Assembly: GCF_004103695.1 (NCBI RefSeq)
Contig: NZ_CP035280.1
Span: 744,001 to 808,000 of the forward strand
Direction of reading: 5' to 3'
DNA length: 64,000 nucleotides
Source of the DNA: Clostridium sp. JN-9
GTDB taxonomy: Bacteria > Bacillota > Clostridia > Clostridiales > Clostridiaceae
Shown: positions 1 through 64,000 of the stretch, piece by piece
How the letters are laid out: the number at the start of each line of letters is the position of its first letter
Numbering within the stretch: the first letter of the stretch is position 1
Position numbers and translations under genes: made by a program
Notes under the pieces: model-generated
What the model was told of the DNA's origin: nothing
The model's input: only the letters and a program-made list of their open reading frames with translations
Database searches by the model: none

Positions 1-2
1 CT

Positions 3-302
3 GATAGTAAAAAAGCCTATAGTAAACTGGGTGCTTACTTATACGGATGCGGCTTTGGCAGTGAAGTGGTAAAAGAAGCAATAAAAAAAATATATAATGC
101 AGATGATTTTAAAAAGGCATCAGTAACTGATGATAGTAATAAGCTTGAAGAAATTAAGAAGCTGGCAGAAAAAAGATATAATGTTATTTCAAAATCAGAA
201 AGTGATTCGGTAAAGTTATATAGAAAATTAGCAGAATATCTGCTTAGACGCGGGTATTCATTTGAAGATATAAAGACTGTTTTAAAACAAATGGAAATTT
301 AA
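3..302 (+). CDS. recX: Regulatory protein RecX, C-terminal part (5' truncated by window edge)
   Basis: The reading frame is open from the first bases and ends at TAA 300-302, so only the last 99 residues are present. The visible part has two helical repeats typical of RecX, each with a Tyr/Leu-rich 'YL..RGY' core followed by 'I..VL' (YLYGCGFGSEVVKEAI near the start, YLLRRGYSFEDIKTVL near the end). RecX family proteins bind RecA filaments and modulate recombinase activity in the cytoplasm. The next gene begins about 13 nt downstream on the same strand, so the two are probably co-transcribed. No start or regulatory region is visible. Assignment rests on repeat pattern and size only. Confidence 0.8.
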   Translation, partial: DSKKAYSKLGAYLYGCGFGSEVVKEAIKKIYNADDFKKASVTDDSNKLEEIKKLAEKRYNVISKSESDSVKLYRKLAEYLLRRGYSFEDIKTVLKQMEI

Positions 303-315
303 GGTGGTGGAGGAA

Positions 316-1485
316 ATGAAGCTTAATCCAGTAACTGCAGCTTTATTAGTAGTGTTTCTTTATCCTATGTTAAAAGGCTTTTTGTTTGCATTTTCCTCAC
401 ATAGCTTAAAACTTGACATACAGGATGTTAATAAAAATGTTTCTTTTGTAATATCACTTTTTGCAGGGACATATTTTGGAAAAAATATTTTTATACAACA
501 TGAGAGAGGTATTTACAGGCAGATTTACAATGCAATACCTGACAATATAGCTGCATATATAAACAGCAATAAGTATATAATTTATTTTATTATAATTCCA
601 ATGCTTATTTATGTAATATACAATATTGTTTATTATATACTGGAAATTTTAAATAATTTAACTTTTTATCCTTTGCTCGATGGAATTGAAGATTCCCTTA
701 GGGATAAAAGCAAAATATTTAAAAGAGTTGCCGGAAGTTTATTTCAATTTCCAAAGTCAGTAAGCTATATATTGATTCTATCATTTTTATTCAACTTTAT
801 TTCTATTTTTAAGATTAACAATAAGTTTAATCAGTATGCTGAAGCATCTGTTCCATATAAAACAATATGTAAGGAAATAATTATACCAGTAACTAACTCT
901 AAAATCGCAAAACAGCTTCCTAATATATTAAACAATTCCTTTAAAATTGTAGTAAGGGAAAACAACCCGGGAAATGGTGATCAGACTATCCCTTCAAACA
1001 AGGCCATTGTTTACTATAATGGAGTTACACTGGATGAAGGAGTCCGTTCTAATGCATCTATAGATTCACTGGCAAGAAGGCTTGGAAATAACAGCGATAC
1101 TACAAGAGGAAAGGCTAAATTAATTTACAACTGGATAGGCAGCAATATAGACTACGATTATAATAAGGCAGACAGGGTTTTACAAAATGACTTTAATGTA
1201 CAATCTGGTGCCATTCCAACCTTTAACAGCGGTAAAGGTATATGTTTTGATTATTCCTGTTTATATGTAGCCATGAGCAGAGCAGATAATATTAAGGTAA
1301 GGCTCATAACAGGTGAAGGATTTAATGGTGTAAGCTGGGTAAGCCATGCATGGAATCAGGTATACATTCCTGAAGAGTCAAGATGGATTAATGTTGATAC
1401 AACTTTTTATAAAGGAGGGAACTATTTCGACAATAAGCGATTTGATTTAGACCATAGGGATGCAAAAATTGCCGGGCAGTGGTAA
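316..1485 (+). CDS. Membrane-anchored transglutaminase-like (cysteine protease fold) protein
   Basis: 389 residues. The first ~180 residues hold about four hydrophobic segments (about 5-26, around 45-60, 95-120 and 150-170). The C-terminal half is a transglutaminase-like core with a recognisable Cys-His-Asp triad: Cys310 in GKGICFDYS, His344 in WVSHAWNQV and Asp361 in WINVDTTF. Bacterial members of this superfamily are usually membrane-bound peptidases or amidases acting outside the cell; the substrate here is unknown. ATG 316 follows GGAGG by only 2 nt; an in-frame GTG at 304 is an alternative start. It lies 13 nt after recX and is followed by a deacetylase, but no functional link can be read from this. 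Confidence 0.75.
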   Translation: MKLNPVTAALLVVFLYPMLKGFLFAFSSHSLKLDIQDVNKNVSFVISLFAGTYFGKNIFIQHERGIYRQIYNAIPDNIAAYINSNKYIIYFIIIPMLIYVIYNIVYYILEILNNLTFYPLLDGIEDSLRDKSKIFKRVAGSLFQFPKSVSYILILSFLFNFISIFKINNKFNQYAEASVPYKTICKEIIIPVTNSKIAKQLPNILNNSFKIVVRENNPGNGDQTIPSNKAIVYYNGVTLDEGVRSNASIDSLARRLGNNSDTTRGKAKLIYNWIGSNIDYDYNKADRVLQNDFNVQSGAIPTFNSGKGICFDYSCLYVAMSRADNIKVRLITGEGFNGVSWVSHAWNQVYIPEESRWINVDTTFYKGGNYFDNKRFDLDHRDAKIAGQW

Positions 1486-1554
1486 AAGTAAATATTTAGT
1501 AACCTTTTTAGCCTGTAGGGATACTATAATATAAATATACAACAGGTTTGGGGG

Positions 1555-2478
1555 ATGAGATCATTGAAAAGAGTAAAGAGAAAAAGAAGAATTTATAGAA
1601 GAAGAGTTATTTTCCTAGGTTTTATGGTATTAATTTTTATTATAGGTTTTTTTATAGGAGGAGGAATAGTAAAATATAAGGATAATTCAGCTGCAAAAGC
1701 TGCTGCTAGTGCAAAACGTACTAGTTCCGCTGAAGAGAAAGATGATAATATTAAAGCCAGTTCACTTGACAAAAAAAACCAGAGTAAGCTTGCGGATGCT
1801 AAAAAAACATCTACTGATTATGAAGCCAAAAGAGAAACTGAGGTACATGGATCTGACAGTATGGTTAACTTTAATCCATATAATCCTGATGGGCATAAAG
1901 TTGCATATTTAACATTTGATGATGGACCATCCAGAGATATTACCCCAAGTGTTCTGCAGATATTAGATAAATATAATATAAAAGCTACATTTTTCGTTGT
2001 TGGGGTTATGGCAGAACAGAATAAAGATCTTTTAATAAGAGAAAAGAATAATGGACACTCAATAGGGAATCATACATACAGTCATAATTATAAATATATC
2101 TATGCTTCACCAGGAAACTTAATAGCTGACTTAGATAAGAATAATTCTGTGATGAAAGGCATTTTGGGAAATGATTTTGATACAAAACTCATCAGATTCC
2201 CAGGAGGATCCTTTGGCAGCAGACTTCAGCCATTTAGAAATGCTGTGAAAGCTAAAGGATATTATTATGTTGATTGGAATGCATTAAATGGTGATGCAGA
2301 AGCTGTAAGTGTCCCCCAGGATAAATTAGTTACAAATTTAAGACAGACATCAGCAGGAAAACAGCATATAGTAGTATTGATGCATGACGCTCCTGGGAAA
2401 CATACAACTATTGAAGCGCTGCCTCAGATAATTGAATATTTAAAATCTCAGGGATATACTTTTAGAACTCTGAGATAA
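1555..2478 (+). CDS. Membrane-anchored polysaccharide deacetylase (NodB domain)
   Basis: 307 residues: a very basic N-terminus (1-18), one transmembrane anchor (about 19-37), a Lys/Ser/Ala-rich linker to about 100, then a carbohydrate esterase 4 (NodB) domain. The five CE4 motifs are visible: TFDDGPS with Asp122/Asp123, GHSIGNHTYSH with metal ligands His173 and His177, RFPGGSF, a DWN segment and LMHDAPGKHTT. This family removes N-acetyl groups from peptidoglycan or other cell-surface glycans, and the domain faces outward. ATG 1555 directly follows a G-run; TTG 1564 has better spacing to that run and may be the true start. A strong terminator follows the gene. Confidence 0.9.
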   Translation: MRSLKRVKRKRRIYRRRVIFLGFMVLIFIIGFFIGGGIVKYKDNSAAKAAASAKRTSSAEEKDDNIKASSLDKKNQSKLADAKKTSTDYEAKRETEVHGSDSMVNFNPYNPDGHKVAYLTFDDGPSRDITPSVLQILDKYNIKATFFVVGVMAEQNKDLLIREKNNGHSIGNHTYSHNYKYIYASPGNLIADLDKNNSVMKGILGNDFDTKLIRFPGGSFGSRLQPFRNAVKAKGYYYVDWNALNGDAEAVSVPQDKLVTNLRQTSAGKQHIVVLMHDAPGKHTTIEALPQIIEYLKSQGYTFRTLR

Positions 2479-2482
2479 AAAT

Positions 2483-2525
2483 AAATGACAGGTAATAACT
2501 ATTTTTGTTACCTGTCATTTATTTT
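2483..2525 (+). terminator. Rho-independent terminator after polysaccharide deacetylase gene
   Basis: Perfect 13-bp inverted repeat (arms 2483-2495 and 2508-2520, core ATGACAGGTAA/TTACCTGTCAT) with a 12-nt loop and a T-rich 3' tail, just after the stop at 2478. Confidence 0.85.
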
Positions 2526-2604
2526 ATTTATTATCTGAATATCTTTTACTAATGTTTGTAAATGATGTATAATTATGATATTAAGTCTGCTGTAGAGGTG
2601 TGAT

Positions 2605-3519
2605 ATGAAACTTGATAAAGATAAATTTAAAATACAGGGCATTGATATAAATCATGTAGATGATCCAATTGATATTCCTAATATTTCCTACACTGATAGC
2701 GTGATTATAAAATTAAAAAGCAATAAAGCTGCTATTTGTGTTTTAATAATATTTATAGTGGTATTAGCTGTAGTTTATATAGGACCTAAAGTAAGTAGAT
2801 ATGGATATAATACCACAAATGTTATGCTGAGAAATACGGCACCTTCAAAACTTCATATATTCGGAACAGATGAATACGGTAGAGATATTTTTACAAGAGT
2901 GTGTGTTGCAGTAAAAGTATCCCTTCTCATTGGAATAATTGTGGCAGCTTTTAATGTAATAATTGGTACAACCTATGGTGCCATTTGTGTTTATTATGGA
3001 GGCCTGGTAGATGATATTATAATGCGCATTGTGGAAATCGTAGCCAACATACCAAATTTACTACTGATAGTTTTATTATCACTGTTTCTTCAGCCTGGAA
3101 TAATAACCATAATAGCATCTATGTGCATTATAGGCTGGTGTAATGTGACACGGATAATCAGGGGACAGCTCTTACCAATAAAAGAGCAGGAATACATTTT
3201 GGCTTCGGAGGCTTTAGGAGCAGAAGCATCCAGAATAATAGTAAAACATATGCTGATTAATGCGATACCTACAATTATAGTTACATTTTCATTAGAGATA
3301 CCAAATGTGATTTTAAATGAATCAATATTAAGTTATATAGGTATGGGAGTTCAACCTCCTAATTTAAGCATAGGAACAATTGCAAGAGATTATATAGGCA
3401 TGTCTATGTTTCACCCATATCAAATGATTTTGCCTTCATTAGTTATTATAATTTTACTAATAAGCTTGAATGTGCTGGGGGATTGTTTAAGAGATGCACT
3501 GGATCCAAGGATCCTTTAG
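2605..3519 (+). CDS. Orphan ABC transporter permease of the OppC/DppC (peptide/nickel) type
   Basis: 304 residues. A cytoplasmic N-terminus (~45 residues) is followed by the typical OppC_N helix, the periplasmic-side motif FGTDEYGRDIFTR, and five further membrane segments. The EAA loop (EALGAEASRIIVKHML) that contacts an ABC ATPase is intact. OppC-type permeases normally pair with OppB, two ATPases and a binding protein, but none of these is adjacent: a terminator precedes the gene and an unrelated exported membrane protein follows after 15 nt. SD AGAGGTGTGAT precedes ATG 2605. The fold is confident; the substrate and partners are unknown. Confidence 0.8.
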   Translation: MKLDKDKFKIQGIDINHVDDPIDIPNISYTDSVIIKLKSNKAAICVLIIFIVVLAVVYIGPKVSRYGYNTTNVMLRNTAPSKLHIFGTDEYGRDIFTRVCVAVKVSLLIGIIVAAFNVIIGTTYGAICVYYGGLVDDIIMRIVEIVANIPNLLLIVLLSLFLQPGIITIIASMCIIGWCNVTRIIRGQLLPIKEQEYILASEALGAEASRIIVKHMLINAIPTIIVTFSLEIPNVILNESILSYIGMGVQPPNLSIGTIARDYIGMSMFHPYQMILPSLVIIILLISLNVLGDCLRDALDPRIL

Positions 3520-3534
3520 AATGGGGTGGTATTA

Positions 3535-5082
3535 GTGAAAAAAAATGTTTTCATGGTAATCTGCATTTTAATTGTTGTCATATTGTTTTCATTTCATACT
3601 TATATAAACATAAATAATAGAATAAAACCACCTTCAGATAAATGGTCCAAAGAAGTTCTTATAACAGAAAGCAATATTACAACTCCTCCTAAAATAATTA
3701 AATATAAAAATAATTATTTAATGGCATATAATAATGGCAGCAATGTAGAGATAAGAGAGACAAATGACTTAGGAATTACAAAAAAAGTTACTGAAATAAA
3801 ATCGCAATATAAAAATATAAATAATCTATGCTTAATAACAGATGGAGATAATGTCTATGTGAGCTGGCTTAATTATACAAGCAATAGCGTAAAAGCATTT
3901 TTTGTTAAGCTGAATAATCAATTAAACATTATTGATAAATCAGAAGACGATAGTATCAAGGAAATAATTCAAATAGGAAGTTCCTATTTTGCATGGATTG
4001 GTGACAACGTAATCAACATATATGATGCTTATTTGAACAAAAATTACAAACTTAATGTTAGGGAGCCATCAATGCTGGCTGGAACTATGGCTAAGGACAA
4101 AGCTGTGCTTACCTATGTGGATTTGAATAACAAAGTATATTGCTTAAATATTAATTCCAACGGAATAACTAAACCTATAAAAGCTGCAGCCATAGAGGGA
4201 ATGTCCAGAATATCATTTTATAGTGCTGCATTGGTTACAGATGAAAAGTCTGGGTATTTAATTATAGGATACAGCTATGAAAACATACAAGGAAACAACA
4301 GAATGGTAAAGTTTAATTTAGACGGCAGCGGTTATTCTACCAAAGAGCTAAGACAATTTACAGCGCTAAACACAGTTCCGGGGGAGATACCTGATAAGCC
4401 GGTTTTTATGTCAAATGTGCAGACTCTTTTTAGAAATAAATATCTGCATGAAGACATTATGGAATATATGATAAAAGATTCTCAACTTGTGGAGAGTAAT
4501 CTGGTATCAAGAACAAATGAGGCCACAATATACCCGGCAGTCTGCGGTGATACAGCTTTATTCTGTGACAGCTATCAGCCAGACAGATACAAGTTATATA
4601 TGACTTCCACAAGAGAAAATTTTAAGAAGGAATACAATGGAATAAAAAAAGGTGAAATTATTCAGGCATTAAATGATACTTTTCAAAGCTTCGTATATAG
4701 CGTATTTGATATTATTGTATATGGTTCTCTCTGGATACTTCCAACAATCTGCATTGTAAGTATAATAAGTTTATTTGAATTTAGGTTAAAACTGAACAAG
4801 AGAAAAATTATTTATATTATCGGTTATTTAATTGCAGTACTTATTAAGATTTTTGTGGTTTACGCAGTTTCATTTAGAAAGTATTCTTACGTTATTCCAA
4901 AGTGGTTTAAGCCCATAGAAGGTATTATAATTGCCTTAATAATAAGTATATTATGTATTTCTTATGGATTTAAGAAATACACTGATGATACCAGTTCTAA
5001 TGTGCTTGTATTTAGTTTATCAAAGATTTTAATTATAGATACTATTCTGACACAAATGGTATTTATACCTTTTATGATTTAA
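3535..5082 (+). CDS. Unrecognised membrane protein: N-terminal anchor, exported propeller-like domain, four C-terminal TM helices
   Basis: 515 residues from GTG 3535, which has a GGGGTGG-like SD; an upstream in-frame GTG (3526) lacks one. A single N-terminal hydrophobic segment (signal anchor) is followed by about 350 residues rich in short beta-strand-like stretches (for example NNYLMAYNNG, YFAWIGDNV, GYLIIGYSY), suggesting a repetitive beta-propeller-like exterior domain. At the C-terminus come about four hydrophobic helices (roughly 390-515). I do not recognise the family. It starts 15 nt after the orphan OppC-like permease and shares its operon, with a terminator directly behind it, so the two products probably act together at the membrane. 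Confidence 0.7.
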   Translation: MKKNVFMVICILIVVILFSFHTYININNRIKPPSDKWSKEVLITESNITTPPKIIKYKNNYLMAYNNGSNVEIRETNDLGITKKVTEIKSQYKNINNLCLITDGDNVYVSWLNYTSNSVKAFFVKLNNQLNIIDKSEDDSIKEIIQIGSSYFAWIGDNVINIYDAYLNKNYKLNVREPSMLAGTMAKDKAVLTYVDLNNKVYCLNINSNGITKPIKAAAIEGMSRISFYSAALVTDEKSGYLIIGYSYENIQGNNRMVKFNLDGSGYSTKELRQFTALNTVPGEIPDKPVFMSNVQTLFRNKYLHEDIMEYMIKDSQLVESNLVSRTNEATIYPAVCGDTALFCDSYQPDRYKLYMTSTRENFKKEYNGIKKGEIIQALNDTFQSFVYSVFDIIVYGSLWILPTICIVSIISLFEFRLKLNKRKIIYIIGYLIAVLIKIFVVYAVSFRKYSYVIPKWFKPIEGIIIALIISILCISYGFKKYTDDTSSNVLVFSLSKILIIDTILTQMVFIPFMI

Positions 5083-5083
5083 T

Positions 5084-5113
5084 AAAAAATCACCAGCCTG
5101 CTGGTGATTTTTT
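5084..5113. terminator. Bidirectional terminator between convergent genes
   Basis: Inverted repeat with CACCAG/CTGGTG core flanked by A-run and T-run (5084-5113). It can serve both the plus-strand unit ending at 5082 and the minus-strand TPR gene ending at 5128. Confidence 0.85.
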
Positions 5114-5127
5114 ACTTATTCCATATT

Positions 5128-5478
5128 TTATTTCTTTATCTTTTTTATAATGAGGTTAATTGCTTTTTCACAGTCACTATCATGATTATCCAAAGACCAG
5201 GCCATATTAAAATAAATCAATGCTTTTTTAAAGTTTTCCAGCATTGTATAACTATATCCTAAATTAAAAAAGTATTTGCTCTCCATTTTTTTTGATATAG
5301 CCAATTTTAATAATGGAATAGCTTTCTCGTATTCTTTCAGCTTTATATAACACACTGATGCATTATAAAGTGAAGATGGTTCATTGTCATTGTTAATTAC
5401 AGCTAAATTATACATATCAATTGCTTTTCTGTAATCTTTAACATTATACAGGTCATTAGCTTTGTCAAAATAGTTCAT
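5128..5478 (-). CDS. Small tetratricopeptide-repeat protein
   Basis: 116 residues made almost wholly of three TPR units (YFDKANDLYNVKDYRKAIDMY, then SLYNASVCYIKLKEYEKAIPLL, then YFFNLGYSYTMLENFKKALIYF). Such proteins are protein-protein interaction scaffolds; no catalytic part is present and no signal peptide is seen. The start is ATG at 5478, six nt after AGGAGG; an in-frame TTG six nt further upstream lies too close to the SD. It stands alone between two transport loci and its partner cannot be inferred. Confidence 0.75.
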   Translation of the reverse strand: MNYFDKANDLYNVKDYRKAIDMYNLAVINNDNEPSSLYNASVCYIKLKEYEKAIPLLKLAISKKMESKYFFNLGYSYTMLENFKKALIYFNMAWSLDNHDSDCEKAINLIIKKIKK

Positions 5479-5568
5479 GTGCAACCTCCTTGGTATATAT
5501 ATTCTAATATATTCTTATTACTTTTTAAATATTACACATAAAGTACTGTCCAGTTTATGCTTTTATAT

Positions 5569-6372
5569 TCAGTTTTTATAACTATATTTAATTATTTTTT
5601 CTAAAAATGCCACACCTTCATACATTAAATAAGCAAGTATAGATAAAATTATTATGCTGAACATAACCATATCCAGCTGAGAAATCTGACCTCCGAAAAT
5701 TATCAGGAAACCCAGACCCTCCTTGGCAACCAGGAATTCACCCATTATAACACCTACCCAGGACAATCCCACATTGATTTTAAGTGCAGACATAAAAGTA
5801 GGTATTGATGCAGGCAGAATTAAATTCGTAAGGATTTGAATTTTTTTGGCGCCAAAAGTTTTTAATAATTTAATTTTATCCTCATCTACTTCATTAAAGC
5901 CATTGAGAACTGATATTATAGTGACAACAACTGATATTAAAAGAGCTATAACAATTATTGCAGTTATACCATTACCAACCCAGAATATAATAATAGGTGC
6001 TAATGCAACTTTTGGAAGTGCATTTAAAACTACTAAATATGGTTCCAGAACTTTGTTTAAAAAATCTGACCACCATAGTAATACAGCTATTAATGTACCA
6101 AGTAATGTACCTAGGACAAATCCAATAATGGTTTCATAACATGTTATGAAAATGTGCCTGAATAAAGTACCTTCATTGTAGACTTTCACTAAGCTTTTAA
6201 CCATTCTGCTTGGGGTACTTGTAAGAAAGGGATCTATAATTTTTAAGTCTCCAAGAAGTTCCCATAGAGCAAAGAAAACTATCAGAATCAGTATTCTGAC
6301 AAATACTATTTTCCTTTTTCTTGACCTTACATTTTTTAAATATTTATTATGTTCCTCAAATTCATTTATCAC
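5569..6372 (-). CDS. ABC transporter permease, SsuC/TauC (nitrate/sulfonate/taurine/NMT1) type
   Basis: 267 residues with about six membrane segments. After the first helix (IVFVRILILIVFFALWELL) comes the family's conserved TSTPSRM segment; the EAA loop (LLKTFGAKKIQILTNLILPASIP) lies near the middle. The GTG start at 6372 overlaps the TAG of the ATPase gene (TAGTG), so translation is coupled. The permease and ATPase form a two-gene operon without a binding protein; the NMT1-type lipoprotein at 24539-25582 is the best candidate partner. Substrate (sulfonate, pyrimidine precursor or other) is not determinable from sequence. Confidence 0.88.
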   Translation of the reverse strand: MINEFEEHNKYLKNVRSRKRKIVFVRILILIVFFALWELLGDLKIIDPFLTSTPSRMVKSLVKVYNEGTLFRHIFITCYETIIGFVLGTLLGTLIAVLLWWSDFLNKVLEPYLVVLNALPKVALAPIIIFWVGNGITAIIVIALLISVVVTIISVLNGFNEVDEDKIKLLKTFGAKKIQILTNLILPASIPTFMSALKINVGLSWVGVIMGEFLVAKEGLGFLIIFGGQISQLDMVMFSIIILSILAYLMYEGVAFLEKIIKYSYKN

Positions 6373-7130
6373 TAATTATTCAACTCCTTCCATATATCGT
6401 TAAAGTAGTCTTTGAATTCCTTAGCTTTTCTGGATTTTAATGGAGAGTTATACTGCTCTGAAAAAGTAATATCAAATATTTTACTTATATGAGAAGGACG
6501 CCTTGTAAGAACGATTACTCTGTTGGACATACTGATTGCCTCTGAAATATCATGTGTTACCATTATAACTGTCTTTTTTTCTTTTTTTATAATATTAAAT
6601 ATCTCATCGCTTATATTAAGTCTTGTCTGGTAATCCAGGGCAGAAAAAGGTTCATCTAAAAGCAGTACCTCAGGGTTTAATGCCAAAGTTCGAATTAGTG
6701 CAACCTTCTGCCTCATGCCCCCTGATAATTCATTAGGATAATGACTTATAAAGTCTGAAAGGCCATAGGATTTAAGCATTTCTGTAACTTTTCCTTTTGT
6801 TTCATCATTTATTTTATGTTGAATTTTAAGGCCTAAAAGCACATTATCCAATACGCTAAGCCAGTCAAATAACTGATCTTTTTGAAACATATAGCCTATT
6901 TTTGGAGAAAAGCTGGTGCTTAATTCCTGATCTATATACACTTCACCATGGGAAGGCTTAAGAAGTCCTGCAATTATGTTCAAAAGAGTGGATTTACCAC
7001 AGCCTGAAGGGCCTACAATGCTTAAAAATTCACCATCCTCAACATTAAAAGTGATATTCTCAATTGCAGTGGTTAAATTATCTATTGAATGGTAGTTCAT
7101 AACAATATTATTTACTGCCACTTTATTCAT
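6372..7130 (-). CDS. ABC transporter ATP-binding protein, SsuB/TauB type
   Basis: 252 residues. Walker A GPSGCGKST, Q-loop (YMFQKDQLF), signature LSGGMRQ, Walker B VLLLDEPFSALD and the switch His in MVTHDISEA are all present, so the ATPase should be active. The 'MFQ...L.W' sequence after Walker A is characteristic of the nitrate/sulfonate/taurine subfamily. ATG 7130 lies 9 nt after AGGAG; an in-frame ATG at 7139 abuts the SD and is unlikely. It is translationally coupled to the permease downstream. Confidence 0.9.
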   Translation of the reverse strand: MNKVAVNNIVMNYHSIDNLTTAIENITFNVEDGEFLSIVGPSGCGKSTLLNIIAGLLKPSHGEVYIDQELSTSFSPKIGYMFQKDQLFDWLSVLDNVLLGLKIQHKINDETKGKVTEMLKSYGLSDFISHYPNELSGGMRQKVALIRTLALNPEVLLLDEPFSALDYQTRLNISDEIFNIIKKEKKTVIMVTHDISEAISMSNRVIVLTRRPSHISKIFDITFSEQYNSPLKSRKAKEFKDYFNDIWKELNN

Positions 7131-7401
7131 AAAAATCATCTCCTAGGATTTATATTTTAGTATATGAAAGTAAATAATATAGTGTTAAAAGTATTTCATC
7201 CAGCATATAACATATGTGTACTGAATATTACAAATAACATTGTTTATTGTTACAATCTAGAGTAAAATGGCTTTTCTTCTGGTTTATAATCAGTTTTGTT
7301 GATTTATCTTTGAAAAACTATGTAATTTGCAATTTTTAAAATATATTAAAAAGTTGTAATATTTATATTATATAGTTTAGTGATTAAGGAGGGTAGGTTG
7401 T

Positions 7402-7716
7402 ATGGAGTATACAATTAAGAAAATTATATCCATTGATAAAGATGCAGAAAATTATAGAAAATCGCTAAATCAGAGACTTACCAATGAAAAAAAGGATTTA
7501 GAGAATACCCTGGCGGATATGAGGAATGATTCTAAAAAAAATTTAGAAAAATTAAAGAAGGAAGTAATAGAAAAGAAATTAGGTGAATCAGATAAAATGG
7601 CAGAGCAGATTAGAAATGAAAAGGCTATAGAAATGGAGAATATAAATAAAAAAATCAATGACATAAAGGGAAAAATAATAAGTGATACCATGAATAATAT
7701 ACTAAGCTCCAGATAG
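7402..7716 (+). CDS. V-type ATPase peripheral stalk subunit G/H-like
   Basis: 104 residues, almost entirely charged helix (Lys/Glu-rich, with heptad-like spacing), as expected for the coiled-coil peripheral-stalk subunit that pairs with subunit E. It is the first gene of the operon, preceded by a strong SD (AAGGAGGG 7386-7393) and followed after 10 nt by subunit C. Assignment is by position, size and coiled-coil character; sequence alone is weakly diagnostic, and the naming (F, G or H) differs between annotation systems. Confidence 0.75.
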   Translation: MEYTIKKIISIDKDAENYRKSLNQRLTNEKKDLENTLADMRNDSKKNLEKLKKEVIEKKLGESDKMAEQIRNEKAIEMENINKKINDIKGKIISDTMNNILSSR

Positions 7717-7726
7717 GAGGGATACC

Positions 7727-8767
7727 TTGGGAAGCGTTGTAAAGTTTGCTGCAGTAAATACAAAGATAAAATCACTGGAGGGGAAGTTCTTAACTTCAGA
7801 GCAGTATACTAAATTACTCCAGTGTAAAAGCTATGGTGAAGCATTAAGATTTCTAAAAGAAGAAACAAGCTATGGCGAAGCTTTGAAGCCATATAATGTA
7901 TCAGAAATAAACAGAGGAAAGCTTGAAATAATATTAAAAAAATATTATGTAAAGAAATTTGGAACTCTTAGGCACTATTTCGATGGTGACTATATGAAAT
8001 TGTTTAATATACTTTTTATGAGATATGAAATTGAAGATCTAAAGGTAATATTAAGAGGGAAATATATTGAAAATGATAAGGAACAGATATATTCTCTTAT
8101 AACCTATGAGAGCCCGCTAAATTATATTAACTATGACAATCTGATAAATGCTAAAAATATTGAGGATTTAGTGGATAAGCTAGCTGATACAAAATATTAT
8201 AAATATATGAAACCTTTAGTCCAAAGTGTTGATAAAGAAGGATTATTCAGAATGGAAACTTCACTGGATTTTTCATATTTCTCTACATTTAGAAAGTTTG
8301 TTAAAAGAATTAACAAAGAAGACAGAGAAATACTTAAAAGAGTAAATGGCATTTACTGTGATCTGCTGAATATACAGTGGATTGTAAGGGGAAGGAAATA
8401 TTACAATTTAATTCCGGAAGTGCTTTTTAACTACACCATTCATGACGGTAAATACTTAAATAAAGAAGAAATAAAACAATTATGTTATGCCAAGACTAAT
8501 GAAGAGTTTTTTGAAATTATAAAAGGAACTCCTTATAGAAAAGTATTTAATACAGAAGAAGATTGCCTGACAGAAAGAAAAATGCTCACATATTTAAGAG
8601 ATGATCTTAATAAGCTGAGAATAAGAGGTGAAATGAATATTTCCTGTTTAATTGCATATTTGGAATTATTTCAAATTGAAATACGGGACTTAATTTCCAT
8701 AGTGGAAAACAAGAGATATAATATAAATTTTGATGAAGCAGTAAAACATTTGACAGTTACTATTTAG
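7727..8767 (+). CDS. ntpC: V-type ATPase subunit C (central-stalk/rotor-top, AC39-like)
   Basis: 346 residues, the usual length for the bacterial/archaeal subunit C (AC39 homologue) that links the central rotor to the membrane c-ring. The sequence is helical with internally similar segments, each with a Y/L-rich 'LL...Y.E.L' pattern (for example KLLQCKSYGEALRFL). Translation begins at TTG 7727 behind AGGAGGG. In E. hirae ntpC lies in mid-operon after ntpE, whereas here C is second, ahead of I. No catalytic residues are expected. Confidence 0.88.
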   Translation: MGSVVKFAAVNTKIKSLEGKFLTSEQYTKLLQCKSYGEALRFLKEETSYGEALKPYNVSEINRGKLEIILKKYYVKKFGTLRHYFDGDYMKLFNILFMRYEIEDLKVILRGKYIENDKEQIYSLITYESPLNYINYDNLINAKNIEDLVDKLADTKYYKYMKPLVQSVDKEGLFRMETSLDFSYFSTFRKFVKRINKEDREILKRVNGIYCDLLNIQWIVRGRKYYNLIPEVLFNYTIHDGKYLNKEEIKQLCYAKTNEEFFEIIKGTPYRKVFNTEEDCLTERKMLTYLRDDLNKLRIRGEMNISCLIAYLELFQIEIRDLISIVENKRYNINFDEAVKHLTVTI

Positions 8768-8806
8768 ATGGCTGGGGGAACCCCATATGTATTGCGAGGT
8801 GGTTAT

Positions 8807-10831
8807 GTGTCAATAGAAAGAATGCTCATGGTAGATATGGTGGGGCACATTGATGATTTGGATATTATGGCTAAGAAAGTTGTAATTTCAGGATGCCTTC
8901 ACCCTGTAAGTGCACTTCAGGAAATTGAAGCCACAAACTTTACTATATCTACTACGGAGAATAATTTAGATGCTTTAGTGGATGTATGCTATATAAGACC
9001 ATATGTTGAAGAAAAAGACTATACAGCATTAAGCAGCACACTAAAAATAATAAAAAGCAGCAGTTATAATTTTAACAAGGGTGTAAGTACAGATGAGCTC
9101 ATATTAGATAACGATGAATTAGAAAAAGATATTAATGAAGTTGGAAGTTCCGTAATAAATCTTCATGATGCCTTAAATGCTAAAACAGCTGAAAAAAATG
9201 ATACAGAAAAGTATATTGAATATTTTAGTTACTTAAGCAGATTAGATTTTCCAATTGATGAATTCATCAATCTTAAAAATTTCAATTTTAGTATATACAG
9301 GGTATCAAAGGAAAACATGGTAAAGATTAAGGAGAATTATGAAAATATCCCTTCCATTATATATAAAATATATGAAGAAAACGAATGTAATATAATAATG
9401 GCATTTACTCCAGTATTATTAAAAGCAGAGGCAGATAGAATATTCAGATCTCTGAATTGTGAGGTACTGGACATTGACAGTGATTTTAAGGGAACTCCAA
9501 AATCCATAGTCAGCAATTTAAAGGAAAAGCTTATAGATATCAATAAAGAAATATCCAGCTTAAATGAAAAATTAGATTCTTTGGAAAAAGAAAATATGAA
9601 GAAAATAAAAATTCTTGATAAGAGCCTGGAACTTGAGCTGAAAGCATCAGAAATAAAATCAAATATGGCATGTACAAATGAATTTTTTTATCTTTGCGGA
9701 TGGATACCGGAAGATACATTGCAGAGGTTTAAAGACAGTCTTGGAGAAATTGCAGACAGGACTATAATAATTGAAAAAAGTGTAGATGAAATTCAAGATA
9801 AAAGTATGGTGCCTCCAACAAAAATGAAAAATAATGCTTTGGTCAGGCCTTTTGAATCAATGGTTGGAATGTATGGTATTCCATCCTATAATGAACTTGA
9901 TCCAACTACATTTTTAGGTATAAGCTATATGATTATGTTTGGAGCAATGTTTGGAGATCTTGGACAAGGACTTGTTTTTGTAATTGCAGGGCTTTTATTG
10001 AAGTATAAAGGAAGAAGGCCTAATTTTGGAGGGGTACTTTCAAGGCTTGGTGTAGCATCAAGTTTCTTTGGAGTTATGTATGGAAGCTTCTTTGGATTTG
10101 AAAATGTGATACCAGCTCTTGTGGTAAGGCCAATGGAAGATATTAAGGATATGCTTCTTTATGCAGTAGCCTTTGGCTGCGGCCTTTTAATAATTGGTTA
10201 CATTTACAACTTAATAAATAGCGCAAAGAGAAAAGACATTGAAAATGGAGTGTTTGGTAAAAATGGACTGGCAGGCTTAATATTTTATGTGTCTGCGCTT
10301 ATTTTTACTATAACTAAAGTCATGGGCATTAACACAATGCCAAACTCAGTTTGGATTACAATTTTCATTGTTCTTCTAGCTTTAATATTGCTTAAAGAGC
10401 CATTAACAAATATTATTCTGAAAAAAGAACCATTATATTCTGAAAGTAAACAGGATTATTTTATTGAGGAAGGTTTTGGAGTTATAGAAACTTTGCTCAG
10501 TATGTTTTCAAACACTGTGTCTTTTATAAGAGTTGGTGCATTTGCTCTTAACCATGTGGGATTGTTCGTGGCTTTTGCAGCACTGGCAAATATGATGAGT
10601 AACAGTGCTGGAAGCGCATTTATGTATGTGCTTGGTAATTTAATAATTATTGGGCTTGAGGGTCTGATAGTATTTATACAAGGGTTAAGGTTAGAGTACT
10701 ACGAGTTGTTCAGCAAATATTATGAAGGAGCTGGAGTAGCATTTAATCCTGTAAAGCTGTTTGACGAAACTTCCGATGTGGAAGTAAAAGTTTATAAAAA
10801 AATTATTACAAGTAAATTAGTAAACGAATAA
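8807..10831 (+). CDS. ntpI: V-type ATPase subunit I (stator 'a' subunit)
   Basis: 674 residues from GTG 8807, which follows GAGGTGG and gives the family-typical N-terminus (MSIERMLMVDMVGH). An in-frame ATG at 8768, right after the ntpC stop, has no SD and would add 13 residues. The N-terminal half is cytoplasmic and coiled-coil rich; from about residue 365 come about seven membrane helices. The last third contains the conserved FSNTVSFIRVGAFALNHVG segment, whose Arg is the stator arginine facing the c-ring glutamate. The protein forms the ion half-channels of the membrane sector. Confidence 0.92.
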   Translation: MSIERMLMVDMVGHIDDLDIMAKKVVISGCLHPVSALQEIEATNFTISTTENNLDALVDVCYIRPYVEEKDYTALSSTLKIIKSSSYNFNKGVSTDELILDNDELEKDINEVGSSVINLHDALNAKTAEKNDTEKYIEYFSYLSRLDFPIDEFINLKNFNFSIYRVSKENMVKIKENYENIPSIIYKIYEENECNIIMAFTPVLLKAEADRIFRSLNCEVLDIDSDFKGTPKSIVSNLKEKLIDINKEISSLNEKLDSLEKENMKKIKILDKSLELELKASEIKSNMACTNEFFYLCGWIPEDTLQRFKDSLGEIADRTIIIEKSVDEIQDKSMVPPTKMKNNALVRPFESMVGMYGIPSYNELDPTTFLGISYMIMFGAMFGDLGQGLVFVIAGLLLKYKGRRPNFGGVLSRLGVASSFFGVMYGSFFGFENVIPALVVRPMEDIKDMLLYAVAFGCGLLIIGYIYNLINSAKRKDIENGVFGKNGLAGLIFYVSALIFTITKVMGINTMPNSVWITIFIVLLALILLKEPLTNIILKKEPLYSESKQDYFIEEGFGVIETLLSMFSNTVSFIRVGAFALNHVGLFVAFAALANMMSNSAGSAFMYVLGNLIIIGLEGLIVFIQGLRLEYYELFSKYYEGAGVAFNPVKLFDETSDVEVKVYKKIITSKLVNE

Positions 10832-10846
10832 TAGGAGGATGTTAAT

Positions 10847-11281
10847 ATGATGTATATTATTTTATTAATTACTTTAGCAGTTGTGATCAGTACTATTACT
10901 TATGGATTTGTTGTTAGAGCCAAGGGGGATTTAAATGGTAAATCCAAAATAAGAAAAGCCTTAAAAATAAACTTAGCTTCCTTTATTCCTGTAATTGGAA
11001 CTATGATAATATTCTTCATTGCACCAGGAATCGTTCATGCAGCTGGTGCAGGTACTGCAAATTCATCTGCTGCAGGCCTTGGATATATAGGTGCAGCATT
11101 ATCTACAGGACTTGCTACAGTTGGTGCCGGATATGCTGTTGGAGCCGTTGGCTCATCAGCACTTGGAGCAATTTCAGAGGATCCTAAGTTACTTGGTAAA
11201 ACACTTATATATGTAGGACTTGGTGAAGGTATTGCCATATATGGCTTAATAATTTCAATTATGATTTTATCAAAACTTTAA
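10847..11281 (+). CDS. ntpK: V-type ATPase subunit K (membrane rotor proteolipid)
   Basis: 144 residues, four hydrophobic helices. Helices 3-4 form a classic glycine-rich c-subunit hairpin ending in YVGLGEGIAIYGLIISI with ion-binding Glu127. Helices 1-2 (residues about 1-23 and 45-67) are not glycine-rich and carry no acidic residue, so there is one carboxylate per four-helix unit, as in V-type rotors. The residue after Glu127 is Gly, and the Gln found in the E. hirae NtpK Na+ site is not evident, so proton coupling is more likely; this is inference. SD AGGAGG precedes ATG 10847. Confidence 0.92.
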   Translation: MMYIILLITLAVVISTITYGFVVRAKGDLNGKSKIRKALKINLASFIPVIGTMIIFFIAPGIVHAAGAGTANSSAAGLGYIGAALSTGLATVGAGYAVGAVGSSALGAISEDPKLLGKTLIYVGLGEGIAIYGLIISIMILSKL

Positions 11282-11311
11282 TAATTAGCCCTTTGAATGG
11301 GAGAGATTAAA

Positions 11312-11620
11312 ATGAAAGCATATTTTATAAGTGATAACAATGACAGCTTTGTAGGCTTAAAAATAGCAGGAATCAGAGGTATTGTATTACACGAAAGAAA
11401 ACAGGTTTTAGAAAAATTAGAAGAAATAAAAATGGACAATTCAATTGGAATTATTATATTGACTGAGAAGATATCCATGCTTGTTCCAGATGAGGTTAAA
11501 GAAATGAAGCTGAAAAAGCATGCACCATTAATTGTAGAAATACCCGATAGGCATGGCTCAATGAAGGGTGATGATTCAATAGTGAGGTATGTTAAGGAAT
11601 CAATTGGTTTAAAGATATGA
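11312..11620 (+). CDS. ntpG: V-type ATPase subunit F (E. hirae NtpG equivalent)
   Basis: 102 residues. The N-terminus MKAYFISDNNDSFVGLKIAGI is diagnostic for the Rossmann-like F subunit of the central stalk, which contacts subunit D and regulates rotation. The start is ATG 11312 with SD GGGAGAG six nt upstream; an upstream in-frame ATG (11297) has no SD. It sits between K and E. Confidence 0.9.
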   Translation: MKAYFISDNNDSFVGLKIAGIRGIVLHERKQVLEKLEEIKMDNSIGIIILTEKISMLVPDEVKEMKLKKHAPLIVEIPDRHGSMKGDDSIVRYVKESIGLKI

Positions 11621-11630
11621 GGTGATTTTT

Positions 11631-12242
11631 ATGACTACAATTGAAGATAAAATAAAACTGTTTTCTAAAATAGTATACGATAAAATTCAAAAAGAAGAAC
11701 AGGGAGAGATCGATAAATTTATTAAAGAAAAAGAAATCACTATTAAAAATGAAAAAGCTAAAATTCAAAATGAAGAAGATAAGGTAATAAAGGAAATAGA
11801 AAAAAAGGCAGAACTTAAAGCAAATGAAATTGTTGCTAAGGAAAAACTTATTAAGCAGCAGGAATTAATTAATTTAAAGGAAAATATTATTGAAAATATA
11901 ATGACCGAAATAAAGGATCAATTAGCTGAATATACAAAAACTCAGCAGTATTTTGACTATTTAAAAAAAGAAATACTAAATATACTGAATACTCTTCAGC
12001 CTGGTGAATACTATTTATTCTTAACTGAAAGAGATGTAAATAAATACAAGGACTCCTTAAATCCGATCTTATCAGATTATAATGGATTTAATGTTTTAAT
12101 TAAAACAAGCTCCGTGGATTTAATCGGAGGATTTATAATTGAAAACAGCAATGGAAAGGTAAGAATAGATAACAGCATTTTAGAAAAACTAGAGGAAAAT
12201 AAAGAAAGTGTTGGAGTTAAAGTAATGGAGACAGTGGCGTAG
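11631..12242 (+). CDS. ntpE: V-type ATPase subunit E (peripheral stalk)
   Basis: 203 residues: a long charged helix (about 1-105, Lys/Glu rich) followed by a small alpha/beta C-terminal domain ending in the conserved VDLIGGFIIENSNGKVRIDNS segment typical of subunit E. With the small coiled-coil subunit it forms the stator stalk. ATG 11631 follows GAGGTGA by five T's; an upstream in-frame GTG (11622) lies within that SD. Confidence 0.9.
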   Translation: MTTIEDKIKLFSKIVYDKIQKEEQGEIDKFIKEKEITIKNEKAKIQNEEDKVIKEIEKKAELKANEIVAKEKLIKQQELINLKENIIENIMTEIKDQLAEYTKTQQYFDYLKKEILNILNTLQPGEYYLFLTERDVNKYKDSLNPILSDYNGFNVLIKTSSVDLIGGFIIENSNGKVRIDNSILEKLEENKESVGVKVMETVA

Positions 12243-12254
12243 GGGAGTGATAAC

Positions 12255-14021
12255 ATGTCAGACAAGATTGGAACTATAATAGGAATAAATGGTCCCGTAA
12301 TTGAAGCAGACGGAATGAGCAGCTTTAAAATGAGAGAGATGGTCATGGTTGGAAACAAAAAGCTCATTGGTGAAATAATTATCCTTCAGGATGATCATGC
12401 TACAATACAGGTTTATGAGGAAACCTCAGGACTTAAGGTTGGAGAAAAGATAATTTCCACCGGAAGACCATTATCACTTAAATTAGGACCAGGAATTATA
12501 GGAAATATATTTGATGGTATTGAAAGACCTCTTGTGAAGATTAATGAAGAAAACTTTGGATATATACCTGAAGGTGTTGGATTGATTTCTCTGGATGAGA
12601 AGAAGCAATGGGATGTGGACATAATTGTTAAACAGGGACAGTTTCTAAAGGCTGGAGATTTTTACGCTGAGATTCAGGAAACTCCTTTGATAAAGCATAA
12701 ACTTATGATACCACCTGATGTACAGGGCACAGTTGTGAAGGCAAAGGAAAATGGCAAATATACCATTGATGATGTAGTGGTAGAGCTGGAAAACTCCGGT
12801 GAAAAATATAGTCTGCCTCTTTATCAGATGTGGCCTGTAAGAAAGCCCAGACCTGTTAAGAAAAGAAAGAGGATTGAGACACCTCTTATTACAGGGCAGA
12901 GAGTATTAGATACCTTTTTCCCTATAGCTAAGGGTGGAACCGTTGCTATTCCAGGTGGATTTGGTACAGGAAAAACCATGACTCAGCATCAGCTGGCAAA
13001 ATGGTCTGATGCAGATATAATTATTTATATAGGCTGTGGTGAAAGAGGAAATGAAATGACAGAGGTTCTGGAGGACTTTCCAAAGCTGTCAGATCCTAAA
13101 ACGGGAATGACTTTAATGAATAGAACAGTTTTAATTGCCAATACTTCCAATATGCCTGTGGCAGCCAGAGAGGCAAGTATATACACAGGTATTACCCTTG
13201 GAGAGTATTTTAGAGATATGGGTTACCATGTAGCAATAATGGCTGATTCAACTTCAAGATGGGCAGAAGCCTTAAGAGAAATTTCAGGAAGACTTGAAGA
13301 GATGCCTGCAGAAGAGGGCTATCCAGCTTATCTGCCTTCAAGAATTGCTGAATTTTATGAAAGAGCAGGTTATGTAGAAAATCTAAATGGTACAGATGGA
13401 TCTGTTACAGTTATAGGAGCAGTATCGCCAGCAGGAGGAGATTTTTCTGAACCAGTAACACAAAATACTAAAAGATTTGTCAGTGCATTTTTGAGCCTTG
13501 ATAAAAAACTTGCCTATGCAAGGCATTACCCTGCAATTAACTGGCTGTCCAGTTACAGTGGATACACTACTATGCTTAGAGACTGGTTTGAGGAAAACGT
13601 AGCTCCAGACTTTTTTGAACTTAGAGGAAAAATGCTTAAAATATTATTTGAAGAAAACAAACTCCAGGAAATAGTCAAGCTGGTTGGTGAAGATGTTCTG
13701 CCTGATGATCAGAGACTTATATTAGAGGTTGCCAAAATTCTTAAAGTTGGATTTTTGCAGCAAAATGCTTATCACAAGGAAGATACATTTGTACCGCTGG
13801 AAAAGCAGTATAAAATGCTTAAAACCATTGAAATATTTAATGATAATGCATATAAAGCAGTAAAATTAGGTGCTCCTATATCTACAATTAAAGACAAAGA
13901 TATTTTTGACCAGCTGTATAAAATGAAGTATAATATCCCAAATGATGATTTATCTGGACTAGACGAGCTTCAAAAGAATATAGTGGAATTTTATAGTAAA
14001 CTTTGTGAAAAGTATGCATAG
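12255..14021 (+). CDS. ntpA: V-type ATPase catalytic subunit A
   Basis: 588 residues, full length for the family. It has an N-terminal beta-barrel, the bulge/non-homologous region characteristic of subunit A (about 110-200), then the nucleotide-binding domain with Walker [12 protein letters not shown], the arm motif GCGERGNEM, Walker B-like [30 protein letters not shown] and the C-terminal helical domain. This is the ATP-hydrolysing subunit of the A3B3 head. SD GGGGAGTGATAAC precedes ATG 12255; the spacer from ntpE is 12 nt. Confidence 0.97.
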
Positions 14022-14032
14022 GGGGTGTTATC

Positions 14033-15412
14033 ATGAAAAAGCAATATTTAACTTTAGATAAAGTTCAGGGTCCTTTAATAATTTTATCTGATGTAAGCGA
14101 TGTATCTTATGATGAAATTGTTGATATAGTAATAGATGGTAAAGAAAGTAAAAAAGGAAAAGTAGTTCAAATTCAGGGCGATAAAGCAATAATTCAGGTA
14201 TTCGAACCTACTTCGGGTATTTCAGTTAAAAATGCAGCAGTTTCTTTTTCTGGTAAACCCTTGGAAATAGGACTTTCAAAGGATGTTTTAGGAAGAGAGT
14301 TTAATGGTATCGGAGAGCCAATAGATGGCGGAGGAGAAATATATAGCTCAAAAAAATATAATGTCAATGGAAGACCTATGAATCCTGTGGCAAGAAAATA
14401 CCCTAGGAATTTTATTCAAACAGGTATTTCATCCATAGATTGTTTAACTACATTAATCAGGGGACAAAAGCTGCCTATTTTCTCAGGCAATGGTATGCCT
14501 CATAATGAACTGGCAGCTCAGATAGTAAGACAGGCTAAGATAAGCGATGATGAGAACAGTAAATTTGCAGTGGTATTTGCTGCAATGGGTATAAAACACG
14601 ATGACGCTGATTTCTTTAGAAGAAGTTTTCAGGAAGCAGGTGTTCTTGAGAGAGTTGTAATGTATGTAAACCTGGCAGATGACCCAATAGTTGAAAGGAT
14701 AATTACTCCAAGGTGTGCTCTTACTGCTGCGGAATATTTAGCTTTTGAGGAAAATATGCATATACTTGTTATTATGACGGATATGACAAGCTACTGCGAA
14801 GCCTTAAGAGAATTGTCATCATCAAGAGAGGAAGTTCCAAGCAGAAAAGGATATCCAGGATATTTATATTCAGATTTGGCATCATTATATGAAAGGGCAG
14901 GAATGCTTCAGGGAGTAAACGGATCTATAACTCAAATCCCAATTTTAACAATGCCAAATGACGATATAACTCATCCTGTACCTGATTTAACAGGATATAT
15001 AACAGAGGGACAGATTGTTTTAAGCAGAGGAGTTTATCAGAGGAACATATATCCTCCTGTAAGTATACTGCCTTCATTATCAAGACTTATGAAAGATGGC
15101 ATAGGTGAAGGTTATACAAGAGAAGACCATGCAGAGGTATCAAACCAGATTTTTGCTTCATATTCCCATGTGCAGGATGTTATAGCTTTAGCACAGGTAA
15201 TAGGAGAAGATGAGCTTTCTGATGTGGATAGAGAATATATGGAATTTGGAAGGCAGTTTGAAGAGAGATTTTTAAAACAGGGTTATGACGAGGACAGGAG
15301 CATTGATGAAACTTTGGATTTAGCATGGGAGATGCTATCTATTCTGCCAAAATCTGAACTTGACAGAGTAAGCCCTGAAAGTCTGGAGAAGCATTACAGA
15401 GGTGATAAGTAA
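14033..15412 (+). CDS. ntpB: V-type ATPase non-catalytic subunit B
   Basis: 459 residues. The P-loop is replaced by [15 protein letters not shown], as expected in the regulatory B subunit. Conserved [13 protein letters not shown] and [26 protein letters not shown] segments identify it, and the latter holds family interface residues. It alternates with A in the head. The stop overlaps the ATG of ntpD (TAATG), implying translational coupling. Confidence 0.97.
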
Positions 15413-16029
15413 TGGAAAATATCGCCCCTACAAAATCAAATTTAATGAGTGCACAAAATTCATTGGAGTTTTCTGTAAAAGGTTTTGAATTATTAGATAA
15501 AAAGAGAAATGTGCTCATTAGAGAAATGATGTCATATATGGGAAGGGCAGAGAAATTACAAAGCAGAATAAATGTTACATTTAAAGATGCTTATGATGCT
15601 TTAAGACAGGCTAATATTTCCATAGGAATTAATACTGTTGAAGATATTGCCATGTCAGTTCCTGAAGCTTCAGATTATTCTGTATTATTTAAAAGTGTAA
15701 TGGGGGTAGAGGTATCTCATGTTAACTTTGAAAAAAAGGATATTGAGCCAAAATACAGCTTTTACAGAAGCAATGCCACCATGGACCTGGCTTTTAAAAA
15801 ATTTAATGAAGTAAAGTACCTCATATATGAGCTGGCTGAGGTTGAAAATGCAGTATATAAATTAGCCGTGGAGGTTAAGAAAACGCAGAAAAGGGCTAAT
15901 GCGCTGGAAAATATACAAATACCTAAATTTAAGGTAATAGTGAAGGGAATAGGGGAAGTCCTTGAAGAAAAGGAAAGAGAAGACTTCTTCAGATTAAAAG
16001 TGGTTAAGAAGAAAAAGAACAGGAAATAA
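15412..16029 (+). CDS. ntpD: V-type ATPase subunit D (central shaft)
   Basis: 205 residues: N-terminal NIAPTKSNLMSAQNSLEFSVKGFELLDKKRN is the signature of subunit D, an antiparallel coiled coil that acts as the rotor axle inside A3B3. The C-terminal helix (VEVKKTQKRANALENIQIPKFK) is also conserved. Last gene of the operon; a terminator follows at 16125-16169. Confidence 0.95.
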   Translation: MENIAPTKSNLMSAQNSLEFSVKGFELLDKKRNVLIREMMSYMGRAEKLQSRINVTFKDAYDALRQANISIGINTVEDIAMSVPEASDYSVLFKSVMGVEVSHVNFEKKDIEPKYSFYRSNATMDLAFKKFNEVKYLIYELAEVENAVYKLAVEVKKTQKRANALENIQIPKFKVIVKGIGEVLEEKEREDFFRLKVVKKKKNRK

Positions 16030-16124
16030 CATAAAACTATTAATTTAGCCCATAGGATAAAATATCTTGTAAAAGTCAGCTAAAACTAAAGTTGATTTGT
16101 AGTAACATAAATTATATAATATAG

Positions 16125-16169
16125 TAACCATAATTTATTTTACATTATAATATTATGGTTATTTTTTTT
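16125..16169 (+). terminator. Terminator of the V-type ATPase operon
   Basis: 10-bp inverted repeat TAACCATAAT/ATTATGGTTA (arms 16125-16134 and 16152-16161), 17-nt loop, then a run of T. It lies about 95 nt after the ntpD stop. Confidence 0.75.
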
Positions 16170-16243
16170 ATTTTGTTGTATTATTATATAGTAAGTAATA
16201 TTAATTATTTGTATTGAGATTTTGGGGTTAAGGGTGAGAAATT

Positions 16244-19200
16244 ATGAAAAATTTATTTCACGTGGGACTGGATGTAGGGTCAACTACTGTAAAAATAGTT
16301 ATAAATGATAAAAATGATAAAACAATTTACAGTAAGTATCAAAGGCATTTTGCTGATATAAAAAACACTATAATCCAGCTTATATCAGAAGCATATAATA
16401 TAATTAAAGATCAGTATGTAACCATCATGGTAACAGGATCAGGCGGATTGTCTGTATCCAAGTGGATGAATATCTCATTTATACAGGAAGTAATAGCCTG
16501 CACAACTACTATAGAAAAATATATACCTGAAACAGATGTGGCTATTGAACTTGGTGGTGAGGATGCAAAAATAACATTTTTTGATGGCGATGGCGGTGTA
16601 GATCAAAGAATGAATGGAAGCTGTGCTGGTGGTACAGGTGCCTTCATAGATCAAATGGCTGCACTGCTGCAGACAGATGCTCAGGGAGTTAATGAACTGG
16701 CTAAAAGTCATAAAATGATTTATCCTATTGCTGCAAGATGCGGAGTATTTGCAAAAACGGATATTCAGCCTTTATTAAATGAAGGTGCAGCCAGAGAAGA
16801 TATTGCAGCTTCAGTGTTTCAGTCTGTAGTTAATCAGACTATCAGCGGACTTGCCTGCGGAAAAACCATTAAGGGTAACGTGGCATTCTTAGGAGGACCG
16901 TTGTATTTCATGTCAGAGCTTAGAAACAGATTTATAGAAACATTAAAGCTTACACCTGAGCAGGTTATTTTTCCTGAAAATTCACAGCTTTTTGTGGCTA
17001 TGGGAGCTGCTTTGGCATCTAAAAAAGAACAGGTAATTGAATTTAAATCATTAATTGATAAGATACCAACTCTGAGAGATGCTCATAGCGATGATATTCA
17101 AAGCGTAAGAGCATTATTTGAAAATGAACAGGAATTTTCGGAGTTTACCAAAAGACATGATAAATATAAGGTTAAAAAGGGACAATTATCTTCTGCAAAA
17201 GGAGGATGCTACTTAGGAATAGATGTGGGTTCTACTACTACAAAGGCAGTTATAGTAGATAAGGAAGGCACTTTGCTTTATTCATACTATGGAAGCAATG
17301 AGGGAAGTCCTTTAAAAGCTACTGTAAAAATATTGAAGGAAGTTTATAAATTGATGCCTAAGGAAGCTTATCTGGCAAATTCGGCAGTAACAGGCTATGG
17401 TGAAGCACTGGTAAAAGCCGCCCTCAATGTAGATATAGGAGAAGTGGAGACAGTAGCTCACTTCAAGGCAGCAGAATTTTTCCAGCCTGGTGTGGATTCT
17501 ATCCTAGACATAGGCGGACAGGATATGAAATATCTTAAGATAAAAGACGGTGTAATTGACAGCATAATGTTAAATGAAGCATGTTCTGCAGGCTGTGGCT
17601 CATTTATAGAAAACTTTGCAAATTCAATGAACATGCCTGTGCAGCAGTTTGCAAAAGAAGCATTGTTTGCAAAAAAACCCGTGGATTTAGGCTCCAGATG
17701 TACAGTATTTATGAACTCAAAAGTTAAACAGGCCCAAAAAGAAGGGGCAACTGTAGGAGATATATCTGCAGGACTATCATACTCAGTAATAAGAAATGCA
17801 CTGCAAAAGGTTATTAAAATCAGAAACCCAAAGGATATGGGGAAAAAGATAATAGTTCAGGGAGGCACTTTTTATAATGATGCCATTTTAAGAGCCTTTG
17901 AGCTTATATCTGAAAGAGAAGTTGTAAGACCTGATATAGCAGGACTTATGGGTGCCTTTGGAGCTGCAATAATTGCAAAAGAGGCTTCTAATCAGGAAAG
18001 CAGAAGTTCCATTGCTACCTTGGAGAAACTTGGCAAATTTAGTACCACTGTTACCATGAAAAGATGCGGCAAGTGCGGGAACAACTGTTTAATGACAATT
18101 AATAAATTTTCTGACGGCAGGGAATTTATATCAGGAAACAGATGTGAAAGAGGTCTTGGAAAGGAAATAACAAATTCAGATATTCCTAATTTATATGATT
18201 ACAAATATAAAAGAGTATTTAATTATATACCATTAAAAAAACAGGAAGCAAAAAGAGGAGTAGTAGGAATACCAAGGGTTTTAAACATTTATGACAATTA
18301 TCCTTTCTGGTTTACCTTCTTCACTAATTTGGGCTTTAGGGTGGAAATTTCACCAAGATCATCAAAGAATATATATAACCTTGGAATTGAAACAATTCCA
18401 TCTGAATCAGCTTGTTATCCTGCTAAACTGTCACATGGACATATAATGAGCTTAATAAACAGAAATGTAGATATAATATTTTATCCATGTATTCCTTATG
18501 AACAAAAGGAACAGGAGAAGGCAGACAACCATTATAACTGCCCAATTGTAACTTCATATCCTGAAGTTATTAAAAATAACATGGATATAATAAGAGAAAA
18601 AAATATAAAGTTCATGAATCCATTTCTGTCTTTAGATGATCCAGGAAGGCTAAAAAAGAGACTATATGAGGAATTTAGTGAATTTAATATAACTAAAAAG
18701 GAAATTAATAATGCAGTTGATCTTGCCTTTGCTGAGCTTGCAAATATGAAAAATGACATAAGGAGAAAAGGCGAAGAGGTAGTTAAGTATCTAAAGGATA
18801 ATAATAAAAAGGGTATTGTTTTAGCTGGAAGACCATATCATATTGATCCGGAAATAAACCACGGCATACCAAATTTAATTACTTCATTTGGTTTAGCGGT
18901 TTTAACAGAGGATTCTGTGGCACATTTAGGTGATGTGGAAAGACCATTAAGAGTAGTGGATCAATGGGCTTATCATTCCAGGCTGTATGCAGCTGCAAGC
19001 TTTGTAGCTAAACAAAAAAACCTTGAATTGATTCAGCTTAATTCCTTTGGCTGCGGTTTGGATGCAGTTACAACGGATCAGGTTCAGGAAATACTTAAGG
19101 CATACGATAAAGTTTATACTGTTCTAAAAATAGATGAAGGCAGCAATTTAGGTGCAATAAAAATAAGAATAAGATCTCTTCTGGCAGCTATGGATGAAAG

Positions 19201-20542
19201 GGATAAAAATGGCTTTGTGCCAACTAAAGTAATTAATGCACCTAAGAGGATTCTTTTTACAGAAGAAATGAGAAAACAACACACAATACTGGTGCCTCAA
19301 ATGTCTCCTATTCATTTTCAATTTATTGAGGAGGCATTGAAGTCCTGTGGCTATAATGTAGTAGTTCTTCCTTCTGTGGATAAGAATGCTGTAAATGAAG
19401 GCTTGAAATATGTAAACAATGATGCATGCTATCCTTCAATTATTGTTGTGGGTCAGATGATTGCAGCTTTGAAAAGCGGAAAGTACGACTTAAATAACAC
19501 TTCTGTGTTAATGTCTCAGACCGGCGGCGGATGCAGGGCTACAAACTACATTGGATTTTTAAGAAAGGCCTTAAAGGATGCAGGTTTTGGAAATGTTCCT
19601 GTTATATCTGTAAATACAGTAGGAATGGAGAAAAATCCAGGATTCAAGTTAACAATTGGTCTTGGAATAAAAAGCTTAATGGCTGTGATTTATGGTGATC
19701 TATTTATGAAAGTGCTTTACAAAGTCAGACCTTATGAGAAAATTAAGGGATCTGCAAATTTACTATATGAAAAATGGATCGAAAAATGTAAAGAAAATAT
19801 AAGAAATGAAAATCATAAAGAGTTCATAAGCAATATAAGAAGTATAATTCAAGAATTCGATGATCTTGAGATTAACAATGTAGAAAAGCCAAGGGTGGGA
19901 GTAGTTGGAGAAATACTTGTGAAATATCACCCTACAGCTAATAACGATATAGTTTCAGTAATTGAAAATGAAGGCGCTGAAGCTGTATTACCGGATCTTC
20001 TGGGATTTGTTCTGTATAGTGCCTATAATTATAACTTTAAATATAAATATTTGTCAGGTTCCAGAAAAGCAAAAGTAATTGGTAACATGGTGATTAAATT
20101 TATTGAGTATTATACCAGAGAAATGAACAGTGCATTAAGCAAGAGTAAAAGATTCGAACCATCTAAACCTATTGAAGAACTGGTAGATAAGGCTTCTAAA
20201 ATTGTATCAATAGGCAATCAGACTGGAGAGGGCTGGTTCCTCACAGCAGAGATGATAGAGCTTATTGAAAGCGGTACAAAAAATATACTATGTGTACAGC
20301 CCTTTGCCTGCCTTCCAAACCATGTCACAGGTAAAGGCATGATAAAAGAACTAAAGAGAAAATATCCAGGATCCAATATTGCTGCAATTGATTATGATCC
20401 AGGAGCATCTGAGGTAAATCAATTAAACAGGATTAAATTAATGCTATCAGTGGCATTTAAAGCACTGGAAAAGGATGATAAATTTGACCTGGAGGAAGCA
20501 CAAAACCAGGTTGCGGCAACAGACAGTAATAAAACATCATAA
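16244..20542 (+). CDS. Giant 2-hydroxyacyl-CoA dehydratase activase-type protein (double ASKHA, BcrAD/BadFG plus DUF2229)
   Basis: 1432 residues. Two ASKHA ATPase modules lie in tandem: [13 protein letters not shown] (about 6-18) with [15 protein letters not shown] and [10 protein letters not shown], and [15 protein letters not shown] (about 325) with [14 protein letters not shown] and SRCTVFMNS. The Cys in each pair matches the bridging Fe-S cysteines of HgdC-type activators. A Cys-rich segment (CGKCGNNC...GNRCERG, about 605-640) precedes a DUF2229 region, and the C-terminal ~450 residues resemble a dehydratase-like half. HgdC-type activators inject electrons into Fe-S dehydratases at the cost of ATP; this long class is widespread in clostridia without a known substrate. 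It is monocistronic, with its own terminator. Confidence 0.85.
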
Positions 20543-20566
20543 AAGAGGCCAGATGGCCTCTTTTTT
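20542..20566 (+). terminator. Terminator of the activase gene
   Basis: AAAGAGGCC/GGCCTCTTT stem (20542-20550, 20555-20563) with AGAT loop and a T-run, beginning at the last base of the CDS. Confidence 0.9.
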
Positions 20567-20576
20567 GATGTTTTAT

Positions 20577-20700
20577 TAAAAGAACAAAGACTTAAATCAA
20601 AGAACAAAGATTAAAGATTAAAGAACAAAGAATGTAGATTTTCTTACAGAAAATCTTAAAATCAATTGATTGAGTGAATCATGCGTTTTAATAACCGAGG
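20577..20700 (+). repeat. Interspersed repeat: AAAGATTAAAGAACAAAG array plus hairpin module, 3' of activase gene
   Basis: Positions 20577-20633 hold several degenerate copies of AAAGATTAAAGAACAAAG. Next is a small hairpin (GATTTTCTTACAGAAAATC, about 20637-20655) and then an AT-rich block to about 20700 (ATCAATTGATTGAGTGAATC and onward). The same order (array, GTAGATTTTC hairpin, CAATTG..TGAGTGAATCATGC block) recurs at 56703-56810 after ldh, and the block recurs inverted at 23734-23811 and 57567-57645. The rest of 20700-21140 has no gene I can support; it holds a 20-mer (20933-20952) repeated at 22571-22590. Confidence 0.75.
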
Positions 20701-20932
20701 ATGATGTTAATAATGGGCTACCTTTATTGTGTCCTATAAGAAGATTGTGAACTAAACTTTTCTTTTGATAATTACTTCTTTAATTTCATAAATGCACCAT
20801 ATGATAAAGTAAACAGGTAAACAAAATAAAAACACATGAAAAATGAACTCAAATATACTTATTGACCACACACTAATCACTTCCGTTATTGATATTACTT
20901 TAATATATATTATTCGGGAATCATAGATAGTA

Positions 20933-20952
20933 CGCAATTTTCTACTAATACG
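20933..20952 (+). repeat. 20-bp direct repeat, copy 1
   Basis: CGCAATTTTCTACTAATACG; matches 22571-22590 at 19 of 20 positions in the same orientation. The two copies bracket the secreted-protein and small-membrane-protein genes. Confidence 0.6.
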
Positions 20953-21147
20953 TCACAGGATAAGAAAATTACTGGGTAGTATCACCATAAAATTATTTTA
21001 TCATCTATATACATAATAGTAGAGTATTGGAAATCGGAGGGACTTATGTTTTCAGGAAACCTTTATCTCAGGAAGCTAATGATATACACTTTATAAAAGC
21101 ATCCTGTTTTAAGGTACAAAGCAAAAAAATACCGTAAATAATAACAC

Positions 21148-21187
21148 AAAAACAGCGTTAATATTCACATGCATTAACGCTGTTTTT
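21148..21187. terminator. Strong bidirectional-looking hairpin terminator
   Basis: Perfect 15-bp stem (21148-21162 and 21173-21187, AAAAACAGCGTTAAT and its complement) with A/T flanks on both sides. On the minus strand it would end the small unit beginning at 21842. Confidence 0.8.
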
Positions 21188-21343
21188 ATCTTTTTGCTTA
21201 TCTAAAAAAGCACATATAATCGCAATCACAATATATAGACAAGGTTCTAATTTAATTACTAGGTTATCATTAGAAGAAATATTAATTGCTGTTTTAATGG
21301 AGAATTTACAAAAAACTTTTCTTATGCCATTAAAAATTACCAA
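21158..21343 (-). CDS. Possible small hydrophobic protein (doubtful)
   Basis: 61 codons from TTG 21343, 17 nt after the stop of the secreted-protein gene on the same strand. The product has one clear hydrophobic segment (LYIVIAIICAFL) and ends inside the terminator hairpin at 21148-21187, as some other genes here do. There is no Shine-Dalgarno site and no recognisable family. It may be the second gene of a two-gene unit, a remnant, or merely 3' UTR. Confidence 0.25.
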   Translation of the reverse strand: MVIFNGIRKVFCKFSIKTAINISSNDNLVIKLEPCLYIVIAIICAFLDKQKDKNSVNACEY

Positions 21344-21359
21344 GCCAACGATAGGGCTA

Positions 21360-21842
21360 TTAAGCGTAAAAATAAAAAGTTTGTATATGAGTGTAATTAG
21401 CAGATTTATAATTGTAGCTAAAGTTTAATTTTACACTATAATATGAACCATCAGCTGATATTCCTTCACTTATTTCGGTAACACTATTGGCAGTTGAATC
21501 TAGAGAGTAATTTGCCCGAATAACTTTATTCTTGGATGATATCATGCTATATTTATTACCATATTCATCAACATTCCAAAGTTCTGTTGTACTAACTTGT
21601 GCATTTATTATCAGTTTACCAAGATAAAAAGATCTGCCAAGTGGGTATGCATATATATTTGAAGTCGAACCAGTCCAATAAGTGTATGTGAAGGCTTCTG
21701 GATGTAGAACAACTTGAGGAGAAATAATACTACTTTTTACTGCCGCAGCATGCACTTTTCCATTAAATTTTCCACTAAAAGTAAATGGAATCAAAAATAT
21801 AAGCACCAAAGCAATTTTTGATAAAAACTTTTTTGTTTTCAA
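21360..21842 (-). CDS. Small secreted protein of unknown function
   Basis: 160 residues with a textbook signal peptide: basic start (KTKKFLSK), hydrophobic core (IALVLIFLIPFTF) and a probable AxA cleavage site at VHAAA near residue 34. The mature part (~125 residues) is Ser/Tyr/Asn-rich with alternating polar/aromatic beta-like stretches and no Cys. I recognise no family; small clostridial exported proteins of this size include bacteriocin-like and cell-surface proteins, but there is no direct sign of either. The start is TTG 21842 with SD GGAGGTG five nt upstream. It lies inside an accessory segment between repeat arrays. Confidence 0.65.
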   Translation of the reverse strand: MKTKKFLSKIALVLIFLIPFTFSGKFNGKVHAAAVKSSIISPQVVLHPEAFTYTYWTGSTSNIYAYPLGRSFYLGKLIINAQVSTTELWNVDEYGNKYSMISSKNKVIRANYSLDSTANSVTEISEGISADGSYYSVKLNFSYNYKSANYTHIQTFYFYA

Positions 21843-22038
21843 AATAACACCTCCATAAAAATACTTAATTACTATATTCTATATGATACTCATTATTCCT
21901 CCAAATTTTATGAAACTTTATAACTTCTTTATTATATGTATGGAATTGCCAATAATTATATATGAAAAGCTATTATTTAAGCTCAACTTGTGGTAATATA
22001 TGTATAATTAAGATATAAATAATAGGAGGGAAATTATA

Positions 22039-22329
22039 ATGAATGATAAAGTTAATAAAATTTTATTATCAGGAATATTGATATGCCTAATAATTATTGC
22101 ATTAAAAACAACTAATAAACAATATATCTCACCTAGTCCTAATATTAACATTAGTAAAAGTGAAACAGTTATACAACTAGCACCTAACAGGATTGCTGTT
22201 ATAGATAATATTAATAATTCTGGAACTAGAGGAACTGTATTAGTATTTGATTATGATACCGTTTCTAAAAAATTTAATTATGCAGGTTCTATGAATTATG
22301 TGGATTACTTTAACAAACCATTAAAATAG
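22039..22329 (+). CDS. Small membrane-anchored protein, unknown
   Basis: 96 residues with good SD (AGGAGGG) before ATG 22039. One N-terminal transmembrane segment (about 8-24) and a polar exterior part with a strand-rich stretch (RIAVIDNINNSGTRGTVLVFDYD). No family recognised. It stands alone; a hairpin terminator follows at 22400-22435. Located in the repeat-rich accessory segment. Confidence 0.6.
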   Translation: MNDKVNKILLSGILICLIIIALKTTNKQYISPSPNINISKSETVIQLAPNRIAVIDNINNSGTRGTVLVFDYDTVSKKFNYAGSMNYVDYFNKPLK

Positions 22330-22399
22330 GCATAATCGTTAATGTATGATTTTAATAAAAGGATTACATTTATAGAAGGTATATAAAGCATTGATATAC

Positions 22400-22435
22400 A
22401 AAGGCTTATAGTGATTTTAACTGTAGGCCTTTTTA
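22400..22435 (+). terminator. Probable terminator
   Basis: Imperfect stem AAAGGCTTATAG / CTGTAGGCCTTT (G-U pairs) followed by TTTTAT, 70 nt after the stop at 22329. The remaining stretch to 22570 has no convincing gene; a 30-codon minus-strand frame (22448-22540) is visible but without a well-spaced SD. Confidence 0.55.
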
Positions 22436-22570
22436 TTATATTAATTATTAATGTACTGTTTTATATTTGCCTGAAATAAGAGTTTTAATATCATCAAATT
22501 CAATTTCTGAATTATCATTGCATCTTTTATCATATTGCATTACAGATTATTCCCCCAGAATAATCTTTCT

Positions 22571-22590
22571 CGCAATTTCCTACTAATACG
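22571..22590 (+). repeat. 20-bp direct repeat, copy 2
   Basis: CGCAATTTCCTACTAATACG, one mismatch to 20933-20952, same orientation. Confidence 0.6.
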
Positions 22591-22630
22591 GCAGCCCCTT
22601 ATAACTTATTTTTTGTTATCGATATTTGTT

Positions 22631-22663
22631 AATTTACGTTCTTTATTCTTTAATCTTTGTTAT
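22631..22663 (-). repeat. Inverted copy of the AAAGATTAAAGAACAAAG repeat
   Basis: Reads TTCTTTATTCTTTAATCTTT on the plus strand, so it faces the array at 20577-20633. The two arrays bound the segment holding the small secreted and membrane protein genes. Confidence 0.6.
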
Positions 22664-22740
22664 TTTATTCAAAGGGAAGCACCCGAAATATGTCGGTAAT
22701 TTACCTTGATCTATTTTCCCTATTGATGCATATATGATAA

Positions 22741-22826
22741 GTAAGAAGTAAGAGGTAAGAGGTAAGAGGTAAAAAGTAAAATTTTATGCTAATCAACTTT
22801 CAACTTCTAACCTTTAACTTATAACT
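22741..22826 (+). repeat. Tandem heptamers upstream of the HTH gene
   Basis: 22741-22782 contains six consecutive 7-mers of consensus GTAAGAG. 22794-22826 contains about four more 7-mers of reverse character (CAACTTT, CAACTTC, TAACCTT, TAACTTA). They end 23 nt before the start codon of the HTH gene at 22849. The arrangement resembles iterons or an operator array, but it may be only low-complexity sequence. Confidence 0.5.
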
Positions 22827-22848
22827 GGATTTCGGGGGTGTGTATATA

Positions 22849-23298
22849 ATGACCGATTTTACAATGATTCCAAATGAAATTATATCTAATAAAAACATCA
22901 GCCAGGGGGCATTTAAATTGTATTGTATTTTAAACAACTACTGTTATGGAAATAAGGATACCTGTTTTCCATCTCAGAGAACCTTAGCTGATCAAATGAA
23001 AAAGTGCATGAGAACAATTCAAAGGTATATAAAAGAATTAATAGAAAATGGAATAATTATAATAAAAAGAAGAGGCTCCATAAGCAATTTATATCAGATC
23101 TTAACAAAGACAGCAGAAAAGGCAAAACAAACTGCTGACTCTCTATTTGGAAAATCTCCAAATAAAAATACAAAATCAAAAAATAAAACAGCACCCGCCT
23201 ATTTCGAAATAGAAGAAGAAGATGATGATGAATTTAAAGACTGCTTCTACAGCGAAAAGGAAAAGGAATATTTCAGGAAAATAAAAAAGAAAAGTTAA
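22849..23298 (+). CDS. Helix-turn-helix protein, replication-initiator/DnaD-like N-terminus
   Basis: 149 residues. The N-terminal ~80 residues (FTMIPNEIISN...GAFKLYCILNNYC...CFPSQRTLADQM...RTIQRYIKELIENGIIIIKRR) form the winged helix of the HTH_36 type seen in phage/plasmid replication initiators and replisome organisers. The C-terminal part is a charged, probably disordered tail with an acidic patch (EIEEEDDDEF) and a basic end. SD GGGGGTG is about 8 nt before ATG 22849. It stands alone; no phage or plasmid genes surround it. Tandem heptamers lie directly upstream. A domesticated or remnant replication protein is plausible. Confidence 0.7.
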   Translation: MTDFTMIPNEIISNKNISQGAFKLYCILNNYCYGNKDTCFPSQRTLADQMKKCMRTIQRYIKELIENGIIIIKRRGSISNLYQILTKTAEKAKQTADSLFGKSPNKNTKSKNKTAPAYFEIEEEDDDEFKDCFYSEKEKEYFRKIKKKS

Positions 23299-23324
23299 TC
23301 ATATCTAAAATTCTATAAATTTTC

Positions 23325-23349
23325 AGCACTTTCAACGAAGTGCTTTTTG
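23325..23349 (+). terminator. Terminator after HTH gene
   Basis: AGCACTT (23325-23331) / AAGTGCT (23338-23344) stem with TTTTTG tail, 26 nt after the stop. Confidence 0.75.
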
Positions 23350-23409
23350 TGCTTCCTAAAAAAAGATTATTCCATAGAAGATTTCTGCCATAGGCAAAAA
23401 TCCACCTTA

Positions 23410-23477
23410 TTTAATCTTTGTTCTTTAATCTTTAATCTTTGCTGATAAAAAATGTCGTATTAAAAGCGGCATTTTTA
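23410..23477. repeat. Inverted AAAGATTAAAG array and adjacent hairpin
   Basis: 23410-23441 is a minus-orientation array (TTTAATCTTTGTTCTTTAAT...). It is followed by a terminator-like stem AAAAATGTCG/CGGCATTTTT (23448-23457, 23467-23476). Upstream at about 23380-23400 is a degenerate hairpin (GATTTCTGCC..GGCAAAAATC) of the kind seen beside other copies. Confidence 0.6.
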
Positions 23478-23610
23478 TATCAGCTTAACGACATGGGTTA
23501 GCCGCGAATAAATACAAAAAAATAATATTTTATTAAAAAAAATCAAATCATTACTCCCAGTCTTAACCAAGTAACAGGTACTTAAAGAATACTTCCATCT
23601 ACATATACAA

Positions 23611-23657
23611 AAAGAACGTAAATAGATTTAATTTTACACAATCTATTTACGTTCTTT
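23611..23657. repeat. Perfect 18-bp hairpin in intergenic region
   Basis: Arms 23611-23628 (AAAGAACGTAAATAGATT) and 23640-23657 are exact complements around an 11-nt loop. No gene is adjacent on either side; it may be a terminator or part of the interspersed repeat system. At 23665-23700 a segment (CCTACCGGC..GGATTTTT..AAATCC) recurs inverted near 56855-56892. Confidence 0.6.
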
Positions 23658-23733
23658 ATGCTAATTGGCTGCCTACCGGCACAGGATTTTTACAAATCCT
23701 TTTCTTATTACCTAACAAAACTGTAATTGAAAT

Positions 23734-23811
23734 CATTTTTAGTTATTAAAACCTATGATCCACTTAATCAATTTAGTTTTTGGTTTTTCTGTAAAGAAAA
23801 ACTACCTTATT
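23734..23811 (+). repeat. 80-bp interspersed repeat, copy next to IS200
   Basis: Nearly identical to 57567-57645 (TTTTTAGTTATTAAAACCTA ... GTAAAGAAAAACTACCTTA) and related in inverted orientation to 20640-20700 and 56748-56810. It contains the small hairpin TTTTCTGTAAAGAAAA. Confidence 0.75.
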
Positions 23812-23818
23812 GTCTTAA

Positions 23819-24497
23819 GAAAACCACCTGCTATGCAGGTGTGTTCAGAAAAGCTTAAGCGATGAGCAAAAAAGACCTCACTTTGGTATAATAGATATGG
23901 TTTCGCTAGCCAATCTAAAACTAAAGGAGGTCTGCCCAAATGGACAGTAATAGTTTAGCACACACAAAGTGGAATTGTAAATATCATATAGTTTTTGCAC
24001 CAAAATACAGAAGGAAAGAAATATATGGAGAAAAGAAAAAAGAAATAGGAAAGATACCGAGAAAATTATGTGATTGGAAGGGGGTAGATATAATAGAAGC
24101 GAATGCTTGTGAAGATCACATACATATGCTTGTATCAATACCGCCTAAGATGAGTGTATCAGGATTTGTAGGATTTTTAAAAGGGAAAAGTAGTCTGGTG
24201 ATATTTGAGAAATATGCAAATCTGAAATATAAATATGGAAATAGACATTTTTGGTGTAGAGGCTTTTATGTTGATACAGTTGGAAGAAATAAAAAGGCAA
24301 TAGAAGAGTATATAAAAAATCAGCAAAATGAAGATATGATCGCTGACCAAATAAGTATTAAAGAATATACTGACCCTTTTAAGGGTAGCAAGTAACATGA
24401 AATGCGGCTGGCGGAACTATCACGTGCCTTAAGGCACAACGCTGGAAAGGTGCCCTTATAGGGCTGAGGAAATACCACCAGCTAAGCTGGTGGATTT
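23819..24497 (+). mobile_element. IS200-type insertion sequence
   Basis: A complete-looking IS200 element: subterminal left hairpin CACCTGC/GCAGGTG (23825-23841), promoter-like TATAAT near 23890, a single Y1 transposase gene, palindromes GTGCCTTAAGGCAC (24424-24437) and the right-end hairpin CCACCAGC/GCTGGTGG (24475-24493). IS200/IS605 elements transpose as single strands, recognise such subterminal hairpins and leave no target duplication. The element sits between an 80-bp repeat (23734-23811) and an AAAGATTAAAG array (24501-24541). Confidence 0.85.
23940..24395 (+). CDS. tnpA: IS200/IS605-family transposase TnpA (Y1 HUH)
   Basis: 151 residues, full length. The HUH motif is visible as HIHMLV (about residues 60-65) and the catalytic Tyr lies in the C-terminal helix EEYIKNQ (about 128). 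The family segments KYHIVFAPKYRRK, FLKGKSS and HFWCRGFYVDTVG are intact. This enzyme nicks and joins ssDNA at the subterminal hairpins. No tnpB partner. ATG 23940 follows AAAGGAGG. It appears functional. Confidence 0.93.
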   Translation: MDSNSLAHTKWNCKYHIVFAPKYRRKEIYGEKKKEIGKIPRKLCDWKGVDIIEANACEDHIHMLVSIPPKMSVSGFVGFLKGKSSLVIFEKYANLKYKYGNRHFWCRGFYVDTVGRNKKAIEEYIKNQQNEDMIADQISIKEYTDPFKGSK

Positions 24498-24500
24498 TTA

Positions 24501-24541
24501 TTGTTCTTTATTCTTTAATCTTTAAATTTAGTTCTTTGTTA
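24501..24541 (-). repeat. AAAGATTAAAGAACAAAG array at 3' end of the binding-lipoprotein gene
   Basis: On the minus strand the array starts at the stop codon of the lipoprotein gene (TAACAAAGAAC...) and runs AAAGATTAAAGAATAAAGAA. Confidence 0.7.
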
Positions 24542-25582
24542 TTTAGCATTAACTACTTTTGTAGCAAAGCTTGTGTTTACAATCTTTGAAAAGGCTGGTC
24601 TTTGAGGAATAAGTGATGAATTATAGGATTGAATTATGTCCATTAATCTGCTTAAATCATCCTCTTTTAATATTGGGTTTGCTGCAAATGCATTTATATC
24701 TCTGTAATTTTTAACTACTGACATAATTATGTCTTCATCTGTGCCTGGGAAAAATGATTTTATGGAAGCTGCAACTTCTTGGTCATTGTGATTAGCCACC
24801 CATATCTGACCTTTGTAAATTGCCTTTGTAAATCTTTCGATTATATCCGGATTTTTTTCAATGTAAGACTTAGTTGCAAAGTAACAGGTATAAGGAATTA
24901 CACCGGCTGATTTTCCAACAGAAGCTACTATATATCCAGACTTATCTTTTTGAAGCATACTTCCTGTAGGCTCAAAGAGAGCAACATAGTCACCTGTACC
25001 GGCCTTGAATGCACCTGCAGTGGCGGTGTAGGCTATGTTGGTTACAATATTTACATCCTTGCCCGGTTGAATGCCATGATTTCTAAGTACATATTCCAGG
25101 CTCATTTCAGGAACTCCGCCGGGTCTTGCTCCTATAATAGTTTTTCCTTTAACATCCTCCCAGTTAAAATCAGGCTCACTCTTTCTTCCTACAAGGAATG
25201 ATCCGTCAGTTTGGGTAAGCTGTGCAAAAATTACAGGGTAATTCTCCTTATTTTGATTGTAAATATAGATTACCTGCTCTGGACCGCAGAAGCCAATGTC
25301 ATCGCTTCCGCTTAATACCTGCTGCATAGTCTTATCTGCGCCCTGTCCTGTACTTAAATCAATTTCTATTCCCTGTTCTTTAAAAAATCCCTGTTTTATT
25401 GCTGCATACATTGGAGCATAAAAAACTGAACGTGCCACTTCATTAAGCTTTATCTTTACTGTTTTCACAGTGGTATTGTTATCTACAGTTGTGCTTGCTT
25501 TTTTACCGCAGCCTGTGGACAATGTTACAATTAATAAAAAAGAAAACATTATACACAGTGGTGAAATAAATTTTTTATTCAT
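24539..25582 (-). CDS. NMT1/SsuA-type ABC substrate-binding lipoprotein
   Basis: 347 residues. Lipoprotein signal peptide with lipobox LSTGC (Cys about 25). The mature part fits the NMT1/THI5/SsuA class: APMYAAIKQGFFKEQGIEIDL near the N-terminus, a QQVLSGSDDIGFCGPEQ segment that lines the ligand pocket in relatives, then a GRKSEPDFNWEDVKGKTI hinge region. It would bind a small organic anion or pyrimidine-like ligand outside the membrane. Start ATG 25582 lies 5 nt after GGAGG. It is monocistronic; the permease/ATPase pair of the same class at 5569-7130 is the likely partner, 17 kb away. It is divergent from the sensor kinase gene. Confidence 0.85.
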   Translation of the reverse strand: MNKKFISPLCIMFSFLLIVTLSTGCGKKASTTVDNNTTVKTVKIKLNEVARSVFYAPMYAAIKQGFFKEQGIEIDLSTGQGADKTMQQVLSGSDDIGFCGPEQVIYIYNQNKENYPVIFAQLTQTDGSFLVGRKSEPDFNWEDVKGKTIIGARPGGVPEMSLEYVLRNHGIQPGKDVNIVTNIAYTATAGAFKAGTGDYVALFEPTGSMLQKDKSGYIVASVGKSAGVIPYTCYFATKSYIEKNPDIIERFTKAIYKGQIWVANHNDQEVAASIKSFFPGTDEDIIMSVVKNYRDINAFAANPILKEDDLSRLMDIIQSYNSSLIPQRPAFSKIVNTSFATKVVNAK

Positions 25583-25708
25583 GGGCACCTCCGCCTAATT
25601 TATTTTCTATTTATAATATGTAAGAAACATTAAACTTGCTACTAATGTAGAATATGCAGTAATTTGTAGTATAATATTTTTAGCATATACATAAATTGGA
25701 GGTGTATC

Positions 25709-27544
25709 ATGATTAGGACTTTAAAAGCTAAGTTTTCTATAGTTTATCTTTTTATGGTGGTAATAACATTAATAGTAGGTATTGTATCTGCCGTTAATGT
25801 ATACAGCCTGGGCAAGTCTATTGATGGCCTTATGGTAGATAATTATAAGAGCATAAGTGTGGCTAATAAAATGCTGGAGGCCCTGGAAAATGAAAATAGT
25901 TCTATTTTAACATACATAAACATAAGCAGAGATAAAGGTATTGTGGATTTTCATAATTACAGCAGTGTATTTTTTAATGAATTTTATATAGAATCTAATA
26001 ATATTACTGAAAAAGGTGAAAAGGAGCTTGTATCTGATATTCATGCATCCTATATTAATTATCTGCAGCTGTTTTCAAAATTTCAGGAGATATCAGCAGA
26101 TAAAAACGATGCAGCTATGGAACAGTTTTATAATAAGGAAATAACACCAGAATTTAATCATTTAAGAGATCTTTTAAAAAAATTAATAGTGTTAAATGAA
26201 AAAAGCATGTCCAGCAGTAAAAACAGGGTAACTCAGGATGCTCAGGATTCCATGTATGCCATACTTATTTTAAGTGGAATTGGCATAGTTATGGCTTTTA
26301 TTTTATCATCCTATTCTTTAAAGAGATTTCTAAGCCCCCTTTATGCATTAAGAGAAAATATGAAGGCTGTTAAGGAAGGAAATATAAATCAGCAGATACC
26401 CATTGAAACACAGGATGAGATAGGAGAGCTTTCAATGGAATTTAACAACATGACCAATAGACTTACGCAGTTTGAACAAAGCACGTTAGGCAGAGTCATA
26501 GCTGAAAAAAATAAATCTCTTGCCATTGTAAAGAGTATATCTGACCCCATAATAGTTTTGGATACAAACTATAAGGTGCTTCTTATAAATAATGCCTTAG
26601 AGGATTTGTTTGAAATAAAAGAAGAAGATGCATTAAATAAATATTTTTTGGAGGTAATAAGAAGCGGAGAACTGTATGATTATATTCAAAGCGCTTATAA
26701 AACACATTATGAAGTACCTGAAAATAAAATAATGTATTTCAAATTTAATGATAAGGATTTTTATTTTAATGTAGTTGTTACAGTTTTAAATGATTCAGAA
26801 AAAAACTCAGCAGGAATGGTGGTTTTATTTCAGAATATTACCGGCATTAAACAGGTAGAAAAAATAAAGAGTGACTTTATTGCAACTGTTTCTCATGAGT
26901 TTAAAACTCCATTAACCTCATTAATGATGGGAACAAGCTTAATAAATGAAGAGAGCATAGGAACACTCAATCATCAGCAGAAGGATATTATAGCAGCAAT
27001 TAAAGAGGATAGTGAAAAACTGCTGAGTCTTGTAAATAATTTGCTGACCCTTTCAAAAATTGAATCAAATAACTCAATATTTAACATGGAGCCTAACTCC
27101 ATTAATGAAATTATTCAGGAAAGTATGAAAGGATTTATGGAGCAGGCAAAAAACTCCGGTGTTAAGCTAAGCTGTAAATTAGATAATGACATTCCTATGG
27201 TAAAAGCAGATTTTGAAAAAGTTACCTGGGTTATAAATAATCTTATTTCCAATGCGTTAAAATTTACTAAATCAGGAGATTCAATTTTTATTTCGGCTTT
27301 TAGAAATCAGGATAAACTTTGTGTTTCAGTTAAGGATACAGGTATAGGCATACCAGAGGAATACAGAGAAAAGATATTTGATAAATTTGTACAGGTAAAG
27401 CAGGGGGATGATACTTCCACTGGAACAGGCCTTGGATTGTCAATTGCTAAGGAAATAGTTGAAGCTCACGGCGGTGAAATATGGTGTGAAAGTAAGCTGG
27501 CATCTGGAAGTGAATTTTTATTTACACTGCCAATAGCAAAGTAG
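25709..27544 (+). CDS. Membrane sensor histidine kinase (4HB sensor, HAMP, PAS, HisKA, HATPase)
   Basis: 611 residues: TM1 (about 11-32), an extracellular helical sensor region to ~180, TM2 (about 185-205), HAMP (about 206-258), PAS (about 270-385), dimerisation domain with phospho-acceptor His in ATVSHEFKTPLTSL, then the ATPase domain with N-box (NNLISNALKF), G1 (DTGIGIPEE) and G2 (GTGLGLSIAKEI). All residues for autophosphorylation are present. It precedes a response regulator by 26 nt and then the kdp operon, whose own KdpD lacks a kinase; it may substitute for it, which is inference. The stimulus is unknown. Confidence 0.9.
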   Translation: MIRTLKAKFSIVYLFMVVITLIVGIVSAVNVYSLGKSIDGLMVDNYKSISVANKMLEALENENSSILTYINISRDKGIVDFHNYSSVFFNEFYIESNNITEKGEKELVSDIHASYINYLQLFSKFQEISADKNDAAMEQFYNKEITPEFNHLRDLLKKLIVLNEKSMSSSKNRVTQDAQDSMYAILILSGIGIVMAFILSSYSLKRFLSPLYALRENMKAVKEGNINQQIPIETQDEIGELSMEFNNMTNRLTQFEQSTLGRVIAEKNKSLAIVKSISDPIIVLDTNYKVLLINNALEDLFEIKEEDALNKYFLEVIRSGELYDYIQSAYKTHYEVPENKIMYFKFNDKDFYFNVVVTVLNDSEKNSAGMVVLFQNITGIKQVEKIKSDFIATVSHEFKTPLTSLMMGTSLINEESIGTLNHQQKDIIAAIKEDSEKLLSLVNNLLTLSKIESNNSIFNMEPNSINEIIQESMKGFMEQAKNSGVKLSCKLDNDIPMVKADFEKVTWVINNLISNALKFTKSGDSIFISAFRNQDKLCVSVKDTGIGIPEEYREKIFDKFVQVKQGDDTSTGTGLGLSIAKEIVEAHGGEIWCESKLASGSEFLFTLPIAK

Positions 27545-27570
27545 TATTTAAATATGGAGGAATAGATATA

Positions 27571-28155
27571 ATGAAAACAGTGCTTGTGGTAGATGACACA
27601 AAAAACATAAAAAATCTTTTGACTACCTGTTTAACTTTAAATGGATATAGTGTTTTAACTGCCAGTAATGGTTTTGATGCTATGGAAATATTAAAAAAGA
27701 ACAAAGTTAACCTGGTATTTTTAGATATAAAAATGCCTGAGCTAAGCGGAACAGAGGTTTTAAAGAGAATCAGAGCTATGGGAATAGATACTCCTGTAAT
27801 AATTATGACAGCCTTTGCCACAGTAAAAAACGCAGTGGAGTGCACTAAGCTGGGTGCTGTTACATATCTTCAAAAACCTTTTACCACAGATAAGGTTAAA
27901 AGTGTGCTGAAGGAAATTGAGCCATATATAAATGAAAACTCCTTAAGCATAGATGGATATATTATGAGAGCTAAGGAATTAATGAAAATGGGTGAACTGG
28001 ATGATGCCTTTGACATTCTGAAAAAGGCCTTGTGCATAAATGTAAACAGTAAGGCTGTATATGAGCTTCTTGGCAATATATATGAGCTTAGAGGAGACAA
28101 TAAAGAAGCTGAAAGATTTAAAAATATAAGTAATTTATTTGACAGCGGTGAATAA
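27571..28155 (+). CDS. Response regulator: receiver domain fused to a TPR-like tail, no DNA-binding domain
   Basis: 194 residues. CheY-like receiver (1-120) with the acidic pair Asp8/Asp9, phospho-acceptor Asp52 (FLDIKMPE), the switch Thr in MTAF and Lys in LQKPF. The C-terminal ~70 residues (YIMRAKELMKMGELDDAFDILKKAL, then AVYELLGNIYELRGDNKEAERF) resemble one to two TPR units. No HTH or enzymatic output is present, so output must be through protein contact. It is co-transcribed with the upstream kinase (26-nt gap). The stop codon lies inside the terminator loop at 28142-28176. Confidence 0.9.
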   Translation: MKTVLVVDDTKNIKNLLTTCLTLNGYSVLTASNGFDAMEILKKNKVNLVFLDIKMPELSGTEVLKRIRAMGIDTPVIIMTAFATVKNAVECTKLGAVTYLQKPFTTDKVKSVLKEIEPYINENSLSIDGYIMRAKELMKMGELDDAFDILKKALCINVNSKAVYELLGNIYELRGDNKEAERFKNISNLFDSGE

Positions 28156-28176
28156 AAATCACCGCTGTTTTATTTT
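28142..28176 (+). terminator. Terminator overlapping the end of the response-regulator gene
   Basis: ACAGCGGTGA (28142-28151) / TCACCGCTGT (28159-28168) with T-rich tail; the last codons and the stop form the 5' arm and loop. It separates the two-component genes from kdp. Confidence 0.85.
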
Positions 28177-28291
28177 TTAAAACAATGTTTAAAACCTATT
28201 AACTTAAATATTGGGAGAGATAACAAGTAATGCAATCAATTACATGATATAAATCAAGGTTTTTTGAAGAATGAAGTTATGGATAGTAAAA

Positions 28292-28320
28292 TTGTCTATT
28301 TATATATAGGGGTATATTAT
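28292..28320 (+). promoter_or_regulatory. Probable sigma-A promoter of the kdp operon
   Basis: TTGTCT (28292-28297), 17-bp spacer, TATTAT (28315-28320), 64 nt before the kdpF start. No riboswitch fold is evident in the short leader. Confidence 0.55.
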
Positions 28321-28383
28321 ATGTTATGCACAGATGATAAGGCTGATTTAATACTAAATCCATAGATATTGAGGTGACACATC

Positions 28384-28461
28384 ATGATATTTTTAAATAT
28401 TATTTTTTTAGCATTGATAATTTATTTGTTTTATGCTCTGTTAGAGCCTGAAAAGTTTTAG
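28384..28461 (+). CDS. kdpF: KdpF, small subunit of the K+-transporting ATPase
   Basis: Only 25 residues: MIFLNIIFLALIIYLFYALL followed by EPEKF. This is one transmembrane helix ending in the family-typical 'L..PE.F' tail. KdpF stabilises the KdpABC complex. SD GAGGTGA precedes ATG 28384 and kdpA follows after 28 nt. It is easily missed because of its size. Confidence 0.9.
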   Translation: MIFLNIIFLALIIYLFYALLEPEKF

Positions 28462-28489
28462 CTGATTATAGCAGCAAGGAGGATTTTAT

Positions 28490-30169
28490 ATGACTTATTT
28501 GGAACTGGCAATAATAATTTTAATTTTAATAGCAGTGACTAAACCACTGGGAACATATCTTTATAAAATAGCAGGATGTGATGATATATCAAAAAAAGGA
28601 ATATTTAATTCCATTGATAATTTTATTTACAAAGCTATTGGTATTGATAAAATGTCTGTAATGGACTGGAAGAAGTATTCAAAGGCTTTTTTTATTACAA
28701 ACATTATTATGATTTTTATAGCTTTTATTATTTTATTTGTACAGGCATTACTTCCCTTTAACCCAACAGGTGCCAAGGGAATGAATGTGGCATTAGCATT
28801 TAATACCGCAGTAAGCTTTATGACAAATACAAATCTGCAGCATTATGCAGGAGAAAATGGGATAACATTTTTATCTCAGATGCTGGTCATTGTATTTTTA
28901 ATGTTTGCTTCAGCAGCTTCAGGTATAGCAACTGCATTTGCCATAATGAGAGGTATTGCACAGAAGAGAGATAACCTTGGAAACTTTTATGTGGATTTTA
29001 CAAGAATAATTACAAGGCTGCTGCTTCCATTTTCAATAGTAATAACTTTGATTCTGGTATCTCAGGGTGTGCCTGATACTTTCAGTGCAGTTCATAAAGC
29101 CAGCACTTTGCAGGGAGGAGTACAAACTATAATAACAGGACCTGTGGCAGTATTGGAATCTATAAAGCACATTGGCACAAATGGAGGAGGATTTTTTGCA
29201 GCCAATTCAGCTCATCCTTTTGAGAATCCAAATCCATTTACTAATTTAATAGAAATGTTATCTATGATGATGATTCCTGCGGCTTTGGTGTATACCTTCG
29301 GACTTATGACAGGAAGTAAGAAACACTCAAGGGTGTTATTTATTTCCCTTATGATTATTTTTGTAACATTGACTTCTGTAGGAATTTATTCTGAAGCACA
29401 TGCAGGAAAGCCATTTACACAGATGTCCATAAATAATTCTCTTGGAAATATGGAGGGAAAGGAAACCAGGTTTGGCTCAGGTGATTCTGCAATTTTTGCC
29501 GGGGTGACTACAGCCTTTACTACAGGATCAGTAAATTCTATGCATGATTCATACACTCCATTAGGAGGCGGAGTACCATTAATATTTATGATGCTTAACA
29601 CCATATTTGGAGGAGACGGATCAGGTATTCAAAACATTATACTCTATGCCATATTAACAGTTTTTATAACAGGACTTATGGTAGGAAGAACACCGGAATA
29701 TCTGGGCAATAAGATTGAAACAAGGGAAATAAAATTTGCAGCTCTGGCTATACTTATTCATCCTTTGTTAATATTATTTGCATCTGCTATAACTATAGTT
29801 TCGGGTAATGCAGTATCTTCCATAACAAATCCAGGTTTTCATGGACTTACCCAGATGATTTATGAGTTTACTACAGCTTCAGCAAATAATGGTTCGGAAT
29901 TTGCAGGATTTGCTGGCAATACAGCTTATATGAATATGCTTACAGGTGTAGTTATGTTTATAGGAAGATATGCAACTATAATTTTGCTTATGGCCATAGC
30001 AGGATCAATGGCTAAAAAGACTAAGCTTGAACCATCTAAAGGAACCTTCAGAACGGACAATGCTCTCTTTGGAGTTTTATTTGTTTCAATTATTATAATT
30101 GTCGGTGCACTGACATTTTTCCCAGCTTTAATTCTGGGGCCAATATCAGAATTTCTCAGCTTAGTTTAA
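28490..30169 (+). CDS. kdpA: K+-transporting ATPase subunit A (channel-like subunit)
   Basis: 559 residues, ten or more membrane helices, full family length. Selectivity-filter-type segments are visible ([68 protein letters not shown]), matching the four pore repeats of the SKT superfamily. It carries K+ through the membrane and passes it to KdpB. SD AAGGAGG precedes ATG 28490; kdpB follows after 14 nt. Confidence 0.97.
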
Positions 30170-30183
30170 GGAGGATTAATACT

Positions 30184-32193
30184 ATGAGTAAAGGCATAAT
30201 GAAAAATTCTATAATTAGTTCATTTAAGAAAATGAATCCCAAATTTATGATAAAAAATCCTATTATGTTTATTGTTGAACTAGGTGCGTTACTTACTCTG
30301 CTTGTTACTATTTTTCCAGGAGTCTTTAAATCCACCCAAAGCTTTGGATATAATTTAACCATATCTTTGGTATTGTTTATTACAGTGTTCTTTGCAAATT
30401 TTGCAGAATCTATAGCAGAAGGAAGAGGAAAGGCACAGGCAGATACACTTAAGAAAACTAAAAAGGATACACAGGCAAAATTAATAGATAAGAATGGAAA
30501 TATAAAAATAGTAAGTTCATCTGAGCTTAAAAAGGGTGATGTTGTTCAGGTTTCTGCAGGAGAAATAATACCAAGCGATGGTGAGATTATTGAAGGTATT
30601 GCATCTGTAGATGAATCTGCCATTACCGGTGAATCAGCTCCCGTAATAAAAGAGGCTGATGGTGATTTCAATTCAGTTACAGGCGGTACAAAGGTTATGA
30701 CAAACAGCCTTAAAATAAGAATATCTGTAAGTGCCGGCGAATCCTTTCTGGATAAGATGATAAGTCTTGTGGAGGGAGCTGCCAGGCAGAAGACACCCAA
30801 TGAGCTTGCATTAAGCACTCTTTTAATAAGCCTCACCATTATTTTTCTAGTGGTAGTATGGACAATTATTCCTATTGCTGGATTTGTAAAAATAAATATA
30901 GATATATCTACTCTTATAGCACTTTTGGTATGCTTAATTCCTACCACCATAGGAGGACTTTTATCAGCCATTGGTATTGCAGGAATGGACAGGGTAACTA
31001 AGTTTAATGTTATTGCCATGTCCGGCCGTGCAGTTGAAGTAACAGGTGATATAAGCGCTATGCTTTTGGACAAAACAGGAACTATTACATTTGGTAACAG
31101 AATGGCAGATGAATTTATTCCTGTTGGAGGACACACTTCAAAGGAGGTAACATATTATGCTCTTCTTTCTTCACTTAAAGATAATACACCTGAAGGGCGT
31201 TCAGTTGTAGAGCTGGCACATAAGCTGGGAGTAAAGGCTGAAGCAGGCATAGAGGAAGATGCTGAAGTAATAGATTTTACAGCTGAAACAAGGATGAGCG
31301 GTATGAATTTTAAAAATGGTATGGCTGTGAGAAAAGGAGCCTCAGCTTCAGTGGAGGAATATGTAAAATCAAATAATGGGGTTATTCCAGCTGATTTGGA
31401 TAGTGAAGTTGAAAGAATATCAAAATTAGGGGGAACACCTTTAGTAGTAGTAAAAGAAAATGATATAATGGGAGTTATTTACCTTAAGGATATAATTAAA
31501 CCCGGAATGCAGGAAAGGTTTAAGCAGCTGAGAGCCATGGGAATAAAAACCATAATGGTAACAGGAGACAATCCTCTTACAGCACAAACCATAGCAAGAG
31601 AAGCTGGAGTTGATGATTTTATAGCACAGGCCAAGCCTGAAGATAAAATAACTGCAATAAAAAAAGAGCAGTCTCAGGGAAGGCTTGTTGCTATGACAGG
31701 AGACGGAACCAATGATGCTCCTGCACTTGCCCAGGCAGATGTGGGACTTGCCATGAACAGCGGGACTATGGCTGCCAAGGAAGCTGCCAATATGATAGAT
31801 TTGGATTCAGACCCTACAAAAATTATTGAGGTAGTTGAAATAGGGAAGCAGCTTCTTATGACAAGAGGATCCCTTACAACATTCAGCATAGCAAATGATG
31901 TTGCAAAATACTTTGCAATACTGCCTGCTATTATGTCAGCTACTCTGCCATCTATAGGAGTATTGAATATAATGGGATTAGCATCTTCTAATAGTGCCAT
32001 ACTTTCAGCTTTGATTTTTAATGCAGTTGTAATACCAGCATTAATACCAATTGCCATGAGAGGCATTAAGTATAAACCTGCATCTGCAAATGCAATACTT
32101 GCAAAGAATATGCTGTTGTATGGTGTGGGAGGAGTCATAACTCCATTTATAGGTATAAAGTTAATAGATATGATAGTCAGGTTATTCGTTTAG
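30184..32193 (+). CDS. kdpB: K+-transporting ATPase subunit B (P-type ATPase)
   Basis: 669 residues, typical length. Actuator TGES motif (ITGESAPV), phosphorylation motif DKTGT (codons 31069-31083, Asp296), KGAS nucleotide-binding segment (VRKGASASV), and hinge [17 protein letters not shown]. Membrane helices flank these. It hydrolyses ATP via an aspartyl phosphate to drive K+ uptake through KdpA. The conserved Ser phosphorylation motif TGES is intact. SD AAGGAGG precedes ATG 30184. Confidence 0.98.
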
Positions 32194-32234
32194 ATCTTGA
32201 TATATCTTTCGTAAAGTGAAAAGAGGGAATTTAT

Positions 32235-32795
32235 ATGAATGAAGTTAAAAAAGGGTTAAGGCTTACTTTAATTTTTGTTATAATATTAGGTGTAATATAT
32301 CCGCTTGTTGTCACCGGAATTTCAAATCTGTTTTTCCCTAAGCAGGCAAAAGGAAGTTTAGTATATAATAAAAATGTACTTGTTGGTTCTTCATTAATAG
32401 GGGAAAGCTTTACTGATAACAAATGGTTTCAGGGAAGACCTTCAGCTGTTAATTATGATGCTTCCAAATCAGGAGGTACTAATACTGCAATGTCAAATCC
32501 TGAATTTAAAAAGAATCTTGAAAAAAATCTTCAGGATTTTTTAGCCAAGAATCCAACTGTTAAAAAACAGGATGTGCCTGCAGATATGATAACAGCTTCT
32601 GCCTCAGGACTAGACCCGGAAATATCTGTGCAATCAGCCAGACTCCAGGCAGAAAGAGTTGCTAAGGCAAATGGAATGTCTGTTAATGATGTAAATAAAT
32701 TAATAGACAGTACTAAGAGTGGTAAATTTTTAGGATTATTCGGGCAGGAAAGAGTTAATGTATTAACACTTAATTTAAAACTATTAAATAAATAA
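32235..32795 (+). CDS. kdpC: K+-transporting ATPase subunit C
   Basis: 186 residues: one N-terminal membrane helix (LTLIFVIILGVIYPLVVTGI) then the KdpC ectodomain with conserved GSSLIGESFTDNKWFQGRPSA and ITASASGLDPEISVQSARLQAERVA segments. It acts as a catalytic chaperone that stabilises the complex. ATG 32235 follows AGAGGG. Confidence 0.97.
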   Translation: MNEVKKGLRLTLIFVIILGVIYPLVVTGISNLFFPKQAKGSLVYNKNVLVGSSLIGESFTDNKWFQGRPSAVNYDASKSGGTNTAMSNPEFKKNLEKNLQDFLAKNPTVKKQDVPADMITASASGLDPEISVQSARLQAERVAKANGMSVNDVNKLIDSTKSGKFLGLFGQERVNVLTLNLKLLNK

Positions 32796-32815
32796 ACAAC
32801 TTTTCGAGGTGTGTT

Positions 32816-33940
32816 ATGAACAATAAGTCGCCGGATCAATTCTTAAAAGAAATTGAAAGAGCAAGCAAGGGCAGACTAAAAATATATATAGGCGCTGCAC
32901 CGGGAGTGGGAAAAACCTATCAGATGCTGAGGGATGCCCATGAAATGAAGGAAAATGGAATAGACATTGTTATAGGTCTCATTGAAACCTATGGAAGAAA
33001 GGGCACCATAGACCAGATAGGTGATCTTGAAGTGGTTCCTTTAAAACAGGTAGTTTATAAGAATGTTACACTAAAAGAAATGGATCTTGAGTCTATACTA
33101 AAAAGAAAACCTCAGATTGTAATTGTAGATGAACTTGCTCATACCAATGTACCTTACAGTAAAAATGAAAAGAGATATGAGGACGTACTGGAAATAATAG
33201 ATAATGGTATTAGTGTAATGACAGCAGTAAATATACAGCATTTCGAGAGCCTAAATGATTATGTAAACAGGATGACTGGAGTAAAGGTAAGGGAAACCAT
33301 TCCAGACACTATAATGGACTATGCTGATGAGGTTGAAGTTATTGATATTTCCATAGATGCCTTAAGGGATAGGCTGAGACAGGGGAAAATATACAGCAGT
33401 GACAAAGTGGAAACTGCCTTAAATAACTTCTTTAGGGTAGGCAACCTTAATGCATTAAGAGAATTAACATTAAGAGAAGTGGCAAACGAAGTTGATGAGC
33501 ACCTTATGGAATATAAGAATGAAAAAAGCGTTGATGGACTTATTGGGGCACAGGAAAAAATACTAGTATGCGTGAATTTAAATTTTAATGCAGAATACCT
33601 TATAAGACGTGGCTACAGATTGTCAAAAATGCTAAAGGCTCCTCTTTTTATTTTAAATATAAAAAGTGAGAAATATACCACAGATAGGGAAACACTTAAA
33701 AAATTAGATGATTTAAGTGCACTATGCATGAAGCTTGGAGCAGAATTTAAGGTTGCTGCTGCACGAGATCCCGCAGAGGCTATTATTGAATTTGCTAAAG
33801 AAAATGCCATAACTCAGGTAATAATAGGTCAGTCTGCCAGAACCAGGACACATGAAATTTTAAAGGGATCCATTGTGAGAAAAATAATGAGAGGCACAAA
33901 ATATGTGGATGTTATGGTAGTTGCGGATCCAAGAACTTAA
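32816..33940 (+). CDS. kdpD: Truncated KdpD: osmosensory KdpD domain plus USP domain, no kinase
   Basis: 374 residues. The N-terminal KdpD domain (about 15-225) has Walker A GAAPGVGKTYQM, Walker B IVIVDELAHTN and the following PYSKNEKRYEDV...NIQHFESLND segment. A universal-stress-protein domain (about 245-370, ending GSIVRKIMRGTKYVDVMVV) comes next. The four TM helices, GAF-like and histidine kinase domains of full-length KdpD (~900 residues) are absent; the CDS ends cleanly at a terminator, so this is not a frameshift. Similar short KdpD proteins are known in Clostridium. It may act as cytosolic K+/nucleotide sensor for a separate kinase. Confidence 0.92.
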   Translation: MNNKSPDQFLKEIERASKGRLKIYIGAAPGVGKTYQMLRDAHEMKENGIDIVIGLIETYGRKGTIDQIGDLEVVPLKQVVYKNVTLKEMDLESILKRKPQIVIVDELAHTNVPYSKNEKRYEDVLEIIDNGISVMTAVNIQHFESLNDYVNRMTGVKVRETIPDTIMDYADEVEVIDISIDALRDRLRQGKIYSSDKVETALNNFFRVGNLNALRELTLREVANEVDEHLMEYKNEKSVDGLIGAQEKILVCVNLNFNAEYLIRRGYRLSKMLKAPLFILNIKSEKYTTDRETLKKLDDLSALCMKLGAEFKVAAARDPAEAIIEFAKENAITQVIIGQSARTRTHEILKGSIVRKIMRGTKYVDVMVVADPRT

Positions 33941-33970
33941 AGGTTATAATATAACATTGAAATTTTATAA

Positions 33971-34000
33971 AAAATGTCCTCACATCAGGGCATTTTTATT
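33971..34000 (+). terminator. Terminator of kdpFABCD
   Basis: AAAATGTCCT (33971-33980) / AGGGCATTTT (33987-33996), loop CACATC, T-rich tail. Confidence 0.8.
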
Positions 34001-34075
34001 TATACAATGAATATTTTCTAAATGATGAGTAAAAGATAAATTTAAGTTTAATAACTTAAATTGGAGGAAAATAAT

Positions 34076-34438
34076 ATGAATACAACAATGGATCTTCTGC
34101 CCTTATCCCTTATGAAAAATGATAATCCCCATCAGATATGTATAGATGCATGTGTTAAATGTGTTCAGATATGCCAGGAGTGTTTTCATCTGTGCTTGTC
34201 AGAAAATGATGTTAAGGAAAGAACAAACTGTATTAAAACACTTCAGGACTGCTCTGAAATATGTACAGCAGCATATTGTTTTATGTCAAGGGTAAGCACA
34301 AGCATAAAGGAAGTCTGCAGCTTATGTGCTGAAATTTGTGAAAGATGTGCAACTGAATGTGATATGTTTCAGGATCAGCACTGCAAAACCTGTGCAGACA
34401 CCTGCAGGCAATGTGCAAATGAATGCAGACTTATTTAA
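34076..34438 (+). CDS. Cys-rich four-helix-bundle protein (Csp copper-storage-like, DUF326)
   Basis: 120 residues with 20 cysteines, mostly in CxxxC or CxxC spacings along predicted helices (CIDACVKCVQICQECFHLC, CIKTLQDCSEIC, CSLCAEICERCATEC, CKTCADTCRQCANEC). This is the pattern of cytosolic Csp proteins, whose four-helix bundle stores many Cu(I) ions in its core. No signal peptide, so cytosolic. ATG 34076 follows GGAGG; the preceding TTG is too close. Monocistronic; the stop is followed at once by an interspersed repeat array. Confidence 0.85.
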   Translation: MNTTMDLLPLSLMKNDNPHQICIDACVKCVQICQECFHLCLSENDVKERTNCIKTLQDCSEICTAAYCFMSRVSTSIKEVCSLCAEICERCATECDMFQDQHCKTCADTCRQCANECRLI

Positions 34439-34493
34439 AAGAATAAAGATTAAAGATCAAAGAACAAAGATTAAAGAATGTTCTTTAATCTTT
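34439..34493 (+). repeat. AAAGATTAAAGAACAAAG array with perfect palindrome
   Basis: Begins directly after the stop of the Csp-like gene. 34466-34478 and 34481-34493 are exact 13-bp inverted copies around TG (AAAGATTAAAGAA/TTCTTTAATCTTT), so it may also serve as a terminator. Confidence 0.75.
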
Positions 34494-34509
34494 CCTGCTT
34501 TAGATATAT

Positions 34510-34637
34510 GGCTCTTTTATTCAATAGTGTTGATAAAGTAACAAATTCCCGTTAGGGACAAGCTAATTAAATATATTTCAGCATTTCTCATATTTATATA
34601 TGTATTTTCCATATTAATTTTACTTATGTTTCTATAA
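34510..34637 (-). mobile_element. Remnant of the IS1595-like element (3' end and right terminal repeat)
   Basis: Terminal repeat GGCTCTTTTATTCAATAGTG at 34510-34529 and the following ~100 nt match the right end of the copies at 40811-40860 and 56941-57060. The minus-strand sequence encodes the transposase C-terminus (SKINMENTYINMRNAEI) with a one-base deletion relative to copy 1. The 5' part of the element is missing. Confidence 0.8.
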
Positions 34638-34923
34638 ATTTAAGTTTTTCTGTTAGTTCAATATATTTTTGTTCATATTTTTTCCATTGTCTTAAACTAC
34701 ATAATGTTATAGGAATAAAAAGCAAAGTTATTTGACAAAAGGTTTTCACCAAAAATGTTTTATTTGTAAGGCGATTTATACCAAATGCTAAAAGTATAAA
34801 AAATATATAAAGTATTAGTACTACTAATGCAACAGTAAAATTATTAATCAATATATATAAAAGCTTACCTCTTTTTCTTTTAACTGACCACTCTTTTAAA
34901 AATTTATAATTTTTATTTTCCAT
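34624..34923 (-). CDS. Small membrane protein, possibly 3'-truncated by IS remnant
   Basis: 99 residues from ATG 34923 (MENKNYKFLKEW); an in-frame ATG at 34938 is nearer an AAAGGA but too close to it. Two hydrophobic segments (about 25-47 and 57-75), then a charged helix. No family recognised. The last residues (KFIET) and the stop lie in sequence shared with the IS1595-like copies, so the original C-terminus may have been replaced when the element was deleted. Confidence 0.5.
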   Translation of the reverse strand: MENKNYKFLKEWSVKRKRGKLLYILINNFTVALVVLILYIFFILLAFGINRLTNKTFLVKTFCQITLLFIPITLCSLRQWKKYEQKYIELTEKLKFIET

Positions 34924-35117
34924 AATAATAACGTTCATTCCTTTCGCTGTGCTTAGGGCACAAAGTTTTATTAAAGTGATTAATTTACAAAATCCTGTGA
35001 ATAATATAGACAAGTATATTTTATATTATACATATTCAATTATGATATATATAATAACTTTATTACTTTCTCAATTAATGATCAGAAAAAAGCCTTGACT
35101 TTTTTAGATAATTTTTC

Positions 35118-35145
35118 TTGACAGTTTTTTTAATAAGGTTATAAT
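35118..35145 (+). promoter_or_regulatory. Sigma-A promoter of valS-folC
   Basis: TTGACA (35118-35123), 16-bp spacer, TATAAT (35140-35145): near-consensus, just upstream of the T-box leader. Confidence 0.85.
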
Positions 35146-35164
35146 ATACTTAAAATGTAATAGT

Positions 35165-35445
35165 TGTGATGCTGAGAAGAAGAGGAGTAGAGGATGTAAA
35201 TATTAAGAGAGGAAAGTTCTGTGGATGAAAAACTTTCTATATGTAAAGCCTTGAAGGTAGCTTTGGAGCATCTTTACAGAACCACGGCTGTGTGCTGTAC
35301 AGTAAGTAAAGACGGTTTTCTTAACCGTTATTAATTAAGAGCCTGGTATGATAAACAATACGTAAACATGCATAGTTTATCTTAAAGCAGGAAAAAAGGT
35401 GGTACCGCGAGTTTTCGTCCTTTTATGGATGAAGGCTTTTTTTAT
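35165..35445 (+). promoter_or_regulatory. T-box riboswitch, valine specific (GUA specifier)
   Basis: Stem I base GATGCT (35168-35173) pairs with AGCATC (about 35267-35272). In the 3' side of stem I the specifier is GTA (35257-35259), a valine codon. The T-box core GGTGGTACCGCG is at 35398-35409, followed by the terminator TTCGTCC/GGATGAA (35414-35433) and a T-run. Uncharged tRNA-Val should pair with the specifier and stabilise the antiterminator, switching on valS. The gene downstream agrees with the specifier. Confidence 0.95.
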
Positions 35446-35496
35446 TGGTAAAAATTATTATTTAAATATATAAACATATTTAGCGGGGTGTATAAA

Positions 35497-38145
35497 GTGG
35501 AAGATTCAAAAAATATCAGCAAAACATATGATCCAAAAGAATTCGAAGACAAAATATATGAATGGTGGCAGGAAAAAAAGTTATTTACACCTAAAGTGGA
35601 TAAAAGTAAAAAGCCATACACAATTATGATGCCTCCTCCTAATATTACAGGAAAACTGCATTTAGGTCATGCACTGGATAATGCCATGCAGGATTTCTTA
35701 ATAAGGGTAAAAAGAATGCAGGGATACAGCACTTTGTGGCTTCCAGGTGAGGATCATGCCAGCATTGCAACTGAGGTCAAGGTAGAAAATGAGCTTCTTA
35801 AAAAAGGACTTAAGAAAAAAGAAATGGGAAGGGAAGCTTTCCTTGAAAAAGTGTGGCAGTGGACTGATGAATACAGGGAAAGAATCAGAAAACAGCTTAA
35901 GAAAATGGGATGTTCCGCAGATTTTACAAGAGAAAGCTTTACTATGGATGAAAAGCTTGATAAAGCTGTTAAGACGGTGTTTGTAAAATTATATAATGAA
36001 GGGTTAATTTATCAGGGAAACAGATTAATAAACTGGTGTCCAAAATGTAAAACAGCATTGTCAGATGCTGAAATTGAATACAGTGAGCAGGAAGGGCACT
36101 TCTGGCATATTAAATATCCAGTAGTAGGAAGCGATGAATTCTTAGAGATAGCTACCACAAGGCCTGAAACCATGCTTGGAGATTCTGCAGTAGCAGTAAA
36201 TCCAAGGGATTCAAGATATACTCATTTAGTTGGAAATAAATTAATACTTCCACTGGTTAACAGAGAAATACCAATAATAGCTGATGACTACGTGGACATG
36301 GAATTTGGAACAGGTGCAGTTAAAATAACTCCTGCTCATGATCCAAATGATTATCAGGTTGGAAAGAGACATAACCTTGATGAAATCATAATAATGAATG
36401 AGGATGGCACTATAAGACAGCCTGGTACAAAATATGACGGCCTGGACAGATATGAGGGGAGAAAATTAATTGTTTCAGACTTAGAAAAGCTTGGACTGCT
36501 GGTTAAAGTAAAAGAACACAGTCATAATGTAGGCTGTCACGACAGATGCGGTACAGTTGTGGAGCCAATGGTTTCAAAACAGTGGTTTGTAAAAATGGAA
36601 GGCCTTGCAAAGCCGGCTATTGAAGCTGTAAGAAACAAGGAAACAAAGTTTGTGCCTGAAAGATTTGATAAAATATATTTTAACTGGATGGAAAATATTC
36701 AGGACTGGTGTATTTCAAGACAGCTGTGGTGGGGACACAGAATACCTGTATGGTACTGTAAAGACTGCGGAAAGGTTATAGTTTCAGTAGATGCACCGAA
36801 GAAATGTGATGGCTGTGGAAGCAGTAATTTACAGCAGGATAAGGATGTACTTGATACCTGGTTCTCATCGGCACTGTGGCCATTTTCAACATTAGGCTGG
36901 CCTGATGAAACTGAGGACTTAAAATATTTTTATCCAACATCAACTTTGGTAACAGGCTATGATATTATATTCTTCTGGGTGGCCAGAATGATATTCTCAG
37001 GTATTCATAATATGGGAGAGGTACCTTTTGAAACTGTGCTGATTCATGGCATAGTAAGAGATTCTCAGGGCAGAAAAATGTCAAAATCTCTTGGTAATGG
37101 CGTGGATCCACTGGATGTAATTGATAAATATGGTGCTGATGCATTAAGATTTATGCTGATTACAGGTAATGCAGCAGGCAGTGATATAAGATTCTATGAG
37201 GAAAAGGTAGAATCAGCAAGAAATTTTGCAAACAAGATCTGGAATGCATCAAGGTTTGTACTAATGAACTTAGACAGAGATCTTATGGAAAAATATAAAA
37301 ACTGCCATAATTACTCACTGGCAGATAAATGGATATTATCAAGAACAAATACTATAGTAGAAGAGGTTACTTCCAATATTGATAAATATGAACTGGGAAT
37401 AGCTTCACAGAAGGTTTATGACTTTATGTGGGGAGAATTCTGTGACTGGTACATTGAACTTGTAAAGCCGGTTATGTATGGTGATGATGAAGAGGCAAAG
37501 GGTGTTGCTTATAATGTATTAAACAAAGTATTAACCATTGGACTGCAGCTCCTTCACCCAGTAATGCCATTTATTACAGAGGAAATTTATCTTCATCTGG
37601 AAAGACAATATGAATCCATAACAATATCAAAATGGCCTGAATATGAGGAAGCACTGCACAATGAAAAAGCTGAGAAAGAAATGGAATATATAATTGAAGC
37701 CATTAAATCCATAAGAAATGTGAGAACAGAAATGAATGTACCACCTTCCAGAAAGGCTAAGATAATGGCATTCATTACAGAAAATGAATCTAAGCCTGCC
37801 TTTGAAGAAGGAAAAGTTTACTTTGAAAAACTGGCTTCTGCAAGCTCCGTTGAATTTTTAAATTCCAAGGAACAGGTACCTGATAATGCAGTTTCAGTAG
37901 TTACCTCGGCAGGTGAAATATTTATTCCTCTATTTGACTTAATAGATAAGGAAAAAGAGCTGGAAAGATTAAATAAGGAAAAAGAAAAACTGGAAAGTGA
38001 AATTAAAAGAGTTGAAAATAAACTTTCAAATGAGAAGTTTGTATCCAGAGCTCCTGAATCAGTAGTCAATGAAGAAAGAGCAAAGGGCGATAAATATAAT
38101 GAAATGCTGAAAGCTGTTCTTCAAAGATTACAGGGCTTAAAGTAA
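35497..38145 (+). CDS. valS: Valyl-tRNA synthetase
   Basis: 882 residues, normal length. Class I signature HLGH (codons 35659-35670) within [21 protein letters not shown], and KMSKS (37075-37089). The editing domain segment [18 protein letters not shown], a Zn-binding cluster (CKDCGKVI...KKCDGCG), the anticodon-binding domain and the C-terminal coiled coil (from about residue 815) are present. It charges tRNA-Val. GTG 35497 lies 8 nt behind GCGGGG; an in-frame GTG at 35488 overlaps that SD. Controlled by the T-box leader; folC follows after 25 nt, so both are probably under T-box control. Confidence 0.97.
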
Positions 38146-38170
38146 ATATGTAATTGGGGGCGCATTACAA

Positions 38171-39508
38171 ATGAATTATCATGAAGCCATGGAGTATATA
38201 AATGATACAGCTAAATTTGGGAGCAACCTTGGACTTTCCAGAACTGAAAAACTTCTGGAACACCTGGGGAATCCCCATAAAAAGTTAAAATGTGTACACA
38301 TTGCCGGAACTAACGGGAAAGGCTCTATTACTGTTATGCTCAGCACAATGCTGAGAGAAGCAGGGTATAAAGTTGGTATGTATACATCACCATACCTTGA
38401 GGAATTTGAAGAGAGAATTCAAATTAATGGAGTTAATATACCAAAATCTGATTTAGCTGAAGCAGTAACTCAGGTGGCAGAGGCTGTAGACAAGGTACTT
38501 AAGGAAGGCTATGACAATCCAACGGAATTTGAAATTATAACCTGTGCCATGTTCTATTACTTTTATAAAATGAAGGTTGATTATGCCGTTATGGAGGTTG
38601 GATTAGGGGGGAGACTTGATTCCACCAATGTACTTACAGCAGGAAACGGATTTGGAACACTGGTTAGTGTAATAGCTTCCATAAGCTATGATCATATGAA
38701 TATTCTGGGAAATACATTAGGTGAAATAGCACATGAAAAGGCAGGTATAATTAAAAAGAATATACCTTTGGTGCTTTATCCTCAGGAGCCTGAGGCACAG
38801 CAGGTCATAGAAGACACTGCCTTAAAAATGAACAGTAAAATAATTAATGTAAATAAAAACTCTGTGGCTTATGAAGATGAATTAAATCCTATGAATAGTG
38901 ACTTTACACAATCCATAGTGGTAAAATCCAATAAAGATACTTATCATATTAAGTTATCACTTCTGGGACAGCACCAGCTTCTTAACTGTGCTACTGCAAT
39001 ATATGCAGCAGAGCAGTTAATTCAGGCAGGAGCAGTAAAGCTTAAGAAAGGCAGCATAGAAACTGCTTTGAGCAAAGTAAAATGGCCTGGAAGACTGGAA
39101 GTAATGAGTAAAGAGCCATTTATAGTAATTGATGGGGCACATAATATTGATGGAATCACAAAGCTCACAGACAGCGTTAAAACATATTTCAAATATAATA
39201 AAATGATTTTGATTTTAGGAATATTGGCGGATAAACAAATTGATGCCATGATTAGTCAAATTGCTCCCATGGCAGATAAAATAATAACAGTGAGCCCTCA
39301 CAGTTCAAGGGCAGAGAGCTCAGATAAGCTTAAGAATGCAATTTTGAATTATAACAGAAATTGTGAGAACATTGATGATTATGAAAAGGCACTGAAAAAG
39401 GCAGTTTCATATATGCAAAAAGGTGATTTGCTCCTTATAAGCGGTTCATTATACATGATAGGTGATATGAGGAAAACAATAAAAAGGAGTATTTCAGAAC
39501 TACTTTAA
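38171..39508 (+). CDS. folC: Folylpolyglutamate synthase / dihydrofolate synthase
   Basis: 445 residues. Mur-ligase superfamily: P-loop HIAGTNGKGSITVML, the FolC signature region (FEIITCAMFYYFYKMKVDYAVMEVGLGGRLDSTNV), SYDHMNILGNTLGEIAHEKAGIIK, and the C-terminal domain with VIDGAHNIDGI. It adds glutamate to folates (and possibly to dihydropteroate). SD GGGGGCG precedes ATG 38171. The last eight codons and the stop are part of a 23-bp perfect terminator stem. Confidence 0.95.
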   Translation: MNYHEAMEYINDTAKFGSNLGLSRTEKLLEHLGNPHKKLKCVHIAGTNGKGSITVMLSTMLREAGYKVGMYTSPYLEEFEERIQINGVNIPKSDLAEAVTQVAEAVDKVLKEGYDNPTEFEIITCAMFYYFYKMKVDYAVMEVGLGGRLDSTNVLTAGNGFGTLVSVIASISYDHMNILGNTLGEIAHEKAGIIKKNIPLVLYPQEPEAQQVIEDTALKMNSKIINVNKNSVAYEDELNPMNSDFTQSIVVKSNKDTYHIKLSLLGQHQLLNCATAIYAAEQLIQAGAVKLKKGSIETALSKVKWPGRLEVMSKEPFIVIDGAHNIDGITKLTDSVKTYFKYNKMILILGILADKQIDAMISQIAPMADKIITVSPHSSRAESSDKLKNAILNYNRNCENIDDYEKALKKAVSYMQKGDLLLISGSLYMIGDMRKTIKRSISELL

Positions 39509-39536
39509 AAGTAGTTCTGAAATACTCCTTTTTAAA
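39481..39536 (+). terminator. Long perfect terminator overlapping the end of folC
   Basis: Arms 39481-39503 and 39511-39533 are exact 23-bp complements (core GGAGTATTTCAGAACTAC) with the stop codon in a 7-nt loop, and the 3' arm ends in TTTTT. Confidence 0.92.
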
Positions 39537-39600
39537 TAACAAAGATTAAATAACAAATAATGTTGTTTTGCCTTTGGGCAAAACTTAAATTTAGGGAGCT
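39536..39600 (+). repeat. Interspersed array and hairpin, 3' of folC
   Basis: AACAAAGATTAAATAACAAA begins right after the folC terminator. It is followed by the hairpin TTTTGCC/GGCAAAA (about 39566-39582), the same order as at other copies. Confidence 0.65.
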
Positions 39601-39836
39601 GTGGCACTAACGAATTTACATACAATATATTGTATAGTATTTATTTTTATTTTTTAGTTTTAGCTCTATCCTTCTCCGATACTGTTAGCTATATAGAAAG
39701 TAATAAATATCTTCACCGTAGCTGTCATAAAATATCCAATCCTCAAGGATTTTTGGGACTGCTAAAGGTGATTAGATATTTACTTTCTATAGACACATAT
39801 AGCTCTTTTAAATAATAGTGTTGATGTGATTAGGAC
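39597..39836 (+). repeat. 240-bp repeat with ~104-nt hairpin, copy 1
   Basis: Highly similar to the reverse complement of 57683-57922. The centre (39689-39792) is one long imperfect inverted repeat (arms CTATATAGAAAGTAATAAAT... and ...AGATATTTACTTTCTATAG) closing on AATCCTCAAGGATT. It carries no plausible gene. It ends at the left terminal repeat of the IS1595-like element. Confidence 0.8.
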
Positions 39837-40860
39837 AAACCTATACTGGCAATAATTAAGTTAAGTATATATTACTGAAGGGATATAAAATTATTATGGA
39901 GATAAAAAAATGTGCTGATATAAATATGTTATCTTATTTTGCTGCATTAAGGCAGACACCTGAGAGAAAATGCCCGTACTGTGACTGCACCCACACTGTA
40001 TTATATGGGAAATACTATGGTAAACAAAGATATATATGCAGAGGCTGCAAAAAAACTTTTAATGACTTTACAAATACACCAATTGCAAGGACTCACTTTC
40101 CTGAAAAGTGGGAAGCATTCATTAGGTGTACCCTTGATGGCTTGTCCCTTAAGGCGGCAGCCAGGGAAATTGGCATTTCTTATGTAACACTATTTTACTG
40201 GAGACACAAGTTGCTCTCTGCTTTAAAAACGATTAAACAAAATAAAATGCATGGAGAGTTTGAACTTGAAAATTTCTTCTTAAAATTTTCCCGGAAGGGA
40301 CAGAAAAATATTGAACATGATGAAAAAAGAGTACATGACAAAAGTGTAAGCCATATAAATATTACAAATAAAAAGGTTTGTGTACTTACAGCTCTGGATT
40401 TGCATAATAATATTTATTCCAGAGCTGTGGGTACAGGCAGAATGTATGCAAATGATATTGACAATTTTATTGGCAAAATACTCAATAATAATAAAAAGGC
40501 ATGTTCAAGGCCAAAGCAATTTTTTGCTCTGTTCTTTAAAAGAAAGAAAATAAGGGAGATCAATAAACCTCTTGATAATAGCTCTGAAGCAGTAAAATAT
40601 AGACGTGACTGCATGGAATGGATGTACCGTTTTAGAGGAGTAGCAACAAAGTATTTAAATAATTATTTGAGCTTATTCAAATTCTTAAAGAGTTCTAATT
40701 TTAATAATATTTCATTTGCAATAAATATATTTATAGAAGAAATAAGTAAAATTAATATTCAAAATACATATATAAATATGAGAAATGCTGAAATCAGTTT
40801 TAATTGACATGTCCCTAACGGGAATTTGTTACTCCATCAACACTATTGAATAAAAGAGCC
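39802..40860 (+). mobile_element. IS1595-like element, copy 1 (structurally complete)
   Basis: Imperfect ~25-bp terminal inverted repeats: left GCTCTTTTAAATAATAGTGT (from 39802), right end complement GCTCTTTTATTCAATAGTGT (to 40859). One transposase gene lies inside (39896-40807). A target duplication is not clear, as similarity to the other copies continues past the ends on both sides. Nested inside an AAAGATTAAAG-bounded repeat segment (39536-41003). Confidence 0.75.
39896..40807 (+). CDS. IS1595-like transposase, apparently without intact DDE site
   Basis: 303 residues. N-terminal zinc ribbon CPYCDC...YICRGC (about 23-50), HTH (LSLKAAAREIGISYVTLFYWR, about 83-103), then an ISXO2-like domain. 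In typical members the core has 'EIDETYF', 'CSDG' and 'SRLK.WLRRFRGVATKYL'. Here these positions read FELENFF, CSRP and RRDCMEWMYRFRGVATKYL, so the first and second catalytic Asp appear lost (Glu and Arg respectively). The RFRGVATKYLNNYL tail is well kept. It may bind DNA without being able to transpose alone. Confidence 0.75.
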   Translation: MEIKKCADINMLSYFAALRQTPERKCPYCDCTHTVLYGKYYGKQRYICRGCKKTFNDFTNTPIARTHFPEKWEAFIRCTLDGLSLKAAAREIGISYVTLFYWRHKLLSALKTIKQNKMHGEFELENFFLKFSRKGQKNIEHDEKRVHDKSVSHINITNKKVCVLTALDLHNNIYSRAVGTGRMYANDIDNFIGKILNNNKKACSRPKQFFALFFKRKKIREINKPLDNSSEAVKYRRDCMEWMYRFRGVATKYLNNYLSLFKFLKSSNFNNISFAINIFIEEISKINIQNTYINMRNAEISFN

Positions 40861-40876
40861 TTATACCCAAAGCATA

Positions 40877-41003
40877 AAAGATTAAAGAACAGGGAACAAA
40901 TATTGCTGTTTTGCTTACAGCAAAACTCAAATTAAAGATTTTCGGCCAAAGCCGAAAATCCACATTATTTGTTCTTTAATCTTTAATCTTTATTCTTTGT
41001 TAT
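40877..41003. repeat. Facing AAAGATTAAAG arrays with two hairpins
   Basis: Plus-orientation array at 40877-40902; hairpins TTTTGCT/AGCAAAA (about 40909-40926) and GATTTTCGGC/GCCGAAAATC (40937-40960); minus-orientation array at 40966-41003. The last array contains the stop codon and last three codons of the TSCPD gene, so it has merged with that gene's 3' end. Confidence 0.75.
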
Positions 41004-41235
41004 AAAGTTCTAAGGCTTTAGCCAATTGATCTGGGCAGGAAGTTACCTTTGAACCACATCTGATTCCCTTTAATCTTTTAATTGCTTCATTTACGTCCAT
41101 ACCTTCTATTAAAGAAGCTATTCCCTGTAAATTTCCTTCACAGCCCCCTGAAAAATTAACCTTTACCACTTTGTTGTCAACTATATCAAAATTAACAGTT
41201 CTTGAGCAAACTCCAGTAGGATTATGGCTGTACAT
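40990..41235 (-). CDS. TSCPD-domain protein (TIGR03905 type)
   Basis: 81 residues. The C-terminal motif TSCPD is visible (KVTSCPDQLAKAL) along with Cys residues at CSRT, GGCEGN and IRCGSK. The same domain occurs at the C-terminus of adenosylcobalamin ribonucleotide reductases; free-standing copies are common in clostridia and have no firm function. ATG 41235 follows GAGGTGAT. The final residues (NKE, stop) are encoded by an interspersed repeat array. Confidence 0.85.
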   Translation of the reverse strand: MYSHNPTGVCSRTVNFDIVDNKVVKVNFSGGCEGNLQGIASLIEGMDVNEAIKRLKGIRCGSKVTSCPDQLAKALELYNKE

Positions 41236-41410
41236 AATATCACCTCACCGTAAAGTTATATGCGTGTATAAACAAATAAATTATACCCTACATGGGCATG
41301 TTTTTCAATATTATTTATAGTTCAGAGTATATATAACTAAAATTTTTAGCGATTTCTATTAACTTTATTATGTAATTTTCATAGTATATTTTAGAGGAGG
41401 TTAGATTCAT

Positions 41411-42301
41411 ATGAGTTATATATATGTTTGTAATACTTCATCGGATTGCATATCAAAAGTTAATGTTGAAGAGTTTAGAGAGGAAAGCAAGATAACCTTG
41501 AATACCGGCTTATCCGACAGAATTGGGCCTCATGGAATATGTGAATACCATGATAAAATAATAACTGCAAATAGTTATAGTAATAATATTTCTGTTATAG
41601 ATACAAAGCAGGGGAGAGAGGAATCGAAGCACTTCATAGGTATGCACTGTAACGATGTAATTGTATATGATAATAATGCTTACATCATATGCGGAGAATC
41701 AAACAATGTAGTAGTATTTGATTTAATAAAAAATAAAATATCCGAGGAAATTCCATGCGGCAATTTACCGCACAGCATTGCAATTAATAAAGAGACAGGA
41801 ATTTTAGTTGTTTCTAATATGGAAAACGATAGCATAACACTTATTGACTGTCATAATAAGGATGAAACTAAAAGTATTAAGGTGGGTTCATATCCTACAA
41901 AGGCCATATTTACTGTGGACAATAAATATATACTTGTTTGTGAAAGCAACATTGGTTCAGATTACAGAGGAAGTATTGGAATAATTTCTATGAAAAACTT
42001 CAAAATGATATATAGGATTCCTGTTGGAAACTGCCCTGTGGATATGGTTTGTGATGAAAGATACTGCTTTGTTTCAAACTTTGGAGAGGGATTTATAAGT
42101 GTGGTGGATATTAATTATTATGAGGTAATGAAAAAAATAAATATTGGTGGTATGCCTCGTGGAATAATTAAATATAATCAATTTGTATTTGTTGGAGACA
42201 ATTATAATAATCTGCTTATTAAGGTAAACATTTTTAGTGAAGATAAAAAAATTATACCTATAGGTGGAGAGCCTACAGGTATGATACTATCTAATTATTA
42301 A
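41411..42301 (+). CDS. YVTN-type beta-propeller protein
   Basis: 296 residues composed of about seven ~40-residue repeats with 'I.VID...' and 'G..P..I' elements (for example NNISVIDTKQGREE, CGNLPHSIAINKETGILVVSN, VGSYPTKAIF, VGNCPVDMVC, IGGMPRGIIKYNQFVFVGD). This is the YncE/YVTN propeller pattern. No signal peptide is evident, so it is probably cytosolic, perhaps in the spore-forming cell. Ligand or partner unknown. SD GAGGAGG precedes ATG 41411. Its 3' end overlaps the convergent gene by 11 nt. Confidence 0.8.
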   Translation: MSYIYVCNTSSDCISKVNVEEFREESKITLNTGLSDRIGPHGICEYHDKIITANSYSNNISVIDTKQGREESKHFIGMHCNDVIVYDNNAYIICGESNNVVVFDLIKNKISEEIPCGNLPHSIAINKETGILVVSNMENDSITLIDCHNKDETKSIKVGSYPTKAIFTVDNKYILVCESNIGSDYRGSIGIISMKNFKMIYRIPVGNCPVDMVCDERYCFVSNFGEGFISVVDINYYEVMKKINIGGMPRGIIKYNQFVFVGDNYNNLLIKVNIFSEDKKIIPIGGEPTGMILSNY

Positions 42302-42818
42302 TTAGAATATTAATTATTTCATTGTAAAGCTTTGAAGAATTATTTTTCCACTTTGTGCAAAGCTCTCTTGCCTGTTTATTGGAGCCTACTGATAATTTTA
42401 AATCTATTAATAATAAGTCATTTTCCAAAGCCCTTAAATCAACTATAAAATTGTTTTTATTATCAATGGTATAGTCTGCAGTACAAGTTACCTCTTTTTT
42501 AATATTTTCCATATGTTTTTTTAAATAGTCGTCTATTTTATCTATTTTATTTTTAGATATTCTCTCTTGAAATAAGGAAAGAACCTTTTTACCTTTATTG
42601 GTAATTGAATATTTGTGTCTATTACCTTCCTTAATATTTATTATAAAATTAGCAGATACCAATTCCGTCAGATATTGCTGCAGAGTAAAATAGTTTATAA
42701 AGTTATTTTCAAGAATTATTTGAGTAATCTGAGTATTGGATACAGAAAATTTCATTTTACTAAATATATACAAAAGCAAAAGCTTGTTTTCAGCTAATTC
42801 TAAGGTATCTTTACACAT
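42291..42818 (-). CDS. DUF4364 family protein (winged-helix-like)
   Basis: 175 residues. The N-terminal ~85 residues read as a winged helix (KLLLLYIFSKMKFSVSNTQITQIILEN ... LQQYLTELVSANFIINIKEGNRHKYSITNKGKKVLSLF), the C-terminal half is an alpha/beta tail. The arrangement matches DUF4364 proteins common in clostridia, thought to be transcriptional regulators; the target is unknown. ATG 42818 follows GGAGG. Tail-to-tail overlap with the propeller gene. Confidence 0.85.
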   Translation of the reverse strand: MCKDTLELAENKLLLLYIFSKMKFSVSNTQITQIILENNFINYFTLQQYLTELVSANFIINIKEGNRHKYSITNKGKKVLSLFQERISKNKIDKIDDYLKKHMENIKKEVTCTADYTIDNKNNFIVDLRALENDLLLIDLKLSVGSNKQARELCTKWKNNSSKLYNEIINILINN

Positions 42819-42900
42819 TATTCAACCTCCACAGAAAATGTTTCATAAGTTTTTTCTTTAATTATTATAACATATACAAATGATATTATGAAATAAAATA

Positions 42901-42930
42901 AAAAATTGCACCTGGTTAGGTGCAATTTTT
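42901..42930. terminator. Terminator of the spore protein gene
   Basis: Perfect 13-bp stem AAAAATTGCACCT/AGGTGCAATTTTT with GGTT loop, immediately after the minus-strand stop at 42932. Symmetric A/T flanks allow use in either direction. Confidence 0.88.
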
Positions 42931-42931
42931 G

Positions 42932-43159
42932 TTACTTACCATGAGTTAAATCATTTTCAGCTTTGGAAATGAGACGTTTAACCATTTCTCCTCCAACTCT
43001 TCCGCAGTTTCTAGAAGTTACTTTACCCCAGTAATCTTCAGAGCCCTGATGAACTCCTAAATTAAAACCCTCAGCAATTTCATATTTCATATTATCAAGT
43101 ATTGGATGTACATCAGGAATCAATTGTGTTCTACCGTTACCAGATTCTCCAAGTGCCAT
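42932..43159 (-). CDS. Alpha/beta-type small acid-soluble spore protein (divergent)
   Basis: 75 residues. Two SASP signatures are recognisable: the N-terminal helix with the germination-protease region (LDNMKYEIAEGFNLG) and the C-terminal DNA-binding helix (RNCGRVGGEMVKRLISKAENDL). Such proteins coat DNA in the forespore and protect it from UV and heat. It has an extended N-terminus (ESGNGRTQLIPDVHP) and the linker HQGSEDYWGKVTS is unlike the usual 'LGADTTAR'. SD AAAGGAGG precedes ATG 43159. The region directly upstream is an IS605-type remnant, so its promoter lies in or beyond it. Confidence 0.88.
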   Translation of the reverse strand: MALGESGNGRTQLIPDVHPILDNMKYEIAEGFNLGVHQGSEDYWGKVTSRNCGRVGGEMVKRLISKAENDLTHGK

Positions 43160-43171
43160 AATAAAAGCCTC

Positions 43172-43410
43172 CTTTATCTGAAACTCCCATGCCTAAAGGC
43201 GTGGGGCTCTTAAATACTAATAACTTTCTTTATTAACTCGAAAATTAATAAAACTGAGTTATATTCTTTAAGACTTTCACTATCAAGAATTGCAACCAAT
43301 TCATTAACGATAGCATAACGCCCGTTTCAAGACGTTTGATTTTAATAATATTATATACACATATTCCATATTTTATTCAAGCGGTATAAGCATTCATCCC
43401 ACTGAAAATA
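43172..43410 (-). mobile_element. Probable IS200/IS605-type remnant (right end, omega-RNA-like)
   Basis: No gene is present. On the minus strand the region ends in the hairpin CCCCACGCC/GGCATGGGAG (43183-43206) followed by TTTCAG, the form of an IS605/TnpB right end. The upstream 200 nt (GTTTTATTAATTTTCGAGTT, ACGTCTTGAAACGGGCG and so on) are structured and resemble the tnpB 3' untranslated scaffold. No tnpA or tnpB remains. Identification is from memory of such ends and not confirmed by alignment. Confidence 0.55.
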
Positions 43411-43500
43411 TTAAATAAAGTGGAATATTAATGAAACCAGGGCAATATAAATCAGTTTAGGGGTGTAAAATTTGATTAATAAAGAAATAAAAAAATAATT

Positions 43501-44226
43501 ATGGTTTTAATACTGTTGTTTTTTGGTGCAGCATCATCAATATTATTTAATTATAAGAATACTGGAGCATTTATGCCAGTAAAAAGGAAATTGCCCATTT
43601 ACAGTGTAGACACTGCAGATAAAAAAGTATCAATAACCTTTGATGTGAGCTGGGGACAGGATCATACTAAAGAGATTCTTGATATACTGGACAAATACAA
43701 TATAAAATGCACATTTTTTATTGTAGGTGCCTGGGCAGAGGACAATAAAGAGCTTGTACGACAGATATATGAAAGAGGCCATGAAATAGGAAATCACTCC
43801 TATAATCACCCTGACTTTACAAGGGTATCAAAGGATAGAATAATTCAGGAAATAAATAAAAACGATAATCTTATTGAAAAAATAACCGGCGAGAAACCTA
43901 CATTGGTAAGATGTCCTGAAGGAAACTATAATGATTCTGTAATAAATATAATTGAATCAACTAATCATTACTGTATTCAGTGGGATGCAGACAGTATTGA
44001 CTGGATGCAGCAGGGAGAAGAAATAGAATATGAAAGAATTATGAAGAAAACCCAAAATGGATCCATTTTCCTTTTTCATAATTATGGTAATCATACTACT
44101 AAAACACTGCCAAGGATAATAGAAAAACTTAAAAGTTCAGGATATACTTTTGTAAAGGCTGGAGATCTAATTTATAAGGATAATTATTATTTTAATAGTG
44201 AGGGAAAACAATTTAAACAAAGGTAA
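43501..44226 (+). CDS. PdaB-like polysaccharide deacetylase, possible frameshift at N-terminus
   Basis: 241 residues: hydrophobic N-terminus (MVLILLFFGAASSILF) and a NodB domain with ITFDVSWGQD (motif 1), GHEIGNHSYNHPDF (His ligands), RCPEGNYND, WDADSIDW and FLFHNYGNHTTKTL. Relatives such as PdaB are needed for spore cortex maintenance. ATG 43501 has no Shine-Dalgarno. A good SD (GGGGTG, 43460-43465) and TTG 43472 open a nine-codon frame that would join this gene (MINKEIKK-IIMVLILL) if the A7 run at 43489-43495 had one more A. Either an indel, slippage or a late start explains this. Confidence 0.85.
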   Translation: MVLILLFFGAASSILFNYKNTGAFMPVKRKLPIYSVDTADKKVSITFDVSWGQDHTKEILDILDKYNIKCTFFIVGAWAEDNKELVRQIYERGHEIGNHSYNHPDFTRVSKDRIIQEINKNDNLIEKITGEKPTLVRCPEGNYNDSVINIIESTNHYCIQWDADSIDWMQQGEEIEYERIMKKTQNGSIFLFHNYGNHTTKTLPRIIEKLKSSGYTFVKAGDLIYKDNYYFNSEGKQFKQR

Positions 44227-44300
44227 TCTATATGTTTTCTGCAAATTGTGCAGCATTTTTTTACAAAGTATATAAATTTGGAATTTTATACTGTAAAATA

Positions 44301-44330
44301 TTGAAAATAGTAATCCATTTGTATTATAAT
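44301..44330 (+). promoter_or_regulatory. Probable sigma-A promoter
   Basis: TTGAAA (44301-44306), 18-bp spacer, TATAAT (44325-44330), upstream of the gene at 44423. Confidence 0.6.
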
Positions 44331-44422
44331 GGAAGAGGACAGTATATGTATAATTTATTAGGTATAAAAAATTAACTGCAGTTAAAACTAACATTAAGTA
44401 TATGTTAATGGGAGTTGTTAAT

Positions 44423-44923
44423 ATGAACACTGTGGTTATATTAGAGGACAGTCCTGATTTTACCAGGAGCATTAGCCTTTTAATAGATAAATTAAAATTA
44501 AATTTAGAGATAATTCCATGCAATCTTGTAAAAGACAATGGAGTCTATAATTATATTATTGTAAATAATAATTTAAAAACAAAAGCTAAAAATTTAAATT
44601 GCAGCTACTGCCTGGTAAATGTAGATAACCTAAGTGAAAAAGAAATAAGTACCAGTATATATGGGAATATTATAACTTACGGCTATGGCAATAAAAACAC
44701 TGTTACCGTTTCCAGTGTGGGAGATGAAGAGGGTCATTTAATTTACTGCCTCCAGAGAAATTTAAATAATAATTCTTTTGGAATGCTGGAACCCATAGAG
44801 ATTCCAATTCATGGGGAATATCACAATGAAGATGAAATATATGCTGTTATTTCATTAATTACAATTTCTTTAATAGAAGGAATAGATATAGATTACTTAA
44901 GAAAAAAAATAATAGAAAAATAA
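44423..44923 (+). CDS. Unrecognised protein resembling a Mur-ligase fragment without the P-loop
   Basis: 166 residues from ATG 44423 (SD GGGAG, 8 nt). The middle and end follow the order seen in Mur ligases after the ATP site: 'ITYGYGNKNTVTVSSV' (compare 'TYG....ADV.A...'), 'FGMLEPIEIPIHGEYHNEDEIYAVISLITISLIEGIDIDYLRKKI' (compare 'l.ipG.hN..N.laAia.....Gid...i'). The N-terminal ATP-binding GTNGKT motif is absent, so ligase activity is not expected. The match is by eye only. Next to a PdaB-like deacetylase and an OB-fold protein. Confidence 0.6.
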   Translation: MNTVVILEDSPDFTRSISLLIDKLKLNLEIIPCNLVKDNGVYNYIIVNNNLKTKAKNLNCSYCLVNVDNLSEKEISTSIYGNIITYGYGNKNTVTVSSVGDEEGHLIYCLQRNLNNNSFGMLEPIEIPIHGEYHNEDEIYAVISLITISLIEGIDIDYLRKKIIEK

Positions 44924-45006
44924 TTTACATAGTATATTTTTAATTCCATGGGAATAGATATATGTTGTATAAAAGTTTTAAGAAACCAAGGGAAAGAGGG
45001 GGTACA

Positions 45007-45741
45007 ATGGACAATTTAATGCTAAACAATAAAATTTATTTAGAGGGACAGGTTCAATCAGAGCTGACTTTTAGTCACGAAATGTATGGAGAAGGATTTT
45101 ATACATTTTACTTTGAGGTTCCAAGGCTTAGTGATGCAAAGGACATTTTACTGATAACTGTTTCTGAAAGATTAATAGGGGGAATGAACATAAGCATAGG
45201 CTCAGAATTAGCTATTGATGGTCAGTTAAGGTCTTATAATAAGTTTGTAGATGGAGCTAACAGGCTCATATTAACAGTATTTGCAAGAAACATTCAATAT
45301 TGTATTGAAAAAAGTAAAAATCCAAATCAGATATTCCTTGATGGATATATTTGTAAGGAGCCAGTGTATAGGACAACTCCCTTTGGAAGGGAAATTGCAG
45401 ATATGCTTATAGCAGTTAACCGTGCATATAATAAATCAGATTATATACCAACCATAGCTTGGGGGAGAAATTCCAGGTTCTGTAATGACTTAACAGTTGG
45501 TGACAATATAAGAATATGGGGAAGACTGCAGAGCAGAGAATATCAAAAGAAAATTAATGATACTGAAGTAATAAAAAAGGTAGCTTATGAGGTATCTATT
45601 TCTAAAATGGAAAAGGTAAGCAAAGAAGACAATGAGGAAAGTGAAGAAGTAAAAGATCAGCAAAGTACAACTGAAGATGTCAGTGAAAATGACAGTACTT
45701 TGGATGATGCAGAAAAAGAAAAGGTATATGACATAGTATAA
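45007..45741 (+). CDS. Single-stranded DNA-binding (OB-fold) protein, two-domain
   Basis: 244 residues from ATG 45007 (SD GAGGGGGT). Two OB-fold-like halves are visible: about 5-105 (IYLEGQVQSELTFSHEMYGEGFYTFYFEVPRLSD...) and about 110-205 (NQIFLDGYICKEPVYRTTPFGREIADMLIAVNRAYNKSDYIPTIAWGRNSRF), the second very close to bacterial SSB. The tail is acidic and disordered (DNEESEEVKDQQSTTEDVSEND...), as in SSBs, but lacks the DIPF tip. A duplicated SSB of this type occurs in clostridia; it probably binds ssDNA in the cytoplasm. Confidence 0.8.
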   Translation: MDNLMLNNKIYLEGQVQSELTFSHEMYGEGFYTFYFEVPRLSDAKDILLITVSERLIGGMNISIGSELAIDGQLRSYNKFVDGANRLILTVFARNIQYCIEKSKNPNQIFLDGYICKEPVYRTTPFGREIADMLIAVNRAYNKSDYIPTIAWGRNSRFCNDLTVGDNIRIWGRLQSREYQKKINDTEVIKKVAYEVSISKMEKVSKEDNEESEEVKDQQSTTEDVSENDSTLDDAEKEKVYDIV

Positions 45742-45744
45742 TGA

Positions 45745-45786
45745 AATTCCAGTAAAATATCGCAACTGATACTTTACTGGAGTTTT
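45745..45786. terminator. Bidirectional terminator
   Basis: 17-bp imperfect stem (45745-45761 and 45768-45784, core TCCAGTAAA/TTTACTGGA) between convergent genes, with T-rich ends. Confidence 0.8.
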
Positions 45787-46497
45787 TTACTTTCTTAAAT
45801 CATTTAAAATCTTGGTTTTATCCTTGGTCTTAACATCTACAGATTTAATTATTTTAGCTGGTGTACCTGCAACTACAACTCCGCAGGGAACATCCTCTAT
45901 TACTACAGATCCTGCTGCAACCACAGAGCCATTGCCAATTTTTACTCCTTCAAGTATAACTGAATTTGCTCCTATTAAAACATCATCGCCTATTTCACAT
46001 GGTGACTTGCTTGGCGGCTCAAGAACACCTGCCACAACTGCTCCTGCACCTAAATGAACTCTTTTACCAAGCTTTCCTCTGGCACCAACTACAGCATTCA
46101 TATCCACCATAGTTTCTTCACCTATTTCAGCACCTATGTTTATTACAGCACCCATCATAATTACGGCATTTTTTCCTATGGTTACTCTATCCCTTATAAT
46201 TGCACCTGGTTCAATTCTTGCATCAACACTTAGTAGATTTAAAAGGGGAATTGCAGAATTTCTTCTATCCTGCTCTATCCTGTATTTTTTAATTTTATCT
46301 TTATTCTTTAATAAAAAATCTGAAACCTCATTACTTTCACCAAAAAGTATATTAAAGTTTTCAGAGCTGTAGCTTTCTATATTCCCAAAGTCACAGGAAG
46401 ATAAGTTTCCGCTTATATAAACTTTAACAGGTGTTGCTTTTTTAGATTCTTTTATGAACTTAGCTATTTCATAAGGATCTGTTAAATTCAATTCCAT
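45787..46497 (-). CDS. dapH: 2,3,4,5-tetrahydropyridine-2,6-dicarboxylate N-acetyltransferase
   Basis: 236 residues. N-terminal DapH domain ([24 protein letters not shown]) followed by a left-handed beta-helix of hexapeptide repeats ([52 protein letters not shown]...). The N-terminal extension distinguishes DapH from other hexapeptide acyltransferases. It makes N-acetyl-L-2-amino-6-oxopimelate in the acetylase branch of lysine/diaminopimelate synthesis. SD GGAGG before ATG 46497. Divergent from an aminotransferase that may catalyse the next step. Confidence 0.93.
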
Positions 46498-46660
46498 AAT
46501 ATTACCTCCAACATAATATATTCCAACATATTATAACAAAATCTGCTTATAATGAATAATATTATTATAATAAATAAATTTAGTAATTTAAAGGGGTAAT
46601 ACCACTTTTTTTACTGATAGGTTATAATATATACATTATAAATGAGGGGGCATATTATAT

Positions 46661-47830
46661 ATGGATAAAAACAAATTTGAACAAATCATGTCAAGCAATG
46701 TGAATAATATTGAAATTTCAGGTATAAGAAAATTCTTTAATAAGGTGTATAAATATAAAAATGCTGTTTCTCTTACTCTGGGGCAGCCTGATTTTCCTGT
46801 GCCTGCAAAGATAAAAGAGGCAATGATTGGGGCCATAAATGAAAACAAAACTACATATACTTCAAATGCAGGCATTGAAGAGCTGAGAGTAGAAATAAGC
46901 AGATATTTAAAAAGTAACTCCATTGAGTATAAAGCAGATGAAATATGTGTCACCGTTGGGGGCAGTGAAGGTCTCATGGATGTATTTGCAGCACTAATTA
47001 ACAGCGGAGATAAAGTACTTATTCCAACCATAGCATATCCGGCTTATGAAAGCTGCGTAAAGTTATTTGGAGGAAAAGTTATTAATTATGATTTGGAAAA
47101 AGACTTTACAATAGATGCAAAAAGTTTATCACAGCTAATGGATTCTGAAAAGCCTAAAGTACTGGTTATTTCCTATCCATGTAATCCAACAGGTACAATT
47201 TTATCAAAAGAAAAAAGAGATAAAATAGCAGAGCTTTTGAAACAAAAGGATATAATTGTAGTAACTGATGAAATGTATGGCTCTATGATATTTGACAGCA
47301 AGTATTATTCCATAGCACAAAACAATGAAATAAGAGACAAAGTAATATTAGTAAGCGGATTTTCTAAAATGTTTTCAATGACTGGATTAAGACTTGGGTA
47401 TGTATGTGCAGATGAAAATTTAATGAAAGGAATTATGAAAGTTCATCAGTATAATGTTTCCTGCGCTCCATCCATTGTTCAGTGGGGAGCTTTGGCGGGA
47501 TTAAAATACTGCCTTCAGGATGCAGAGCAAATGTGCAGAGAATTCAAAAATAGAAGAGATTATATGTATGACAGATTAATTAAAATGGGAATTGAAGTTA
47601 ATCTGCCCCAGGGTGCTTTTTATATGTTTCCAAGGATCAGCAGTAAATTTAAAAGCAGTGAAGAGTTTTGCGAAAAAATGCTTCAGGAAGCCCTTGTGGC
47701 AGCAGTACCAGGCTCTGCATTTGGAAAAGGGGGAGAGGGCTATTTCAGAATTTCTTATGCATACAGCATGGATCAGTTAAAGGTATGCTGTGACAGAATG
47801 GAACAGTGGCTAATGTCATATAAAGAATAG
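46661..47830 (+). CDS. PLP-dependent class I/II aminotransferase (candidate N-acetyl-LL-diaminopimelate aminotransferase)
   Basis: 389 residues of fold type I. Landmarks: LTLGQPDFPVP, NKTTYTSNAGIEELR, VTVGGSEGLMDV, SYPCNPTG, the PLP-Lys in SGFSKMFSMTGLRLGY, and GAFYMFPRI near the end. Family members include PatA, which transaminates N-acetyl-LL-diaminopimelate. Being divergent from dapH across 163 nt supports this role, which remains an inference; a general aromatic or alanine aminotransferase is the alternative. SD GAGGGGGC; ATG 46661. Likely -10 TATAAT near 46624. Confidence 0.85.
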   Translation: MDKNKFEQIMSSNVNNIEISGIRKFFNKVYKYKNAVSLTLGQPDFPVPAKIKEAMIGAINENKTTYTSNAGIEELRVEISRYLKSNSIEYKADEICVTVGGSEGLMDVFAALINSGDKVLIPTIAYPAYESCVKLFGGKVINYDLEKDFTIDAKSLSQLMDSEKPKVLVISYPCNPTGTILSKEKRDKIAELLKQKDIIVVTDEMYGSMIFDSKYYSIAQNNEIRDKVILVSGFSKMFSMTGLRLGYVCADENLMKGIMKVHQYNVSCAPSIVQWGALAGLKYCLQDAEQMCREFKNRRDYMYDRLIKMGIEVNLPQGAFYMFPRISSKFKSSEEFCEKMLQEALVAAVPGSAFGKGGEGYFRISYAYSMDQLKVCCDRMEQWLMSYKE

Positions 47831-47838
47831 AATATAAA

Positions 47839-47873
47839 AGCCCCCATGTGATAAAAACATGGGGGCTGCTTAA
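47839..47873 (-). terminator. Terminator between aminotransferase and glg cluster
   Basis: Stem AGCCCCCATG/CATGGGGGCT (47839-47848, 47858-47867). On the minus strand it is followed by TTTTAT, so it mainly fits the convergent aminotransferase/glgA junction from the glgA side. Confidence 0.7.
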
Positions 47874-47874
47874 G

Positions 47875-49305
47875 TTACAATATTTCACTATAAAGTTTTA
47901 AGTATTTGTCGGCAGAATTATTCCAGCTATTATCTTCATTCATTGCTGTTATAACCAACTTGTTCCAAATATCTTTATTTTTATAAAAGTTAAGTGCTCT
48001 TCTAATTGTGTATAGCATATCATGAGCATTGTAGTTAGTAAATGAAAATCCATTTCCCCCACAGGTATTTTCATTATAGGAATGCACAGTATCTTTTAAT
48101 CCGCCTGTTTCACGTACAATAGGCAGGCTGCCATATCTTAATGCTATAAGCTGACCAATACCGCAGGGCTCGAACAAGGATGGCATTAAAAATAAATCTG
48201 AAGCTGCATAAATTTTTTGAGCTAAGTTATTATCAAATAATATATTAGCTGAAACTTTAGATGGATATTTCCATTTGAAAAATTTAAACATGTCCTCATA
48301 TTGCTGCTCACCTGTGCCCAGTACCACCAATTGCAGATTTTCCTGCAGTATTTCTTCAATGACACACTTAATTAAATCAAAGCCCTTTTGACTGACTAAT
48401 CTTGATACAATGCCTATCATAGGAATATCAGCATCTTCAGGAAGTCCAAGATCTTTTTGAAGACGCGTCTTATTAATATTTTTTTTGTCTATGCTTGAAG
48501 AATCATAGTTTACATAAATATCCTTGTCAACTACAGGATTGTATAAATCATAGTCTATACCATTTACGATTCCCTGTAACTTTGAATTTTGAGAACGCAG
48601 CAGACCATCAAGCTTTTCACCATATTCCGGGGTTTGAATTTCACTGGCATAACTGCAGCTTACCGTAGTTATTCTATCGGAATAATTTATGCCGCCTTTC
48701 ATAAATGATACCCCATCATAAAATTTTAATGCACTTTCATTATAATAACCGGAATTTAAACATAACAGTTCCGAAAGAACACTTTCTCCAAAAACTCCCT
48801 GATATTTCAGGTTATGAATAGTATAAACCGTTTTAATATTTCTATGGCTTTGAGAATCTTTATACAGGTCTTTTAATAAAACAGGAACTATGGCTGTCTG
48901 CCAATCATTACAGTGTATAATATCAGGAGTAAAGTCATCCATATAGTAGATGGATTGAAGTATTGCCTTTGAAAAATAAGAAAATCTTTCTCCATCATCG
49001 TAATATCCATAAGCACCCCCTCGTTTAAAGTAATATTCGTTGTCTATAAAATAGAATGGAACTGAGTCATATTCAAGATACTCCAGCCCGCCGAATTTAT
49101 TGCGCCAGCCAACTGGTACATTAAAACTGCCCTTATGGATCATTGAATTTTTAAATTCTTCTTTTATATCATTATATTTTGGAAGAATAACTCTTGCATC
49201 TATGCCGAGTTTCCTAAGTGCCTTTGGCAGAGCATAGGCTACATCTGCTAAACCCCCGGTTTTTAAAAAAGGGTAACATTCGGATGCTGCAAAAAGTATT
49301 TTCAT
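47875..49305 (-). CDS. glgA: Glycogen synthase (ADP-glucose dependent)
   Basis: 476 residues, standard GT5 length. N-terminal signature KILFAASECYPFLKTGGLADVAYALPKAL with the ADP-glucose-binding KTGGL, HCNDWQTA, TIHNLKYQG, GIVNGIDYDLYNP, and C-terminal PSLFEPCGIGQLIALRYGSLPIVRETGGL containing the GT-B catalytic Glu. It extends alpha-1,4-glucan (granulose). Last gene of glgC-glgD-glgA; SD AAGGAG before ATG 49305. Confidence 0.97.
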   Translation of the reverse strand: MKILFAASECYPFLKTGGLADVAYALPKALRKLGIDARVILPKYNDIKEEFKNSMIHKGSFNVPVGWRNKFGGLEYLEYDSVPFYFIDNEYYFKRGGAYGYYDDGERFSYFSKAILQSIYYMDDFTPDIIHCNDWQTAIVPVLLKDLYKDSQSHRNIKTVYTIHNLKYQGVFGESVLSELLCLNSGYYNESALKFYDGVSFMKGGINYSDRITTVSCSYASEIQTPEYGEKLDGLLRSQNSKLQGIVNGIDYDLYNPVVDKDIYVNYDSSSIDKKNINKTRLQKDLGLPEDADIPMIGIVSRLVSQKGFDLIKCVIEEILQENLQLVVLGTGEQQYEDMFKFFKWKYPSKVSANILFDNNLAQKIYAASDLFLMPSLFEPCGIGQLIALRYGSLPIVRETGGLKDTVHSYNENTCGGNGFSFTNYNAHDMLYTIRRALNFYKNKDIWNKLVITAMNEDNSWNNSADKYLKLYSEIL

Positions 49306-49347
49306 AATCTCATTACTCCTTATAGTATATTTTTATTAAGTTTTGAA

Positions 49348-50457
49348 TTATACTAAGGTCCTTTTTTCTATGACAAGAGGGAATTCCAAGTCACCTTTTA
49401 ATTCTGAGTTTTCCTCAATAATAATATTTTTATCTATAATTACATTTTTTAGTCTGGAACCTTTTTTTACTATAGAATTCTGCATTATTATACAATTTTC
49501 TATTTCAGCATTTTCTTCCACTACTACGCGTCTGCTTATTACACTATTTTTAATGCTGCCCTTAATAATACAGCCATTGGCAATCAATCCATTTGAAACA
49601 GATGAGCCATTTACATATTTAGTAGGTGCTTCATCTTTAACTTTTGTATAAATCAAGCCATTTTTAAAGAATAACTCTTTGTTTATATCCAGATTGAGCA
49701 TGTCCATATTTGCTTTGTAATATGAATTAATGGAGCTGACACATTGAAGATATCCATTAAATTCAAATGCATTTACATTTAATTTTTCGATGTTCTTATA
49801 GATCCATTCCCTTATAGATCCAAAGTAACCAGTTTCAATACATTTATTTAATATATCTATAAGAAGCTTTTTACTCATAATAAACATGTCCATGGATATA
49901 TTAAGTTCATTCTTTGTGCCGATATTTTTACCTACTCCAAGCACATTATTATTATTATCCAGATTTAATACATTTCTATCTTTAAAATTTAATTTACCAT
50001 CATTAATTTTTTTATATATAATTGTAATATCTTTTCCTGACTTTTCATGAAATTTTGCAGCATCTATATAGCTTAAATTAGCAATCATGTAAGAACAGGT
50101 AAGTATTACTTTATCTTCTTTACTTCTGTATAAGTATTCCAGGTTGTTTTTTAACATTTCTATATCATTAAAGTATGAAGAGCCCATGCCATAATTAAAA
50201 ATAAACAGTCCATTAAGTTTTCTGTCTAAATCCCAGGGCTTTCCTGATCCCAAATGATCAATTAATGATCTTGATTTGCTTTGAGTAAGTATTCCAACAT
50301 TTCTTATTCCTGAATTAACCAGGTTTGACAAAGTAAAATCTATTATTCTGTATCTTCCTCCAATTGGTATAGAAGCCAGCGGTCTGTTTTTTGTAATACT
50401 TTTAATTTGATCTTCATTTTCAGTTAAGCTAACTATGGACATATAGTCTGACAGCAT
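49348..50457 (-). CDS. glgD: Glucose-1-phosphate adenylyltransferase subunit GlgD
   Basis: 369 residues. It keeps the nucleotidyltransferase fold and beta-helix of GlgC, and the segments [21 protein letters not shown] and IDHLGSGKPWDLDRK. The N-terminal 'GGxGxRLxxLT' loop for nucleotide binding is missing (begins MLSDYMSIVSLTENEDQIKSI). This is the usual GlgD condition: a regulatory partner of GlgC. It lies 30 nt downstream of glgC in the same operon; SD AGAGAGG. Confidence 0.93.
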   Translation of the reverse strand: MLSDYMSIVSLTENEDQIKSITKNRPLASIPIGGRYRIIDFTLSNLVNSGIRNVGILTQSKSRSLIDHLGSGKPWDLDRKLNGLFIFNYGMGSSYFNDIEMLKNNLEYLYRSKEDKVILTCSYMIANLSYIDAAKFHEKSGKDITIIYKKINDGKLNFKDRNVLNLDNNNNVLGVGKNIGTKNELNISMDMFIMSKKLLIDILNKCIETGYFGSIREWIYKNIEKLNVNAFEFNGYLQCVSSINSYYKANMDMLNLDINKELFFKNGLIYTKVKDEAPTKYVNGSSVSNGLIANGCIIKGSIKNSVISRRVVVEENAEIENCIIMQNSIVKKGSRLKNVIIDKNIIIEENSELKGDLEFPLVIEKRTLV

Positions 50458-50487
50458 AATAAAACCTCTCTTCTTAAATATATTAAT

Positions 50488-51621
50488 TTAGATTCTCTTT
50501 ACTTTACCATTATCAGGTATTACTACAATTTCGTTATTATTTCCTATTGTACATTCAGCAGCAATATCTGCATTGGTTCCTATAATAGCCTTACTAATTA
50601 AAGAGCCCTTACCTATTCTTGTATTCTGCATTATTACTGAATCCTTTATAGTAGAATCTTCACTAACATAAACTCCAGGGAAAAGCACAGAATTATATAC
50701 TTTACCAAGCACAATACAGCCTTCAGCTATAAATGAGTCCTTTATATCAGAGCCAGGGCCTATATATTGAGGAGGTCTTGTTGGATTTACAGAATATATT
50801 TTCCAGCTTTGGTCATGCATATCTAAGCCATTCTCATCGTGGAGCAGATCCATGTTGGCCTCCCAGTAGCTTTCTATTGTGCCAACGTCTTTCCAATAGC
50901 CCTCAAATGGATAAGCATAAACATTTTTTGAACCTTCAAGAAGCCTTGGTATTATATTCCTGCCAAAATCGTTGCTTGATTTTTCATCATTTTCATCTTC
51001 ATGCATATACTTTTTCAGCAATTTCCAATTAAAAATATATATACCCATAGAAGCCAGATTGTTTTTTGGTTTCTTTGGCTTTTCTTCAAATTCATATATC
51101 TTATTATTTTCATCAGTATTCATTATTCCAAATCGGCTGGCTTCAGATATAGGGACCTGAAATACAGCTATTGTAGCATCAGAATTTTTTTCTTTATGAT
51201 ATTCAAGCATTTTTGCATAATTCATTTTATAAATATGATCACCTGATAAAATAAGAACATAATCAGGATTAAATGAATCAATATAATGTCTGTTTTGAAA
51301 AATGGCATCTGCTGTTCCTTTGTACCACTTTCCACCTGATTCTTTCATATATGGCTGAAGGATACTTACACCGCCTGTATTTCTATCTAAATCCCAGGGA
51401 CTCCCTATGCCTATATGAGTGTTTAATATCTGAGGTCTGTATTGAGTAAGCACACCAACGGTATCAATACCAGAATTAGAACAATTACTTAAGGTAAAAT
51501 CAATAATCCTGTATTTGCCTCCAAAAGGTACAGCTGGTTTTGCATTTCCTTTGGTGAGAGCTCCAAGCCTGCTGCCTTGCCCGCCGGCGAGAATCATGGC
51601 AATAATTTCTTTTTTTTGCAT
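50488..51621 (-). CDS. glgC: Glucose-1-phosphate adenylyltransferase
   Basis: 377 residues. Catalytic loop [25 protein letters not shown] is complete; [56 protein letters not shown] and a left-handed beta-helix end follow. It converts ATP and glucose-1-phosphate to ADP-glucose for glycogen synthesis. First gene of glgCDA. SD GGGGGTTG before ATG 51621. Branching enzyme and phosphorylase genes are not in this window. Confidence 0.97.
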
Positions 51622-51807
51622 ATTTACAACCCCCTTTTGTAAAAATAAAATTGAATCAATATAAAATATACCTTAATTTTATTTTACATTATTTTATAAT
51701 AAAATGGCACAAAAAAGTAAAATAAATTGAAGAAATGGATTCATACTATACAAATTATGAGATTTCTAATATATATATGATAAAATATTATTGAAGAAGG
51801 TGATATT

Positions 51808-54800
51808 GTGCCAGGTACTAAATGGACAAAAGAACAAAGTGAAGCAATAAATTCAAGGAACTGCAATCTTCTGGTAGCCGCAGGGGCAGGTGCTGGGAAA
51901 ACTGCAGTACTGGTAGAGAGAATAATTAGAAGAATAATGGATGAAAATGATCCAGTTGATATAGATAACCTGCTTGTAGTGACATTTACCAATGCCGCAG
52001 CATCAGAAATGCGTGAAAGGATAGGAGAGGCTATTTCAAAAGAGTTGGATAAAAACCCTGAAAACAGAAGACTTCAGACACAGCTCACATTGTTAAACAA
52101 GTCCAATATTATGACTATCCACTCTTTCTGTCTCCAGGTTATCAGAAATAATTTTCACTGTATTGATTTAGACCCCAATTTTAGAATTGCTGATGAAACT
52201 GAGGGAATCCTATTAAAAAGTGAAGTGCTGGAAGAACTTTTTGATGATATGTATAAAGAGGACAATGTAACAGATGATTTTCTTCAATTAGTTGATGCCT
52301 TCGGTGGAAAAGATGATAAAAAGGTTCAGGATATGATACTCAATGTATATAGATTTGCTGAAAGTTCACCATGGCCGGAGAAATGGCTGCGTGATTCTGC
52401 TGAGCAGTTTAATTTGGATGAAAACTATAATTTTGGAGAAACAAAATGGGCAGAGATATTAATGGAAGATGTAAATATAGAACTTCAGGGCTGTAAAGAT
52501 AAACTTGAAAAAAGCATAGAAATGATAAAAGATTCTCCTGGATTAGAATACTACATGCCTGTATTTATAGAGGACCTTGGAAATATAAATGATTTAATAC
52601 ATGCAAAAGATTTTGATGAGCTGACTTATAAATTTACTAATATTGAGTTTTCAAAGCTTCCAGGTAAAAAGAGTAAGGATGTGGATACAAGCGTTAAGGA
52701 ATATGTAAAAAAGCAGAGGGATGAAGTTAAAAAGAAAATTACTGAACTTAAAGAGAGTATTTTTTTAAATTTAAGTAACAATAATAAGGATTTAAAGTAT
52801 ATGTACCCAATGATGAAATGTTTATCATATCTTGTATCAGAATTTAAAAGAAGGTACTCAGTAAAGAAAAGGGAAAGACTTATAATAGACTTTAATGACA
52901 TAGAACATTTTGCATTAAACATTTTAACTGAGTTGGATAGCCATGGATACATAAAGCCTTCAAGTGCAGCATTAGAATACAGAAAGAAATTTGAAGAGAT
53001 CTTTGTGGATGAATATCAGGACAGTAATTTAGTGCAGGAAGTACTGCTGAATATGGTAGCCAGAATAGATGTTTCCGGTAAATGGCTATTGGATGAAGAA
53101 TATAAAAGTACTTGTAATCATGATGACATAAGTGTAACAGAAAATGCAGCTCAAAATATGTTTATGGTTGGGGATGTTAAGCAGAGCATATATAAATTCA
53201 GGCAGGCAAAACCAGAGCTTTTCCTTGAAAAGTATAATAATTATAGTGAAGAGAGAGGTGCAGAGAATAGAAGAATCAAGCTGTTTAGGAATTTTAGAAG
53301 CAGAGAAGAAATAATCAATGGTGTAAACTTTATTTTCAAACAGATTATGTCTGAAAACATTGGAGAATTAAATTATAACAGTGAAGAAGAATTGATTCCT
53401 TCAGCAGATTATCCTATTGATAAAGAAGCAGAAAAGGATTCTGTATATGGCGGTGAAATTCAGGTTGATATCATTGAAAAAAATAAAACAGATATTTCAA
53501 ACCAGGACACTGATGAAGAACAAAAAGATGATATGGAAGATGAAGAAACTCTGGATAATATTCAGCTGGAAGCAAGGCTTGCGGCAGATAGGATAAATGA
53601 TATTATAAATGGCTCAAATGGAATGCCAATGAAAGTCTATGATAAAAGCACAGGAAAATACAGATTTGCTAAGTACAAAGATATAGTAATATTAATGCGT
53701 TCAACTAAAGATTATTCAAAGACATTTACTGAAGAATTAACTAAGAAAAATATACCTGTATTTGCTGATACAAACAGCGGCTATTTTGAAACAGTAGAAG
53801 TTAAAACCATGATATCATTGCTGCAGATAATAGATAATCCTTATCAGGATATACCTCTGCTTTCAGTTCTGCGTTCTCCAATTTCATTTTTATCTGCAGA
53901 AGAATTAATTGATATAAGGAATGTAGACTTTGATAAATCCATATATGAAAATATGCTGGCAATATGTAATGAAGAAAATCTCTGCAGTGATGAATTAAAA
54001 GATAAGGTTCAATCATTTATTGCAAAACTTAAGCAGTGGAGAAATGATTCACTGCATACGGCCTTAGATGAATTCATATGGAAGTTGTATACTGAAACTG
54101 GATATTATGGCTTTATAGGTGCTCTGCCAGGAGGAATGCAGAGGCAGGCAAATCTAAGGATTTTATTTCAGAGAGCAAAGGAGTTTGAAAAAACCAGTCT
54201 TAAGGGATTATTTAATTTTGTAAATTTTATTGACAAACTAAAGAAAAATAGTGGAGATATGGGAAGCGCAAAGATACTTGGAGAAAATGAAAATGTTGTA
54301 AGAATTATGAGTATTCATAAAAGTAAGGGGCTGGAATTTCCTGTGGTAATACTTTCAGCATGCGGAAAAAGATTTAATTTTATGGATTTAAACAGCAGTC
54401 TGCTGCTTCACCAGGATCTTGGATATGGACCTGATTTTATTGATATAAAAAGAAGAGTGAGCTATCCCACAATATATAAGTCAATAATGAGAAAAAAAAT
54501 TAAACTGGAACTAATTGCTGAAGAAATGAGAATATTATACGTTGCTTTTACCAGGGCAAAGGAAAAGCTAATAATAACTGGAATGGTAAGTAATGTAGAA
54601 GGAAAATGCAGACAGTGGGCATCAATAAGCAATAGCACAGAAGAAAAGATTTCTGAATATGACATATTAAATTCCAAGTGCTATTTGGACTGGATAGGCT
54701 TAGCTCTTGTAAGGCATACTGATGGAACTGTTTTAAGAAGTAAAGGCGGTAAAAAAGATTTTAAGCATTTAATTGATGATAAATCAAAATGGAAAATAAA

Positions 54801-55608
54801 AATCTGGAATAAGGAACAGTTTTTAAATACAGCAGAATCTCCTGCTGAAGAAGAACATGTTGAAAATCAACTTGAGAATCTTCTTAAAGTAAAAAATGAA
54901 GTATACTTTGAAGAAGTAAACAGAAGATTAAAATGGGAATATAAATATGTTAAATCCTCTAATATTCCTGCAAAGCTTTCAGTATCAGAAATAAAGAGAA
55001 GATTTCAGGTTATTGATGACACAGACAGCAGCAGCCTGATCTCTCCCATTGAATTTAGAAAACCAGGTTTCTTAGAGAATACAAAAAAATTTACAGCGTC
55101 AGAAAGAGGAACTATACTGCATCTGGTAATGCAGCATTTAGATATTAATAAGGTTTCATCTAAGGAAGAAATACAGCAGCAATTGATTCATCTTATAAAT
55201 AAACAGTTTATTACAGAGGAGCAAAGCAAAATCGTAAATATTAATAATATCTTTAAATTTTATCAGTCAGATATAGGAAAAAGAATAAAGAAAGCACATA
55301 AGATATATAGGGAACAGCCATTTTATATAAAGGTTCCCAGTACAAGTTTATATAATGACTTAGATATGGAAACATATAAGGATGAGGAAATTTTAATACA
55401 AGGTATAATTGACTGCTACTTTGAAGAAAATGACGGCCTTGTTCTGCTTGATTATAAAACCGATTATGTTGAAGATGAGCAGCAGATAATTGAAAAATAT
55501 AAAATTCAGATTCAGTACTATGCAAAAGCACTGGAGGTGATAACCGGCAAAACTGTTAAGGAAAAATATATATATTTATTTTATAATGGAAATTTAATAA
55601 GTTTTTAA
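51808..55608 (+). CDS. addA: ATP-dependent helicase/nuclease subunit A
   Basis: 1266 residues, full length. UvrD-type helicase motifs: Walker A VAAGAGAGKTAVLVERI, TFTNAAASEMRERI (Ia), the motif II region IFVDEYQDSNLVQ, VGDVKQSIYKFRQA (III), IMSIHKSKGLEFPVVIL (V) and LYVAFTRAKEKLIITG (VI). The C-terminal RecB-like nuclease is present with ILIQGIIDCYFEENDGLVLLDYKTDY (catalytic Asp and DYK). AddAB processes double-strand breaks. GTG 51808 follows GAAGGTGAT. addB, normally the upstream neighbour, is absent: the preceding gene is the divergent glgC. Confidence 0.96.
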   Translation: MPGTKWTKEQSEAINSRNCNLLVAAGAGAGKTAVLVERIIRRIMDENDPVDIDNLLVVTFTNAAASEMRERIGEAISKELDKNPENRRLQTQLTLLNKSNIMTIHSFCLQVIRNNFHCIDLDPNFRIADETEGILLKSEVLEELFDDMYKEDNVTDDFLQLVDAFGGKDDKKVQDMILNVYRFAESSPWPEKWLRDSAEQFNLDENYNFGETKWAEILMEDVNIELQGCKDKLEKSIEMIKDSPGLEYYMPVFIEDLGNINDLIHAKDFDELTYKFTNIEFSKLPGKKSKDVDTSVKEYVKKQRDEVKKKITELKESIFLNLSNNNKDLKYMYPMMKCLSYLVSEFKRRYSVKKRERLIIDFNDIEHFALNILTELDSHGYIKPSSAALEYRKKFEEIFVDEYQDSNLVQEVLLNMVARIDVSGKWLLDEEYKSTCNHDDISVTENAAQNMFMVGDVKQSIYKFRQAKPELFLEKYNNYSEERGAENRRIKLFRNFRSREEIINGVNFIFKQIMSENIGELNYNSEEELIPSADYPIDKEAEKDSVYGGEIQVDIIEKNKTDISNQDTDEEQKDDMEDEETLDNIQLEARLAADRINDIINGSNGMPMKVYDKSTGKYRFAKYKDIVILMRSTKDYSKTFTEELTKKNIPVFADTNSGYFETVEVKTMISLLQIIDNPYQDIPLLSVLRSPISFLSAEELIDIRNVDFDKSIYENMLAICNEENLCSDELKDKVQSFIAKLKQWRNDSLHTALDEFIWKLYTETGYYGFIGALPGGMQRQANLRILFQRAKEFEKTSLKGLFNFVNFIDKLKKNSGDMGSAKILGENENVVRIMSIHKSKGLEFPVVILSACGKRFNFMDLNSSLLLHQDLGYGPDFIDIKRRVSYPTIYKSIMRKKIKLELIAEEMRILYVAFTRAKEKLIITGMVSNVEGKCRQWASISNSTEEKISEYDILNSKCYLDWIGLALVRHTDGTVLRSKGGKKDFKHLIDDKSKWKIKIWNKEQFLNTAESPAEEEHVENQLENLLKVKNEVYFEEVNRRLKWEYKYVKSSNIPAKLSVSEIKRRFQVIDDTDSSSLISPIEFRKPGFLENTKKFTASERGTILHLVMQHLDINKVSSKEEIQQQLIHLINKQFITEEQSKIVNINNIFKFYQSDIGKRIKKAHKIYREQPFYIKVPSTSLYNDLDMETYKDEEILIQGIIDCYFEENDGLVLLDYKTDYVEDEQQIIEKYKIQIQYYAKALEVITGKTVKEKYIYLFYNGNLISF

Positions 55609-55628
55609 GGTGTGATAATAATTATTAG

Positions 55629-55657
55629 TTGAAAATTATTGTATATTAGTATATAAT
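55629..55657 (+). promoter_or_regulatory. Sigma-A promoter of ldh
   Basis: TTGAAA (55629-55634), exactly 17 bp, TATAAT (55652-55657), 54 nt before the ldh start. Confidence 0.8.
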
Positions 55658-55711
55658 AAATGCATGAGATATTTTAAATTTTGACATAATAATATTAATG
55701 AAGGTGATTGT

Positions 55712-56659
55712 ATGGAAAAGAAAGGTACAAAAATATCAATTATAGGAGCTGGATTTGTAGGGTCAACAACAGCTTATGCATTGATGATGGAGGGTCTTGC
55801 TTCTGAAATTGTAATAGTAGATATAAACAAAGATAAAGCTTTTGCAGAATCAATGGATCTATCACATGGAGCATCATTTGTAAAACCTGTAGAAATAAAA
55901 GCTGGTGATTACAGCGATACTTCTGATTCTGATATAGTTATTATAACTGCTGGAGTTGGACCAAAACCTGGTGAAACAAGGTTAGATATTATAAATAAGA
56001 ATTTAGGTGTATTTAAATCAATAGTGCCCGAAGTTGTAAAGTACAGCCCTAATAGTATTTTATTAGTGGTTTCAAATCCTGTTGATGTATTAACATATAT
56101 AACATATAAACTATCAGGATTTCCTGCATCCAGAGTTATTGGCTCCGGTACAGTACTGGATACATCCAGATTCAGATATATGTTAGGAAAACATTTTGAA
56201 GTAGATGCAAGGAACATCCACACTTATATTATGGGTGAGCATGGTGATTCAGAGATTGCTGCATGGAGTATAACAAGTATAGCAGGTATGAGTGTTGATC
56301 AATATTGTTCTAAGATGTGCAGCAATTGTGATGATAAATTCAAATATAACATAGCAGAAGATGTTAAAAATGCTGCATATGAAATATTAAATAAGAAAGG
56401 ATACACTAATTATGCAGTAGCTCTGGCTATTAGAAGAATCGTAGAAGCTATTTTAAGAGATGAGAATGCTATATTAACAGTTTCAAGCCTGCTAACTGGT
56501 GAGTATGGTATTGAAGGAGTATATATGGGAATGCCAACTGTAGTAGGTGCTTCCGGAGCCAAGAGAAGGCTTGAGGTTCCTCTTGATGATGGAGAACTAA
56601 AGGAATTAAAAAGTTCTGCTTCAGTTCTTAAGGAATACTTAGATAAAGCAAGAATTTAA
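55712..56659 (+). CDS. ldh: L-lactate dehydrogenase
   Basis: 315 residues. NAD-binding loop [44 protein letters not shown], the LDH-versus-MDH marker [13 protein letters not shown], and the active-site His in [12 protein letters not shown] rather than malate dehydrogenase is supported by [15 protein letters not shown] (Gln/Lys-type loop). It reduces pyruvate to L-lactate with NADH. SD AAGGTGATT; own promoter and strong terminator, so monocistronic. Confidence 0.96.
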
Positions 56660-56661
56660 AT

Positions 56662-56700
56662 AAAAAAAGTTCAAAGATTAACTTTGAACTTTTTTTATTT
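56662..56700 (+). terminator. Terminator of ldh
   Basis: Long stem AAAAAAGTTCAAAG / CTTTGAACTTTTTT (56663-56676, 56682-56695) with T-run. Confidence 0.92.
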
Positions 56701-56702
56701 AA

Positions 56703-56933
56703 ATTAAAGATTAGAGAACAAAGAACAAATAATGTAGATTTTCTGCTTTGGCAGAAAATCTTAAAATTCAATTGGTTGAGTGAATCATGCATTTTAAGAA
56801 CCAAGAATGGTGCTAATTATGGTTTTTAACTATATAATTTTATTTAGTATGGTTAAAAAAGGATTTGAAAAATCCAAAGCCGGTAGGCAAAACAACAATC
56901 TTTGTTCTCTGTTCTTTAATCTTTCCTTCTTTA
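56703..56933. repeat. Repeat element bounded by inverted AAAGATTAAAG arrays, 3' of ldh
   Basis: Left array 56703-56730 (plus), hairpin GATTTTCTGC/GCAGAAAATC (about 56739-56762), block with CAATTGGTTGAGTGAATCAT, a region similar (inverted) to 23665-23700 near 56855-56892, and right array 56905-56933 (minus). The clearest complete copy of the family in the window. No gene. Confidence 0.75.
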
Positions 56934-56993
56934 GGTATATGGCTCTTTTATTCAATAGTGTTGATAAAGTAACAGATTCCCATTAGGGACAAG

Positions 56994-57554
56994 TCAATTA
57001 AAACTGACTTCAGCATTTCTCATATTTATATATGTATTTTGGATATTAATTTTACTTATTTCTTTTATAAATTTATTTATCGCAGATAAAATATTATTAA
57101 AATTAACGTTCTTTAAAAATTTGAATAAGCTTAAATAATTATTTAAATACTTCGTTGCTACACCTCTAAAACGGTACATCCATTCCATGCAGTCACGTCT
57201 ATATTTTACTGCTTCAGAGCTATTATCAAGATATTTATTGATCTCTCTTATTTTCTTTCTCTTAAAGAACATGGCAAAAAAGCTTTTTGGTCTTGAGACT
57301 GCCTGCTTATTTTTATTTAATATTTTTCCAATATAATTTTCCATATCAATTGCATTCATACGTCCTGTGCCCACTGCCATGGAATAAATATTTTTATGTG
57401 AATCCAGTGCTGTAATAACGCAAACTTTATTATTGCCGATATTAATGTAACTTACGCTTTGATCATGAACTCTCTTTTCATCATGTTCAATGCTTTTCTG
57501 TCCCTTCCGGGAAAATTTTAAGAAGAAATTTTCAAGTTCAAACTTTCCCTGCAT
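56994..57554 (-). pseudogene. IS1595-like transposase, 5'-truncated
   Basis: 186 codons corresponding to residues about 118-303 of the copy at 39896-40807, roughly 85% identical. The zinc ribbon and HTH are gone. The same substitutions at the DDE positions are seen (FELENFF, VSRP, RRDCMEWMYRFRGVATKYL), so they predate the duplication. Similarity to copy 1 begins near 57573 at TTAAACAAA; the upstream sequence is repeat-derived. Confidence 0.85.
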
Positions 57555-57566
57555 TTTATTTGTTTA

Positions 57567-57680
57567 ACCATTTTTAGTTATTAAAACCTATGATTCACTT
57601 AATCAATTGAGTTTTTGGTTTTTCTGTAAAGAAAAACTACCTTATTTAATCTTTGTTCTTTAATCTTTGTTCTTTTAATG
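57567..57680. repeat. 80-bp interspersed repeat plus AAAGATTAAAG array inside IS copy 2
   Basis: 57567-57645 nearly matches 23734-23811; 57648-57680 is a minus-orientation array. Together they replace the missing 5' part of the transposase gene. Confidence 0.8.
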
Positions 57681-57682
57681 AA

Positions 57683-57922
57683 GTCCTATTCACATCAACA
57701 TTATTATTTAAAAGAGCCATAAGTGTCTGTTAGAAAATAAATATCTAATCACCGTAGCAGTCCCAAAAATCTTTGAGGATTGGATATTTTATGACAGCTA
57801 CAGTGAAGATATTTATTACTTTCTATATAGTTAACAGTATCGGAAAGGGATAGAGCTAAAATAAAAATTAAAAATAAATACTAAAATATATTGTATGTAA
57901 ATTTATTAGTGCTACAGCTTCT
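57683..57922 (-). repeat. 240-bp repeat with ~100-nt hairpin, copy 2
   Basis: Reverse-complement copy of 39597-39836, with the long inverted repeat at about 57729-57830. Several base pairs differ from copy 1 (for example the loop reads ATCTTTGAGGAT). It ends 14 nt from the stop of the amino-acid permease gene. Confidence 0.8.
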
Positions 57923-57935
57923 TTTTTTATTGTAA

Positions 57936-58583
57936 TCAGCTTCTTATAGCATATTTTTTCTCCAGCTGTCTAAAAATCAGTACAATAAACATGGTTATTG
58001 TTAAATATATTGCTGCAGCAGCTGCAAATGGTGTAATAGTAAAATCTCTTGTTACAATTTCCTTTGCAGCTCTGGACAGCTCTCCAATACCAATTACAGA
58101 TACCAGGGCTGTGTCCTTTATTAAATTTATTGCTTCACTGCAGACTGGCGGGAATACCCTTATAACGGCCTGAGGCAATATAATTAATGACATGGTCTGA
58201 TAATAATTCATTCCCAATACTTTTGCAGCTTCAAATTGACCAATGTCAATTGAATTTATGCCGCTTCTGAAAATCTCTGCAAGATAAGCAGAATAATTTA
58301 GTACAAAAGCTATTGAAGCCGCTGTTAGAGGCTTAAATTTTATACCGAAGACTGGAAGACCAAAATATACAAAGAAAATTTGCAGCAGCAGAGGTGTTCC
58401 TCTAAAGCACCATGTATATGCACTTAAAATGTAATTTAAAATTTTCAATGTGGAAACTTTACCTAAGGCAATAAGCACACCTAAAGGAATGGAAAAGATT
58501 ATTGTTATTAAGGAAAGTTTTAAAGTTATTCCGCTTCCTTTTAGTATATATATAAAAATATCTATAGTATTAATTTTGAACAC
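57936..58583 (-). CDS. Polar amino acid ABC transporter permease
   Basis: 215 residues, about five membrane helices, the HisM/GlnP class. Motifs: GSGITLKLSLITIIFSIPLGVLIAL, FRGTPLLLQIFFVYFGLP and the EAA loop (EAAKVLGMNYYQTMSLIILPQAV) followed by NLIKDTALVSVIGIGEL. It forms the translocation path for an amino acid (cystine, glutamine or arginine type). The GTG start at 58583 abuts GAG; spacing to a good SD is poor. It lies 15 nt downstream of the binding protein; no ATPase gene follows, only repeat sequence. Confidence 0.9.
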   Translation of the reverse strand: MFKINTIDIFIYILKGSGITLKLSLITIIFSIPLGVLIALGKVSTLKILNYILSAYTWCFRGTPLLLQIFFVYFGLPVFGIKFKPLTAASIAFVLNYSAYLAEIFRSGINSIDIGQFEAAKVLGMNYYQTMSLIILPQAVIRVFPPVCSEAINLIKDTALVSVIGIGELSRAAKEIVTRDFTITPFAAAAAIYLTITMFIVLIFRQLEKKYAIRS

Positions 58584-58598
58584 CTCACAAATAATTCT

Positions 58599-59399
58599 TT
58601 ATTTTACGATAATACTTTTGCCAAACCATTTTTCAGATATTTTATCTGCTGTGCCGTCCTTTTTCATATCATCCAGAACCTTGTCCAATTCTGTTTTAAA
58701 GGATGTATCGGATTTCCTGATTCCCACTCCATAGGATTCTTTTCCAAAGTTATCATTTAATATTTTATAGGTATCTGGCTTCTTCTGCATATAGTACCTT
58801 GCAACTACTTCATCTATTACTACAGCATCTATTCTTCCAGCTGATAAATCCATTAGAGCTTCAGTATTATTAGAGTATTTTCTAATTTCTTTTAATGATT
58901 TAGTAAAGCCTGAATCTTTATTCAAAGCTTCTTCTGAACTGCTTCCCAGCTGAACACCAATGGTTTTATTAGAAAAATCATTTTTGGAATTATATGAAGA
59001 AGAAGCATTAACAACTATTACCTGGCTGTTATTTAAATAAGGCTTAGAGAAGTCTATCTTTTGTTTCCTTTCATCAGTTATTGTGAGACCATTCCATATT
59101 AAATCAATGTCCTTATTATTAAGACTCATCAGCACCCCATCCCAGTCTACAGGTTTAAAAACTGCCTTTACTCCCATTCTTTTTGCAGCTTCTTTTGCTA
59201 AATCTATATCAAACCCCGCTATTTGTCCTTTGTCATCTTTAAAACCCATTGGGGGAAAACTGTCGTCCAGTCCAACTACCAACTGACCCTTTGATTTAAT
59301 ATAGTTTAGAGAGTTATCTGCTGATTGTTTTTTGCTGCATCCAGTAAAAAGTGTTAATACAAAAGTAGTTAAGATTATTGCTGTAATTAATTTTTTCAT
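58599..59399 (-). CDS. Amino acid ABC transporter substrate-binding lipoprotein
   Basis: 266 residues. Signal peptide with lipobox LFTGC (Cys about 20). SBP type 3 motifs: GQLVVGLDDSFPPMGFKDDKGQIAGFDIDLAKEAAKRMG, WNGLTITDERKQKIDFSKPY, IGVQLGSSSEEAL, and GKESYGVGIRKSD near the C-terminus. It binds a polar amino acid; the exact ligand is unknown. SD CAGGAGG before ATG 59399; promoter at 59430-59458 on the same strand. Confidence 0.92.
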   Translation of the reverse strand: MKKLITAIILTTFVLTLFTGCSKKQSADNSLNYIKSKGQLVVGLDDSFPPMGFKDDKGQIAGFDIDLAKEAAKRMGVKAVFKPVDWDGVLMSLNNKDIDLIWNGLTITDERKQKIDFSKPYLNNSQVIVVNASSSYNSKNDFSNKTIGVQLGSSSEEALNKDSGFTKSLKEIRKYSNNTEALMDLSAGRIDAVVIDEVVARYYMQKKPDTYKILNDNFGKESYGVGIRKSDTSFKTELDKVLDDMKKDGTADKISEKWFGKSIIVK

Positions 59400-59429
59400 T
59401 TAATTTGCCTCCTGCATTTATTTTATATA

Positions 59430-59458
59430 ATTATAATTTATTACACTAAAGTTGTAAA
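59430..59458 (-). promoter_or_regulatory. Sigma-A promoter of the amino-acid ABC operon
   Basis: On the minus strand TTTACA, 17-bp spacer, TATAAT; -10 is at 59430-59435 and -35 at 59453-59458, about 30 nt before the start codon. Confidence 0.8.
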
Positions 59459-59612
59459 GCACTAAATTGATAAGACATAATATTTTTTTATTGTAATGAA
59501 ATTAATCTGTGAATAATGGTATAATTGTCTATGATAAAAGTAATTTTTATATTAATCACTAATCAATAAAGGAGGCATTTGATTTTAAATCTTTTTAAAA
59601 TCGAGTAAATTT

Positions 59613-60560
59613 ATGGAATATAAAACTATTAGTCAGCTTGAGGCAGGTACAAAAATTGATGGATTTTATATAATCAAATCTGTGGAAGTAAAGACTTCCT
59701 CCACAAATAAAAAATATCTGGATTTTACTTTAGGAGATAAGACTGGAGAAATAAATGCAAAGCTATGGGACTGTTCAGATGAGGATTTAGATACCTATAA
59801 AGCTAATACTCTTGTAAAAGTCAGAGCAGTAGTAGCAGACTGGCAAAGCAGATTACAATTAAAATTAGAAAGAATAAGATTATCAGTTCCTGAGGACAAT
59901 GTAAATATTGAGGATTTTGTTCCAGTTGCTCCATATTCATCTGAAGATATGTATAGCACATTACTTGGTTATATAAATAATATGAAAGATGAAGATATAA
60001 AAAATATAGTAATGTACATTATTGAAGAAAAGGAAGAAAAGCTGAAGCATTACCCGGCTGCCATGAAAAATCACCACTCTATAAGGGGGGGACTTCTATA
60101 CCATGTTACTACAATGCTGAAAGTTGGAGAAAAAATATGTGAAGTTTATACATCACTAAATAAAGATCTGCTGTTCGGTGGTATAATTCTTCATGATATT
60201 GCCAAAATAGAAGAAATGGATGCCAGTGAACTTGGCATTGTTAATGGTTATACAGTAGAGGGTCAGCTTTTAGGGCATATAATTCAAGGCATTAAGCAGG
60301 TTGAAATTGCTGCTGATGCATTAGGTGTAGATAAGGAAAAATCCATGCTTTTACAGCATTTAATTTTAACTCATCATTATGAGCCTGAGTATGGAAGCCC
60401 TAAGAAACCAATGATTCCTGAAGGAGAGATACTGCACCATCTGGATGAAATGGATGCCGTTATGTTTGATATGAACAAAGCACTTAAGAGTACTGAAAAA
60501 GGCTGTTTCAGCGATAAAGTATGGACACTTCAGAGGAAGGTTTACAAACCAGAAGATTAA
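59613..60560 (+). CDS. yhaM: 3'-5' exoribonuclease YhaM-type (OB-fold plus HD domain)
   Basis: 315 residues: N-terminal OB fold (about 10-95: GFYIIKSVEVKTSSTNKKYLDFTLGDKTGEINAKLWD) and an HD phosphohydrolase domain (HHSIRGGLLYHV..., GGIILHDIAKI, TVEGQLLGHI, LILTHHYEPEYGSP), the YhaM arrangement of full length. It degrades RNA, and DNA in vitro, from the 3' end. ATG 59613 has only a weak GAG. A strong AAAGGAGG (59568-59575) instead precedes TTG 59579, which opens a nine-codon frame ending just before ATG 59613, suggesting a leader peptide with coupled translation. Confidence 0.93.
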   Translation: MEYKTISQLEAGTKIDGFYIIKSVEVKTSSTNKKYLDFTLGDKTGEINAKLWDCSDEDLDTYKANTLVKVRAVVADWQSRLQLKLERIRLSVPEDNVNIEDFVPVAPYSSEDMYSTLLGYINNMKDEDIKNIVMYIIEEKEEKLKHYPAAMKNHHSIRGGLLYHVTTMLKVGEKICEVYTSLNKDLLFGGIILHDIAKIEEMDASELGIVNGYTVEGQLLGHIIQGIKQVEIAADALGVDKEKSMLLQHLILTHHYEPEYGSPKKPMIPEGEILHHLDEMDAVMFDMNKALKSTEKGCFSDKVWTLQRKVYKPED

Positions 60561-60633
60561 TATTATTTAATATTAATATATAAAATTTACTTTAAGTTAA
60601 AAAATAAATAACTAAATTTTGGAGGGTTGTATT

Positions 60634-61716
60634 ATGAATGAACAAAGGATACAAAGAGTTATAGAAAGAATGAAGGAATTAAATGTCACTCAGACAATAG
60701 TTACTTCAACTCCGGATTTATTTTATCTTCTTGGAAAATGGATAGAATCTGGTGAGAGAATGATAGCCTTATATTTAAACACCAATGGAGAGAAAAAATT
60801 AATTATTAATGAAATAGTAACAAATTTGAAAGCTTTATCAGGAGTAGAGATTTTAGCCTATAATGATGACGGCAATCCAGTAGAAATATTAAGCAATGTA
60901 ATTAATCCAAAGGAGCCTTTAGCTATAGATAAATTCTGGCATGCACATTTTTTAATTGAACTTATGGAAAAGATGCCTGAATTAAAACCTATTAATTCAA
61001 AAGCTGTTGATGCCGTAAGAATGGAAAAGGATGCTGAAGAAAGAAAACTGCTTCTGGAAGCTGCAGATGTAGTTGATAAGGCTGTAACAGATTTAATTGA
61101 TTATTTAAAGAAAAATCCACATGTTACTGAAAATAAAGCTGCAGAAAAGTTAAAGGAGATTTTTGCTTCATATGGAACTAACGAGTACTCCTTTGATCCA
61201 ATTATTGCATATGGTGAAAATGGAGCTGATCCTCATCATACAACAGATTCAGTTTCTACACTTAAAAAAGGAGATTCCATTGTAATAGACATTGGAGGAA
61301 GAACTAATGTTTACTGTTCTGATACTACAAGAACAGTTTTCTATGATCACTGCTCAGATGAAGAAGAAAAAGTATATAATACTGTAAAAGCTGCAAATTT
61401 AGCAGGAATTGCTGCAGTGAAACCTGGAGTAAGATTCTGTGATATAGATAAAGCAGCAAGAAAGGTAATAGAAGATGCAGGCTATGGCAAGTACTTTACA
61501 CATAGAACTGGACATTCCATTGGTATAGAAGACCACGAAAATCCATCAGTAAGTTCTACTGATGAGACAATTGTAAGAGAAGGAATGGCATTTTCTATTG
61601 AACCTGGAATTTATCTGCCAGGCAAGTTTGGAGTTAGAATTGAAGATATTGTTATAGCAACAAAAGACGGCTGTGATATACTTAATAAAACTTCAAAGGA
61701 CTTAAAAGTAATCTAA
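60634..61716 (+). CDS. M24 family metallopeptidase (Xaa-Pro aminopeptidase/PepQ-like)
   Basis: 360 residues. N-terminal creatinase-like domain, then a pita-bread domain with metal ligands: IDIGGRTNVYCSDTTRT (two Asp), THRTGHSIGIEDHENP (His), AFSIEPGIYLPGKFGVRIEDIV (two Glu). The family releases N-terminal residues ahead of proline or cleaves Xaa-Pro dipeptides. ATG 60634 follows GGAGGG; an in-frame TTG at 60619 lies upstream of that SD. Confidence 0.92.
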   Translation: MNEQRIQRVIERMKELNVTQTIVTSTPDLFYLLGKWIESGERMIALYLNTNGEKKLIINEIVTNLKALSGVEILAYNDDGNPVEILSNVINPKEPLAIDKFWHAHFLIELMEKMPELKPINSKAVDAVRMEKDAEERKLLLEAADVVDKAVTDLIDYLKKNPHVTENKAAEKLKEIFASYGTNEYSFDPIIAYGENGADPHHTTDSVSTLKKGDSIVIDIGGRTNVYCSDTTRTVFYDHCSDEEEKVYNTVKAANLAGIAAVKPGVRFCDIDKAARKVIEDAGYGKYFTHRTGHSIGIEDHENPSVSSTDETIVREGMAFSIEPGIYLPGKFGVRIEDIVIATKDGCDILNKTSKDLKVI

Positions 61717-61720
61717 ATCA

Positions 61721-61762
61721 AAAATGCCGGTCTCTCATATAAAAAAGAGATCGGCATTTTAT
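61721..61762. terminator. Bidirectional terminator
   Basis: 15-bp stem AAAATGCCGGTCTCT / AGAGATCGGCATTTT (61721-61735, 61746-61760) between convergent genes. Confidence 0.88.
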
Positions 61763-61763
61763 A

Positions 61764-63056
61764 CTATTTAATTTTCAAATTCAGCTCTTGTAAACTTTTC
61801 TTAAGGTTTTCATCAATACTGTTTTCCAGAGCTGTATTTAATAGTTTACCATCTTCAACTACTTTTTTACCACTTACAAAAACATCCTTGACTTTGTTAT
61901 TTTTCATTATCTTTAAGTCACAGAAAGCCCCAATACCAATGTCTTCAATACAGCCATTGTTAAACTCAACAGCTTCACTTCCAAGCATATCAATGATATC
62001 TTCAGGAATATCTTTATAGTTATCTTTTAGAAATGTTTTTTCATCCTCAATTGAAAGTGAATAGTTGCTTGCTTCGCCGTCTGTTCCCAGATAAGTTACT
62101 ATTCCATGCTTTAAAAAACAAGGAATATCAGCAGTACCAACCCCCATTTTTTTATTCATTCTGGCATTGATAACTATCTTCATATTGTATTTAGCTATAA
62201 GCTCTATTTCCTTTTCATTCAGCCAGATACAGTCTGACAACAATAAATTTTTTAAACTGCTTATATAATTTTTTTTATATAAATCCACTAAAAATTCAAC
62301 AGGCCTTAAACCATATTTTTTAAGGCATAATGAAACATCATTTTTATCTTCAGAAAGATGAATTTGTACTAATCTGTTATATTTGTTTCCTAAATTTACA
62401 GCATTGATAATTGACTCCATAGATGACCCATGCAGACTATGTACTGCAGGTGCAATAACTATATTATTGCTTTTTATACCATCCAATAAAGATGTAAAAT
62501 TACTGGTATATTCCTCTACTGATTCAAAATAACTTCTTTGTGATAAAATTTTACCTTCATAAGAATCCTTATTAATAACATCATAGTTTACTCTTCCAAA
62601 ATATAATCTTATACCAGTATCCTCTGCAGCTTTTATCACCTGCTGATCATAAAGATTGTCTGCATTATTATGACAGTAAAATGAAACAATTACAGAGGTT
62701 ATTCCATTTAAAAGCATTGTTCTAAATGCACTTACACATCCATAATAAATATGTGAAGGTTCAAGTAAAGCACTATATTTGTAAATTGTATTTTTACACC
62801 AAGTGGATAAATCCCAGTCTTTATTTACAATATTTTTGTACAGTGACTGTTCTGGATGGCTGTGACAGTTAAAATCACCACATTCAATTAAATATTCAGG
62901 TCCATAGGACAAAATATCAAACTCTTTATTTTTAGGAATATCACATGATAAGATAAAATCTTTAATTATTCCTGTAGAACTATCCACAGCTAAGTATCCG
63001 CTTTTCACCTTATCCTGTATTTTAAATTGCCCAGAGATAATAGTAGTTTTTTTCAT
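61764..63056 (-). CDS. Amidohydrolase family protein (SsnA/TrzA-type) with altered active-site segment
   Basis: 430 residues. Metal-ligand HSH (FNCHSHPEQ, where most relatives have 'NAHTH'), a VQIHLSED segment with His and catalytic Glu, and LGTDG with the metal-binding Asp. The usual 'aHcv.l' His is replaced: LLSDCIWLNEKEIELIAKYN; 'hcPrSN..l' reads NARMNKKMGVG. It should be a cytosolic hydrolase or deaminase of an N-heterocycle or similar, substrate unknown. ATG 63056 follows AAAGGGGTGG; GTG 63065 lies within the SD. Monocistronic. Confidence 0.82.
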   Translation of the reverse strand: MKKTTIISGQFKIQDKVKSGYLAVDSSTGIIKDFILSCDIPKNKEFDILSYGPEYLIECGDFNCHSHPEQSLYKNIVNKDWDLSTWCKNTIYKYSALLEPSHIYYGCVSAFRTMLLNGITSVIVSFYCHNNADNLYDQQVIKAAEDTGIRLYFGRVNYDVINKDSYEGKILSQRSYFESVEEYTSNFTSLLDGIKSNNIVIAPAVHSLHGSSMESIINAVNLGNKYNRLVQIHLSEDKNDVSLCLKKYGLRPVEFLVDLYKKNYISSLKNLLLSDCIWLNEKEIELIAKYNMKIVINARMNKKMGVGTADIPCFLKHGIVTYLGTDGEASNYSLSIEDEKTFLKDNYKDIPEDIIDMLGSEAVEFNNGCIEDIGIGAFCDLKIMKNNKVKDVFVSGKKVVEDGKLLNTALENSIDENLKKSLQELNLKIK

Positions 63057-63244
63057 ATTTACCACCCCTTTGAAAGTGAGTAATATTATTATAAACCAAT
63101 GAGCAGAAATTTGCCATAAAAGTGTAAATAAATGTTAATAATAGAGAACCACATGTAATTTAAACTGCAATAAAGGTGGTACTTTAATTATTATGGGCTG
63201 TATGAGAAAATATAATCAAATAAAAAAAGTGGAGGCATAATTTT

Positions 63245-64000
63245 ATGAAGGTTGGAGTAATAATGGGTGGAATCTCTTCAGAAAGAGAAGTATCATTAAA
63301 AAGCGGAGAAGAAGTAATAAGAAATATAAATAACTCTAAATATGAAGCAGTTCCAATTATTATAGATGAAAAACAGGATATATTTAATAAAGTTAAAGGA
63401 ATTGATTTTGCATTTATAGCACTACATGGTAAGTTCGGAGAAGATGGAACTGTTCAGGCTGTATTGCAGACACTTAATATTCCATATTCAGGATGCGGAC
63501 CATTGACAAGCGGAATTTGTATGGACAAGGATATGACAAAGAAGGTTCTTAAGTCTCAAGGCATATTAACTGGAAAATGGATAAACTTAAAATCAGCTGA
63601 AGAAATTGACTATAGCAGAATTGAAGAATTAGGTTATCCAGTAGTAGTAAAGCCAAACAATGGAGGTTCCAGTGTGGCAACATCAATAATAAAGAAAAAA
63701 GAACATGTTAAAGCTGCAGTAATTGAAGCCTTAAAATATGACAATGAGGTTATGATTGAGGAATATATAAAGGGAGACGAAATAACCTGCTGCATGTTCA
63801 ACGGTGAAATGTATCCAATCTTAGCCATAAAGCCTAAGGCAGAATTCTTCGATTATACAGCAAAATATGCTGATGGCGGATCAGATGAAATCATTGTTGA
63901 ACTTGAAGAAAAATTACAAAGCAAAGTCAGAGATATGTCTATAAAATGCTGGGACTCATTAAAGTGCAGTGTATATGCCAGAGTTGACATGATAGTCAGG
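63245..64000 (+). CDS. ddl: D-alanine--D-alanine ligase (3' truncated by window edge)
   Basis: The first 252 residues, open to the last base. N-terminal [24 protein letters not shown] and [46 protein letters not shown] identify Ddl; the ATP-grasp segments [18 protein letters not shown] and [13 protein letters not shown] follow. It makes D-Ala-D-Ala for peptidoglycan. ATG 63245 is preceded by GTGGAGG (63228-63234). The upstream 180 nt show no riboswitch I can support. Confidence 0.95.

Follow-up and report, generated by a model that had tools for sequence, protein, structure and literature searches.

A predicted beta-propeller membrane protein encoded with a solitary OppC-type permease in Clostridiaceae is a candidate accessory subunit of Opp-type peptide importers

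The Opp/Dpp importers are among the best-studied of bacterial transporters, in connection with nutrition, quorum-sensing peptides and peptide antibiotics; to our knowledge, all those that have been described are built from the same five kinds of subunit. The E. coli protein MppA is an orphan substrate-binding protein, which borrows the housekeeping OppBCDF translocator, and there are also homodimeric type I importers with a single kind of permease, such as MetNI. The E. coli structure shows the ATPase DppF docked by Asn210 and Asn214 of the permease DppC (PMC12136057). The locus that we describe here lies in a 64,000-nucleotide stretch ("the window") of the genome of Clostridium sp. JN-9 (a single contig of 3.22 Mb; family Clostridiaceae, coded f1), and consists of a gene for a solitary OppC-type permease, which we call OppC', and a gene for a partner membrane protein, which we call X (Table 1).

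Both genes are real and belong to one operon, with 15 bp between them and a separate ribosome-binding site for X (GGGGTGG, 3523-3529). As the original prediction had it, they make up a self-contained unit with a terminator on each side, and both hairpins fold far better than shuffled sequence. Promoter-like sites in the region are no more numerous than chance would give; the one upstream of oppC' is plausible. The earlier statement that no OppB, ATPase or binding protein is encoded nearby holds for Opp-type genes, none of which we found near the pair in the window, but not for ABC transporter genes at large: an SsuC/SsuB-type permease and ATPase pair, with no adjoining binding-protein gene, lies on the minus strand, convergent with it (5569-7139). 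Relatives of these two proteins, at 60-73% identity, are encoded near X genes of a sister family (genomes G050, G039 and G053; loci L027, L028 and L030), where a binding protein is present, and the SsuC/SsuB pair of the window may be a trace of an ancestral neighbourhood of X. The sister family also has valS and a folC-like gene beside X; in the window the two are found at 35488-39508. Elsewhere in the window, the gene at 304-1485 (+), which lies upstream of one for a peptidoglycan deacetylase-like protein (1555-2478), encodes a membrane protein whose N-terminal part is helical and whose C-terminal domain is transglutaminase-like; and 16244-20542 (+) encodes a 1432-aa BcrAD/BadFG and DUF2229 CoA-enzyme-activase-like protein, directly 3' of a V-type ATPase operon.

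Table 1. Features of the oppC'-X locus (window coordinates)
Feature	Position	Strand	Details
Intrinsic-terminator-like hairpin, between the upstream polysaccharide deacetylase gene and the pair	2478..2525	+	20-pair stem; -25.2 kcal/mol; z -9.35
Promoter-like site TTTACT-17-TATAAT	2545..2573	+	10/12 matches; tentative
Solitary OppC-type permease (OppC'), 304 aa	2605..3519	+	RBS AGAGGTG at 2594-2600; BPD_transp_1 and OppC_N; X-paired OppC clade
Coupling (EAA) loop, residues 196-218 of OppC'	3190..3258	+	Positions mapped on DppC 8z1v (PMC12136057)
X, predicted membrane-anchored seven-bladed beta-propeller protein with four C-terminal TM helices, 515 aa	3535..5082	+	GTG start; AlphaFold2, hydropathy
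Predicted N-terminal membrane anchor of X, residues 3-29	3541..3621	+	No lipobox; AlphaFold2, hydropathy
Predicted extracytoplasmic propeller of X, residues 41-358	3655..4608	+	28 strands = 7 blades x 4 (DSSP on model)
Predicted C-terminal four-helix membrane domain of X, residues 389-514	4699..5076	+	AlphaFold2, hydropathy
Bidirectional terminator hairpin, common to X and a convergent TPR gene	5083..5114	.	-16.7 kcal/mol; z -7.68

The partner had been described as a 515-residue protein with an anchor, a propeller-like exterior and four C-terminal helices, and our AlphaFold2 model (from a 56-sequence alignment; pLDDT 91.9, pTM 0.86) agrees: X is, as modelled, a beta-propeller, with a closed ring of four-stranded blades. 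A conserved family motif, PPSxxWSK (residues 32-39), lies just after the anchor, and Trp400, Lys438, Tyr482 and Asp502 are conserved in the membrane domain. With Foldseek, against the PDB and viral models, the propeller matched seven-bladed propellers with a TM score of about 0.4 over the query; these were generic propellers only, and no match covered the membrane part. The original remark that this protein could be placed in no family was borne out, with no match above cut-off in Pfam or NCBIfam and nothing significant in a profile search of the PDB. Weak Pfam matches (Orbi_NS1, DUF5122, ThrE, DUF4131) were below cut-off, were made by 1-6 of the 56 members at best, and were rejected. None of the papers found in a literature search describes X or the oppC'-X pair.

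X is a family of 49 full-length copies in 24 of 207 Clostridiaceae genomes, with further members in a sister family; its relatives came from whole-genome profile searches, a single-sequence scan of genome contigs with X having found none. A search for co-occurrence of the two genes in other Clostridia, which had been proposed as a check, found it: in 12 genomes of 7 Clostridiaceae genera a solitary OppC gene and an X gene are direct neighbours with a common orientation, -17 to 77 bp apart (the genes overlapping or touching in three of the loci). One locus has two X copies (G165) and one has the gene order reversed (G217); the genes which flank the pair mostly differ between genera. Chance adjacency of X and OppC is about 0.25-0.5% per locus, which gives p < 1e-16 before allowing for ancestry; and in a control of 55 other OppC loci across bacteria, found by sequence alone, X was nearby in 1, itself a known pair. 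That all 13 paired X proteins form one clade was rejected (AU p 4e-77), 12 of them falling within a clade of 15 and the exception being that of G217. The main unexplained fact is that no Opp gene adjoins about 35 of the 49 Clostridiaceae X copies; these may serve opp operons elsewhere in their genomes, or have another role.

One such copy is in the genome of the window itself (L025:6392-7999; G000:C1:2249394-2250968), adjoining purD and without an OppC; related copies of G032, G207 and G208 have a similar purine-gene neighbourhood. Three X genes stand in tandem in the sister family, away from Opp genes (L030:2314-7459, G053), and tandem X genes are also found at L068, L080, L083, L084, L099 and L299. 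Weak profile matches in G027, G021, G089, G203 and G370 were set aside as chance or as unrelated propellers; and the high-scoring OppC of G019 was rejected as a further case, as its gene is part of a regular opp operon.

Distant X proteins turned up in another setting when the phylum was searched with a profile. In family f79 the gene directly follows oppF of an oppABCDF operon in 6 of 6 genomes (one operon being cut by a contig end), a decayed copy being present in one further genome of this family, and in family f161, of the class Clostridia, oppF is directly upstream of X in 10 of 11 readable loci, the remaining one being inside an opp cluster; together this makes 16 of 17 loci with readable flanks. 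These distant proteins align with Clostridiaceae X over the whole length (hhalign, E 3.7e-37 over 512 columns), have the PSxxW motif after the anchor in common with it and, in the model of an f79 member (pLDDT 88.8), show the same anchor-propeller-four-helix architecture. In the Clostridiaceae genomes G031 and G211, X lies just upstream of complete opp operons. X thus adjoins opp genes in f79, f161 and these two genomes as well as in the pairs, and is tied to several OppC lineages, at least three different ones in three families. The pair had been predicted to be an undescribed two-protein membrane system; as a unit it is indeed conserved amid changing flanks, but X, being found also in complete opp operons, is not specific to it. 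X may yet be the tethered sensor or binding domain of a permease that had been given as an example.

Two further loci are of note. At L303 (G626; 7297-7602) there is a decayed X fragment 3' of oppABCDF, which shows that opp-X operons can lose their X gene; and at L202:6239-10080 (G400) a distant X gene is divergent from neighbouring genes for an ABC ATPase and a short ABC permease, the latter of molybdate type as judged by eye, so that X-like propellers may also serve other type I importers.

In trees of the 12 paired OppCs with 40 to 49 OppCs from complete operons, a single branch set all 12 apart (SH-aLRT 100 in one tree; UFBoot 100 and SH-aLRT 99 in another), outside all OppCs of opp-X operons. 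The evolution of OppC' is several times faster than that of its canonical counterparts, and because of this long branches, which could inflate the clade, are a caveat on it; independent sequence marks (positions 218, 231 and 237, below) agree with the clade. On this sequence evidence the OppC' lineage is an ancient one, a clade of its own. Its reading frames are intact in all 12 genomes, and comparisons of close relatives gave dN/dS values of 0.24-0.25 (paired OppC), 0.13-0.33 (paired X) and 0.14-0.27 (canonical OppC). With purifying selection like that on canonical OppC, the oppC'-X pair is therefore a maintained, functioning unit.

These results bear on two simpler readings of the pair. It might be left over from a complete opp-X operon that recently lost oppA, B, D and F, as the original prediction had foreseen as its own undoing; and since X does occur in complete opp operons of relatives, half of that is what we found. 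However, the OppC' of the pairs is not the OppC of those operons: the tree contradicts such a break-off, no other opp remnants lie beside any pair, and the two-gene state is common to 7 genera, so that we hold a simple break-off to be very improbable indeed. Alternatively, X could be an envelope protein unrelated to Opp, which shares operons by happenstance, with OppC' a decaying paralogue. The many X copies without an Opp neighbour, and the fast evolution of OppC', would suit this; but association with at least three OppC lineages would not, nor would intact frames in 12 of 12 genomes at a dN/dS like that of canonical OppC, and we find it improbable. A functional tie of X to Opp is, in our judgement, highly likely.

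The window OppC' is an OppC by family: it passed the Pfam cut-offs for BPD_transp_1 (1e-26; 94.1 bits, cut-off 26.4) and OppC_N (2e-7; 31.3 bits, cut-off 23.9), its PDB relatives are E. coli OppC (8z21, E 4e-58) and DppC (8z1v, E 2e-42), and it has six predicted hydrophobic segments. It falls below the curated cut-off of every named Opp equivalog (Opp3C, Opp4C and OppC), the best being Opp3C with 286 bits against 450. The FGTDEYGRD motif is present as predicted, at residues 86-94. The EAA loop, which had been called intact, is so only in part: Ala200, Gly205, His215 and Asn219 are retained, but the closing Pro218 is replaced by Ile, which leaves the loop incomplete. That proline is found in 40 of 40 canonical OppCs and in 1 of 12 paired ones; conversely, Glu231 (11/12 against 2/40) and Leu237 (11/12 against 1/40) mark the paired proteins, and the canonical N-terminal motif of OppC is lost in the OppC' clade. 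Positions 215 and 219, which correspond to the ATPase-docking residues N210 and N214 of DppC, are occupied by His and Asn, respectively, in every one of the 52 sequences (12/12 OppC', 40/40 canonical), and the EAA Gly and Ala are likewise invariant in 12/12 OppC'. Retention of the docking residues favours a coupled permease, whereas the missing EAA proline and the high rate of evolution could leave room for a sensor role, or for uncoupling from the ATPase.

Two complete oppABCDF operons are present elsewhere in the window genome, at 1.377 and 2.67 Mb. Its totals are 3 OppC against 2 OppB and 2 OppD/OppF sets, and thus the lone OppC is without a dedicated partner anywhere in the genome. The pair could be a non-transporting receptor, in which X and OppC' would sense peptides or an envelope ligand outside the cell and signal via OppC', for instance by drawing OppB/OppDF away from canonical OppC in competition with it and thereby throttling uptake; or OppC' could form an importer with subunits made elsewhere. 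A receptor would account for a pair with no ATPase, OppB or binding protein of its own, for the fast evolution of OppC' with its missing proline, and for X being often encoded alone. We nevertheless think it unlikely, given that a non-coupled remnant would not need His215, Asn219 and the EAA Gly/Ala that all 12 OppC' retain, that no signalling domain or regulator gene accompanies the pair, and that the X of f79 and f161 belongs to complete importer operons. As an importer, OppC' might act as a homodimer upon a shared ATPase pair, with X in place of the binding protein; OppC' is the sole permease of its operon, X brings the only extracytoplasmic domain, and homodimeric type I importers like MetNI are known. 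Such homodimerisation is possible but less likely, and we give it little credence: the nearest relatives of OppC' are obligate heterodimer partners of OppB (PMC12136057), and the contacts on the OppF side are retained while nothing suggests a gain of OppB-like contacts with OppD.

X ends oppABCDF operons in two other families and is therefore best read as an accessory Opp subunit, probably one that has gone unrecognised in bacterial peptide importers; the window pair we read as a derived module. We propose that X would serve Opp-type (oligopeptide) ABC importers as an extracytoplasmic subunit anchored in the membrane, its gene standing at the end of oppABCDF operons either in the ancestral state or on repeated occasions, and that in Clostridiaceae a duplicated and diverged OppC may have become locked to it as a two-gene module. 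OppC' would substitute for canonical OppC, joining OppB and the OppD/OppF ATPases encoded elsewhere, while the four C-terminal helices of X would bind the complex and hold the propeller over its extracytoplasmic mouth. There the propeller could receive or screen a particular class of peptides, or dock a binding protein, as a receptor, platform or filter; the outcome would be an alternative specificity for one and the same ATPase engine. We infer the physical association of X and OppC' with the Opp complex, the exchange of subunits and the role of the propeller; the explanation as a whole, with this specific mechanism (X over the mouth of a complex that OppC' forms with OppB and OppD/F from other loci), is the best that we have, and in our estimation an even prospect. 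More tentative, and somewhat doubtful, is the idea of a new peptide-importer architecture, in which a propeller subunit as receptor or gate and a swappable OppC' would re-target one OppB/OppDF engine, in the strongest form with no class C binding protein.

If the proposal is true, X would be an unnoticed sixth subunit, a membrane-integrated propeller, which is found in the opp operons of two clostridial families and which in a third is tied to an OppC dedicated to it; and there would be a testable reason for the surplus OppC genes of genomes. A widespread uncharacterised protein family also gains a name and a neighbourhood.

Among described systems, X resembles extracytoplasmic beta-propellers (WD40, NHL, PQQ-like and WalA-type) in its seven predicted blades outside the membrane and in having its gene beside that of a membrane system, but it has no sequence match to the propeller families of Pfam, NCBIfam or the PDB, and it combines an uncleaved anchor with four conserved C-terminal membrane helices. 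WalA of C. difficile is described as a propeller lipoprotein encoded beside a histidine kinase (PMC9210968), a description which sets it apart from X. To OppABCDF/DppABCDF, of type I, the locus is linked by a permease whose Pfam and PDB matches, FGTDxxGRD motif and EAA core are those of an OppC, and by the distant X genes within such operons; it differs in that the window unit lacks oppA, B, D and F, and OppC' has neither the EAA proline nor the N-terminal motif of canonical OppC. X is not known among the components of described Opp systems. Like orphan binding proteins of the MppA type, it is an extracytoplasmic partner encoded apart, which would share the OppDF engine; unlike them it is predicted to be a propeller rather than a class C binding protein, and it has an OppC paralogue of its own.
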